From the NCBI GenBank assembly GCA_019054805.1, contig JAHQIY010000008.1, positions 3,519,501 to 3,583,500 on the forward strand: DNA of 64,000 nucleotides. The letters run 5' to 3'. This DNA is from Brachionus manjavacas. Lineage: Eukaryota > Rotifera > Eurotatoria > Ploima > Brachionidae. Position 1 is the stretch's first letter; every line of letters begins with the position of its first letter. Below are positions 1-64,000 of this stretch, piece after piece. The translations under genes were made by a program, and so were the position numbers. The notes beneath the pieces are model-generated. The model was not told where the DNA came from, searched no databases, and saw only the letters and a program-made list of their open reading frames with translations.

Positions 1-440
1 ATGTCCAAGCAAAACTCTAATGAGCCATAGCAGTCGTTCCATTTTGTTTCATTTGTTGCTTCGGCATTCAAACATCTAGTTTGGCTTTGAAGCTATTCCA
101 GCTTCTCGCACTCACAATATCTTCCGGCAATTTGTTCCTGTTGTTGACAACTCTATTATTAAAAAAAATTAAATCTTGGTAGACAATTCTTTACTTGTTC
201 CCTATGAAGGCTTTTGCTATGTCCCCTAAGTTCATATCTTTGATTACTACTCTTGGTGTTTTGGCTTTATGTCGCATCACTATCGTAACCTACTAAACAC
301 CGCCAAAATCGTCGATTAATTTTTTTGAAAGCTCAGAACCCAAATACTTTTCTTTTGCTTCGGCTAAAAGTTCCATCATTCTTGAAAATGTCTGATTTGT
401 TCTTGCTCTAATATGCTGTTTTAAATAACACCAAACCCCT
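1..440 (-). pseudogene. 3' end of a CR1-like LINE (remnant)
   Basis: On the minus strand, positions about 170 down to 68 translate to FNNRVVNNRNKLPEDIVSAR followed by WNSFKAKLDV and a stop. This is the characteristic C-terminal tail of CR1/L2/Jockey-type LINE ORF2 proteins (pattern NRVV-x-x-WN-x-LP-x-x-VV-x-A-x-S-x-x-x-FK-x-x-LD). The usual tryptophan is an arginine here and the upstream frame has stops, so it is dead. It probably belongs to the same element as the reverse-transcriptase pieces at 1100-1253 and 2988-3030; the stretch 440-1100 between them is unexplained AT-rich DNA. Confidence 0.65.
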
Positions 441-1099
441 TATCTAAGTATAAATTTTATTTATACTTAGATAAAATTTAAAATAAAATTTAAGTAGTGT
501 ATATAAGTATAAGTAAGTAGTGTATAAAATTTAAGTAGTTTATATTTATACTTAGATAAGTTTTTAGTAAAATTTAGAAAAAAAATATCAATAGAATATT
601 AATATACAAATTTGTTAATTATCACATGATTTGAAGACATTTTTTAAGAAAAACAAAGCAATAAAATTAAAAAGTAAAAATATAGAATTGTTCAGAATTT
701 TGTCTAGATTTAAGAAAAAAAAACGGGTCATAATTGATCCCTCGGAGGAGATACGATTTAAACCAGAAAAAACACATTTTTTTCTTTTTTTTATCCAACA
801 AAAACCGCCACACCCTTTTTTTTTCTAAATTACATTAGCATGTAGAGAATTTTATGCTCTTTCAGAATATATACACTTTTAGTATATATACTTTTTTAGT
901 ATATTTAAGTTTTATCTTTGAGATTTTGAGTCTTAAAGAACAACAACATTTTTCAAGAGTTTGCTATTTTTGGAACCCTGGGTGTAAAAAAATTTTTTCT
1001 TGCCCCCTTCAAAAAAATTTTTTTTGGGTTTTTTGGGGGCTTAGATTACTAATTTTGAGTCAAAAATCTGAAATTCAGATAGCACTAAAGTTTTGAATT
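437..1099. repeat. AT-rich spacer with palindromic TATACTTAGATAA repeats
   Basis: The sequence at about 437-475 is an inverted repeat (CTTATCTAAGTATAAA facing TTTATACTTAGATAA), and the same words recur to about 560. Two ORF-length open stretches (631-828 and 854-1096) are low-complexity A/T translations without recognisable domains, and the first starts at TTG; I do not call them genes. Confidence 0.4.
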
Positions 1100-1253
1100 T
1101 CGTGAACTTTACTGAACCCTGTGGAAGAACACTACTGACATCAATCCAGTTTGATTGCGTATCACCAAAAACTACCCTTTGAGACCAATCTGTTAAAAAA
1201 CTTCTTATCCATTTAATTAAGCATTCTCCAAAAGCGTAGTACTTAAGCTTGTA
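1100..1253 (-). pseudogene. CR1-like reverse transcriptase fragment, downstream part
   Basis: The minus strand reads AFGECLIKWIRSFL, then a QRVV-x-G-x-x-S-x-W motif and VLPQGSV. This matches the reverse-transcriptase palm region around motif PQGS of CR1/L2-type LINEs. Its upstream partner (RAFEKVPHEKLI) lies at 2988-3030 on the other side of the Tigger element, and the two pieces join in frame if the Tigger is removed. So the LINE was already present when the Tigger landed in it. Confidence 0.75.
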
Positions 1254-1451
1254 CAGTCGAGTCTTTTTATAACGATGCTGATTAATACGATATCTAATTA
1301 ATACGATAGGTTTATTCAGAAAAAAACAAACAAATCAGTGCTAATTCATCGTTTTTAATACGATATTGATCTTTTAAACAAAAAAACTTGAAATTTCGAA
1401 TGATTCTAATATCAAATCAATCAAAAAAATAATCTCATTGTCTCAGAACTT

Positions 1452-1685
1452 TTGAAAAAATATAATAGACCTCAGAGTCCTGTTTCTTCTATTCTTAAGG
1501 CAGAGAATCAGGAAAAGATCAAGAACTTATATGAAAACAATTTAATCAATCCTAGCTCTAAAAGAATGAGAGGTTCTAATTATGTTAAAATTGAAGAGGT
1601 TCTTGATCGCTGGTTCAAATCAGTTAAGTCATATAAAAATATTACTCTCAATGGTCCATTGATTCAATCCCAGGCTATTAAATAA
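1452..1685 (+). pseudogene. Tigger transposase DNA-binding domain (CENP-B-type HTH) fragment
   Basis: This open frame of 77 codons contains YVKIEEVLDRWFKSVKSYKN followed by NGPLIQSQAIK. That pattern (a VE-x-x-L-x-x-WF core, then a pIsGp-x-L-x-x-kA tail) is the second helix-turn-helix of CENP-B/Tc5-type transposases, which binds the transposon ends. The frame opens with TTG rather than ATG and stops directly after the domain. No DDE catalytic domain follows, so this is a relic of the N-terminal half. Confidence 0.7.
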
Positions 1686-2030
1686 GCTACTATGTTAAAT
1701 CAAACTGATTTTAAAGCTATGGATGTTAAAACGGATTTAAAAAAAGGAACAATATTACCTTTAAAACTATTGCATGGATAAAATACGATGGATATGACTG
1801 CGGAAACCTAGTTATAGGTGCAAGTAGCCAAAAAAAGTAGCCCTACTTATAGGTGTAGTTAGAAAAAGCTAGGGAGCCCTACTTATAGGTGCAGGTAGCC
1901 AATAATGTCTAGGTAAACCTAGTTTTTTTATTTTTTTTAAACAGAATTAAAGGAAAAAGACAAATTTATATGTATAATATAGACTTTTATTTAGAAAAAA
2001 ACTAATAAGAACATATTTAAGATATTAAAA

Positions 2031-2363
2031 TTAAGAACATGGATTACAAAACCATTTATCCAGTTTATTGGCTTTAAATTTAGAAATACCAACACATATT
2101 AAATGACTCCATTTATAACAGTAATCACATGATATACTATCATGATTTTCATCAACAGTTGGACACTTACATTTTTCACAAAACCAGTTTGTATCAATTG
2201 AATGAATAACACTTCTAAGCATTTCGAATCCATCTTCATCAAAGTAATCCAAAAATTGAAAACATGAACCCCGTAAATCATTATATAATAGTATTGATCG
2301 TTTTGGAATCTTATTACCATCTAATAAAATCATTGATTCTAAACATTTGCTTTTTTTTGCCAT
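2031..2363 (-). CDS. PHD-finger protein, 110 aa, probably transposon-encoded
   Basis: A complete ATG-to-stop frame of 110 codons. Residues about 62-109 form a C4HC3 PHD finger: CEKCKCP, then SISCDYCYKWSHLICVGIS, then WFCNPC at the C-terminus. PHD fingers read histone H3 tails, but a C-terminal PHD is also a frequent add-on of pogo-like and other transposases. Just upstream on the same strand, 2366-2581 is an open lysine/glutamine-rich frame of 71 codons without its own ATG, ending in TAATAATG that overlaps this start region. The position inside a nested repeat points to mobile-element origin rather than a host gene. Expression is unknown. Confidence 0.6.
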   Translation of the reverse strand: MAKKSKCLESMILLDGNKIPKRSILLYNDLRGSCFQFLDYFDEDGFEMLRSVIHSIDTNWFCEKCKCPTVDENHDSISCDYCYKWSHLICVGISKFKANKLDKWFCNPCS

Positions 2364-2365
2364 TA

Positions 2366-2581
2366 TTAACTTTGTAGTTTCTTATTGATTAAAATCATCT
2401 CCAATAGTTCTGCAAATTTTATAATCTGACTTTGTGATTGTTGTTCAATAATTTCTGGTTCATTATCTTTTGGTGTAGTAGCTTCGTCTTGTTTTTTTTG
2501 TTTCTTTGATACTTTAGCATCAAACCGAGTACGTTGTTTTGTTTTTCTTGTGGCACCAACTTTTGGTGCATTTAGTATTAA
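2366..2581 (-). pseudogene. Basic ORF upstream of the PHD ORF, no start codon
   Basis: An open frame of 71 codons containing RKTKQRTRFDAKVSKKQKKQ and then an acidic/glutamine stretch. There is no in-frame ATG, and a TGA lies just before it. It looks like the basic region preceding a C-terminal PHD finger in a transposase, now separated from the PHD ORF by a stop. It could also be an exon of a spliced transposase gene. Confidence 0.35.
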
Positions 2582-2987
2582 TCATCATTAATAAAATTGA
2601 ATATAGGTGCACCTAGCCAAACCTATTTATAGGTTTGATAAAATTTGTTGTCTAGGTACCCCTAGTTATAGGTTTAAAATTGATGACTAGGTGCCCCGAG
2701 TCTCGCTCAAATACGATTGTATTTGGCCCAAAAGAACGAAGACTGTTCTTTATTCATTGATCAGTTGTCTAAAATGGATCAATTCTGTAGCGTGGATCAG
2801 TATTTTGATAAATATTTTTCTTTTTAATCTATTTTTTATTTTTTAATAAACAATAATTCCTTAAAAAAAAATTTATTTTCAATTTTTTTCTTCCCATCCT
2901 TTAACATGCAAATTTGATTAATACGATATTGGTTGATACGATGTCCATTTTTTCTGCCTAAAACATCGTATTATCCAAACTAGATTG

Positions 2988-3030
2988 TTGATTAGTTTTT
3001 CATGGGGCACCTTCTCAAAAGCTCTTAATA
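2988..3030 (-). pseudogene. CR1-like reverse transcriptase fragment, upstream part
   Basis: The minus strand encodes LRAFEKVPHEKLI, equivalent to the D/F-x-KAFD-x-VPH-x-xL motif that precedes the thumb-side palm in CR1/L2 reverse transcriptases. It ends exactly where the Tigger right terminus begins, and the continuation is found at 1253 on the other side. Upstream (plus coordinates above 3030) the frame is lost. Confidence 0.65.
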
Positions 3031-3900
3031 TTATTATTTAACCTTATCGAGTTTTGAAATATTATGAACATAACAATGCAATTCTTGATATTTTTGTTGT
3101 TTTTTTCTCTTAAAAAAAAAAAAAAAACAAATTAAAACAAAACTAAGATTATTAGCCTAATAAGTTTTTTTCTATTAGTTCAAAATTAATTCTGTGAATG
3201 GAGAATGTAACAGAATTTTTGTTTGAATCAATTGTCAAAGCTTGCTAATTATGTGAAAATTTCTGCAAACTATTTTTTTAAAAATGTACTTTTGAATCAA
3301 TTCCTGAATAAAATTTTTGCATAGTTGCTAGATTAAAATTTGAATTCGTTTAAAAAATCATAAAATTTAACTCAGTTATTAATAATACTTTTGACTTTTG
3401 AAAAAACCTAAAAAGCATAACTTAAAAAGTATACAAATGTTGCATTTAACTTGTGATTAATAATTTATTTTATATTTATTTTATTATTTTTATTATTATC
3501 ATTATTAAATAGTAAGTACAATTTTTAAAAATTACTGAATTGCCTATTGGCACTTATACCAATTTTAGAGTTAAGAATCAGAAACTTTATGATGGTTAAG
3601 ACCAAAACAAATACTTGATCCAAATTTTTTAAAGCGAGAAGAAATTTTCTTGGTCATTTTCGTGTGAAAAAATTTCACCATTAATAAAAATAATTAATAA
3701 ATAAAAATAAAGGGACTAAAAAGGCTTTAATATTTTTGTTATTTTAATTTGTATCGTAAAATTGTCAGGTTATTTGTGAAAATTTTTTGAAAATCTAAGA
3801 ATTTAATACAACATTATGATTTTTAGACCCTTAACTATAATAAATAATTAACATTAAATATATAAATATTTGAAAAAATTTTTTTTTAATTTTCATTACA
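3031..3900. other. AT-rich intergenic region upstream of FPGT
   Basis: No coding signal, recognisable repeat or RNA gene is visible. The region contains A and T runs and must hold the FPGT promoter, but no confident element can be named. Confidence 0.5.
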
Positions 3901-5628
3901 ATGAAAAACAATTTTTTATTTTATGAAAATCTTATTAAAGGCAACGACTTTTCCTTAAATGGCTATTCATTTAGCAAAGATCAAAACTACTGGGATTTGA
4001 TTGTCATCACTTCTATCAACCAAAAACAAAAAAAATGCTATGAATTGCAGCTAGAATTAAAAATGAATCAACAAAAAATTCCCCAAAACTTCAAATTTTT
4101 GGTTATTGATGATCCAAGTGGATGTAAAATTGGTTCAGGAGGCTCAACACTAAACGTTATCGAAAAACTGTTCCAATCATACAATTATAAATTATTCAAA
4201 ATGAAAATTTTGCTAATACACGCTGGTGGATATAGCCAAAGAATCCCATTTCGTTCTATTATGGGAAAACTTTTCGGATTGTTGCCTTCAGAATCCACAT
4301 ATATAAATGACATTTTCGATTTTAAATTAGCATGCTTTACTCCTTTTACTATTGACATGGAACCAGGAATATTCATTACAAGCTCAGATGACATCGAGAC
4401 TTTTATCCTAGAAGAACAAATAAAGGCTAGCAAATTATTTGGTGTGTGTGACCAGGATTTTATTCTTTTAGCCCACAAGTCTTCACTAGATACAGCTAAA
4501 GATCATGGAGTGTACAAGATTAATTTTAATTTAGATTCTAGTGCAAATGAAGCCGATTTCGCTCGTTTATCATGCGAATCTGTATATCAAAAGCCCTCGA
4601 TAGAAAAAATAAGGCATCTGGAAATGGCATTTGATGATGGGACTTCAGAATATGCTTTTACAGATAGTGTTTTCTTTTTTAGTCACAAGATTTCCAGCCA
4701 ATTGCTTAAATTCCATGATCAATATTTTAAAAAAATTATTCAGCTCAAAATTGAAATTGATATTTATCGTGATTTTCTGCAACCCTTAGGAGATAAAAAG
4801 CAAAGTCTAGATGAATATTTGTCATCAATAAAAATTAGCAATGCCCAAGAACTAGATGTCTTTACCAAAATATATGAGTTGATGAGTGAAAAGCCTGCGA
4901 AAATTTTGTTCTTTAATAAGTCAAAATTTTTCCATCTTGGAACTATAGATGAAATGATGGAATACTATTTTGATTGTATCAGCAAAGATGCAATAAATTT
5001 TCGAGAAGAGATTTGTTTTAAAAAAAATATAGCTGAACTGAAACAAAGCTATTTAATCAGGAGCCAAATTGGTCAAAAATGTGTTTTAAATGAGAATGTA
5101 ATAATCGAGCTATCTTATTTTGATGAAAGTGTCGAAATAGTTATAGGTGATAATAGCTTGATAAGCAATTGCATGTTTAGATTGAACGATTTTACCGGAG
5201 AAATAAAAAATATTAAAATAAATGTACCAAGTGATATATATTTACACACTGTCCCCATAATGGATGAGGTCTCAAACAAGCGTAAGTTTGTTACAATATT
5301 TTTCAAAAGAAATGATGATTTGAAGAAAACGTATGCTTCCTTTGAATCATTGAAAATTCTAGGAGCAAATCTTGGAACAATTGCTAGCCATGTTTTGTGT
5401 AGTGGTGAATATTCAATTTGGAATTTTAAGTTTTTTAAATCTTTTGATACAATGAGTGATTCATTTTTGCATTCGTGTAATTTTATCAATGATTATCTTG
5501 GTAAAAATTTTGAAAATATTCTAATTTATTTTCAGGATGATAAAAATAAATTTATTTCATTATTTGACTTACTTGAGCAGAACGATTTTGAATATATGCT
5601 ACAATTTAGATTAGATAATGGACTATAG
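3901..5628 (+). CDS. FPGT: Fucose-1-phosphate guanylyltransferase (GDP-L-fucose pyrophosphorylase)
   Basis: A 575-residue single-exon protein, close to the roughly 590 residues of vertebrate FPGT. The enzyme makes GDP-L-fucose from GTP and L-fucose-1-phosphate in the cytosolic salvage pathway, feeding fucosyltransferases in the Golgi. The evidence is the glycine-rich nucleotide-binding segment DPSGCKIGSGGSTLNVIEKL at residues 71-90, followed by LLIHAGGYSQRIP at about 104-116 and GKLFGLLP at about 122-129. Both are hallmarks of the L-fucokinase/FPGT domain family. The C-terminal half, around YLIRSQIGQKCVLNENVIIE, fits the beta-helix region of the family. The ATG at 3901 is the first in a clean frame. 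A canonical AATAAA lies at 5708-5713, about 80 bases after the stop. The fucokinase partner domain is absent, so this is the stand-alone animal type rather than the plant/bacterial FKP fusion. No sign of decay. Confidence 0.92.
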   Translation: MKNNFLFYENLIKGNDFSLNGYSFSKDQNYWDLIVITSINQKQKKCYELQLELKMNQQKIPQNFKFLVIDDPSGCKIGSGGSTLNVIEKLFQSYNYKLFKMKILLIHAGGYSQRIPFRSIMGKLFGLLPSESTYINDIFDFKLACFTPFTIDMEPGIFITSSDDIETFILEEQIKASKLFGVCDQDFILLAHKSSLDTAKDHGVYKINFNLDSSANEADFARLSCESVYQKPSIEKIRHLEMAFDDGTSEYAFTDSVFFFSHKISSQLLKFHDQYFKKIIQLKIEIDIYRDFLQPLGDKKQSLDEYLSSIKISNAQELDVFTKIYELMSEKPAKILFFNKSKFFHLGTIDEMMEYYFDCISKDAINFREEICFKKNIAELKQSYLIRSQIGQKCVLNENVIIELSYFDESVEIVIGDNSLISNCMFRLNDFTGEIKNIKINVPSDIYLHTVPIMDEVSNKRKFVTIFFKRNDDLKKTYASFESLKILGANLGTIASHVLCSGEYSIWNFKFFKSFDTMSDSFLHSCNFINDYLGKNFENILIYFQDDKNKFISLFDLLEQNDFEYMLQFRLDNGL

Positions 5629-6224
5629 GATAGTTTATAAATATTTTTTTGTATTTTTGTTAGCATAAATTTTAATTTATTTAATTGTTTAGATATACTA
5701 ATTCAATAATAAAACAATAATTAAAAATAATTTTTTTAATTAAATTTTCTACAACCAACAACTTTAAATTTTTATTTCATAAACATTCCATTGATTTAGA
5801 ACTACAAGCTTGAATCACTGATTTTCAGAAAACTATGATTTAAAGCAAAGCACAGAGTAAAAAAGTTTGATGGTTGTTCATTTTGTTTAAAAATACAATG
5901 GACTTGAGAAAAAGCGGCAATAAAGCTGTGGCGAAAAAAACTTCAATTCGGATCACAAGACATTAATGTAAGTTTAAAAATAAAACGGCTTCTACTCACA
6001 AATATTTTTTGGCCTTATGAAAGGACATGGATAATTTTTTTGAAAAGGTGAGTATCAAGTTCTAGAAATTTAAAAATTACAAAAATTGATTTATTAACTT
6101 GCTTTTTGTAAAATTTATGTAAAATTAAGTAGAAATTATTCTCTTTCTGATTTTATTTTATCTTCGTTAGTTAATTTAATTTATTTGTTTTCTGTACCGA
6201 GCAAAAGCTCCTTCAAATTAAAAA
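5629..6224. other. Intergenic region between FPGT and the LINE
   Basis: It contains the likely FPGT polyadenylation signal (5708-5713). Two small ATG-started stretches at about 5898 and 6029 end near GTAAGT or GTGAGT sequences but encode only 22 and 7 codons; no gene can be supported. The last 50 bases are A-rich and may be the LINE 3' tail. Confidence 0.4.
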
Positions 6225-6333
6225 AAAAAATAAATAAAATAAAGTTAAATAAGATAGAATAAAAATTTAAAAAATAAAAAAAAATAAAATGTAATAAAAT
6301 GGTTTAAAATAGAGGAAAATTAATGAAATTGAA

Positions 6334-6899
6334 CTAGAGAGTTAAAGGATACATATTTTTAAAAAATTGATTGTTCAGGGAAAAAAGAAGAAATTGTAAG
6401 GTAGCAATTACACAATGGAGTTGGGTATTCAATAAATCTTGATTCGAAACCTTCTTTGTATTCCTCCACCAGTATAACAACCAATGGAAAGAATGATTCA
6501 GTCCTGTCCCAACATATTTCTCACTGAACTCAAAAAGCCGATTTGAGACTGTTTGTAATTTAAGTTTATTAAAAGCTTCATGTTGCACGATGTTGAAAGA
6601 GTATCATGTTTTAACTTAAGGATAGATCTTACTGCTGAATTCTGAATTGCTTGTAGTTTTTTGATATTATTTTCTGAAAATGAATTCAAGCAAGGAAAAG
6701 AATAGTCAAAAATCGATCCGACTAAAGATTTATATAAATTTCCTAGTGTGTTTTGATTGAGATCCCATTTTTTATATGACAGTATCTTAATAATAGTTAG
6801 CCTTTTGTTGCAGCGTTCTTTAATTTCGTCTACTAGTATATTAAAATTTAATTTTGAATCAAATTTAATACCAAGAAACTTGATTTCTTTTTGGCTCAC
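6334..6899 (-). pseudogene. LINE ORF2, C-terminal region
   Basis: Two overlapping frames (6899-6498 and 6588-6334) together encode the region after the polymerase palm. The first begins SQKEIKFLGIKFDSKLNF and continues with IKKLQAIQNSAVRSILKL, the motif that ends the thumb domain in Jockey/CR1 reverse transcriptases. The second carries the C-terminal tail ending NNQFFKNMYPLTL. A frameshift separates them near 6500-6590. The same tail is found intact at 55845-55918, which confirms the family relation. Confidence 0.75.
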
Positions 6900-7094
6900 T
6901 ATTCTGTTTCCATAGATTTTAAGTTTAGATTATCACCCTCTTTTTTGTACCTAGAAAAGACTACTGAACACGACTTTTCAACTAATATCTTCATTTTCCA
7001 TTTAATAAGCCATTGTTCTAGTTCGTTGGTGAATTTATTAATCTTATTTTCTAGGTTCCCTTTCTTGTTTTAAATGAAGAATGTAACTAGATCA

Positions 7095-7650
7095 TCTGCG
7101 AAAAGCAGAGAGTATTCATTATTTGTTTTGTTTCATTTTGGGATGTCATTAATATAAATACTAAATAAAAGAGGACTAATTACTGAGCCTTGAGGAACAC
7201 CTGCAGTTATTTTATATTCTTCGCTCAGATGATCATTCACATTTACCTTAAATGTTCTACTATCTAAAAAGGATCTAATCCAGTTAGTCAAGTAATGAGG
7301 TAGATTCATTTTAATCAATTTAAAAAGTAAACCTTCATGCCAAACTCCATCAAAGGCTTTAGAAATATCAAAAAAAAGGCTGCAAACTCTTTTTTTTCTA
7401 TTAAATGATTCCACAATTTTTTGAATTAAAAAGAAAAGATTATCTGATGTTCGCGGGTGTTTCCTAAATCCATATTGCTCCTGGATAAGGAGTGAATTTT
7501 GTTCCAAATAATTGTATAATCTTGAAAATACTATGCGTTCCAGGAGCTTTCCTAAACAACTCGTTATACTAATTGGTCTATAATTTAAAGGATTTTGTAA
7601 AGAAGAGGCTTTTTTTGAATCATAGTAATGTTCGATGTTTTCCATGCTTT
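7095..7650 (-). pseudogene. LINE ORF2, reverse transcriptase domain
   Basis: The domain copies element RNA into DNA at the nicked target. Conserved blocks on the minus strand are NYRPISITSCLGKLLERIVF, QYGFRKHPRTSDNL, FFDISKAFDGVWHEGLLFKL, GVPQGSVISPLLFSIYINDI and, after a frameshift near 7133, LLFADDL with the catalytic aspartate pair. The order and spacing are those of Jockey/CR1-type enzymes. Another frameshift separates this block from the endonuclease frame; the stretch 7651-7961 between them is translatable only in pieces. Confidence 0.88.
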
Positions 7651-7961
7651 AGGGACTCTACCTTCTCGAAGAGATAAATTAAAAAGATAAATTAATTAAA
7701 TAAAAAAGTTCTATAATTTCTAATAATGAATTTCTAAGTAAGTTTTTTAACATTAGATTATGATTTGGTCAGGTCCTGATGCCGCTTCATTTTTCAATCT
7801 TTTTAAAGCCATAATTAATTCATCTAAGCAAATTGGATCATTCAAATTAGACTAATCATAATTTCTAAAAAAATAAGTTAGAATTAAGTATTTCGAAATC
7901 TTTATCACGATCTATTAAATCAGAATTAGGACTAAATATTGAAGATAGGAGTTCTCCAAAG

Positions 7962-9212
7962 CTAGGAGTTCTCCAATTTTCCCTTTTCTTCATTAGTTTT
8001 GAATTCCTTGTCATTTAAAAATAAATTTGGGATTAAATTTGGTCCTTTTTTTGATCTAAATTTGTTTATTTTTTTCCAGAATGGTCTACTTGTTAGTGGG
8101 TTTTTTCCCATTTTCTCAATAAAATCAAACCAATTTTGATTCCAGAATTTTTTTAAAGAGGCCTTTAACTCGAATGTAAGTTGATTAAATTTTTTCTTGA
8201 GATTTTGACAGCGAGTTTTTTGAAAGTTTCTTCTTACTTTCCTGCGTTCTTTTATCAGAATAACAATGTTCTGGGGAAGACTGGTTTTGTAGATTTTCTG
8301 AGAATGATAAGGAATGCTTTTATGTGAAGTAGAAATAATTTTTTCTGTAATTTTATCATTTAGTTGATCTATTGTGAGGGAACTTTCATTGATATTCACT
8401 ATTTGAGAATTTAAAATCTCGCTGAATAATTGCCAGTTTGCTTTCTTATGGTTAAACTTTTTAGCTGCTGGTTTATTTTCTAACTGATAGCCAATAGAAA
8501 TCGATGCTTCGATTGGGAAATGGTCACTTGTCATGTCTTGACTATTTAGGACACAAAAGTCGGTAATTTTGTCAATTAATGAAGATGAAACTAAGAAAAG
8601 ATCAAGAATTTCAAAGTAATTCCTATTAAAAATATTGAAAGTAGGACGCTTATCATTGATTACTGAGAAGTCTAACTCATTGATAATTCTTTCCAACATT
8701 ATGCCGTTTTCATTTTCCCCTACGCAGCCTATTTGCATTGTTCTGGCGTTAAGATCACCACCTAAAATGTAGTTTCTACATTTTTCATTAACAGTTTTAA
8801 AAAACTCAAAGTTCAGAAGCATATTGGGTGGATTATAAAGACTGAATATAAACAATTCATTATTCTTTCCTAAGTTCATTTTTATACAAAGGAGTTCGGA
8901 ATTGAATTCCTCTTAAGAGAAATCTTGTATAAATTCAATTCCTTCTTTAATTAAAATAGCTACTCCTTCTCCATACTTGTTGCGTGGTTTTGTTATGAAT
9001 TGATAATTGTGAAAATCAAGATAAATATTTGCCTCACTTAAATCTATCTTTAGTTCATTGAGCAGAACAATGTCGGGACATTTTTGAACTAAAAAATTGA
9101 CTAAGAGATGAACCCTACTAGGTAAATGAAGACAATTCCGGTGTGTAATTACTAACCTTGTTTTATTAAGAGGTTTTGTTCTTAAAGTTGATTTATTTAT
9201 CTTCTTGTTCAT
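7962..9212 (-). pseudogene. LINE ORF2, apurinic/apyrimidinic-type endonuclease domain
   Basis: This domain nicks target DNA to prime reverse transcription. It starts at an ATG (9212) and is split by one in-frame stop at 8913. Conserved features are LLNELKIDLSEANIYL (active-site E), YILGGDLNARTMQIGC (GD-x-N motif) and DMTSDHFPIEASI (SDH motif) near its end. These are the three hallmark catalytic motifs of LINE endonucleases. The frame then continues through the linker toward the RT domain and ends at 7962. Apart from the single stop this half is well preserved. Confidence 0.85.
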
Positions 9213-9338
9213 TCTAAATTTTCTTCAATGCTGTTTTGACTTGCAGTTTGCTGACCAATTTCGTTAGATAATTGATCTGCCTGAATTGAACATTCAGTTG
9301 TTGAACTGTTTGATTCAGACTTGAAGGTATTGTCGTTT

Positions 9339-10415
9339 TCATTTTCTAACTAATGGTTTCTTTGATTCATTTTCGGTGAGCTCTTTTTCATTTGGATCAG
9401 ATTCGGGAAATCTCTTGGTTTGATTTTTGGTTTGGAAAAAATTCTCAGTCTCATTCTGATCATTTGAGCGTACATTTACAGGTGACTGGCATAGTGGTAG
9501 AAAATCGTTTAAACGACTTACCAAAGCTTCTTCTAAAACTGGAGTTTTAAGGTCTTTTGGGCTAATTTGGGATATTACGTCATTGAAATTTGTTGGCTGA
9601 TATCCAGGTGTTTTTGGCATCACATTTTCATCATTATCTTTTTGGTCAGCTTCAAATAATGATTGCGTTTCTTCTTGGTCAATGTAAAGATCATTATAGT
9701 CAATCTTTTTCCTTTCAAGCGACTTAAGCTTTTCGGCAATGGAGCATTTTCTTGTCAAGTGTCCTTTCTGGTGACAATTTTCGCATAGTGTTTCTTTGAC
9801 AGGGCATTTAGCTATTTTGTGTCCTTCATCATCACAAAAATAGCATTTCTTCTTTTGTCCAACAATTGACAAATGACACTTTAAACCATACATTATTTTG
9901 GGGCCTGACAAGCTTCCAATAATATTCTCAACTTCTTTTGGAAATGATATTCTCACCCTTCTGACACCATTATTCCTCTCGGGTCTATCTTTTTATTTTT
10001 TTTCTTCAGTAATGTGTTCAATATTGAGTCCATCAATTCGAACAGCATTATAGAAGTTTTTAAGTCTATGATTCTCGAAATCAGAGGGCAAGAAGTGAAA
10101 TCGAAAAGTACAATACCTTCTGAAATCCGGGACTTTATTTGCATCTTCAAGTCTGAAAATGGTTCCATTGATATTGATGTCACGATCGAAATTTTTGGCA
10201 ACATTAAAAGCAGCATTAAACTCTATTATCAAAACTTTGTTTGAAGAGAAATTGTGGATACTTATGATCGCATCATTTTCCACTTGGTTCAGGACGACAT
10301 CAAGTGCACTAAATAAGACTTTATGGCTAATCGGTTTGTCTAACCTCTTCAAGTTTAGCTTGACCGAATTTTTAAATATCCACCGTCGGTTTTGGTTTGT
10401 TTTGTTGAGCGACAT
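9339..10415 (-). pseudogene. LINE ORF1 (Gag-like, two CCHC zinc knuckles), frameshifted
   Basis: The N-terminal part (start ATG 10413-10415, frame to 9993) resembles the RNA-binding region of Jockey-type Gag proteins. A frameshift at about 9957-9993 leads into 9956-9339, which begins with RISFPKEVENIIG and carries two CX2CX4HX4C knuckles: CYFCDDEGHKIAKC and CENCHQKGHLTRKC. These bind element RNA to form the ribonucleoprotein. The C-terminal part is acidic and serine/threonine-rich. The spacing to ORF2 (about 125 bases) is normal for this type of element. Confidence 0.82.
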
Positions 10416-10547
10416 TGCCAACACACAACTTTCAACGGTTTTTAAATCACGTGATGACGTTATTAATTAAATTTTGGTTTTTCAAATTTGCTAAGCCAAA
10501 CGACAAATTTTCTTAAAATTTTTATTGAACATGAACATATTGAACAT

Positions 10548-10606
10548 GTTGGAAGGAGTATCATATTTTAACTTGAGGATAGATCTGACTGCTGTATTCT
10601 AAATTG
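10548..10606 (-). repeat. Short LINE ORF2 fragment abutting the LINE 5' side
   Basis: Sequence at 10548-10606 is nearly identical to 6592-6649 inside ORF2 of the adjacent element (for example GGATAGATCT-ACTGCTG). It is a separate small piece of the same family in the same orientation, directly upstream of the full-length copy. Confidence 0.7.
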
Positions 10607-10699
10607 ATAGTGCGAAATCAAAGTAACTAATACTTCATTATTTAATTTAATTTTTTAATTTTTTAATTGAATTTACATCGCTAAAATTGGCGCTAATTG

Positions 10700-10732
10700 A
10701 ATGAATAAATAAATAAATAAATAAATATTAAC
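10700..10732. repeat. Short (AAAT)n microsatellite
   Basis: Five to six AAAT/AATA units in a row at about 10703-10728, embedded in AT-rich spacer. Confidence 0.7.
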
Positions 10733-11194
10733 TTACTGTTAGGATAAAATGACATTTTTTAAGTAAAAAATTGAAAATTAATTACTTGGTAATTTCCTCA
10801 ATTATAGAAATGAAAAATTAAATTTTCTATAATTTTTAGAAGTCGTAGGTTCATAAGTCATGGTTGCGGTAAGAAATTTTCGGGCTTTGAGGTTCATTTT
10901 AGGAAAATTTTTTTTCAACGAATGAATTATTTTGAGATATGAAGGTTTAATATGAGTCTAATTTTCTTCGCAATATTTTATTATTTTGTTGCTCTAAGAA
11001 TTGTTAGGGGATATTTTTTCGCTTCGTGATGACAAAGCAAAGATGGAAATGTTTTTTTTTATTGTAATAAATTTAAATTTGTTTGATCTGTTTAGGCACA
11101 TATTTAAAAAGTGGCAAAAAATGTTCCAAAAATAGGAACTATTCTGGAAGAAATATGTTTTTAAGACTTTTTAGTCTTGTGCTACAGTATTGAT

Positions 11195-11475
11195 TTGCCT
11201 TTCTAGTCGAATGGTTTGCGTGTTAGTCATACAATCAAAGGATCGAAGGTTCGAACCCTGCTTAGTGAGAAAAAATATTAAAAATGTCTCTGCAGCATGG
11301 GATGCATGTTAAAACTTCTTTCATTAAAAGGGAAACCTGTTTCGACTGGATAATAATTGCGGTAAAGATGATCAACTCGATGTACTAACCTCTGTGTCAC
11401 ATCTGAGTCGTTGCTGGAAAAGGAGATGAGCGCCTCTCAATTATCCACTAGGATAGGAAAGGAACAATTATAAAA
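11195..11475 (+). mobile_element. tRNA-derived SINE-like element
   Basis: The head resembles a tRNA. A box A-like TAGTCGAATGGT lies at 11204-11215 and a perfect box B GGTTCGAACCC at 11248-11258, a normal polymerase III promoter spacing. The T-arm folds with four of five pairs around TTCGAAC. The body that follows (to about 11475) is much less AT-rich than its surroundings and is unrelated to tRNA. It is not a functional tRNA because the acceptor stem cannot be closed. No second copy is visible in this window. Confidence 0.6.
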
Positions 11476-11504
11476 CTCGGATTTTCGGAAAAAATTTTCT
11501 ATAG

Positions 11505-11552
11505 CAGCAAATTGAGATCTAATGCAGAACAGATCTAATGCAGAACAGATAT
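11505..11552. repeat. Tandem duplication GATCTAATGCAGAACA
   Basis: The 16-base unit GATCTAATGCAGAACA occurs twice in direct succession just downstream of the SINE-like element. Confidence 0.7.
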
Positions 11553-12069
11553 GTTAATAATTTTTTAGATATCTGTTTGCTAAATGAATTGATTTATTAA
11601 AATTTTCAAATTATTATTATTATTAATAATAATAGTTAAAAATTTCAAATTTTAATTATTATTTTTGTATCAAATAAAATACAAAAATAAATATAATAAT
11701 AAATAAATAAATATAGTCTAAAATAAATTCGCTTTATAAATTTTTTTTAAATGAAATAAATCCTAGTCTTGCAAAAATGTTGACTAATGTTTTAAATAGA
11801 AGTTGTAATGTTGAATGAGTAAAATATCAAATTTTCTTAAACATTTTCAGATCTAGCAATCATTTTCATAAATTTATTTCGTAAATAGCAATTTAAAGTA
11901 GACACAAATATTTTTCAAATAAACTGAATTATAAAAGGATATATGTCAACCCGTCATTTAAATACTTAATACTTAAATTGTCATTTGAAAATAAATAAAA
12001 TCCTGATATGGATAATTAAATTAAAGAATTTTATTTATCAAAATTTAAATTATAATTTTAATTTTAACT

Positions 12070-12175
12070 AATTTTAACATACCCAAATCCCTAAACCAGG
12101 ACTATGCCCCGGATCCCGTTAAATTTTTAAATGACAATCAATTTTTTTATAACGATTTAATCACTGAAAAGACGA
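12070..12175 (+). repeat. Dispersed repeat, inverted partner at 49395-49470
   Basis: ACATACCCAAATCCCTAAAC followed by AAATTTTTAAATGAC and ACGATTTAATCA is found again as the reverse complement at 49395-49470 with small differences. The family is not recognised; the surrounding 11550-13060 holds no gene. Confidence 0.55.
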
Positions 12176-13063
12176 TTAAATCATCCAAAAAAGCAAAGAA
12201 TAACAAATTCTAATTTTAAATCCTAATATACCAGATTTATTCTATAAATTTGTAAAATTATTTAGGTAGAATCTTGACTGTTCGGAATAGAGATAGTATT
12301 ATAGAAAAAATTACATGATTCAATATAAGTTTTCTCAATTAAAATAAACTTGTTTAATATATTATTTAAAAAAGAATCTTTTTTTTAAAGTTTTAATTTA
12401 GCTGGTCTTCCTACTTTACCAGCACTTTTGATTGCAGTAAGTTTTAGTTTGTTTTTAGCTTTTATCCTCACTTGTAGCGTCAATTTATCTTTTAAAGATC
12501 AAACTTTTTTTTTTCAAAATTTACAATAAATAAATTTTTTCGATAAAAAATATTTTATAATTTTACATAGTCATGAATTAAATTAATAAATTATATTTTT
12601 TGTGGGTGAACATTTTTTTACCCATCCTAAGTTTGTTCCATGGGCTAAAAGCTCAATGAATGTATTAAGTAATATTTTTTATAATAATGTATTAAAAAAT
12701 CGTTTCCTTTGGTAGATTTTTTATTATTATTTTATAAAAATAATTCTTATTTTTGTATTTAAGCATCAAAAAATATATGTATATATTTTTTAGTTGAGAT
12801 TTAATTTATACTAGAATATGATCATCATTTCCGTTCTGAATACTTTTATCCAAAAATAAAAGCTACATCTTACAGAAACTCCCAGTCTCATTCTAGACAA
12901 TAAGACGAAAGCAAAGCAATTACTTTCAAAACACGGTCATATGTTTCAAAAAACAACCGATCAAAAATTACAAAAAAATTCAATAGAGTTAAATTTTTTT
13001 TTCAAATAAATAAAAATAAATAATCTAATACACATAGAGTTTAAATCAAGAGAAAACAATGGC

Positions 13064-16000
13064 TCAACTGCTCTCATCCGAATCGGCAGCATCTGTGTCT
13101 ATTGGTATAGCGATACCAGGCAATAGCATCAAAAAACCACTTCCTTAAAAAAAATTCTAAAATTTCACAAATAAATTTTTGTTTCATCATTACCCTCTTT
13201 TTTTCTGCGGTCATTTTCTTTTGCATAACTTTCATAGAAATTTTTTCCATTTGTACTACACGACCAAGTATCATCATCTATTTTGTACTCATTTAGATTA
13301 AAGTTCTTGGTCAATTTTCTTTGTTCACGCCTATTCCTATTACTCTTTTTATCATCCAAATACGGAATAATATTTGTCAATAATTTGTCATCATTAGTTT
13401 TTAGCACATAGTCGATTTTGTCCAATTGTGGTAAATTTGTCGCTGTTGTTAATTTTTCATCTTTTTTAGAATTTTTTACTCCAGCATCCCTTTGAGCAAT
13501 TTTGGAGATAACATGGTTATTTTTGATCAGCTGAGGTCTTCTATTATCTGATTTGGAATTGTCAGTTTTGACCGTAAGCACTGATTCGTTTAACCTTGGT
13601 GTATCACAGGACTTGGCCTCTTTGTTTATGCTTTCGTTTAGATTCGAAGCAAATGAGTTTTGTTGGGAAAAGATTAGTGGAGGTGGAGGCAGACCGTGAC
13701 CGACTCGGATCGGTTTTTCTGTTTTGCCGTCCCGTATTGCTGAAGTAATGGAAGCTGGCTTAGATTCGTCGATAGTTGGTTTATTGATAGATGACATATA
13801 GATGTTGTCACTTCCGTGAATGGTGTTGCGTTTGTTTTTGGATTCTAGGATGTGTGGCAAGGGTGGTGGGGTTGAAATTTTTCTCATCAAAACTGGATAT
13901 TTGTTTTCAATTGAATCGTTGAGCCGATTTTGGTCTTTGGCTTTGAAGCCCATTTTTTCGGTTAGTTCTGATATCTCTTGGTCAAAGTCATTTGATAATT
14001 TTGGTTCCGTAGATCTATGGTCAATATTGTACTTGAATTCTTGGACTTGATTTTTAGACTTTGCTTCGTCTATTTTGTTGTCTTGAAGAGAGGATTTGAC
14101 TGGGTAATTGCTGACTATTTTGGCAACATTTTTCGAGTCTGGTATAGATAAGACTATTTTCAAGTTTTTTGGTCGACTCTTTTTGTACTGTTTACGGCGA
14201 AATTCGGCACTATTATTCAATAGCTCATAATCTATATCGCTAATGCTTTCGGAAAAACTGCTACTTTGCTCAAATATGGCCGCTTTTTCAATTTCTTCGG
14301 TGTCTTTGGTTCGATTTAAATCAAATGCCTGTGGTTTAGGCGCAGTCTTGTTTATGTTGTCTATTGATTTGTTTAAATCATGCTTCTTGGTCATATCTGG
14401 TTTAAAGAAATCGTTCGATTTGTATTGAGAATTAGTGAAGTTTTGATCAGGAAACAATGAATAGTTGAACTTGTTGGAATAATTGCTTTGAAAACTTGAA
14501 TTTAAATCACCTAAGCGAATTGTCGGATCAGAAATATTCAACTGGTTTGATGAATCAATCTGATTTTTCCTGGAAAAACTGTCTTGAATTTAAAAGTAAA
14601 AAATAATTTTTAAATTTTACTAAAAAATTTAGTCTCTCGGAAATTTATTTAACTAATAAATATAAAAAAAATTTTCGTAGAAAAATTTCAAGAAAAGTTG
14701 CATGAAAACTCTTATAATACATGAAGTAATCACTATGAATGAAAATGTGGATGATAAAACTTGTTAAAAAGCCTTGGAAAATGAGGTTAATGCGTAAAGT
14801 TGACTTAATCAATTAACTCAATAATTAAATTGTTATTTTATATTTAAAAGAAATTTGAAAAAGACATCGAGCTGTTTAGAATTCGTGCAGGTCTTTCTTT
14901 TTAACCCAGATACTTAAAATAAAAGGAACACAATGATTTTGTTTAAATATATATATCTTTAGTGTTCAATAAATTATGAAAATTTAAAAATTTTCATAAA
15001 TATAAAATAGATTAAAAATTTAAAGCATCTAAATTAAAATTTAAAAAGTAAAAACAAATAAAAGAAGAAAGTAAAGGAAGAATTATTCAGTTAATTAAAA
15101 AAAAATCAATTCAATTTAATTTGTAAAGTATTTCAGAATTTTTATAGCTCTATTAGGCTGTAATAATAATAATAAAGAACAAATAGAATTTTAATATGAA
15201 ATAATAATACTTATAAAATTGTAAGCAGTTTAACATTATTAATATAAAATTTTTAAAGTAATACTTTAATTATCACAGTGTCATTTTGATCGCTTTGCAG
15301 TTCATTTTTGAACAACTTGTTAAAATTTTCATTCTTTTTTATGATTAACATAAATGAAAGACGTCATTTCTGACATAGTTTTAATTCTGTCAATTAATGG
15401 CTTAGTTAAATGAACTTTGTCACATTGCAAGCTTTTTTTCATGAAATGTTTTTTTTCATAGGAATTAAAATTTTGATAAATATTTAAATACTTAAAAATA
15501 GATAAAGTTTTTTACTGAAAAAAATAATAAAATTGCATCTTTCTAAAATTTCAATTATTTAAGTAAAAAGATAAATTTTGATTCTACAAGTTGGCTCATC
15601 ATTCTTCCTTAGAATGCTAGGTTTTTCGGGTCATTTAGAGAAAATTTCGTATCTTTTAAACATACATATTAATTCAAATTTTCTTAATTTATTAAAAACT
15701 CGTTGTGTAAAGAATCTTATAATAATTGATTGATAAAAAAATTTCCTCATTAATTGTCATAAAGTGTTTACCAATTTAAAATTGTAATAGTCTTCAGGAT
15801 GTGACAGATTTTTAGAGGGTTAGAGAGGTTTGAATAAAAAACATCAACAATTTCTAGAAAGAAATTAAATTAATTAATTTATGGAGTCAATTTTTTACTT
15901 AAATACAATTATTTATACTTAGTTACTTTTCAAAAGTTATCATACTTTTTTTTACTTTCTTTAATCAACATTTTAAATTATCAATGAAACTTAATTAATT

Positions 16001-19000
16001 AGATTAATAAAATATTTCTTAAATTTACAAAAAAAGATAGATTATCGCCATAAAATGTATAAAATATTAATTTTTTTTCTCTGTTACATCATTTTATAAA
16101 AATTGAAAAAAATTAAATTTATTTTTGTAAACCTTTAACAGCCATGTTTTTTTTTGTAATTTTTTTTTCCTTTAAAGGTTTCTTTAAACTATTCTTAAAT
16201 TTTAGTTCTTTTTAAAGAAGCTTAATTCATCAATAATCTCATGAAAAAATACAAAGTTACTTTTCACCTAAAGCCGGATACACATTTCAAAATAAAATTT
16301 AAAAAAATTAGTGTTAATATTTTATTTCTATTAAAATTAAAAAATTTATTTTTTAGTTTAACTTCCTGTTATTTGACGGTATTTTGGTCTAAATAATTTG
16401 AAACTAATAAATATATATAAATTCATTTTGAAAAATAAAAATTTTTGACTAAATCATCTAATTAGTGGGCAAAACGTAATTAATAAACTTAATTCAAAAA
16501 ATCAAATTTTCTGAAAATAAAAAATATTTTTCTCTTTTAGATGCGCTTTTAAAAAATCATTTTAGTTATTTTTATTATTATTTAAACCTGTCATTTCAAA
16601 TATACATTTATTTTGATATCAGTGAGTAAAGCATTTAAATTTATTGCTGACATATTTTACTAGATATTTATGCGTAAATATTTTGTTTTCATTTAATTAA
16701 TTAATTTTAATCATAATCAATATTAGTCAAACCCAATAATATTAATTCAAATGATTAAATTCTTTTGCAAAAATTGTAATATAATGAAAAATATAATGTC
16801 TAAATTAATGCTTGATTTAAGAAAATTTTGATTAAAGGCATCAGAATTAATTATAAATAATACCTGGTTTGATATAATCTAGCGGGAGAAAACATTAGTA
16901 TTTAATATTCAACAAACATTCGACCAAATCCAAAACATTGAAAAATCTTACATTCATTTTAAGGCGCATGAATCTTCTCTATAATTTAACTATCTATAAA
17001 AAGAATTTTTTTCATCGGATAATTTAGTTTTGTCAAGTTTATTATTAATATGATTATTTCAATACCACTAATAGTGGTTGGGGAAACAAAATTTATTGAA
17101 ATAAATTTATTTTCGATGACCCACTCTACTAAATTGTCAAAAGAAGTATGCAAAATGGATTACACTATAAATCCTTAAGCTCTTTTTTAACATTAAGGTA
17201 CAAAGGCACCAAATTAAAGAATAAAAACGATTAAATTAATTGATTTTTTTTTTGGTAATTTTTTTTCTTGACTAAATTTTAAATTTAACCTTTAAATTAA
17301 TGAAAGACAGGAAGATTTATCTATTTTTTTTCTTAATCCTTTATTTAAATTCCGGAAATAATTAAATGTTTATAAAAAAATTCATATCCTACTACAATGA
17401 AATAAATTTAGATACAGATGTTTTGTTCCTTGATTGATTTTTTTTCAATAAAATTGTAATTTTTTCTAAAATATCAAATGTTTAAGTAATTCAACAATTT
17501 TGCAGGCATTTAAGTATCAAATTCTACTTTAAAATTGTTTTGGTACCTTTAAATTTATTACTATTTTTCTGCAATTTTTTTTTTAATTTTCGTTAAATAA
17601 ATAATTTTTTAAAAGAAATTGAATTAATTCTTTTCGAAGATTGTTTTTCATTTTGCGTAATTTAGTGATCTTTTCTAAAATGTCAGTTTTTGGTTTTGTA
17701 TTTGTATTTTTGATGTCTGAACATTCTAATTATTTTATTAAATTTTTTATTTTTCATCATAGATTCATAGTGTAATCCATTTTGCATTCTTCTTTTGACA
17801 ATTTAGCAGAGTTGGTCATCGAAAATACATTTATTTCAATAAATTTTGTTTCCCCAACCACTATTAGTGGTATTGAAAATAAAGGATTTAAAAAAAAGAT
17901 AAATATTCCAGTCTTTCATTTATTAAAAATCGAAATTTAAAATTTAGTCAAGAAAAAAATTGATTAATTTAATCCTTTTTATTTTTTAATTGTGCCTTTG
18001 TACCTTAATGTTAAAATAGAGCTTAAGGATTTTAAAAATTAAAAATCACCTTAATCGATAATACTTTGCTATTATAAAAGTTGAAGAACGAAGAAGAAAT
18101 AAAGATCTAATTTAAATAGCACCTAAAAATTTACAAGTTCCCAATTTACTGAAAATTGTTTAAAATTTTATAAAAATTAAAAATGTTTAAACAACTATAT
18201 AGTTCTTTAAACACCATGCACAAGTTCAAAATATTGGCGATTTATCACCAATATTACTGAACAAAAATTAAAATTATTAAATTTTCATTGCTTTTATATT
18301 ATCAATATTAAAAAAAAGCGAAAAAATGATAATTATTGATAAAAAGCGTATTTTAAAACTAAATATTAAGACAAAAACATTTTCTGTTTTTAACCGGTGC
18401 AAAAGTTTTAGAATAATCCAGACTAGATAAATTTTACGGTTTATTATGACTTTTTTTTAAAAATAACTAGGGGTGGACTTTCAGGCTGCTTGAAATGGAT
18501 CTTGGTCCATTCTTATAGCCTCAGTCCTTTGGAAATTACTCAATTTTAAAGTTATTTTTTTATGTTCGATATCAAAAGAAGAAAAATAAAAAGTTTTCTT
18601 AAGTTGGGTTACAAACTAAAAAAGTGTAATCCTATAATTTATTCTTTTTCCTGAAACATTAAATATTTAAACCTGTTAACTGTAATTTTAATATATTTAT
18701 TTTTTAATTATATTCTATATTATACCTTATTTATTTTTTTAACTTTTTTTGATTTTTTATTTTTATTCTGAATAAGCTTTAGATTTTAATTAAAAATTAT
18801 ATCTCAATTTTATTGACTGTAATAATTTAGCTTTTAAAATCAAACTAATAATTCACATTCGATAAATTTTGACCAAACCTGAATGGCAAAGTGTAAACCA
18901 TTCATTAAATTAAAGATTTATTTTATATAAAACGTTTCTAATTATTTTTGAAGAGTTGAAAAAAGGCAATTTAAACAAATCAAATTTATCGAAAAATATT

Positions 19001-20678
19001 TTTTGATAATGTACTTAAAAAGCTGGGAAGGTAAAGAGGGAGCGCAGCCCCCTCCGTGGTTTATTAAAATAAATAAATTTAAGAAAAAATTAAGAGAAAA
19101 AAAATTCTTACTGTATTTAATCGGTCCAGAGCTTTTAAAATCATCCAAACTAGATAAATTTTTTTGTTTATTTTGACTGTTGTCTATAAGTTTTATATAG
19201 GCGTTTATTCCATTTTTGTTGCTTACAAGACCACTATCTTTTCCTCTGCCATTTACGCTTGGTTTTTCTTCATTTTTGCCCACCACTCTCATCCAATTTT
19301 CATGACTAACTTTTTTATTATCCTCAACCTTATCTAACTCGGAATTAATTTTGCTACTCTCGTCCGAATACAAATAGTCATTAATATCATAAGTGGGATT
19401 GGATGTTTTCTTTGGCAAACTACTTGAATAAAATGGCATTGAAGTATAAATTAAATCTCCTGCCTGGCTAGTCACTTTTTCTCTATTCGACACGGCTTGA
19501 GGCGCACTGGTTTTTTGGTCCGGAGCTACATCATCACTAAACACCTTTGGATCAAAATACATGCTTTTATATTTGGTCTTTTTATCTTGCTTATTTGGAA
19601 ATTTAGTGTCTTTAAATGCTGGACCTTTTTGGTGATTTCTTTGATTGACATCAATTAGCGAAACAAACTTTGGATCATCGGCAGATTTAACACTGTTGGT
19701 GGTCATATTTGCACATATTTTTGGAGACACACTATTTTTTTGCTTAAAGGCTTTTTCTTGGAAATTTGTAGAATTAACTGCAGGTTCACTGATTCTGTCT
19801 GAATTATCTGAAATCGGCGGAGTCTTGGTGAACATAGAGTCGGGTATTTCCGATAGTTTGCTCATTATCTTTCTATACAATGGACTTTCTGTGTGCGCTA
19901 CAGTGTCACCCTTGACGACTTCTAAATTTCCGGCAACAAAATTGTAATCACCCGAAACATTATTGATGCTCTTGGCCTTGCGGTCCTTATTAATGCTGCC
20001 AGTCAGCATGCTGTATGAACCTTCGGAAATTTTGTCCGAATAAAAGTTTTCATTATTTAAAACTTTGTCATAGTTCGAATTGCTCAGGTATTCGTAGCTG
20101 AGCAATTTTTCATTAGAAGACCTTGCATCTTGAACCGGAGGGGTACTCAAATTTGATCTCGGCGTAGACGGATAACTATCTATATTTACACTATGTCTTT
20201 TATTCAAGGGATTAAAGCTTGGCTTGAAGTCGGATATTTTGTTTCTAAGAATTGTCTCATTTAGCCTGGCTTTGTCAGTGGGCAAATTTTTTATCTTGAT
20301 TGGACGCTTGGAAGAGATGGACGCTTCATTTGGAAGCATGTAGCTGGTGTATCTTTGGTCGTAGTAGTTTTTCGGAGTGTAGACAGGACTTGGTTTGTGC
20401 TGGGGCTCGACGTATTCGTCATTGGTCGAGTGGTAGCTATTGTTCAGCATGGAAGACTCGTTCGAGCTGGACACATTACTGTTGTTCGAAGATAATTTTG
20501 CGTCATAGCTGCTATAAGTATTCGAGGATACGGAGTTTAGGTTGTGGTAAAGAGGCGGCGATTTTGATGGAATGTAAATGTAGTTCAAATTTTTTTTGTT
20601 GATGATTCGGTCGCCATTGGAACTTGTCTGCTTTTCGGGTAAGAAGCCGTTGGTAAATTCATAGGTTAATTTGGACAT
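13064..20678 (-). CDS. Large disordered proline/serine-rich protein with GLPPPPL motif (three exons)
   Basis: The model is exon 1 20678-19112, exon 2 14582-13194 and exon 3 13143-13064, giving 1011 residues. The first ATG (20678) starts MSKLTYEFTNGFLPEKQ; a TTG three codons upstream is not used. Donors are CA/GTAAG and GG/GTAATG. Acceptors are TTCAAG and TTTTTTAAG. Reading phases match at both junctions, and the last exon then reads GFLMLLPGIAIPIDTDAADS and ends in an acidic tail. The protein lacks a folded domain I can name. It is rich in S, N, K and D with short proline motifs (KSPPLYH, KPSPVYTPK, STPPPLPHI, GHGLPPPPLIFS) that could bind SH3, EVH1 or profilin. A motif LN-(E/K/D)-(S/T) recurs at least five times. 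The GLPPPPL-x-FS motif is shared with ABI at 40370, suggesting a cytoskeletal adaptor; this is inference. Exon 2 would stop 9 codons later if the last intron were retained. Confidence 0.7.
17041..18040. repeat. Inverted repeat with circularly permuted arms
   Basis: The left arm (about 17055-17350) reads block A (ACCACTAATAGTGGT to GGATTACACTAT) then block B (CCTTAAGCTC to CTTAATCCTTTATT). The right arm (about 17760-18035), reverse-complemented, reads block B then block A. Block A includes a perfect 15-base palindrome ACCACTAATAGTGGT. The 400-base centre is AT-rich filler. The arrangement implies an A-B tandem unit from which two differently cut, opposite copies remain. Confidence 0.75.
18389..18450 (-). 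pseudogene. Decayed duplicate of the end of exon 1
   Basis: On the minus strand this intronic stretch reads SHNKP, a stop, then NLSSLDYSKTFAPVK. The true exon end at 19116-19180 reads SQNKQKNLSSLDDFKSSGPIK. The copy keeps frame and most residues but has one TAA and no GT donor after it, so it looks like a dead exon duplication. Confidence 0.6.
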
Positions 20679-20689
20679 TTTGGTCAAAT

Positions 20690-23600
20690 ATTTGGACTGT
20701 ATGCTAAACTAGTGCGATTTGATGGAGCATTATTTTGCTAGGCTCGGCAAACTCAAACAATTTTAACAATCTAAAAATTTATCTGTCTAATTAATTTAAT
20801 TAAAATTGAAGTTTTAAGAATTGAGAAAAAATTATTTCTAGTATATCTACTTTTGGATAAATTTGACATATTTTTTAAAATTATTTAGATCGAGAATATT
20901 TTTTTTCCAAACTTTTGATTTCAAGACGCTTTTCTCAACCTTTTCTGTTTATACAATTTTGAGGAATTTTAATTTTTATTAAAAACACTTGGGAAACTTG
21001 CTTGCCAAATAAAAAAACAAATAACTTATCATTTGATAAATAAATCTTTTTATTTTGTTTTTTTTTTAAATTAAATTAAAAATTCCCAATAAACTTCCAA
21101 AAACAGCTACCTTATCATTTAATAAAAATAATTATTTGTCTTTCATTTAATTAAATTAAATTAAGTTTTTTATAAAAAAAATAGATTGCTCACCACTATT
21201 TAAATTATTTTTTAATTTTATTTTAATTTACATGAACTATTTTTTTATCAAATAAAAGCCAAATGTACAATTAAATTCAATAAAAATTGGTCTCCACATA
21301 CGACAGCTTTTTGTTTTTGTCTTATTCGACTAATGGAAAATTAGATGAATTTTGATAATTAAATTTTTAATTAATTTCTAAAACTATACCTGAAAGAATT
21401 TAAAGGTAAAGCAAAAAATGAAACCAAAGTTTATTTTAAAATGATAATTAGTCTAAGTAATTATCATTTTAAGTAAGGTTAAGTAACCATTTAAAATTGA
21501 AACAAGTAAATGTTTAGTAAAAATGAAAATTTTCGTAGATAAATTTTAAGATAAAATATTTAATTGATAAAAATACACTTTGCCTCAAAGAAAAAGGATG
21601 TCCATTATTATTTTTAATTTTTTTTTAAATCTTATAAAAACTTTAATCATCGTGAAATTAAAGCGAATAAAAAGTACTTATCACCATCTTTTTTTAAACT
21701 AAGGTTTTAAAATATGGCTTTGACTAATGCATGAATGAATCGATGATTATATTTTGATAAACAAATAATATCTAATAAGTACTCTGTGCTTTTGTTCTAA
21801 ATATTTGTTTTTAATTAATGGTTTTTGCTTAATTAAAAATTTCAGATCTTCAGAGCCTATTAATTATTATTTTTAGCACTGCAATTCAAAATATGAATCT
21901 ATTCAAAGTTTGGATTACTTGACTTAAAATGAATTCAAACATTAAACACTAAGGACAAACAATGGTTTGAATAGGACCTGAAGGCAAAAAATTTAGCTGA
22001 CTAAACTTGCCGGTCATTCGTATTTATAAATGAGATAGGTTTTTTAATCAAAAATTAAAAATAAAATTAAAATAGTCTCATACCTATGAAAAATAATTTT
22101 TTTTCACGCTTTCATGATATTTTATTAGCATATATAAATTTTTGGATATATGAAAAAAGGAAAATATAGGAGAGATATCAAAAGGAATATGGAAAAATAT
22201 GCACAGTCGGATATTTTAGTAAAATTTTAAAATATTAATTAAAAATTTTGATTTTTTTCTTTTAATTGGATTTGAATTAAAAAAATAGACTCTTGTCTCA
22301 TTCTATTTACTTCAATATGCCATTAATTAAGACTAGTTAAGACTTTACATAATATTTTTTTATCCATCATGCCAAAATGCAACCTTAAACTTTATGTGAT
22401 TAATTGAATAAATGAAGAAAAATTGTCACTTGATTTTTGATCTATGTTCTTTTCATTAAATTTGAACAATTGAGATCAACAGTTGTTTATAATTATGGAT
22501 TTAGTATACTTGGTATTGATGGAATGCTTAATAGTTTGTATATTTTCGGTATCTAAATGAAAGCTATGAGAAAACAAACAAACAAAATTTCACCCCGAGT
22601 TTTGATTCTGCAAATTTTTGAATAAATAAAATAAAATTTGAATTTAATTATATTTTGTTTAAAAAAAAGCTTGTGTTCACATTAACGATTACAAAATTCG
22701 TATGGAAAATGTAAAATAAAAAAGGCGTAGAATTTAAAATGAAAATATGCCAAATATTTGATGACTTTAGCCATTAGTCAAGTAATAAAATATTAAATCG
22801 ATTTTTCTCACGAAAAAAACTTGACAGTTCAATATCCTGGTATGGACCTTGGCTTTGTCTACAGAACCAATTTAAATTAGCCCATAAACAAACTTTAGTT
22901 TTGCCTTAAACATTTGAATTGAGAAAAAATTGACATTAATTTATTTTAACAAAAATTAAAACATCTCTTTTAGTTGCTAAAATAAAGTTGTAAATTTGGG
23001 TAATTAAAACTAACCAAACGTGCAAATAACTTTTAATAATTTTTTTTAAATTAAAACATTAAAATTTATTAGAAATTATCAAGCCATGTTTGATACCCGA
23101 CAAGAAAACTAAAATTGCTTAAATGGTTGATTAATTTTCATCTAGATAAAAACAATAAACATTATGGGAATCTCAGTGAAATATCTGGAATCGTTTCAAT
23201 TTAAAAAAATTTTAATTTGATTGTGAGGCTCTGTGAAAAAAAAATTACTTTTTTTTCAACAAATATATAATTAATACCCTTATATGGATTTCAATTAGAA
23301 ATTTATATCAAATGATGAAAAATAATAAATAAATGCAAAATAGTTCTAAAATACTTGTTATTTAATTTTAAATAAATAGTTTTATTTGAATTTAATGACT
23401 ATTTATTGAGTTCAGGTACCAAATTTGCCGTGACCAAATTTAAAATTTTAGTTAATAAATATAATTTTGGGTCAAAATTTGCCTAAAAAAGATGATCATT
23501 TTCAATTGTACGCTTCTAAACTTTAAAACTTTTTAACACCAAAAATCAGGAAGTTTTTTAGACTTTTTTTCACTATTAAAAGTTTTAGACTTTTTTTCAC

Positions 23601-25300
23601 TATTAAAAAAGTATTAAAAATCTTTAAAAAGATTTAATTAATAAATAAATAGCACTAAAAATGTTTACATAAAGACTCATGAACTTTTTTATAGTTAAAT
23701 AAGTTTTGAACTTGTCAAAATTTAAAAAAAAAATTAAATAATTATTTTATATTCCTAATTACAAAGAATTGTTCATTAAAAGAAAAAAATGGTAGCCATA
23801 AAAATGCTCTAGTATAAATAAATAGACATTTTAAAGACTTTTTGGGTCTTAATTGTTTAAAAAAATTTGAGCTCTAACTTATTCCTATATTTAGCTTAAT
23901 TTTTCCTAAGATTCAGCAATTTTTAGGCTGTTTAAATTAATTTTTTAATGTTATTTTAATAATAACATAAAATTACTAAAAAATAAAACACAATATTTTT
24001 TTTCATTTAATGTTAAAAAATTCTTTAGAGAAAAAAGTTTTTTTAGGATTTTTTTGGGATTTATTAGCAATAATTGATTTTCAATAAAAAACAACTTTAT
24101 CGATATGTTTTTTTTTTAACATTCTAATTGAGAAATTGTTAAATTTTTGAATGAACAATTTTTATTATTTATCTCTTATGCTAATTTGAAGAATTATTAG
24201 AAAATAAATTTTTCTATTAACAATAACAACTTAATTAAAGAGGAGGCGTAACAATAATATAATTTTATCTTGTATTCGGCTCGTATATAAAAAAAATTAA
24301 ATAAAGATAATGTAAAGAACCATTTAAAAATATCAAATATTTAATTTCTGTTTATAAAATTTCGTCACACTACATTCAACACAGTTTACCTATACCCTTT
24401 GAATTTGTTTTTTATTAAATCAAAGAATTCATTTTCTTAATATTCAGTCTCAAGAAATGCGAAAAATTAATCCATTTTAAAATATTTAGTTAAATTTTTA
24501 GTCGCTTTGATTCTGAATATTTTTTTGTAATTAATTTACCACGACTAGTCTTATTTTAAATTCAATTTTTTTAATCCATTTTCAATTTTAGTTAAAATCA
24601 AAATTTTGAAATTTATCAAAACATTTCAAATACCTTTAGGTTAACATTGACAAATGTCGCCAAAATAAATGAAGCATTCACTATTTTAAGAAACCAATTC
24701 GTTAATTTGTTTTCGGCTTGTTTAAGCAAAAATATCAAATCTGAATGTAAATCAATTGGAAAAATACTACCATGATAACAAAGACGCGAATAAAAAAAAT
24801 TCAAAATATTGGAAAAAAATTATTTTTGTGTAAGTTTTTACTAAAAATTTTTAATCTACATTTTCAATCCTAATAAATAATAATATACATTCTCAAAATC
24901 AAAATAAACTTTTTATAATTTAAAATTAAAATCCATCTTAAGTTTAACAAAGGTATTATTTCTCCGTGAAAAATCTTAATCCTGCTTATGAGGCTCAAAA
25001 AATGAAAGCGTTTAAACCAACTCTAGATTTAGTTTTAAGCTCAAAAATAATTGAAATTGTCAAAAATCTCAAATATTTTTAAAAATGTAATCTAGAATAG
25101 TGAAAATATTTCTCTCAATGGCCAGTTAAGTATCAATAAATCACACACATTTTGATAGAGTATCCATAATTCTCTTTAGTAAATTAATTAAATGAATTGA
25201 TAAAAAATAAATTTAATGACGAGATTTGTGGCTATAAAGCCTACAATCGAATTTAAGAATGGGGAAGTCTAAAAAAAATTTTTTATTTTGTAAGACTTAT
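20690..25300. other. AT-rich intergenic region
   Basis: No gene is supportable. Visible items are a perfect 13-base stem hairpin AAAATGATAATTA with a 7-base loop (about 21438-21470), a direct duplication of TTTTAGACTTTTTTTCACTA (23555-23608), and one open minus-strand stretch at 24616-24804 ending at a possible donor CCTAAAG/GTATTTG but without a start codon or partner exon. Confidence 0.45.
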
Positions 25301-25301
25301 A

Positions 25302-26863
25302 CAGTATGTCTAGAAAGTTTAGAACATTGATAAAAAATTTAAAAAAATATTTTAAGGTGTAAAAATCTAAAATAAAAATCGATTTACATATTATGTTAAC
25401 TATATCATCTTAAAGATAATTTTATTAGCTTTCTTTTGATATATAGATTGTTCAAAAAAAAATTTCTGAACACTCCAGAACCCATTTAAAAAAAACAGAT
25501 AAAATTGAATAAAAAAAATAGTCTACTAAGTTTAGAACAATTATTTTATCATATAATTTTACCACACCGTGATAATCGCTGGCCATTTTTTTTCACATAA
25601 TGCTTGGAATGTTTTCATACTGTTTGCTTACCCTTTTTACGTTTGATTTATTATTTTTGGATTTTCAAATCGGTAATTTTATTGATTTGTACCATTTTGG
25701 CGATTATTCCATAAAAATGGGCAAAAAAAAAGGATCTGAGGCTCAAAGGTGGCAAATAATTGGTCTTTGGAAGGATAAGACCAAATCTCAACAAGAAATA
25801 GCTGATCTAGTAGCAGTTTCGAGAAAATGTGTGATTACCACAAAGCGCAATAATGAGAAGACATCCGTGGTCAAAGAATTACCAAGGTCTGGTAGACCAT
25901 TAAAGCTCACCAGTCGAGATGAGTCGTACATTTTTAGAAAGGTCAGAATCAATCCTACAACAAGCTTTCCACAGCTAGCCTCTGATTTTAGTTCTTAATT
26001 TCCAAATGTTACTGTTAGTTAAGACACTGTCAGAAAAGTTCTATTAAACAAAAAATACAGTCGTATACTGCAATAAAAAAACCTCTTTTGACTGTATTGG
26101 ATCGGCCAAAAAGGCTCAAATGGTGCAAAGAACGACAAAGATGGACTGTTAATGACTGGTCAAAAGTTGTTTTAGTGACGAGTCTAATTTCGAAGTATTA
26201 AACAGAAAATCTAGAGTGCTTGTAAAAGGTTTTGCAAACGAAAAGTATTACCCCAAGTTTTGTTTACCAAAGTTACAAAATGGTGGAGGTTCGGTTGGTA
26301 TTTGGGGATGTATTAATTATAAAGGTACTGGATGCTGTTCCATTTAAACAGGCAGATTTAATCAATTTGTGTACATGGACACTCTGGAAAATAACTTATT
26401 ACCTACAAATTGATTTTTTTGATCAGAGTCAAGACTGGATTTTTCAGCAGGATGGCGCTAGTGCACAAACTGCTCATTCCGTTCGAGATTGATTTCAAGA
26501 AAAACAAATAACAGTTCTCCCCTGGTGCCCAAGATCACCTGTTCTCAATCCAACAGAGAATTTATGGTCATATATTGACCACAAAATGGTCAATACAAAA
26601 ATTACGTCAGTAGAGCATTTAAAAAGCGTTCTTTTTGATGAATGGTTGAAAGTTCCTTGTGAAGTAGTAAAAAACATGATTGAATCTATGCCAAAACGTG
26701 TCGCTGAGTGTATTAAAGCTAAGGGTGGGCATTTTAAATGTTAAAAAATAACATTAAAGAAAGTTAATGGAATCTAGATATTCTAACTACCAGTTCAGCT
26801 ATAATTAATTATAATGATAAAAGATTGGAAAATATCAAGAAATGTAAAATTTGTGAGACACTG
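25302..26863 (+). mobile_element. Tc1-type DNA transposon, inactive
   Basis: The total length of about 1.56 kb is typical of Tc1 elements. The left end, after TA, is CAGTATGTCTAGAAAGTTTA; the right end TTTGTGAGACACTG is a degenerate inverted match. A second copy of the AGTTTAGAACA word lies inside the left end at about 25529, as in elements with subterminal direct repeats. Inside is a broken transposase (25717-26743). Flanking TA at the left is clear and at the right is blurred. Confidence 0.75.
25717..26743 (+). pseudogene. Tc1 transposase with stops and frameshifts
   Basis: The protein would cut and paste the element by binding its ends and using a DDE triad. The ATG at 25717 starts MGKKKGSEAQRWQIIGLWKD, a paired-like helix-turn-helix, followed by the GRP linker motif (LPRSGRPLKLT). 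Stops occur at 25996 and 26023. The first catalytic aspartate motif SDESNF (about 26177) needs a missing T to stay in frame. The second is FQQDGASAQTAHSVRD (about 26443-26490), and the third is SPVLNPTENLWSYI (about 26535-26577), with the DD34E-like spacing of Tc1. The end GGHFKC and a stop are preserved. With several stops and frameshifts it cannot make an active enzyme. Confidence 0.85.
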
Positions 26864-28430
26864 TTTAAAAATAAAATATTTTTTTTTTGAATCAATATAG
26901 AAATATTTTTTTTTTCTTCTTTTAATATTTTTTTTTATTAAATTTATGATTATATTAATCAAAATATGGTTTAAAATAACAATTATTGTTAAAATATCTA
27001 GATTAGTGGAAAAAAACTGAATCTGTGATTGGAAATTTTATTAATGATTGCTTTATTAAATTAGTGGTATAATTTACTTTTTTTGTGGTTTGGTAAAATT
27101 ATCGCTCATTTTAAGATTGTAAAATTGTATTATTAAAATTGAAACTAAGCTGAGAAGTCGTTTGGTTACACGATGGCTTGCTTAATTTATCTTTTATTGA
27201 AAAAAATTATTAAAATTATTTTTTTTTAATTGTTCTGAAAAGATTATTGAATGTATCTTTAATTATTTTTTTGTGTGGATAAGATTTTTGTTATAAGGAT
27301 TATAGATACCGAATGGAAAATAATTTTTCATCACTAGACATGTGTTAATAAAATACCTGTCAAATAAGAAATGTGAATTTAATGGAAAACCATTGAGAAA
27401 ACTATAAATCTTTAGTTCTATCTATTTTTAAATTTCTCTTTTTCTTATTCATCTCTTCACTTCCATTAGAATTACCATTAGAAACAGTTTGTTAAAATTA
27501 GCATATTAAACTGTTTAATTACTGCTAAGTAAAACATATGTTTTCGTGGGGATACCTTTAAACCCATCTATGTTAAATTTTCGCAAATTTTTAAATTTAA
27601 AATTTACCGTTACTTTTGACATCATTTTACTAGCTCATTAAATCAAGTTTTTTAGTTGATATTTTAATTTTGTGTTTGATTTACAAGTAAGATTGGTCAT
27701 GTGATTGTATTCGTGAAGTTATTCAAAATGAACATATATTTTCAAAGACTTGTAAAAAAATTATAAAATTGGCACTTTTTGGTAAATTAAGGACAATTTT
27801 TTAAAAAATGGGATCGTTTGCATTTTAGTATGAAATTGGGTAATAAATAGGGAAGTTAACTCTTTATTAAGAAGCAATTAAAATATTTGATTTAGATACA
27901 GAGGGACCTTGATTTAACGTAGATTGCAATTTGAAAAAGAATTGAGCGGATATTTGAATATCAAAATTAATTGATATTTTTTAAAAAACGTAATTTGAAA
28001 TAACGATATTTGATTTAAGAACTGATATAAAATATCTTTTATTTAACATTTGAATAATGAAATTTCAAACAAATCCCGAAGATGATTTTTGGTTCAGTGC
28101 TCACAAAATTTTCTTTCTAAATATTATTCTCTATCCCTGGTTCTTTTTACATAATAATCAAAATTTGATTAATAAATTTTTTTTACTTAAACAATCAAAC
28201 TCAGCAATTAAAATTTCAATGTCCAAACACTTAAATAAAAAATTATTAATCTTATGTGTGATAAATTTTGAATTTCAATAAATAAAATGCTAAAAGTTCA
28301 TTAAATGACAAAAGTTAGCTTTATATAAATAATAGCTTTTTGATAAATCTTGAAACAAAACCAAAATCTGAATTTTAATTAATTTATTTTAAAAATTGTC
28401 CCTTCTACACAATACAGGATAATTGAAGAG
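26864..28430. other. AT-rich region without a gene
   Basis: No gene is supportable. At 27898-27925 the sequence CAGAGGGACCTTGATTTAAC resembles the end of pogo/Tigger elements, but no matching opposite end was found. The open frame at 28057-28281 is low complexity with no recognisable domain. Confidence 0.4.
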
Positions 28431-28742
28431 GACACTTATGTATTTTTCCCATGTGCATAACTTTTCGAATCTTTGACCTTTTTTTGATCTGTAAAAGCCA
28501 AAGGCAAGAAAATCTCAAGATCTATCTAGTGGTATCTTCGGTTTTTCCAAAATTCGAAAAATTCATTGCAAAAAACCTATCTGAAAAACGTCAAAATATG
28601 GGTTTTTTGCTCTTTTTCGAAGTCGCCTAAAATCTTGTCCTTTTAATTTTTTTAACTCCTGTAAGTTGTATCATGTAGAACTTTTTGCGCTCTTGAATTT
28701 GAGCTATTAATCATTATCGTAGCTAAAAAATTGACCATTCTG

Positions 28743-28827
28743 CAGCGACTTGAAAACTATGTGACTGGTAATCACTTGCAAGTTTCCCAGCGACTTGAAA
28801 ACTATGTGACTGGTAATCACTTGCAAA
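28743..28827. repeat. Tandem 45-base repeat, two copies
   Basis: CAGCGACTTGAAAACTATGT followed by GACTGGTAATCACTTGCAA occurs twice in a row with a 45-base period. GTGCATAACTTTT at 28453 and again at 28832 brackets the block. Confidence 0.8.
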
Positions 28828-28879
28828 GTTATGCACATAACTTTTAAACGAAATAATTCAAAATATATTCATTAATATA

Positions 28880-29560
28880 TTATATATTTATTCGACTTTA
28901 GTAGTATCATTGGCCGCCAATTGCTGAAATCTGAATTTTTCAAGCTTGTCTCTGAATGCATTTGTTGATGTTGCAGAAACGACAGTGTCCGGGAGCTCGT
29001 TCTATAAGGATGCTACTCTGTTCGTGAAGAAGTTTTCTCTTGGCTTTGACAAGCAGAGTTGCTTCCTGAGTCTTGGTTTTTTTAGGTAGATTCATCAATG
29101 AGTGATGGATTTTGGCTTGAATCTGCGAAGGCATGCAGGTGAACAATGCTCTGTTTACTGACAATTTTGAAAAGTTGGATTGCATCACCTCTTTTCCTTC
29201 TACTTTCAAACAATTTTTGCTAATCTTAAGAGATAATTGAGATTTCTGAGACCAGGCACTAGTTTGGTAACTCTACGTTGGACTAATTTCCAGCCTGTCT
29301 TTCTTTTGCAAAGGATTCCAAGCTGCTATACAGTATTCAATAAGCGGTCTTACAAACGCAGTGAAGAGTCTTCTAAAGTTGTCGGTTGTCCAAAACTTAA
29401 AGGCATTTTTGAGTTGAGCGAGCACTCTATTAGCCGTCTGGATTGCTTTGTCTATCTGCTCAATCCATTTGAGCTTACTATTTATCATGATACCTAAATC
29501 TCTTTCCACGGACGACTGTTCTAACACATGACTGTGTGAAGCATCTATTTTCATGGTGAA
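28880..29560 (-). pseudogene. CR1-like LINE, 5'-truncated C-terminal half of ORF2
   Basis: The minus strand begins (29554) with KIDASHSHVLEQSSVERDLG and IMINSKLKWIEQIDKAIQ, then RPLIEYCIAAWNPLQKKD. This is the post-palm region of CR1/L2-type reverse transcriptases. After a frameshift near 29270 it continues with LFTCMPSQIQAKIHHSLMNL. After another it ends in ENFFTNRVASL, a TAG in place of TGG, then NELPDTVVSATSTNAF and a stop at about 28884. The tail matches the LINE ends at 45082-45190 and at 68-170 in pattern but differs in sequence, so at least two related families are present. It is clearly inactive. Confidence 0.82.
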
Positions 29561-29639
29561 AGGGATTTGGGGTGCCTTATTTTTTAGGTTGATATTTTTT
29601 TTTATTTCTTTTTAAAAGAAGACTGATCAATTGAGACTA

Positions 29640-31562
29640 ATTCTATTAAAATTTTACTAACCTTTCAAGTAGATTGAAAAAAAAATTTCTGCAAAAATTT
29701 TACATTTTGTTTAAATTTTTTTTAATTTAAAAATAGTAATCTGCAATAATTTATCTATGTAATATTTAAAATTCCTTTGAATACTTATTAATCTCAAAGT
29801 ATTTTTTAGAGTGCTATTTTAGAAACAAATGAATTTTGGAGTATAAAAATTCAGGAATAAGCTGCCTGAAGCAAGCGGTAACAGAGTCTTGGATTCGAGA
29901 TCAAAAATTTCGGGATAATCATTCAAGAAAGTATGTATTAGATTCATTTTTTTGTTCATTTCTAGATTGCATCTAGTTTAATATATTGAAAAATTTAAAA
30001 AATAAATGGTCAGCGGGGTAAGGAATCTTAAATAAGTAAGATCGTGAAAATTAATAAAATAATTTGTGTTGTTGTCTTTTTGAAGAAACGATAGCAAATG
30101 ATGGATCATTAGCCAAGGGCGTAATATTCAATAGTGATTGGCATCAAGATTTGATTAGATCGATTTGAGAGGTAAAATACAAATGAGAATTTAGCTCCAA
30201 AAAAATATGGATTCATAATCCTAAAAAATTAACACTCAATTTTTATTTTCAAATGCAGCAAAGAATGATTTCTTAGTGATTTTAATATTTGAATTTAATC
30301 TTTAATTTTAAATTAAAAATAAATTAAAAAAAACAAATTAATTATTTAAGGAATTCTATTTTTTTATTTTAATTCTTAAAAGATAAAACAAATAAAATAG
30401 CAGCCTTTTCAGATTTCTTTAATATTCGGAACAATTTAAATTTTAAAGTTAGGAACTGAGGATATTTTCTTTTTATCAAAAAAAAGCCTTTGCTTCCAAA
30501 ATTCTATCAAAATTTTTAAGAACTTTTTAAAATTAACTTTTTGTGAGTATATTGACGTTGAACTCAATAATTTTTTGTCTCCAGGCATCTTTTAGACCGT
30601 TTTTCGCCTGCTTTTTAGTCTCTTTTCTATTTTTAAAACATTAGAATTAGACAAAGGGAAAAAAAATTGAACAAAATTTATCTCAAAAAGAAAATCTAAT
30701 AAAAAATATAAAGAATTACTTTTTTGAATTGCTTCAAATGGGAATTTGGTTTTATGAAGAGAATCAAGGAAATATTAATTCAATGATTTCATAAAAAGCC
30801 TATTTTTATAAGATTTAATCTATTTAGGGTTTGTAAAGTTTCTTTAAGCTTAACCACTAGTTTAAATCACTTTTTTAATAGAAGATATTGGTTCTGTTAT
30901 TATTTGGAAAGGAATTGCGGTTTTGATTAGATTTTTTTAATGTGTTCAAAATGCAGAGAATGTTAGAGTTTTGGTAGATATGTATTTTTATGCAAAGTAA
31001 TGTTTTTTAATAAATCTATTTTTGGAATTAAAAGTTCATCAAATTTAGCTTACTATTATCAATAGTATATAAAAAACTTATCTATCTAATCTATAAAAAA
31101 ATTATTTAAAATTGATATTAATATTTGAATTTGTCAATTTTTAATTCTATTTACTAAGAAATTTTCTAAAAAAAAATACCTTTATTTAAAAGCTTTGAAA
31201 CCCACCCTCCATATTACACTCACACACACACACATTTAAACTTACTTATCCAAAAATAAAGAATTTCAAGATATATTTTTTTTATTTACAATAAAAAACT
31301 AAGATTAAAAAGTTTTGGACATTTTGCACTGCTGTAAAAATTGCGAAAATTTTCACATTGCTAGAAAAATTAAGCTTTATTAAATTTATTGAAAAAAAAA
31401 ATAAACACAAATTTTGGTGGCACAACATTTAATAAATATTTAACAATTAAAATTAGAAAGAAAAAATAAGAAACCGGAATAAATTATACAATGAGAAAAA
31501 AATTGCCAAACATTTGCCAACGGTAATCTCTTGTTTTTTCACTGGTCGGAAAATGATCTGAA
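29640..31562. other. AT-rich intergenic region with a short CA repeat
   Basis: No coding signal was seen. A short (CA)n run, CACTCACACACACACACA, lies at about 31218-31235. The minus-strand 3' UTR of the GPCR gene presumably begins at 31562. Confidence 0.45.
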
Positions 31563-33077
31563 CTATTTTGAATTTTTTGATTTTAATTTAAACATTTTTA
31601 CAAGCAATCTTTTGAACTCGGTTCTAAAAGTGGCGCCTGATATTGAATAAAGCAGAAAGTTACATGAAAACGACGTGTAAAACAAACTATGAAATATTTC
31701 TCTCAACTCGAACTCTATCGGATATATAAAATTTTTTCCGCTAATAAATATCCGAATGGCAATGTAGACATTAATAGAATGAACTGGTAGGTTTAGAATT
31801 AAAAAAGTAGTTGACACAACAATGAGCATTTTGGTGACTTTTCGCGAGACTGAATTTGTTTTCGAGCCACCAATTTTGAAGCTAGTCCGAGCCCTAAAGT
31901 CATTCTTCTTGCCCAATAAACTTGACAATTCAGCCGAGTTCTTTTTCTCTCCTTCCTCTCTTATCCTCACACTTGAATTCTTCCATGTGGCCCTCGACTG
32001 CCTTCGACAGTAATGTCTAGGCGACTGCTTCGAATTAAAAGATAAATCTTGTAAGTCATTGTTGCCAAAGCTGGTACAATTAAAACAATTTGAACTAGAG
32101 TTTAGAGCCTTGCATTTAGGGCTGTTTACAGGTGAGTCGTTCATTGACTCGTTTGCTCTCGATTCGTTTTCATAAAAGCTTGATTTTTTTAAAAAAACTA
32201 AATTCTTCAAAATGCTCTTTCTCCGCAGTTGATTTTGGATGTCCACAGGTCCCGCGCCAATGCTTACACCATCCTGAATTTTGTACAAATTTTCCGAGTT
32301 CTTTTGATTGGCAACATTTAGTGAATTGTTTGGCTCGAAGGTAAAATGGTTATTCGAAGTTCTGATCATAAAATTGTAGCTGGACTTTTTGAGTGTTTTG
32401 ATGATGATCGCGTTCATGATTAGCAAGCCGAAAAATGGTATGATCAGAGTGAACAGCGAGTCCAAAAAGTTAAATTGCTCTACCTGCTGGTCCGAGCCGT
32501 CTTTGGCGGTACAAATTTTGGTGCTGTTGTCTTGATGATGGGTCTTGATGTCGAACATGAACAGGGTCGCCCCGTAGAACAAGCAGGCAAACAGAAAAAG
32601 TAGAACAACTAGGATTTTTGAGCCCCTTTCCAAGTTCAGAAAATTGACTCGAAGCGGAAAACAAATGACAAACAGTCGTTGCAGCGTGAACGTGAATATT
32701 AGGCTGCAAGATAGAAAATTGAATATGTAGCCGAGATAGACGCTTAGTTTGCAGGCTATGCCATGCTTGGAAAATGTCATCAGCAATTGGTGGTCGTCCC
32801 AGTATTTGAAAAAAAGGATAATCAAAAATCCAATGTCGCTAAGAGCAAGACTGATCAGATAGAAGCTTGTTTTTTTCGTATGGGTTAGTTTGGTGCGCCA
32901 AAATATCACTATTGTGATCGAGTTGCCAATTAGGCCTACCACAATAATGAACATTATGTAGTAGGAATTCAAAAATTGGGAAATTGCGGAAAGAATTGTT
33001 TCTGAGCTTTGCTCAATATTCTGTCTCGAACTGTTCGTGTAGTTCAAAAATTTGGTCGAATTGAACGCTAGTGACAT
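31563..33077 (-). CDS. Class A (rhodopsin-like) G protein-coupled receptor, neuropeptide-receptor type
   Basis: A 504-residue intronless receptor for the plasma membrane. The N-terminus has acceptor sites NST (6-8), NYT (12-14) and NSS (15-17). TM1 is about 39-60 with GN51-52. TM2 is 72-92 with LALSD, D81 being the conserved sodium-site aspartate. TM3 starts at C109 and ends in QRL (133-135) in place of DRY. TM4 is 154-176 and TM5 205-226. TM6 is 412-436 with LNLPVH in place of CWLP. TM7 is about 457-480 with CNFLLYS in place of NPxxY. The third intracellular loop is unusually long (about 231-411) and rich in serine and basic residues. NF-x-x-Y in TM7 and the QRL box recall FMRFamide/peptide receptors of protostomes. 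The ligand cannot be told from sequence. The start ATG (33075-33077) is clear. Confidence 0.9.
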   Translation of the reverse strand: MSLAFNSTKFLNYTNSSRQNIEQSSETILSAISQFLNSYYIMFIIVVGLIGNSITIVIFWRTKLTHTKKTSFYLISLALSDIGFLIILFFKYWDDHQLLMTFSKHGIACKLSVYLGYIFNFLSCSLIFTFTLQRLFVICFPLRVNFLNLERGSKILVVLLFLFACLFYGATLFMFDIKTHHQDNSTKICTAKDGSDQQVEQFNFLDSLFTLIIPFFGLLIMNAIIIKTLKKSSYNFMIRTSNNHFTFEPNNSLNVANQKNSENLYKIQDGVSIGAGPVDIQNQLRRKSILKNLVFLKKSSFYENESRANESMNDSPVNSPKCKALNSSSNCFNCTSFGNNDLQDLSFNSKQSPRHYCRRQSRATWKNSSVRIREEGEKKNSAELSSLLGKKNDFRARTSFKIGGSKTNSVSRKVTKMLIVVSTTFLILNLPVHSINVYIAIRIFISGKNFIYPIEFELREIFHSLFYTSFSCNFLLYSISGATFRTEFKRLLVKMFKLKSKNSK

Positions 33078-36000
33078 CTTAATCTCAGTGAATCATTCCA
33101 TAAACAGTTCAAATTGAAAAGAGTAAATTATTTCTGGAAAAAAGGAGAATTTTAGTTTTATTTTTAAAATTAATGATAAATTAATAAAAAAAATTCATAA
33201 AAAATTTCTAACATGATCTAATGAGCCGAAAGAAAAATAATGTGAAAATGGTTTTCAAAAAATCTTGGCCCATATTTTATTCCAAAATGAAGCATAAATC
33301 AAATAAGCTGTCTTTTCCAAAATTTTGTTCATTATTGGGTAAATATTTTTAGTTTAGGATAAACTGCTGAGAACCTTGAATATTTTGGAAGATGTGGTCT
33401 TAACAGAGTAAATTCTACCAAAAACTGAAAAAGTTATCGGCAAAAACAGTAATTATTAAATCATTATATTTTTTCTTTCAAGCCTGGAATCACTAAATAA
33501 TTAATTTTTTTTTCAAGCTAAAGATATAACAAATTTTGGCTTTTATTTTAAATTTTTTCAAAAAAACTAAAATTTGAGCATATTAAAATTCTTGATATTT
33601 TTCAGGCGATAGATAATGTAACTTAAATGTAATTTAAAATCACCATTTATATTTCATTTTCTTCTTAGAAATTTACCAAAAAAGATCTTAAATTTATTAT
33701 AACCAATTTTTAATTACTCTTTAATTTTTAGATAAAAATCACTCTGATAATCCGAGAAGTCGGAAAAAAAATTTTTAAGGCATAATAAATTTGAATCCTT
33801 GAGCCATTAATGAAAAAAATTTAGATTAGTACGTTCATGCTTTTTATCACAAATTTAAATAAGAAATTTTAAATAAATTTGGTTGCTAAAGATTAAAAAT
33901 GTTAGAATTTATATTTTAAAAATCGTTTTAAAAAAAATAGATGCAGAAATGTGAAAATTAAAGAAATAATTAATTAAGATTATTTAATTTCTAAATTAGA
34001 ATTAAAAAATATTAATTTATTTATTCAAATCGTGGCAATCAAGAATTTCGATTTCAAAATAACATTCCTCTGACATATATTTTTTATTTAAATATATATT
34101 TTTAGTTTTTAAAAAAAAATTAATAAAGTTTTTAGGTAATGTTTAAATTTCTTGTCATCAATGAAGCATTTAATGGCACATAAAAGGATTTGAAAGAAAG
34201 GCTAATGCAAATAATTGAGTAATGAAAATAATGTTAAAATAAACAGTAAATTTTCTGAAAAAAAAGTAGTTTAAAAAAAAGCATTTTTTTTAATTTTTAG
34301 CGCAATTCGGATAAATTTAAATAAATAATCGGATGAGCATTAAAAAAAATAAAATAGATTTAAAATTTTAATCATTAAAAATCTAAAGAAATAATTACAA
34401 AGTCAGTCATAAACTATAACTTGAAATGAATACAGACCGACGAAAGAGCAAACAGGTTTTGCTAATGGTTTAAGAAAAAATATTAAGAGATAAATTCTGC
34501 CATTAGCTTAAGACTGCATACGTTTTCAGGACAAAAATTGATGAGAAATTATTTAAAATAATCTAAGAATATTGACTTTTATGAATAAGTAGTACTTCCA
34601 CTTCCTACATCAATAATAATGTAAATAATAGTAAGAGAAATGCAAATGATTAAACAAAAATAAGTCGATTAATATGATAACTTAATTTTAAAATAATTAA
34701 ATAGCAAATGATTTAGATTAAATCTTCAATTACTTTATTCATGTTCAGCAAAGCATTTAACAAAAAATATTAACAATAGCTAAAAATCATAAGCCTATTT
34801 TTAATACCCTAAAAACAGATACCAGTTTTAAAATAGGCAAAAAGATTGATTCTAATTATTAAATGCACGTTTAAGCTTATTTTAGACTAAAAAACGTTGA
34901 TTTAAATGATGAAAAGTTTATTAACAATTAAAAAAAATATTTTGCAGAAATTAATCAATTTAATAAATTCAACATTGGTTAGAATAAAATTATTTCGATT
35001 GGAAACAAGGTCCTCTTTCAAAAGAGATATTTAGCTACTTTTAGCACTCATCAATGAGAGCTCTTGAAATGAAATCTCATTTTAACAATTATTTTTCTTC
35101 TCAAATATTTTAAAAGAGCTGGAATAATAGTTTAAAATTTTAAATAATAATTAGATTATAAACTTGTCTATTGTTGCTATTTTTAATTCTATGACAATCT
35201 AAACAATTAATTAACATGCTAATTCCGGAATTGGTATATTCTGCTTGAGATCCTATTACTCATAAAAAAAACTCTACAATCAACATGTAATTCAATATTG
35301 TCTAAAATTCTGATTGAGTTCAAGAATATCTAAATTAAAAATTGAGTCCAGATATTGGAGCGCTTGTGTTCGACAAGGAAGTTAATTTGGCATAACCAAA
35401 TGTATTCCAGCAGCCATAATAAAATTATTCAAATTTCTTAGCTGCTAGAAGAACGCGAATGCTGCTCAATCTTAGATAATGTGTCGCGTTGCTTGTCATT
35501 TTTTTTAATATTTGATTTTTTTACAGCATGTTTAGAATAATGGAAATTTTCGTCGAGTATTGGGTAAATATTTAAGTTAGGGCCGAGAAAACATGAGCAA
35601 AAAAAACAAGACTGGTATTAGTTTTTTTTTAAATCTATTAAATATTAATTTGAGTCAATATCGAAAAAAAGGATAAAGTTGAAATTTAGACTAGTTGGTG
35701 TAGAGTCTAAAATGAAATTTATTTTTTTATTTAAAAAAAATGCGCAAAATCGAAATACTTCATTAAAATAAATTGAATTTTTAAATTTTCTTAAAACATA
35801 AATTTTGCTTTGAATCGATGCCTCGAGCAAAAAAATTTAAATTCTAATAATGATGAAAGATTAGTTGTTTTTTTTTCAGACCCTCAATTATTTTCTAAGG
35901 TATTATTTTTGATAGATCAATCCAAATTTTTGCAAGAATTAAAAAAGGTTTAAAATTTATCTAAGATTGAAAAAAAAATGCTTAACTATTCATTAAATGA

Positions 36001-39000
36001 TGTGGCATTTTTTCATGAATGAAAGTGTTCAACAGATAAAAATGTTTTGTGTAAGAGTTTAAACGATTTGAATATTTTTTTTTCAATTACTCTAAAGCCT
36101 CATTAAAGCATATATCATTAATAAATATTTATTAAATGTTTAGATGTTTAGCAGTTGCTTTGTGGAGTTACTTTCAAAAATTAACATTCTTGTTATTAAT
36201 TTTTAGAATAATGTCAAATCTTAAATTAAAAAAAAATCCCTTCCGGTTTAAATAAATAAATTTTTTAATATTTACCATCCGGAAATAATAATAACAATAA
36301 CATCAATAATAACATCAATTGCGTTACCCACGCTTAGAAAAAATCTTCTTCGAAAAATTTCAACTAGTGCACGGTTCATTTACAAATGTTGAAAAAAAAC
36401 CTTTTTGGAGTCATTAATATTTTGTTGTATAAAAATTATTTTCACTTGAAAAATGAATTAAATATCTCTTGTCAATTAGAACTGTTATCTTCAGTTTAAT
36501 TACATTTTCGAAAATGCTTGATATCTGAGTTAAAAAATATTTAGATCGAAATTACTTCATCTATATTTCACTTACATTATTAGTAGAACTTTTATCTCTG
36601 ATTTTATTTTATTAAGTAAAGTATGACAATTTTGATACTGTAGTTTTACAATTTTTGATAATGGCAAAATTATTTTAAAAAAATAGCAATGAGAATATCA
36701 TTTACAAAATTTCCTAATTACTATCAAGATTAGCTAATGTCGAGGCTCTTAGAGAAATCTTAAATTAGATTCAATTCTGAAATTCAATCCTTTAAAATAT
36801 TGTTTGTTATAAAGGAAATAAAAAATATTTTTAAGAACATGATGATCTACAATTTGGCTTTTTCGTCTCTTTTGATCATTGCAATGATTAATTAAAAATA
36901 ATAAATCCGTTTTATTAAATTTTTTAATTAAAATTTGATTTTACTATTAAACATTTAAAAAATTTGATATTTTTTTTCGACTGAGTTAAATGGAAAAATC
37001 CGAGCAGTAGCTTTTAGACTAGTTCCGTCATAATTTTAATTCTAAAAAAGGAACACTTCAGAATATTTTTAAATTTTCAAAAATATTTTTTAGCTGAGTT
37101 TTGATTTTTAAAATTAAAACCAAAATTTTTATAGTATAAATTTTTAAAATTACCTAAAAATAAATTGACATTTTTTAATTCTTCTAGGTCATAATATTTT
37201 ATTGTTAAATTTTTAGACTAAAAATAGTTTAAATTATAACCAGAGTCAACGCACAAAACTGCCTTAGTAAAAATTGAATATAATTTTTTTTTAATATCAA
37301 AACTGATTAAAGTACCAATTAAGGAAATATTTTAAAATTGACTTTAGAAATACAAAGATTATGCATCCGATTTAAATCATTGATAATTAAGATGATTTAT
37401 TAAATTTAAAAAAATAAATATTTGATAAAAATAAAAGGAAACAAGGAAGCTTAAAACGAATTAGCCCTAGTGAAATATCAAGATTATCCAAGCGCTCTAG
37501 AAACGACACATAAAAGTTTTAATTAAGCCATGGATTCAATTAGCGTATGGTTGGTTTATTCAAATTGTAGTAAATCTTTTTACAGCACTAAATAAATTTT
37601 TAAATTATTAGTATAAAATTTTTACTAAAATTAAAAAATTCACTTAATTGAAAATTAATTTGAGTCAAGATTTCCGTTCTAGGGAATCAAAAATTTTCAG
37701 AATGATTAAAAATATTGGTAGCTCTTAAAAGGAGATTAGACGCAGTCATTCAAGTGTAAATAAAATAATTAAAATTTATATTATATAAAGTCTTTAGCAT
37801 TGTAAAAGAACTTATAAATATGATCATAAAATAGTTACACAATTACGTGGTGTATTTGAATGGAACATGTAATTTTCACATTAATTTTAAGCAACATCAT
37901 TGAATTTATTTGAACAAACCAAACTAGAAAAATACGCTCAAATCAGCACAAAATATACTTCTGTGGAAAAATCTATCGCTTTTTTAATAAGATTTTTGTT
38001 TAGTATTTGAAAAATTAAACAAACTGCGACAAATTTTATTGAAATGTTACAATAATTAGAATTTTTGCTCGAATAAAAATATTAATGCTAAATCTATTAA
38101 GACTCTACTTGAAGGATATTACGCGCTAATATCTAACCCGTACCATTACGGATACCAAGCCTTAATTTTTAGATTTTAATTTTCAGAAAATTGATCAAAT
38201 ATTTTTCAACTTAAATACTGGCTTGCATGCTGACAAACAGTAAGCTATCATCCAGTTATCATATTTATTTTATGGGACACTAGCATTCTTTAAATTTATA
38301 AAATTTAATTGTTTCTTTAGATTACGCAAGTGGAATTTTGTGACTAAATGATGTCAATAGACTGTTTAAAAACATGAAAATGGATGTTAAGTAAATTGAA
38401 AAAGTAGTTAGGCAATTAAAAATTCTTAAATTTTAATCGATTATTAATCACGTTTAAAATTTTATGCTATCGATTTTAAGTTGAGCCAAATTTTCAAGCA
38501 TTTGCTAATATTTGATTTTAATTTGAAATCGAGAACTAATTGATAAAAAATGTTATTGCTCTGTTCGGAGCCATTTACCTCTTGATTCTCATTCTAAACC
38601 CTAGTAGAACCAAATTTGGATTTATTTAAAGTTAGCTCATCTCAGAAGGGTTTATTTGCAAAAAAATTAATTTAAAAATTTTGAGAGTCAACTTGCCGAA
38701 AATTTTGATTTTAAATTCAAAATTGATTAGGTCGGGTATAATTTTAGGCCTTTGTTGGTAAACAAATTTCCTTGATTGCAAACAATGTTCTTGACAAAAA
38801 AAAAACAACAAAAACAATCGGAAATAGACTCCATGCAAATATTTGAATTGTTGAAACAAAAATAAAAATAAATTTTAACAAAAGTAATTTATTTAAAATA
38901 CAGAAACCTTACAAAATTTTCATTATTTATTTGTAGAATAGCACATGAGCTAAATTTAACAAATTGTTTATTTCCTTGACTAACAATCTTTTTTAATTAA

Positions 39001-39717
39001 TGCGAAAAAAATTGTAGATTTTTTTCCGAAAATTTTTGGCTCAAGACTTTGGTTTTAATGATGAATCCCTGCAATTAGAAGCGTTGATTAAACCAAAAAT
39101 TGTGTACCCCACAGCTTTAGTTTTTTTTATATAAAAAATCCGAATAATTAGTTAATTTTGAACCAGATTTTCTAAATTAAAAAAGCATCAGCTCGAAACT
39201 TGAATTTTATGAGAAAAGCTTGAGGGAAACCTAGTGATAAAAGGAATCAAAGCTTTTTTTCCTATATAAATTAAATAATTAGATTTTATTAAAGCGAATT
39301 TTTAATTCTCCGATCGCGACTAGCTTGCGAAGCCAGTAAATAAAAAAGCGAATTTTATCTTGGTTAATAAGGAAAATAAGACTTCAATCTAATATAATTA
39401 ATCTCAAGCCATACTTTCAAATTTTTAAAACTTAATTAGTATTGCCTTAATCTCGTTCAAACATTTGAACAGGATATCTTGTTGCAAAATACAAATCACC
39501 TTTAAGTGTGACTACCTGGAAGTCTATTTTGAATTTTTCTTTGCTCACCAAATATGATAAACGCAAAAAAAAATGCCATTGCTCTTTATATAAGCTAGTC
39601 TCATTTAAAATTAAAAGAAATAATAGCAAGAAAAATTATTTATTTATTAATTTTTAACTAGTAAAAAAAAAATAAAAATAAAAATGCATTATTGAGTGAA
39701 ATTTTTGTAGACGTTGA
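33078..39717. other. Long AT-rich gene desert
   Basis: Six and a half kilobases between the GPCR start and the ABI stop show no ORF with a recognisable domain, no RNA gene and no clear transposon. A short AATAA/AACATCAATAAT microsatellite sits at about 36286-36318. The GPCR promoter must be at its left end, and at its right end the 3' UTR of ABI. Confidence 0.45.
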
Positions 39718-41573
39718 TTAACATTGAGTAACTCGCGAGTCTTCGACAAATCGTTTGACGCAACGAGCATAATTGTACGGATACAAGCCTGAAAAATAAA
39801 AAATAATTTTTTACTATTTGAATTTGAATTTAAATTTTCACATTTTCAAACTCATTTAACTCTAAGTCAAAGCTAGCTTTAAATTTCTTTTGTTTTCTTA
39901 GTATCAATTATTCGCTTTTTAAAGGAAAAACATTTTTTATAATCAAGGTTTTTTCCGCTTTTTTCAAATTTAAAAAGAAATTTTTAGCTTTGAGTTCATA
40001 TCCTTTATTTTTCTCAATTGAAATGAAAAACCGAGCCAGGTATGTGATTAATAGAAAAAAAATTACCCTGAACAATTTCCCCATTTTCCGTTCTCATAAT
40101 ACCCTCATACCAATGGTCATCATTTTTCTTAATAACATAAATGTACATATTTTCTTTGAATGTAAGCTCGTCATCTCTGAGACCCTCGTAGTCGAAAAGA
40201 GTAATGACTTTTTCCAGACATCTGCCAATAGGCACCCAATTGGGAATGTAGTCATCATCTTCGTCCTCGTCAAAGTCATTCTCGAACACATTGTGGCCAA
40301 AATTGACCTCTTCGTTCACCGAAGAACTATCCGGGTTGTTTCTTAGGCCTGAGAATAGAAGTGGCGGAGGTGGCAAGCCATGTATTGAACTTGTGTTGCT
40401 CAAAATCGATTGATTACCCATTTGATTGCTTTTTTGACTATCTGATCTATTGAATTGATTTTTTGAGCCTGGTGCATAATTGGACCCGTCCACTTGGTTC
40501 GAATTTGATCTGTCATAAATTGACGAGTGTAGCTGTGGTCTCCTGTAAATGGTGCCACTAGTAGCATAGTCAATATTGTTCAAGTTTGTTCTAATTAGTC
40601 CAATGTCTTTACCAGAAGCGTAGCCAACCGAATTGGCTGAATAGTTACCCATTTGCTGTAAATAAGCATTAGCAGCTCGTCTGTCAATAGTGTCCGAATA
40701 CTCGGACACTCCTTGGTTTATGCTGTTGTTCTGCCTTCTGTATGACATGCCGCCATAGGCTCCTGAAAGCGACTCGGTACCTGCACTCTGATTCAGCTCT
40801 TTTTTAGATGAGTAAATGCCCAGCTCTTGTCTGCTCAGATACTCGGTGGGAACTGAGGGTGGTATGACCGGAGTCCTGTAAATTGAATTCGAATTGCTCG
40901 ATCTAATCGTGCCCATTCCATTATTTGTGTTCACGCTCATCGATTTTAAGATCAATGGAGGAGTGCTGGAAACCTCTGGAGTTTTTAAATTGGCCGAATT
41001 TATCGAATGACTGCTGGTGTAGGAATTTTGTCTGCCGACACCAATCTTTGACAGCTGATCCTGTTGCCTATTTATTTTGACACCATGACCAACGTCATCT
41101 AAAATGGAATAATCGATGGCTTTGCGAACATATTTGACTGGTTTCTCTTCGACATCCGGTTTTTTAACCTTGGATGTTCGAACCAGACATTTGTTGGTGG
41201 TCAAGACGCCTACTTCTCGTCGGGCCACTTTTTCCTTGTGTATGGTGACATCATGTGTCAAATGGTGAATAGAAACACCCATGTCATCCAACACATTCGA
41301 TTGAACATCGAAAAGAGTGAGAAAATTGTTGGCCAATATGTGGATTTGGTAGGCAACGCTGGCCAAAGCCTGTGCTGTAAAACTTCGTGTTTCATTGAGT
41401 AAATGTTGCTTGTCAGCGTCTTTGGAGTTGATGTAAATGTCTTCGCAGTATTGGGCGACTTTTTCCAGATTGCTCACATTGTCCGATAGCTTTTTGGAAT
41501 TTTCTTGAATTTCAGAGTCTACCAGGGTTTTTATTTGGTCAAAATTTATGTTCAAGTCACCTTGAAGTTGCAT
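39718..41573 (-). CDS. ABI: Abl interactor (ABI), WAVE-complex subunit, two exons
   Basis: The protein links Abl kinases and Rac signalling to the WAVE regulatory complex, which drives Arp2/3 actin branching at the cell cortex. Exon 1 (41573-40067) and exon 2 (39788-39718) join through donor G/GTAATT and acceptor TTTTTCAG/G in phase 1, giving 525 residues. The N-terminal helical region has VAQYCEDIYI and ASVAYQIHILANNFL (WAVE-complex helix). DIHKEKVARREVGVLTTNK (about 110-128) and YVRKAIDYSILDDVGHGVK form the homeodomain-homologous region. The middle is serine/tyrosine-rich with GLPPPPLLFS. The C-terminal SH3 domain starts near residue 452 (EKVITLFDYEG, DDELTF, HWYEGI) and is completed only by exon 2, GLYPYNYARCV. 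Reading through the intron destroys the end of the SH3. Length and order fit the animal ABI family (about 480-510 residues). Confidence 0.95.
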
Positions 41574-42917
41574 TTTTATCCTACAGCTTCTTAATCAAGT
41601 TATTTTGATAGATTAGATTATTTAGAATTTTATGAATTTTTTATTTTTATTTTGTTAAAGCAATAAAAATTCGTTTTGTCTTGGTAGAACAAAATTAACT
41701 TTAATTTAAGGCTTTAAGTTTTGAAATAAAAAATAACTTTAAAATTTAACGTTTCTCATTTTTTCAATGAATTAGTTTTTATTTTTTGTAAAATAAAATT
41801 TTAATGAAGGAGAAAAAATTATCAAAAAGTGGTCATTTATATTTATTTATATTTTTTTATTTTTGGATTGAGTATAATTTGTTCGTGAATCAAGAAGAAT
41901 AAAAATTTGAATAATTTCAGAAAAGTAAATAATGCAGTCATTGCAGCGTTATGTTCGTCATTGTTTAAAATATCTCATAAATATTTCATTTGATGCTCAT
42001 CAAATGATGCTGAAGTAATTTTCAATTTTTTTTTAATTCAGCTTAGAATTTATAATATTTTAGTCATTAATAGTTAATACTTAGAAAAAAGTAATTAAGA
42101 AGAAAATTTAATATGTGAGGCCAAAGTATGTGAAATTTTACGCAAAAGGTTCCAAGATCCAATTGCAAAATTAATTTAAATTTAAATTTATATTTTTCAA
42201 ACTGAAAATCAATTAAATAATTAAATAACTTTTAGCTTACGTGTGTTCTCTTACTAAAACATCAAATAAATTATTCACATGTTTGAATATGTTTTGATGA
42301 ATTATTGTAAATTGTAAAATAATGTTCTGATATAATATTTGACTAGTGTTTTGGTTATTCAGTTTTTTTCTGGTAAGAATAATCAAATTATGGTAACCTA
42401 TTTTCTTTTTGAGATGTTGAACTTATTAAGTATTAAAAAGTGATGATTTTATTCGTTTTAATCCGATCAAGCTTCAGAGATTCAGATTCTAATTCTCAGG
42501 AAAAAATGGAATTTAAAATTTGTGGTGGTCAAAAAAAATTAATTTTTTTTACAATTCAACTTTTAAATAAATTTTTTTAAACAATTTAGACTTCTTATCG
42601 TAAGATATAGCAAAAAGCATATTAATATTTAATATTTTTGAAGAAATTTAAAAAGTCAAATTTTAATATTTTTTTAAAATAACTTTTGATCTAAAAATCG
42701 TTAAAAAATGATCAGGGGCTCTTTTAAATATGTTTTTTTTTTGCTCTTTAAAATGAACTATTAAACATATATATTTCCTATAAAAAAAATCAAAGGACAC
42801 TCGTCATTTTTAGGCAAAGGTGTTCCAAATGGCCTATTTCTGTTAATAAAAATTGTAACAACTAGTTTATTATGTTTTTATAGTTATAATTTTATTTTAT
42901 TTATTTATTTATTTCAA
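41574..42917. other. AT-rich region upstream of ABI
   Basis: It presumably holds the ABI promoter and 5' UTR on the minus strand. No repeat, RNA or coding signal could be singled out. Confidence 0.4.
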
Positions 42918-44060
42918 TGATCGCCTTGAAGGGGTTATGTCTAAAACATACACCCATCAATATTGCGAAAAAACAACACCGGGTGTAAATCACCAAAATT
43001 TTTATAAAAATGAGATTTTTTCTGATTCATTTATTTCTAATTATCTGAATTTAACTATACACCCATTTTCATTTAAAAAAAAATTTATCATCACCTTTAA
43101 ATTTCGAATTAAAAAAAAAAACCCAAAACACCCTCATAACTTTTAAGATACACCCAAAAACTGATTATATTTTTGAATTGAGAATAAAAATATCTACTAG
43201 AAAATATAGTTTTTATAAATTAAATAATTTGATTTTGCCTTTAAAAATCGAAAAAATCGAAAAAACAAAAATCGAAAAAACAACTTTTTTGGCTCTACGA
43301 CAATACACCCTAATTTTTTTTCCTTTTTCCATTTTTTTCTGTAATGTTAAATTGAAATTATAGGTTATCGATCATGAGGAATCTGAAAAAAAAATCAGAT
43401 TTCTTCTTTCTGAATTAGTTTTTAGAATAATTTTTTGCTATTTTTTTTTGATTTTTTTAAATGTTTTTAGCAACTCCACAAAGATCTTCTAAAGTAAATC
43501 AAATGTAAGGAAAGGTCAAAAATAAATTTTTTCGTAATTTTTTTAATTTTTGGACAAAAATTTTTATTATTTTGAATGTTATTCTATATTTGTAAAGAAA
43601 TAAAATTCAAATTTATAATTTAAATCGAAATTTTAAAATTCATTATGATTTAAATTTAATTTATATTTTAATTTAAATTTTTATCCTCATCATAATTTTT
43701 AAAAAATATTTCTTTTAAGTTGTTTTTTCGATTTTTAAAGGCAAAATCAAATTATTTAATTTAAAAAAACTATATTTTCTAGTAGATATTTTTATTCTCA
43801 ATTCAAAAATATAATCAGTTTTTGGGTGTATCTTAAAAGTTATGAGGGTGTTTTGGGTTGTTTTTTTTAATTCGAAATTTAAAGGTGATGATAAATTTTT
43901 TTTTAAATGAAAATGGGTGTATAGTTAAATTCAGATAATTAGAAATAAATGAATCAGAAAAAAATTTCACTTTTATAAAAATTTTGGTGATTTACACCCG
44001 GTGTTGTTTTTTCGCAATATTGATGGGTGTATGTTTTAGACATAACCCCTTGAAGGCGAT
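42918..44060. mobile_element. Foldback element with arms of about 330 bases
   Basis: The left arm 42918-43247 starts ATCGCCTTGAAGGGGTTATG and the right arm 43720-44060 is its near-perfect reverse complement, ending CATAACCCCTTGAAGGCGAT. The 470-base centre is AT-rich and noncoding. The arms carry ACACCC words about six times. The structure fits foldback or long-TIR non-autonomous elements; no transposase is present and no clear target duplication was seen. Confidence 0.8.
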
Positions 44061-44158
44061 GTTAATAAAAATTTAAAAAATAAAATGTAATAAATAAGAC
44101 AAAGTTTAAGTGTTTTCTAAAAAATTAAAATAAAAATTGAATAAAATATTTAATTTAA

Positions 44159-44362
44159 ATGTTAATTTTGTTTTTTTTATTCTCCTTTTTTAATTTCAAT
44201 AATTATTATTCATTTTGTACCCTCTTTTATTTTTATTTTTTACCTCTTTCTTCAACTTTGCAAGGAGAACCACCATCAAATCGGGTAAGGACTCTAGAAC
44301 CACATTACAACAGCGATGGAAACCAAATAACTCTTCAAAATTTGGTTAAATTTAGTCTGTGA
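44159..44362 (+). CDS. Possible exon: GEPPSNRVRTLEPHYNSDGN..
   Basis: After a T-rich stretch and a possible acceptor CTTTGCAAG (about 44256-44264) the frame reads GEPPSNRVRTLEPHYNSDGN, then QITLQNLVKFSL and a stop at 44360-44362. Composition differs from the AT-rich surroundings and looks coding. No domain or partner exon is recognised, and the first half of the open frame is low-complexity F/Y/L translation. It could be a terminal exon of an unseen gene or a fragment of a repeat. Confidence 0.25.
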   Translation: MLILFFLFSFFNFNNYYSFCTLFYFYFLPLSSTLQGEPPSNRVRTLEPHYNSDGNQITLQNLVKFSL

Positions 44363-44931
44363 GAGCAAATTTTTTTTAAATCTCAAACTTTTGTAAATTC
44401 TTTTTTGAACACCCGTTATTATGTTGACGACAAAATAATAAAAAAATATTTTGCCAGAGAAAAATATATCTAATCAGCATAAATAACATAAAAAGATACC
44501 AGCAACTTATAGATCTACTTTATTAAATTAAGCAAAAGCAACTCTTACTCTTTTAAATGATGTAAAATATTTCATTGCTGCTTTTTAAATTTAATACTCA
44601 ACTAATTAAAAATGGAAGGAAAAAAATGCATTTTGTAGAAATTTCCTTTTTTCTTATAATTTTTCTCAAAAATTGCAGTGATTTAGTTTAAAACGGAGAT
44701 TGGATGTCTAAATGATTCCTATTTTGGACCCACCATTAGAAGATTAGGGCAAGGACTGGGACTGAGACTAAACCTTAAAATTAAATTTTTTTTTATATAT
44801 ATTATCTTATTTTATAAAATAATAAATTTATTATTTGGTTTTAATTTAAATGATCAAGGTTTTAAAAAATTGTTTTTCGTTCAATTTTTTAGTTCTTAAA
44901 TAATTTAAAATATGGTTTAATTTTTTGTTTT

Positions 44932-46411
44932 TGAATTACAAAATATGTCCAATGTTGAAATAACATAAAAAAGTGGGATGTTTCAAATATTTTTTTCAGT
45001 CTCAAATAAAAAATAATTTTAAATTAGTATTGCAAGCATTTTCATTATTCAAATGAAACTTGTTAGTGAGATAGAACAAGTCATTCTAAATCGAGTAGTG
45101 GATAACTGGAATAGACTACCACCTGACGTATTGGCTGCAACATCAAAGGACAATTTTAAAAAGAAACTGGATGATTTCTTAGCGTCATAACAACTACAGT
45201 TAATCAAAACTTATTATTTTTAGTTTATTTATCTAGTGTTTGTAACTCGTTTTAGCTACCATAGTGAGACTCTTAGTCTCGCTCTACAGGCTAATGCCTG
45301 TTGTAGCTCATATTATTATTATTAGAACAAGTTTAATTTTTATTTGAATAATTGAAGGTATTGTGAATTTCAAAAACAAAAATTCTTCTTTTTTTTGATA
45401 AATCAAAATTTACTATTATACAATATATTAAAAAAAATACTGCTTCATACTTGGTTGCATCTTTTTTACCTAAAAAAAAAACCTTATTTTTTTTTGGTTA
45501 ACAAAATCAATAATCAATTAAAATCTAATTGATATTTCATTTTTGTCTTTTATTTGCATCAGAAATATTATTTTAGGTAAAAAAAGGGAAAAAAAGTTTT
45601 TTGTACATTTTTGTTACAGTATTTTTTAAATATGTTTTATTTTATTAAATTTTGATTTATCAAAAAAGGAAGAATTTAAATGTTCTTTTTGTTTTTGAAA
45701 TTCACAATACCTCACAATACCAATTTATCAAAATAGGAAATAATTTGGACGAAGTAAAATTTTTGAGCAAATTTCATTTTTCAAATTTCATCGCAGATTT
45801 TAAATTTTTTTTTTATATTTCAAAGCTTTATTTTTAAATTATGAAGAAGGATTGTAATTATTAAAAATGCAATGAAATTTAATTCCACATTTAAAATTCA
45901 AAATACCAAAATTAAAAAAAACATTAAAAATCCTTTTTTTAAATTTTTAAATGAAGTTTGTTTAATATATTTTGACAAAAGTTTATATAATGAAAAATAG
46001 AAAATAGAACAGAGATATTTTTGGAACTAAAATTTTTTCAAACTTATTCAGGCTTATGATATGATGAACACTTAAACCCCTAACCCTACGTTGATTAGAC
46101 CTATTTCCTATTTCAAGACCTATTTCTACGTTCTATTTTCCTTTTTTTTAAAGTTTTTGTTAAAATACATTTAAACGAACCACAATTAAAGTATTTAAGA
46201 TGAACCACAAAACACAAAATAAATTTTAGATAATTTTTTTTTAATTTTTAAATAAAAACTAAACTTGTTCTATCTCACTTACAAGTTTCATTTCAATAAT
46301 GAAAATTCTTGCAATACTAATTTAAAATTATTTTTTATTTGAGACTGAAAAAAATATTTGAAACATCCCACTTTTTTATGTTATTTCAACATTGGATACA
46401 TTTTGTATTTC
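44932..46411. repeat. Large inverted repeat interrupted by a LINE insertion
   Basis: The left arm 44932-45081 plus 45333-45360 matches the reverse complement of 46240-46411, including GTCCAATGTTGAAATAACAT and CAGTCTCAAATAAAAAATAA. A second, inner inverted repeat pairs 45352-45445 with 45615-45712 (around TTTGATAAATCAAAATTTA). The left arm is split by a 241-base LINE insertion at 45082-45322. The outer structure looks like another foldback-type element of unknown family. Confidence 0.72.
45082..45322 (+). mobile_element. 5'-truncated CR1/L2-type LINE insertion with target duplication
   Basis: The insert starts within the last ORF2 codons, NRVVDNWNRLPPDVLAATSK followed by DNFKKKLDDFLAS and a TAA at 45188-45190, all without damage. 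The 3' UTR holds a GAGACT-CTT-AGTCTC hairpin and a CTACAGGC-TAAT-GCCTGTTGTAG hairpin and ends in (TAT)n repeats, typical of CR1/L2 tails. TAGAACAAGT occurs on both sides (45072-45081 and 45323-45332) as target-site duplication. The other arm of the surrounding inverted repeat keeps the site uninterrupted at 46261-46278. It is a dead-on-arrival copy, but recent. Confidence 0.9.
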
Positions 46412-47743
46412 AAGCGCAAAAAATTTAGCCATATTTATCCAGCCATAATAGTTAGGTGCCTTGTAATTTTAATTTTTGAATTTTAAAAATTTTGAATTTG
46501 TTAAAAAATTACAAAATGTATTCACACATTGCAATGTATTTTAAAAGACTGAATTTAGATGATAGAATGAATGTGTTTTTTTTTCTGTTTTTTTTTAAAT
46601 GTTAAAAAATCTTTAATTTGAAATTTTTATTTTAAATATCAAGACCTTAATTTATTGGGACCTTGAAAATTAGATACCAAGTGGCTGTAATAACGGCAAA
46701 ATGCTTAAATCACTTGACCAAGATATACAACTTTGGAAGATTTTTTTTCATATATTAAAAATATGTTTCTTTAACAATGGAAAAACCAAACTCATAAACT
46801 TTTAAAAGGCTAATTTAAATTTTGATAGTTTTTTTTTTAATTCCAGGAATTTTAGTTAAATAAACAAAATAGAATATATTTTATTAAATTCTAATGAAAA
46901 TATCTTAAGACATTCATAATCAAATCATCAAATCATGTCAAATCAAATAAACTGACAAGAACAAAAACTTTAAAACTGAAATTGGGTCTATATTTAGTGT
47001 TAAATACTAAAAAAGGTCTTACCAATTCAATCAACTTCATTTAAACATAAATGACATATGAAATTACTATCTCAAATGATGTAATGTAGCATTTTAATTT
47101 ACTTAGTTCAGGTTTGTATTTTTTTTCCTTTTAAAAAATTTGTGATTCTCATAATGATTCTCTTTGATGGAAGCTGATTTTCAAAAAAAAATTAAAAAAA
47201 TATTAAAATGCAGCATAAAATTTTTTTTTAACTAAGTAGATTCATGGTAAATCGATTTTGAATAAGATTTTCCAGTTTTGAATCTTTTAAGAAACTGTTA
47301 AGGAAATTTTGAGAATTTCAAATTTTGTATGTCTAATATTCTGTTCGAAAATAAATTAATAAAATCATGTTAATTATAGATTTTTGATAAAAATAAATGA
47401 AAAATTAAAATGAAAATTACAGACTTTGAGAGCAAAAAGGATTGTTACCGCTAGTTTAGGAACCAAAAACTATTCAATTTTACATTTTTTAAAATTCGCA
47501 AATACAACATCCTCGAAAAATAAATAGTCGTAAATAAATACAATTTTTTAGCATGATTGAAAGAAATACCTGATAAGAAGAGATAATAATGAAGGTACCG
47601 AGGTTCCAGGCTAATTTAAGACTATTTCTGCAAATAGTCTCTAAAAAGGAATCGAAAAAAATTAATTTTGAAATTTTATCTTTTTTTATTTTATTTTAGA
47701 TCTTAAAATTGAAGAAAATACTATTCTAAAAGCAGGTATTAAA
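46412..47743. other. AT-rich region upstream of the YLPM1-like gene
   Basis: No gene. A small hairpin GACTATTTCTGCAAATAGTC lies at about 47622-47641. A convincing acceptor TTTTATTTTATTTTAG ends at 47701, 43 bases before the ATG, so an upstream non-coding or coding exon may exist in this stretch. Confidence 0.4.
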
Positions 47744-48775
47744 ATGAATAATAACGGTATGCCTCAAATAAACCCTATGCTGTTGAATCCACAGTGGGTT
47801 CAGTATCAAAAATCTCTCAATCAAATTCAAAATTTAAAAAATCAGCCTCAGCCTTTAATGGGAAAGCATGTTTCAAGCGACATAGATTTCAGCTCCAAAA
47901 TGGTTCGCTATGACCAAAAGAACGACCTTCAACTAATAGAAGAATATTTTGGACAAAAAATTTGTGATCTAGAGTCAAGCGAAACTGATCTGAAAAATTT
48001 GGAAATAGAGATTCAAAGTATAGATTATAAGCATGGTTTGTCATCTAGTGTTAGTTCAATAGTCAATATGGGTCAACTATCTGATGATATTGAGCCTGTT
48101 GCTGAAGAGCCGGAGGTGACAAAGGAAGAAAAAATTAATAGTCAGCTATTGGAACTAATGGCATCGCATCCCAAGCGACCACCGGTTAAAATAGAACAGC
48201 TTCTTTTAGAGCCTCATCGGGAACATCGACCGCACAAGCTTGTGATCATTCTTCGTGGTCCACCAGGTTCCGGAAAGTCATTCATTGCCAATTTGATCAA
48301 ACAAGAAGAGGAGAAACATGTCAGTTCATCGGATAAACCCAAATATTTGAGTATTGATAACTATTTTATCAGTGAACAGGAAACAAGTGGTAAAAATCAG
48401 ATTTTGATGAAATATGAGTATGACAAAGCAATGGATGAAGCTTATCAAAAAAGTCTAGTAAAATCATTTAAAAAAATAATTGATGACGATCTATTTAATT
48501 TTATAATTGTGGATATGATAAACGAGAGAAAAAACCATATTGAAGAAATGTTCTCCCACGCAAGACTCAAAGCGTTCCAAGTCTACGTAGCAGATCTAAA
48601 TTTTGTTAGCACAGAAACTTGTTTTAGCCGAAATGTTCACAACAGAACTTTGGAGGATATAAAAAAAATTAAAGATAGTTGGGAAACATTTTCAGATTCT
48701 TATTTATTTCTGGATGTAAGTTTTTTTATTAAAGAACCTACTGAAATCAGGCAAGTGGAAATGGAAGATGGATAA
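47744..48775 (+). CDS. YLPM1: YLPM1/ZAP3-like protein with P-loop nucleotide-kinase-like domain
   Basis: A 343-residue protein matching the C-terminal half of the nuclear YLP-motif protein (ZAP3), a PP1-associated factor linked to RNA and telomerase regulation in vertebrates. The Walker A motif is LRGPPGSGKSF at 170-180. Then come YLSIDNYFI (201-209), KYEYDKAMDEAYQ-S (223-237), FNFIIVDMINER (251-262), the CFSRNVHNRTLEDIKKI segment (293-309), DSWE, and the conserved VEMED at the very end. All are in the order seen in YLPM1. The long YLP-repeat and proline-rich N-terminus of vertebrate homologues is missing. The frame is open 5' of the ATG to an acceptor-like TTTTAG at 47701, so an extra 5' exon is possible. 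The ATG at 47744 is the first in frame. No decay visible. Confidence 0.85.
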   Translation: MNNNGMPQINPMLLNPQWVQYQKSLNQIQNLKNQPQPLMGKHVSSDIDFSSKMVRYDQKNDLQLIEEYFGQKICDLESSETDLKNLEIEIQSIDYKHGLSSSVSSIVNMGQLSDDIEPVAEEPEVTKEEKINSQLLELMASHPKRPPVKIEQLLLEPHREHRPHKLVIILRGPPGSGKSFIANLIKQEEEKHVSSSDKPKYLSIDNYFISEQETSGKNQILMKYEYDKAMDEAYQKSLVKSFKKIIDDDLFNFIIVDMINERKNHIEEMFSHARLKAFQVYVADLNFVSTETCFSRNVHNRTLEDIKKIKDSWETFSDSYLFLDVSFFIKEPTEIRQVEMEDG

Positions 48776-50956
48776 GTCAAATGTGAATAGTTTTTTATTT
48801 TTAATACTTCGAAAAAATTATTAATTTAACTTTTTTTTATTTTTTTTTAAATTTAAAATTTTCATAAAATGTTAATTTAATTCTATTAACAATGCGATTT
48901 TTATTAAGATTTCAACGAATTCTAAATTTCTTATTATTATAAATAAGAAATTGATCTGAAAATTCTTATTCGAATAATTTGAATAATTATAAAAATTTTT
49001 TAAAATCGAATTTTTTTCAATTTTCTTTGCGTGCAAAAAACTAATTAGTTGGAAATTAAGCAAACAAAATTTGATTGAAAATTCAAATATGTCCTACAAA
49101 AAATTTCATAAATCTGGAAAATCTAAATAAAAATTTCCTATTTGGAAAAATAAAAAATTCTGCGTCTATAACCAAGCAAAATTTAGCTTAAAAAAATTAA
49201 AATAAGGAAAATAAGAAAACTCTAATAATTATTAAATGAATATTCAACAAAAAAATTAATTTTTTGAATATAAGTTTATTAAAATTAGCTAACCTCAAGT
49301 TAGAAAATTAAAAATTAAAAAATTAATTGCAAAATAAATACAAAGAAAAGAAAAAAGAAAAAAAAAGATTAAATTAAAATTAGGTAAAATATTTAGCCGT
49401 GATATCAATGATTAAATCGTCATTTAAAAATCAAACAGGGTCTTGGTTTAGGGATTCGGGTATGTTGTAGAGAACTATTAGTTAAGAATATAATCGAGAT
49501 TTTTCAAATGATGTTATTAAGAAAATTTGACAATCTTTATTTTTAATCAAATTTACCGAAAGTTATGTTAAAAAAAAAAGTTGCAGGTTTAAAAAAATTA
49601 AACCATTTTTTTTTGAAAAAAAATATTTTTATCTTAATATATTGATAGACCATTTATAGTTATTTTTAGTATAAGAACAAAAATTGACTAGTTTATAACT
49701 CATATATTTCTTAACAATAAAAATAATATTTTTAAATTTACAAACAATGACGCTTTATTTTAACACAAACCAAACTTCTTTTGATTTTGAATCTTTAAAA
49801 AGGGTTTTATGAAGTTCAGTACAAAAGAACAGAACAAAATCTGAAAAAATTGAAAAAGTTTTTTGCTGAAAATTAAAAATTAGTTCTGTGAAAAAAAAAA
49901 TTGTGATGATGTGCAAAATTTCTTCAAAATACACTACGCTCGATTATATTGAAATTTAACTTATTCTAACTCTACAGACATGATTATTTGATGCAACTTT
50001 GAATGCTGCTGTCACAGGACTAAATTTAAAAGTTTTTCAATTTTTTTTAATTTTTTGTTCTTTTTATCATTCTGCACTGAATTTTGCAAAACCATTAAAA
50101 GGTTTTTTTTTACTTTTTAAAGATATTTTCTTATTTAAAAATTAATTTAAAAAAAGGCTTCTAGCTGACATTTGAAATGAGCGCGATCATTACATACGAA
50201 GTGAAGCTTATTCTGTGCAGTTAAAAAAAAAAAAACATATTTTAAGCTGCATCTAAAATATTTTTTTTCCTGTTTATCAAAGCACAAATTTTCTAACAAA
50301 ACTTTTTCATATTCTATTTTTTTTTCTTTTTTCCTTGTTTAAGATAATAATTCTTCAATATTTTTTTTTTTTAATTTTTCAATTTTCTGTGTCTAATGAT
50401 TTTCTTAAAAGGCATTAAAGGTACTTCAATTAAATTCATCATATAATAAGTTAATATTAATGAACATAAAATAAATAAAAATAAATCTCAAACTATAGAA
50501 TATTTTTATTTTTTTATTAAAGAGAAAAAAAATACAAATAAATTTTCATTTATTTGGGAGCGTGAATTTTCTCAACAAATGTCAAGTTAATTTTGCTATT
50601 TTGACTTGAAATAAAGGTACGTTCATAATTTGTTGCTCTAACGATTGTACATGTTGAATTAATAATAAAAAAATGTATAAATTCAATCAATGGTACGAAC
50701 AAAAATGAAGATTTTTCTATTTTACGAAATTACTTATGTATAACAGAAGAGTTTAATTAGCCTACATTTACTAATCTTAATTAATTATTCAACGTCGGCC
50801 ATTTAAAAACCATTCTTCATTAGATGAAAATTTAACTGACCGCTTCAACTTTGATCCTTCATTTTGGTGACTCGAAAAAAAATTGTATAATTTAAAGGCC
50901 AGTTCATCTGAAACTTCTAACAGTTACAACTTTCCACAGTGCAGAACAGTCAAAAA
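48776..50956. other. AT-rich intergenic region with repeats
   Basis: It contains the inverted partner (49395-49470) of the repeat at 12070, and an inverted repeat pairing 49795-49870 with 50025-50115 (around AAGAACAAAAAATT and CAGTGCAGAATG or AGTTCAGTACAA). No coding signal. The last 150 bases, less AT-rich, are the likely 5' UTR of DRAP1. Confidence 0.45.
49795..50115. repeat. Short foldback, imperfect arms of about 75-90 bases
   Basis: AGGGTTTTATGAAGTTCAGT on the left is mirrored by ACTGAATTTTGCAAAACCAT on the right, with AAAATTGAAAAAGTTTT and its complement as the inner part. The arms differ at many positions, which suggests age. Confidence 0.55.
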
Positions 50957-51542
50957 ATGCCTTACAAGAAACGCCTTATAGCTCGTTTTCCTCCAGTAAA
51001 TTAAATTTTATATTTGTCTTGTATTTTTTTTTTTTTAAATTTCATCAATTTTTTCAAGGCCCGTATTAAGAAAATAATGCAAATGGACGACGATGTGGGC
51101 AAAGTGAGCTCACAAGTGCCAGTCATGGTCTGTAAGTATTCAATTTAATTATTCTTTTACTTGTTTGTTTTTCTAGGTTAACAATTTTTTTAGCCAGGGC
51201 ATTAGAGAGGTTTTTGGAATATATAATGTTATCTAGCGCCGAGATAACCACCTCCAAAGACGCCAAAACGCTTACCTCGCAGCACATCCTTGAAGTAATT
51301 ACGAACGACTCCAGGCTTAGTTTTCTTAAAGAGGCCGCTCACAAGAGCTGCCAGATGGCCAATGGTAATCAACCAAACGAAGCAGGTGCCAGTTATTCTA
51401 GCAAAAAGGAGCCCAAGTCCACTAACCGAGAGAATACCAAACAGTCTGAAGAAGTAAGACTAAATGAGAAATGCTATTTTTTTACTAAATGATGAATTTT
51501 TTCTCTATTTAGAATGATGACGAGTCCGAAGATTATGAGTGA
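50957..51542 (+). CDS. DRAP1: DRAP1 / NC2-alpha, transcriptional corepressor (four exons)
   Basis: NC2-alpha pairs with NC2-beta (DR1) through histone folds, clamps TBP on promoters and blocks TFIIA/TFIIB entry in the nucleus. Exons are 50957-50995, 51059-51131, 51194-51453 and 51513-51542, with GTAAAT, GTAAGT and GTAAGA donors and AG acceptors, all in phase, giving 133 residues. The three introns are 59-63 bases. The protein begins MPYKKRLIARFPPARIKKIM, the conserved NC2-alpha start, followed by the histone fold (GKVSSQVPVMVSRALERFLE, then KTLTSQHILEVI and RLSFLKEAA). A short, lysine/asparagine-rich, then acidic tail ends NDDESEDYE. Vertebrate DRAP1 is about 205 residues, so the proline-rich tail is shortened here. 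A canonical AATAAA lies at 51677-51682. The gene is intact. Confidence 0.95.
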
Positions 51543-52205
51543 AATTTCTCTCGTCCAAATATGTCCTTGTCATATACTTTTCTTTTTATATATATTATAA
51601 ATATTTTTTTGTTTTTTTTTTAATCATGATTCAGGTCTGTTTGAATGTAAAAAATAGAAGCTTTTAAAAAATACGAAATAAATTTTCCATTTAATCTTTT
51701 TTTTTTATCATTTTTTTTCCTTTGATATTTAATTTATTCATTAATTATTTTCTTTTTGATATTATAAAAAAATATGTAAAAAGGATAAAAAAAATTTAAT
51801 AGACAATTAAATGTCTATTTATTTGAAAATTTTCGGGTAATTTTCCAGTAAAGAAAATATTTTAAACAGTATTGTACAGGCTTTTATTTTTTGTAAATTA
51901 TTTGATATAAAAGTTTAAATCTTTCTAAAAAAAATCCCATAAAGAATGACTTTTGGTTCACATTATTTAAAAAAAAAAGATTAGAATGTATACACTTAAA
52001 TTCCTATTTTACAATTGACTAATTATTAAGTTAAGAAATTTAACTCGATAGGCTTTTACCATAAGGAAAGAGTTAGTAGAATATAAAAATTAAACATAAG
52101 ATGTTTATTATTTTAATTAAAAAAATAACAAATCTTTTTTTCTCTAATTGATATCCATAAGGAAAGAGTTAGTAGAATATATAAAAGAAACATAACATTT
52201 ATAGT
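51543..52205. repeat. 3' flank of DRAP1 with a direct repeat around a MITE fragment
   Basis: CCATAAGGAAAGAGTTAGTA followed by GAATATA occurs twice (52059-52085 and 52156-52182). Between the copies lies AAACATAAGATGTTTATT and the following 45 bases, which match the interior of the MITE at 54419-54481. The rest is the DRAP1 3' UTR and AT-rich spacer. Confidence 0.6.
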
Positions 52206-53265
52206 CAAACGGGGTAAAACCGTGAATTATTTTATTTGATCGCTAATTAGTTGTGAGATTTATTATTTTTTTCGAAAAAAATATAAAATAATAAAAGAGA
52301 ATATTGTCTTTAATTTAAATAAAAATTTAATTAAAATAAAAGAACGGTTCAAAAGTTATAGTTAAAATAAAATAAGATCTTTCATTAGCGTTTCAACGCT
52401 TACATTGGGTATATCCGTGAGTTACATAAATTCAAGCAATTAAAATACAAAAAAAAGTAGCAGAAAATATATGTATCCTATTTTAAAACAAAATTTTTCT
52501 ATTTAGAACACTTTTTTGAACAAGAAAATTCCAAAGTTAAATCAAAGCCTCTTGGAAGGCATTTCCCACAAGACCAATTGTTACATTTCTCACAAGAAAT
52601 CCATTTGTTTTGACTTTTCCAAATACTGTTTTACATTTGAAACAACTTTTTGGTCGTTCAATTGAGATATTTCAATTTCAGACTCTTCTTCATTTTCTTC
52701 ATCACTTATTGTCACTTTTTTCCTCTTTTAGTTCAACTTTTTTGCCTCTTCATCTTCTAATTGTTTCAAAACTTGTTTCTCAGTCAAAACTTCACCGTAC
52801 TTTCTTTTAATCCTCGTTTTTTTTGTTGACGTTTTCTCTTTATTTGCCGATTTGTTTTTTTTCCCAACTTAATTGTGTCTGATTAAAGTTTCTAATGCTA
52901 GCAAAATTAATACCATGACCTATTCAGCTAATTGTTTGATCACTTCAACTAAAAGCGTTTAAAATTCTTTAGGGATCCATGGGGTAGCACCTTTACCATT
53001 TGCAGGTCTTTTATACTTTTCATTGATTCGGTCGTTAAGTGTTGAATATGGAATGTTAAAGCGCACAGAAGCTTGATGTTTGTTTAATTTTTTAGCTTCA
53101 ATTTCGGCAATGGCTATTTGTAAAGTTTCTTCGCAATAAGCTTTTTTGGTTTTTTGGAAGTTATTTCTCGGAATTTTTAAAAAGTTTTTTTTTTTAAATA
53201 TCAATCAAATAGAAAATTCACACTATTTATTGCAATAAATGAAATTTACGGTTTAACCCCAATCC
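52206..53265 (-). mobile_element. Deleted pogo-like DNA transposon (HTH and PHD-like ends of transposase)
   Basis: The left end GGGGTAAAACCGTGAATTA (52211-52229) matches the reverse complement of the right end GGGGTTAAACCGTAAATTT (53242-53260). A further subterminal copy, GGGTATATCCGTGAGTTACA, lies at about 52407. Inside, the minus strand carries the two ends of a transposase but not its catalytic core, so this is an internal-deletion derivative of roughly 1.06 kb. Confidence 0.72.
52499..53204 (-). pseudogene. Pogo-like transposase remnant: Psq-type HTH plus C-terminal zinc finger
   Basis: The N-terminal frame (53204-52959) reads YCEETLQIAIAEIEAKKLNK and HQASVRFNIPYSTLNDRI, the pipsqueak/CENP-B-like helix-turn-helix of pogo transposases, and then WIPKE. 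The DDE core is gone. The C-terminal remnant, in shifted frames, has a basic/acidic stretch (KTRIKRKYGEVLTEKQVLKQ), then ISCEKCNNWSCGKCLPRGF and FSCSKKC with a stop at 52499-52501. The latter is a reduced PHD-like finger; such fingers end many animal pogo transposases. The parallel with the PHD ORF at 2031-2363 is notable. Confidence 0.75.
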
Positions 53266-54314
53266 CATATTTTTCTTAAACTTATTTCATTTTAAAATAA
53301 CAGAAAATTGGTTAAGTTTTTGAATTTTTCGATAAGAAATTCGTAATCAGCATCAAAAAATACATACAACAGTGATCTTTGTTCAAATTTTTACCAATTA
53401 TCAAGAAAGTTTTTTTTTGAGGATCGGCATTTTCTTTTAAGAAGCGAAGATTAGTCGTTTAAATGAAATAAAAAAAAACAAGACCACGATTTTCTTCGAT
53501 AAATAAGTGATCGATTTTTGCTAAAGAATCTTCGAACTATAGTCCATAACATCAATATGAGTTTTTTCTCTACATTTTTTAGTTGTTAACAAAAAAAGGT
53601 ATTTTTCTGATCAAATTTTTTATAATTTTCGCGAAGGAAAGTCAAGATATTCCAGCATACTGAGCTGTTCTTTAATTGCTTTAAGAAGAATATCTTATGT
53701 CTCATGTAAAGTTGTTCTATGATATTGAAATTTCGATAACAATTATTAAATTTACTGATATTCATTTTATCCTATTGATATTCAAATTGAATATAAAAAA
53801 TAAAATCCTAATTATTAATAATTAATAAAAGTTTGTTTATTAGATTAATAATCCATTTAGATAAAAAAAGGTAAAATCCTAAATTTAATTTTTCATGGTC
53901 TGCCACGTTTATTTGAATTTGAATTTTTCCGATCACCTCTTTTACACGATTACTAACTTGCAGCTCTTGATTGCTTATTTTTTGTGGGGTTTTGATATGC
54001 TCAAACTCGTAATTATCTAATATCTTATACCACTTGTGATATGATTAAGTTCGTATTTTTCACAAAATTCATGTATAATTTTCCGTTGTTCGGGCTTTAA
54101 ATCGCTAAGGAATTATTTTTTTCCGAGAAAAAATAAAAAAATTTAAATGATGATTGAAAAAATTTGAAATTTACCAAAAAAAATAAATTTTCCAAAATTT
54201 TGGTTCAAAAAAGTTACCTGATCAAAAGTTATGTCAAGTTAAATCTTCAATTTTCGTCATTTTGACGTGGCGGTGCTTCTAGTGTTAAACATAGAGGACT
54301 TTTTGATGAAATTA

Positions 54315-54839
54315 GGCAACTTGAAGTTCATGATCATGATCAAATGATCAAAATTTAATTGGTAAAAATCTTAATAAAAATGATAAAATTAGATTTTTTT
54401 TAATTTTTTTTTTAATTAAACATAAGATGTTTATTTTTTTATTAAAAAAAATAACAAATGTTTTTTTCTCTAATTGACCTTTAATTAATTTTTATAAAAT
54501 CTTTATTTGATAACTTTAAGGACAAATTTAAATCGCTATTTAGGTATCCAAATTATGGCTCAAATAAACGCTCTAAGTGATATTTTAATTATCAATTAAA
54601 TTTATTACGGCGAAACAAAGTTAAATTTTTTATTGTAAAATTTCAAAATATTGATTAAGTATTCAATTTACTTCAGATAAAAATTCATATAATTTTCTAT
54701 CTTATTGATTAAACAGATAGTGTTTTATAAAGTTTAGTAATTTATTAATAAAAAATTGATAAAAAATACCTTTTTATTTAAATCAAAAACTAAAAATTTT
54801 GATTTGAAATTTACATTTGATCATGAACTTCAATTTGCC
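54315..54839. mobile_element. Mutator-like MITE, copy A (525 bases)
   Basis: The left end is GGCAACTTGAAGTTCATGAT and the right end, reverse-complemented, GGCAAATTGAAGTTCATGAT. Flanks ATGAAATTA and ATGAAATAA form a 9-base target duplication with one mismatch. The interior is AT-rich and noncoding, and is shared in opposite orientation with the copy at 60820-61316. A 9-base duplication fits Mutator-type transposases, which would have to act in trans. Confidence 0.72.
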
Positions 54840-55254
54840 ATGAAATAAGACTATTTTCTTTTAGACATGGTATAAGTTTTTCAACATTATTAGATGGCGA
54901 ATTTTCTTTTATTTCCTGGATATTCATTGTAACTAAATTTTGTAAATCAAACAAATAATCCAAAAAAGGGAATTAATGTAAAAAATTATTTTCGAAAAAG
55001 GTTAATCGAATAATTGGGATAAATATCTTTTTAAGTAAGAAAAAAACAAAACATAACTTTTTTAAAATATTTATTTTGAATTTCAACAATTTAGTTATAA
55101 AAACTGTACTAAGATACCAAAACCTAATGTTAAAAATTTCACTTTAGAGAATTATTTGAAATTAGTTTACTTTTTGACATGATTTTGGATCTAGTTAAGT
55201 CCCAAAATCCTGGATAATAGCTAACATAACCATGATACCTATGAAATCTTCTCC

Positions 55255-56035
55255 CACTCAAGACCCTAATACTATCGTCCAATTGGAATGACAAGCTGTC
55301 TTGGCAAGTGGAACTTGAACGAATTTTTCCACTAGAATATATAATTTTCTCGAGAAAAGTAATTTACAAATTAAAGAGCAATCAGGATTTAGAAAACATA
55401 GACGAACTGCAGATAATCTTTATTTTCTTATCCAAAAATTTATTAAGTCTTTTAATGGAAAGAAAAAAGTCTGTTGTCCAATTTTGATTTCTAAAGCCTA
55501 AAAAAAAGAAGAAAAGATAAAACGACAAGTTTTGGATTATAATAGAAACAATTTAGATTTTTTTATTCGTGGCTTTGCTAATTTGCTAATTGATTAATTT
55601 TTGTCGCTATTTTTTTCTCTAAAAAAAAATTCTCTAATTTACTTTCTCTTTTATATTTTTTTTTCTCTAATAAATTTATTCTCTATAATATTGACTATTA
55701 ATTATCTCTATTTTTTTTCTCTATTATGAACGTTTACCGGGCAAGTAATTAGTCCACTTCTTTTTAGCATATTTATAAATGACATACCAAAAATAAATAT
55801 TTATTGAATACCCAACTTTATTGAATACCCGACTCCATTGTGTAATTGCTACCTTACAATTTCTTCTTTTTTCCCTGAACAATCAATTTTTTAAAAATAT
55901 GTATCCTTTAACTCTCTAGTTCAATTTCATTAATTTTCCTCATTTTAAACCATTTTATTACATTTTATTTTTTTTTATTTTTTAAATTTTTATTCTATCT
56001 TATTTAACTTTATTTTATTTTGATTCATTTATTTT
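55255..56035 (+). pseudogene. Internally deleted second copy of the LINE at 6225-10500
   Basis: The plus strand shows reverse-transcriptase pieces YYRPIGMTSCLGK, EQSGFRKHRRTADNLYFLIQ and, after about 235 bases of unrelated TTTCTCTAAT-rich sequence, QVISPLLFSIFINDIPKIN. Then, with the rest of ORF2 deleted, the C-terminal tail HCVIATLQFLLFSLNNQFFK and the family 3' UTR (to about 56005-56035). Stops and frameshifts abound. It confirms the family 3' end. Confidence 0.8.
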
Positions 56036-56175
56036 ATTCGCATTTTTGGATGTAATGGGTATAACCATTCTAAAAATTTCAAAAAATCTGGGTATTTAGG
56101 TTCAGGTATAGGTAAGATTACCCGATTTTTAAGATTTTTAGAATGGTTATACCCATTGCACCCAAAAATGCGAAT
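56036..56175. repeat. Inverted repeat of 40 bases at the LINE 3' boundary
   Basis: TATTCGCATTTTTGGATGTA followed by ATGGGTATAACCATTCTAAA on the left is mirrored by 56136-56175 with only two or three mismatches. It could be a small MITE, inserted next to or at the end of the LINE copy. Confidence 0.65.
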
Positions 56176-56455
56176 AATCCATATCTACACCTAAGTACCC
56201 GAAAAAATCAGCATTCTAACCCATACCCATAACAATTAGCTGAGTTAAAGACTTTCTCAAATCTTACCCAAACTCCTAAAAAATTGGGTGGAAATGTCTG
56301 GTGTATAGTCAATCAAAAGCTAGGTTATAAATTTTCTAAAATCAGTTCAATAAATTGATTTTCTACGCGTTCGTATCTGCTTACTAGCTCGTCACGCGAT
56401 CGCTCGTATCAAAACAAGTTTCATTATACCATGGGCACTAGTGGACGCACAAAAT

Positions 56456-56499
56456 AATTTTACCAGTATTCAGATGCAGTTATGAATACTGGTAAAATT
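56456..56499. repeat. Perfect hairpin, 17-base stem
   Basis: AATTTTACCAGTATTCA and its exact reverse complement are separated by the 10-base loop GATGCAGTTA. The flanking 56360-56460 is less AT-rich than the surroundings. Confidence 0.85.
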
Positions 56500-59400
56500 A
56501 CATTGCTTTCTTCTCCAGAGGAAAAAAAAATTAAAAAAGACTAGATAGGTAATATATACTCCATCATTTTATTGAAAGAATTTTTATAAGGGACAATTTG
56601 AGCTTTCTTTTTATTGAAGTGAAATTATCTTTCGGAAAAAATTGAATGAGTGTATTTTTGTCTTAATTAATTAATAATTAATATTTTAATTATTAAATTT
56701 CAGTAAAATCATTAGAATAAATTAAACTGTCAATTCTCAGGAAATAAGAATTATTTTGAATTATTTTAAAAAATTTAGAAATTTTTTTTTTGATAAATTT
56801 TAAATATATTGCAAGCTGCATTGAATTTAATTTTTAAAATTTCAATTAACCAAAAGTACCCAAATATTTTAATAATCCCAATTAATGTCTGAAAAATAAA
56901 TTTGGTATTTTCCTTATGAAATCATTCCCAATTCTTCAAAAAAATTCTATTTAAAAAAATTAGACTGTTCCAAAAGCCCTTACCATAACAACAATTCCAT
57001 TCAGCTATCTCTTTAAAATTTAAATTCAAATCTAAAGTTTATCAGAGGTGATTCAAAAAAGTAGAAAATAATTCTTGGAATTGTAGAAGACCATGAGAAG
57101 ATTTTTAAAATTTTCCATAATAATAAGAACAATTTTATATTTAAACGATTCCTTTAACAAATGATTCTTTTTTTTTTAAAGAATACTTTTTTATGTTTGC
57201 TGAATGAACTGTGGACTTGTGATTATAAAGACTCAAGAAAAACAAAAGACTGAATTTAATTAAAAATCTTAAATTTTATTTGTCTTGTTTAAAGCTAATC
57301 TTTTCTAATTTAATATTGAAGATCTTAAGGAGAGATCTGAACAACTCTATTTGATCTGATTCTTTAAAGACTTACAGCATTTTCAATATGATCTGACTGT
57401 TCCATTTATTTCAAAAATAGCTAAGGATAAAACAATAAAATCTTCCAAACTTATGACCGTGTTCAAAACTTTGAATATGTATTCTTGTCAATGGAATAAA
57501 AGGTAAATTTACGATTCTCACAAGGAGAAGGAATAATAAGTTTTTTTAATTTTTTAATTTTCAATTATTTTTTGTTTATTTTCTTCTCATAAATATAAAA
57601 TTTTTTAATTTCATTGTTCAGTTTTTAGGCTACAAAAAAAACTATCAATTAAACCAAATAATAATTTTCATGAACAGAAAATAAGCATTCTGAAAAAATT
57701 TAATCAAATTTTATTGTTTTCATTAAATTTTAACAAGCTTTATTAAGTAGGTTTTCGCTTGAAAGAAAATTAGAAAAAAAATAGTAAAATTTTGATTAAA
57801 ACATTTAACATTTTTGATTGAGAATAAACTCTTTTATCGAGCAAATAATTAATAGTTATATAAGCTAAAATTTACGCTTGCAGTAATTTTTTTTTAAAAA
57901 AGAGTTTTAAATTTTTTTGTATTTTTGAAAAAATGTATGGTTTCTATGACAAATTTCTTTTCCTTTGAGATTTAGTGCTTAGCTTTTCTCTAAGTGTTTT
58001 AAGTTAAACATTTAATTCAATAAAAAAGCAATTATAAAAATTAATTATTATACTATCTTAATGATAAGTTTATTTTTAAGAAAATTTTAAATCGTAAAAA
58101 CCGACCAGATCCAAAGTCAGATCTATCTACTCTAAGACTGTAAATTTTTGACAAATAATTTATTGCCATTAATTGCCATAAGTGGTGTGAGATATCAAGC
58201 TTTCAAGATATCTTTTATTCATTTTTATTTTTTTACAGTATTTAAGTAATAATTTAATCAAAAAATTCAACATGTTACTAAGTGGTCTATTCAACGTTTT
58301 CTATTTATTATTGGAATTGAAAAAATAAGATAAAATGTTTGCAATAAAAAAAATAGTTTGAAAGCAAAATTGATAAAATTTTCAATTTTTTAAAAATAGT
58401 TCCAAGATTTGGTTCTTAATTTTTTGTTTGGAAATTAATTGCTTTTCAAGGTAAAGTCAATTTAAATGAATTAAAAAACGAGTCAAATTACATTGTATTT
58501 AGTTTTTCTGGTTATTTCGTCTAGTTTATTTGCTTTGGTTGAAATTAAGATTTTTTTTCAATTTCAAAGTTCAAATATTTAGTTTCAAGTTAATCGATAG
58601 TCGATTTTTATAAATTTTTAATCAAAAATAAATTTACAAAAAAAAATTTTTTATTCAGACTTATTGATTAATATGAGTGTAACCTTAACTAGTCGAAGTT
58701 TTAACCTTTGATTTCAACATTCAGTTATTAAATGAATTATTAGCTTTGAAATTAAATTCAAATTAGTTTTTATTCTATTGATTAATTATTTTTCAATAAT
58801 CAAATTTGGATTTGACCAATTCAAAATTAAATTTGCGTCTACGGAAGAAATTTTAATGTTAAATTTAGACAAAATTTTAATTTTGGCATAAGTGAATTTT
58901 TTAGAGAGGATGGAGGGAAATAAGAACAAAATTTTTGATCAATTATTTCAGTTTGAGGCAAAATTATTTTCTGATCAGAGCAAAAAATATAATATCTAAA
59001 GCATCATATCGAGCAAAAAAATTTGAAATAATTTATGCTAAAAGGTGGCTTTGGTAAAAATAAATTGATCAGAAGAAAATTTAAGGAATCGATAGATTAG
59101 ATCTGCGAGTTTGGTTAATTGAGCGTTTGTTTCTTAGGGCCCTTTTCCAAGCTGTTTCAACATTTTAAATGAAAATTTATTTTTTCCTACTATCGAAATT
59201 CAAACTCAAGCTATATGATTTCAAATTTTAAATTCATATTTTATTTCAATTTATTCTTGCAATCATAATATATTATTATTGGGGCTTTTCTTAGTATTAT
59301 TTTATTATTTTTTGTTTTTATAGTTTGCGATTTGTTGTTGTTTATGTTGATGTTAAATTTAAAATTAATAACTAAAGGAGCAAACGAAGAAGTAAAAGAT

Positions 59401-59727
59401 TAGGGAAAAATTTAAACCCAAAATGCAATCTATTTAAAAATCTTTAGTTAATTTTACACTCAAATGGTACTCTAGCTTGCCGTATCCCAGAGCATCCAAA
59501 GCCTAGAGCTGATTTCTAAAAAAATATTTGTATTTTATCTAGACTATGAAATTAATGCTTTATTTTGGCATGCAAGTCAACTCAAGCTCAAATATGTAAA
59601 TACCGCTGCAGCCACTCTAAACCGAAAATCAAAAAACCTACGACAATAACTAATTAAATCGGTTGATAATTTTTTTGAGAAGTTTTTAAAAATTACCTCC
59701 AAACGAAATCTTAAATATAGTCTATTA
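56500..59727. other. AT-rich region upstream of the NWD-like gene
   Basis: No ORF, RNA gene or clear transposon found. The last 270 bases before the ATG (about 59455-59727) have more balanced base composition and may be promoter and 5' UTR. Confidence 0.4.
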
Positions 59728-62700
59728 ATGGGTTGCGCATGTTCTAGGGCCCATCTATCTGAAGATAAACGCGAATCCAGGTAGTATATTTTTTAAATTT
59801 TTTTATCAATTTTATTCACCTCTTTTCCGCAATCTTAAAATCAATTATTAGCACGCCCGCAGCGCTGGCCAAATTTTCCAATTTTTCCTACATTTTTGTT
59901 TACTTTTTGTCGTCTAGAATAAATAAAATTTATTTTTTTAAACTTTTTGAGTATCAGGAGTCGGATTTTTTAAGTTTTTAAAAAATAAATTTTGTAAACT
60001 AAATTTCTCTTTTTTGTTTAAGCTGAAATTTTAATTGACTTCTGTTTTTTAAGGACTAAAAATTTAACAAATGAGACCGATTTTGGCACCGGCAGTTGTG
60101 TAAACAAATATGTAAAGATTACTGATTGCAATGATACGGAGACTAATGTTTCCAATCAGGTAGACCGAAGCGAAGTTTCAAAATCTTCGAAACCAAGAGG
60201 GAAAAAACAAAACTTAAAGCCTGATTTGAGCTATCAAGAAACAAATGTCAAAGCTTTTAACAAACAAAATTCAAATAATTCGCTTCTGAAACCGATTACA
60301 AATTTATTTAGCAAATTTTCCAGCTCGAATACTTTAATAGACTCACAATTGGTAAACATAAATGAGACTAAATTTTCAGAATCAGTAAACTTGGTAGACG
60401 AATCTTTGAATCAACAGAACAAAATTTTGGTAAGTGAACGGTTTACCATTTATTCATGATCAAATACTTTTTTTAAGATTTAAAAATTTGATTAAATTTT
60501 TGAAAAAATTTCTTTAAAAATAGTCTTTTTTTAAAAGAATGAAAAAAAAAAGATCTCAATAATCAAATTTTAGCTACAAAAATATATATATTTCTGGGTG
60601 TCTATTTAATTCCGCAAAAAGGGTCAATAAGTTTGGTTACCAATTTTTTTCACTAATAGATCCATTGTTGAAGTTTAAAATTTTTAAAGTTTAAGTTTAA
60701 TTGGGAAATTGATTAATAGAAAGATCTTTATCTTGAACTCAAAAAGTTTTTGGTAAATAAAAACTTAGTTATTACAACTTTACTGTTTTTTCTGATGAAT
60801 AATGTGATGAGTTATAAATGGCTAATTGAAGTTCAAGATCAAATATAAATTTCAAAATCAAAATCTTAGTTTTAGATTTTAAAAAAAGGTATTTTTTATC
60901 AAATTTTTAAATAAGAAATGGCTTAACTTTATTAAACATGATTTTTTTAATCTTTAATTAGGAAGAAAATTATTTGAATTTTTATGTGAAGTAAAACAAA
61001 ATCTTAATCAATATTTTGAAATTTTGCTGCAAACAAAATTAGAATTAAATCTCGCTAAATAAATTTTAGTAAATACTAAAATATCATTTAAAGCCATAAT
61101 TTGGATAACTTACTGTGGATTTTAAATTTATCTTTAGATTTTTAAATAAAGATTTTAGAAGAATCAGAGAAGATTTTTTTTTAAAAATCAAAATAATAAA
61201 CATTTTTTGTTTAATTTAAAAAACAAAATTTAAAAAAGCTTAATTCATCATTTTTATTAAGATTCTTATCTTTTAATTTTTGATCATCTGGTCATGATCA
61301 TGAATTTCAAAATGCCGTTTTAAATAAGATACTAACTTTGACACACTGTTTTCAAGAAAATTTATCAAAAATACCACAAAATAAAATTATTTTATAGTTA
61401 GACTAAACTAATTGATGATAAAATTGCGACAAAGTTTAATGAGCATTCGAGAAATAAGTGTGGGAGGTGGCTTGAGGGTTTTTCTCTAATTATTTAAATT
61501 AAAAAACATAGTGTTTTATTTTGTTGACCTATTGAATAATAAAGTAAAGAAAAAAAAGTCTAGTGAAAAAATATGCTTTTTTTGGGTTGAATTTTAAGAT
61601 GAAAAAAATAATTTCGAATAATTTTAAAGAGTAATAAATTAATTATCATCGAAATTAATTAATATTGGCAGCAAAGTTCATAAAAAAGAAGGCGGCATTT
61701 TTTATTTTTTCCATAAAAAAATACTATTTTTATGAAGTAATAAAAAAGGCTTAAGGAGTTAAATAAAAAAAATTTTAAGTTTTTTAAGCAGTATTTCTTG
61801 GTTGTGAGGCAGCGGCAGCATAAAGGGTCGAGTAATCAGAGTTTGAAGCAGAAACAGGTGTCTTTGATTTTTATTCTAGATGCTACTTACTTTTCAACCT
61901 CAGTGGCGTTCCATTTTGTGACATTTAATGATTCCTTTTGATCAACCAGTTGAAATCCTAAAGCTTTTCCGTTCCATTACTCTACTTCTAGCCTCGTTGG
62001 GAATTAAATTTTTTTTTTAAGGATCATAGTTAAGTAATTAAAATTAAAAATTAAAAATTCGATAAACTATAGCTCAGAATATAGCAAATTTTTTATCAAT
62101 TTAAATAAATTTAAATTTAGATGCTTCCTGTTTTCATTGTTTAAATTAAAAAGATAAAGTATAAAGTAATTTTTTTCTTAGAATGAATCAAACGGAAACT
62201 CGTCAAACCAACTGAGACAAATTACCAATCAGTCATGTCTTAGTGTATACTCAATATACAACCTTCCGATTCGAACCCAATACTTGCTAAACTCTCACGA
62301 TGACATTGAGAAATTAAATGTTCTTGACCTGTCAAGATATTTTGATAGCCATGGTATGCCAAAAAAGTTAAACAGCGAAATTCAACTATATCTCAGTCTC
62401 CCATATTATCTGACAGACTTGGCGCTAATAGACGCTAGTTTGATGAAGTCTAACATGATTTTGTTGGACAAACACCTAAATGAAGAGTTCCAAAACGCGG
62501 ACAAAAGCCCTGATTTGAGTTCCATGTGCTTATTTGACTATTTAAGACTTTATTGTGCACAACACGCAACCAATACTTGTGACTTGAATGTGATCAATTT
62601 GAACAATTATAGATCAAAATCGACTCAAATTAATCTATTGAGTAACAAATACTTTAGACGTGCACTGGGTGTAATCATTTTGAATGACTTGTTAAATGTT

Positions 62701-63928
62701 AAACAAGCGAGCAAGTACTCTTACAATAGCTATAACAATTTTTTGCCAGGCTATAACACTTTCGTGGTAGGATAAAAATTAAAAATTAAAATTTCTATAT
62801 TTAAAAAAAAAATAAAATAAAGATTTATCTATCCGAGGGTCAAATTGAAGAGGAAAATTGGGATGAACTGTTGTGTCCGGACACCATAGATGAGAGTGAC
62901 TACAAGAATCTGCTAGAGAGAAAATTGCTAATGTCAAATTTGACAGAGTTGTTTCACAAATATTACAAACTAGATAAATCCATGCAATCTTACAGATTGG
63001 AAATAGATTTTTTCGAATCGGAAGTGTTTGATAAAGATATGAAGGTGTTGTATGAATTTTTTAGAAAAGCTGAAAATGAGAGTGTGGACCCGGGCAACGA
63101 GATGAGCTTTGGTCTAAAGTACCTTAAATCAATTCAGCAACAAGAAATAGAAATAATTGTTAGCCATGCCGAGCCCCAATCAATTATTTGGGTCCATATG
63201 ACCAAAGTGGACTTTGCATTCAATCGAACTTGCTCGCATGAATTCAATGGTTTGCGGTACACCAAAATGCTCAGGCTGCTTCAGTCCAAAGTTTTGACAA
63301 ACAAGTACAAACACTTTGCCGGCGAGAATCTTAACAGCTCTTCGCATGGCAGCCCTCAGACTATACTTAACGATTTTATCTACAATTCAGTCAAGTCATT
63401 GATCGATAAATTGACTTTCGAGTTAATCAAAAATCAAAATCAAATAATAGCATTGAGTAAGCATTGGAATAAAATTAATAAAATTTTTTTTAATATTTTT
63501 TTTTATTTCAAGAAATTGATAAGCAATTAGCGAACGAAATTTTCAAACACTACAATTACTTTAGTTATTTGAAAAGATCCTACTTTGGAAATTCTTATTC
63601 ATTTAAATTAGAGTCTATGCTAAACGATTACCTGAATGATAAAACTTCAGCTTATAGCCACCCACTAGTTGTGTTCAATGAGAGCAAATTAAGTTGCCAA
63701 GATCCAAGTCATAACGAAACAATAACTTATTTTGATATCTTGATGTCCAAATGGCTCAATAAATTGATAGATGCTAATAGCAAAAAAAATGATCTAAATA
63801 CAAAGTCTTCTATCATTTATCGCTATTGCAATCATTCAATACTCTCGTCCGATTTGACCACTTTGCTTCAGAGTGTTTTGCATCAACTCTGTTACATTAT
63901 TGAAATTCATGAGTCATGTGCATTTGAT
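59728..63928 (+). CDS. NWD1/NWD2-like NACHT-family (STAND) protein, 5' part; N-terminal lipidation motif, P-loop lost
   Basis: Five exons (59728-59780, 60054-60429, 62182-62766, 62823-63456, 63513-63928) join in phase to 688 residues; the gene continues past the window. Animal NWD proteins have an N-terminal region, a NACHT ATPase and C-terminal WD40 repeats. Recognisable here are QIEEENWDELL and YKLD-x(6)-YRLE, then QQQEIEIIVSHAEPQSIIW, the pre-NACHT region. LANEIFKHYNYFSYLKRSYF and LESMLNDYLND follow. HPLVVFNESKLSC occupies the place of the P-loop, and IIYRYCNHSILSSDLTTLLQ with SVLHQLCYI fits the segment after it (RFLGTS..S..LL.S.C.QI). The first 18 residues start MGCACSRAHL, a textbook N-myristoylation plus palmitoylation signal, predicting membrane anchoring. 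The family assignment rests on pattern memory, not a search. WD repeats should lie downstream. Confidence 0.72.
60820..61316. mobile_element. Mutator-like MITE, copy B, in intron 2 of the NWD-like gene
   Basis: Ends GGCTAATTGAAGTTCAAGAT and (reverse-complemented right end) GGCATTTTGAAATTCATGAT. Flanks GTTATAAAT and GTTTTAAAT give a 9-base target duplication with one mismatch. The interior matches copy A (54315-54839) in inverted orientation. More diverged ends than copy A suggest an older insertion. Confidence 0.7.
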
Positions 63929-64000
63929 GTAAGTTTTTACTTAAATATTTGCCAATGTTAAGTTAAGTTTCAAAAATAACCAAAGAATGTCACAAAAATA

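Follow-up and report, generated by a model that had tools for sequence, protein, structure and literature searches.

In STAND proteins, ATP/ADP exchange at the NACHT domain drives oligomerisation. NWD proteins, whose homologues have been found across animals (PMC8871372), are described as having their parts in the order DUF4062-NACHT-WD40, and the DUF4062-NACHT order recurs in NPHP3 and TEP1 (PMC13174449). According to the latter paper DUF4062 has a TIR-like NADase fold, and hydrolysis of NAD+ was seen with human TEP1 but not with NWD1, NWD2 or NPHP3. The worm NWD1, QUI-1, is reported to have most of its Walker A motif preserved and acts in sensory neurons (PMC8871372). Outside the NWD family, rice Pb1 is naturally devoid of a P-loop, Arabidopsis ADR1-L2 and an NLRC4 P-loop mutant retain helper or signalling functions, and P-loop-less or P-loop-independent NLRs have been proposed as helpers or scaffold parts (PMC3478704); some NLRs may be pseudoenzymes according to a review (PMC7583971). 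A P-loop-less NWD protein was not among the matches listed from the open-access literature, which is not proof of absence. A natural NWD copy with its ATPase site erased and its frame otherwise open would separate scaffold from switch.

The gene analysed here lies towards the end of the window (the whole stretch of Brachionus manjavacas DNA under analysis, 64,000 nucleotides) and continues past it on the same contig. It spans eight exons, from 59728 to the continued coordinate 70383, and encodes a product of 1473 aa (Table 1). A preliminary description, restricted to the interval 62823-63928, had taken this to be an NWD-like NACHT protein with an erased Walker A motif and a pseudo-ATPase scaffold; its interval corresponds exactly to exons 4 and 5, with ag/gt borders and compatible phases. 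Exons 1-3 precede this interval (59728-62766), and exons 6-8 are found past the end of the window. Its observation is right and its reading largely so: the core is NACHT-derived, the nucleotide site is erased, the gene looks intact and the protein ends in a WD40 region. Judging from sequence, we regard the protein as probably a pseudo-ATPase NWD-like scaffold, one that is related to the animal NWD (DUF4062-NACHT-WD40) proteins but has diverged strongly from them and lost nucleotide binding. We place the probability of this reading at about 0.58, slightly reduced from 0.60 because an unrelated P-loop NTPase matches the NACHT profile equally well.

Table 1. Features of the gene and its surroundings. 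Positions are those of the window; positions above 64000 are continued coordinates.
Feature	Position	Strand	Remarks
Fucose pyrophosphorylase	3874-5622	+	
Rhodopsin-type receptor	31566-33092	-	
Abl interactor	40017-41594	-	
KTI12-like P-loop protein	47672-48772	+	
Exon 1	59728-59780	+	aa 1-17, MGCACSRAHLSEDKRES; ATG start, gt donor; joins exon 2 in phase 2
Exon 2	60054-60429	+	aa 18-143; polar linker, probably disordered; other frames 11 and 14 stops
Exon 3	62182-62766	+	aa 144-338; place of the DUF4062/TIR-like domain in NWD proteins, not statistically recognisable
Exon 4	62823-63456	+	aa 339-549; DUF4062-like end, then linker to NACHT
Exon 5	63513-63928	+	aa 550-688; first half of NACHT core including erased P-loop
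Erased Walker A	63662-63706	+	PLVVFNESKLSCQDP (aa 600-614) replaces P....GxSGxGK(S/T)
Retained NACHT element	63812-63889	+	IIYRYCNHSILSSDLTTLLQSVLHQL (aa 650-675), matches VLLRFLGTTPISSDIIKTFQSLMRQL
Intron 5 start	63929-64000	+	intron 5 is long (63929-66603); exons 6-8 on same contig, outside window
Exons 6, 7, 8	66604-68379, 69749-69930, 69987-70383	+	Walker B remnant, helical part, WD40 region, TAA
AIG1/GIMAP-type GTPase	72593-73904	-	next gene downstream; Pfam AIG1 6.2e-17 and 9.8e-15

Six NWD genes of the same genome served as comparators (C1, C7, two of the C18 cluster, C10 and C26, with the NWD genes of C3 left out), and all six carry an intact P-loop (GPSGCGKS, GDSGSGKT, GESGCGKT twice, GYSGCGKT and GSTITGKT). 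Ordinary searches with the rotifer protein were silent on NACHT: neither the whole protein nor exon 5 had a NACHT model among its Pfam matches up to E 10, exon 5 having no Pfam match of any kind, the PDB sequence searches returned nothing relevant, and a HMMER profile of the six NWD NACHT domains omitted the protein up to E 10, about 30 of 2000 shuffles being listed. A weak Pfam match to ATPase_2 was seen at aa 690-760 (E 0.097). Profile-profile comparison gave a different result. When aa 1-1100 were compared with the six NWD proteins by hhalign, aa 511-733, including the linker from aa 511 on in exon 4, aligned with a probability of 86% (P 5.2e-6) and a score of 60.2. None of 300 shuffles scored above 39.2 and none of 200 block shuffles above 29.5, and the reversed sequence gave 18.3. 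In a comparison with five aligned NWD NACHT domains, the near-duplicate C18b being left out, aa 547-828 gave 94.0% (P 1.4e-7, score 55.3). The match is collinear from the linker through Walker B and places the segment FNESKLSC on the P-loop. The NACHT kinship proposed in the preliminary description thus stood in profile-profile comparison, above 500/500 shuffles, and did not stand in ordinary HMM searches (Pfam, HMMER); where that description would have given way to a lack of any profile similarity to NACHT proteins, hhalign similarity was found.

Several controls define how this similarity is to be read. Matches to single comparators were weak, with probabilities of at most 12%. With the C18a/C10 pair, C1, C7 or C26 removed from the profile, the protein was matched at 89, 51, 75 and 92%, respectively, the removal of C1 causing the drop to 51%; the members left out matched their own reduced profiles at 95.5-99.9%, and the most diverged of them, C26, scored 59.3 compared with 55.3 for the protein studied here. 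Another 20 ORFs, each at least 200 aa long, were compared with the NACHT profile, and 17 of them scored 19.3 or less. The three higher-scoring ones (37.0, 40.2 and 55.4) were an L001 ORF with a visible GGASGAGKT, the KTI12-like ORF at 47672 of the window and an L002 ORF that had been chosen by its Pfam NACHT match, all of them identifiable as P-loop NTPases from a Pfam match or a visible motif. Since the L002 P-loop NTPase scores as high as our protein, the score is a sign of a NACHT-type P-loop NTPase core and not of NWD proteins specifically; the protein attains it despite its absent P-loop. AlphaFold2 models made without an alignment had a mean pLDDT of 53.3 (pTM 0.44) for exon 5 alone, PLVVF not forming a strand in this low-confidence model, and of 35.3 (pTM 0.23) for exon 4 alone, values too low for either model to be informative. 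At the L001 locus itself (C45:188969-192436), adjoining intron-free ORFs resemble aroB, damX and a Dam methylase by eye, and the stretch looks bacterial, from a contaminant or symbiont contig.

At the C-terminus, the WD40 region (approximately aa 1080-1473) measures about 390 aa, the length of one propeller. Pfam propeller models matched there, the WDR3 propeller best (E 2.4e-11), all under their curated cut-offs, and NWD2_C matched with E 5e-6 and 26.3 bits against a cut-off of 33. The regions flanking the NACHT core gave no comparable signal. Neither the whole protein nor exon 5 had a Pfam match for DUF4062, and the whole protein had none for the HTH_NWD1 winged helix. A DUF4062 domain in exons 3-4 (NLNNY compared with DMRWG in C1 and NLNWD in C7) is a resemblance by eye, as 7 of 100 shuffles equalled the local hhalign score of this part against four NWD N-termini. 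For the winged-helix part 38 of 200 shuffles reached the score, and for the piece that follows it 58 of 100 scored as high. By eye, HD1 also seemed to have been deleted, after the Walker B remnant and ahead of the winged-helix part; this reading was discarded, the alignment there not being above shuffles and another register being possible. Because the DUF4062, winged-helix and later parts do not rise above shuffles, the full NWD architecture is a matter of visual comparison. These unsupported flanks, the failure of the Pfam, HMMER and PDB sequence searches and the drop in probability without C1 would all fit a WD40 protein whose helical N-terminal part is unrelated to NACHT and resembles it by accident. 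We consider this unlikely, though it survives best among the rivals, given that the profile-profile score beats every shuffle and 17 of 20 ORFs, that the remaining three are P-loop NTPases, and that the collinear match sets FNESKLSC on the P-loop.

Further NWD-related loci were seen in the genome. In the C3 NWD gene (C3:3022130-3028097), no GxxxxGK(S/T) was present in the 1 kb before its RFLGTT element (C3:3022901-3023900, reverse strand), which is preceded by the short frame FPFRFGIRGNQIVKFKK; the P-loop exon may lie at a greater distance, or the gene may be another case of a degenerate P-loop. The region C18:1027506-1029300 contains inverted NWD fragments in two equal-scoring pairs with several stops and resembles a palindromic pseudogene pair. 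On the reverse strand of the C10 NWD locus an exon is duplicated (VTEKEIFNGIL... occurs twice), and by eye a LINE-type reverse transcriptase frame lies between exons. An ORF of 2825 aa at C2:2233903, TEP1-like in size, matches DUF4062 with 59.7 bits and, weakly, HTH_NWD1 with 20.6 bits.

The Walker A site of the rotifer protein reads HPLVVFNESKLSCQDPSHNET, with FNESKLSC (aa 604-611) where NWD proteins have GxSGxGK(S/T), and in both the hhalign and MAFFT alignments PLVVFNESKLSCQDP pairs with the comparator P-loops PFVMHGPSGCGK and PYVLYGESGCGK. The peptides quoted in the preliminary description are present, namely HPLVVFNESKLSCQDPSHNE, in which PLVVF corresponds to aa 600-604 (window 63662-63676), and IIYRYCNHSILSSDLTTLLQ from window 63812. 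To the loss of Walker A recognised there, the loss of the Walker B Asp can be added, which lies beyond the window and was invisible to that description: the remnant EIVIILNNLNSL (aa 714-725), in exon 6, has Asn in place of Asp (ILNNL, IVIILNNLNSL). The downstream NACHT segment, held to be still recognisable, indeed keeps within aa 650-675 an Arg, a Ser and a Gln that are invariant in five NWD NACHT domains. These five intact domains, to which the protein is 16-22% identical, share 13 invariant columns. Six are kept (the linker His, the Pro preceding the P-loop strand, the Arg of IxxRF, the Ser and Gln of the next helix and one Phe) and seven lost, among them all four nucleotide-binding columns, i.e. 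the two P-loop glycines, the lysine and the Walker B Asp. Non-canonical nucleotide binding might persist, for example via K608 in NESKLSC or via a partner, as a lysine is found near the expected place and deviant P-loops are used by some NTPases, but this is improbable for a protein that has no glycine in aa 576-660 and in which the Walker B Asp has become Asn.

The gene model itself is open and coding-biased throughout. All seven introns are GT-AG, their phases fit, and no stop interrupts the 1473 codons, whereas 200 shuffles of the coding sequence contained a mean of 107.7 stops (minimum 83). Codon use favoured the true frame in all eight exons, the training set for the preference being 17 ORFs, each at least 250 aa long, taken from NWD loci of the genome and from L042 (the C2:2233903 locus), and the other frames held 3-58 stops per exon with the exception of one stop-free frame of the 53-base exon 1. 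Exon 2 contains no methionine, so the start codon must lie upstream of it. The GC content of exon 1 is 0.49, compared with 0.23 in introns and flanks and with 0.27-0.35 in five other ATG-to-donor candidates (using two donors) in 55501-60020, which have the same phase and were subject to the same donor threshold. The splice phases on which the preliminary description relied, and its impression that the gene is not pseudogene-like, are borne out by an intact frame over the full length of the presumably expressed gene. A decaying gene, whether a recent pseudogene or a copy released from constraint, is slightly less probable still than residual nucleotide binding. The catalytic residues are gone, other NWD fragments in the genome contain stops (C18:1027506-1029300), and a search of the genome (114 Mb, 61 contigs) with aa 144-1280 showed no close paralogue, all four matches being the gene's own exons; against this, the 1473 codons are free of stops where the shuffles have about 108, all eight exons show coding bias, and decay over the time required for a divergence to 16-22% identity would be expected to leave many stops. 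A missed or alternative exon as the source of the P-loop, which the preliminary description had named as a way of refuting it, is extremely improbable. Intron 5 is long, and the search could not have seen a motif interrupted by an intron, but the six frames of 59001-70500, introns included, hold no contiguous GxxxxGK(S/T), and PLVVFNESKLSC, aligned to the P-loop, lies within the single uninterrupted exon 5.

Both ends of the protein were compared with lipidation signals. The predicted start, MGCACS, fits the N-myristoylation rule with adjoining palmitoylation, the MG....S/T pattern resting on the predicted first exon, and suggests an N-terminal lipid anchor. In the NWD proteins of C7 and the C18 cluster, CaaX boxes are found at the other end: CIIQ ends the long last ORF of C7 and CLIQ ends two presumed tail exons of the C18 cluster, in contrast to the protein studied here, for which none was found. 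The sole CaaX-like stop in 68000-72600 closes a 17-aa frame (72329-72382) and was rejected as its end. CaaX-like ends occur at 35 of 9844 stops in the six frames of the window. In C26, CCIL is a possible CaaX box, and C1 has no typical aliphatic CaaX box within the stretch read. The sequences suggest that the NWD proteins with CaaX boxes in this genome are prenylated, and we infer that membrane attachment matters for some of these NWD proteins and that the present one would have it at the opposite end.

Under the reading of a diverged NWD-like protein without nucleotide binding, the P-loop has given way to a glycine-free loop and the Walker B Asp to Asn, and a number of structural positions of the NACHT core are retained. 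The NACHT fold, if it persists, would keep an N-terminal module and the WD40 propeller at the C-terminus fixed relative to each other, and the protein would be attached to the membrane by its MGCACS start. With its P-loop absent, the protein should not switch, and the simplest role would be that of a fixed scaffold or of a partner of intact NWD proteins; its binding of partners, which might be ATP-competent NWD paralogues, would need no nucleotide switch. A bolder proposal, which we put forward only tentatively and think rather doubtful, is that an NWD paralogue has turned into a membrane platform that is obligately nucleotide-free, with its Walker motifs lost and an N-terminal acyl anchor, where some relatives in the genome have C-terminal CaaX boxes, acting as a constitutive partner or brake of ATP-competent NWD proteins, an animal counterpart of the P-loop-less helper NLRs.

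In comparison with known systems, the protein resembles NWD1 and NWD2 (QUI-1 and T05C3.2 in C. elegans) in having a NACHT core followed by a C-terminal WD40 region, and differs from them in that Walker A and B are erased, DUF4062 is not recognisable and the WD40 region is about 390 aa long. With the six NWD comparators of its own genome it has the NACHT core in common, the P-loop being intact in the comparators and erased here. From NPHP3 and TEP1 the rotifer protein differs in having neither a recognisable DUF4062 nor a P-loop; NPHP3 is N-myristoylated and carries TPRs in place of WD40. Rice Pb1, ADR1-L2 and the NLRC4 mutant belong to plant NB-ARC/LRR or animal NACHT/LRR proteins and not to the NWD proteins, and the P-loop-less plant NLRs, of which rice Pb1 is the example, may serve as a working analogue through likeness of principle rather than close descent.
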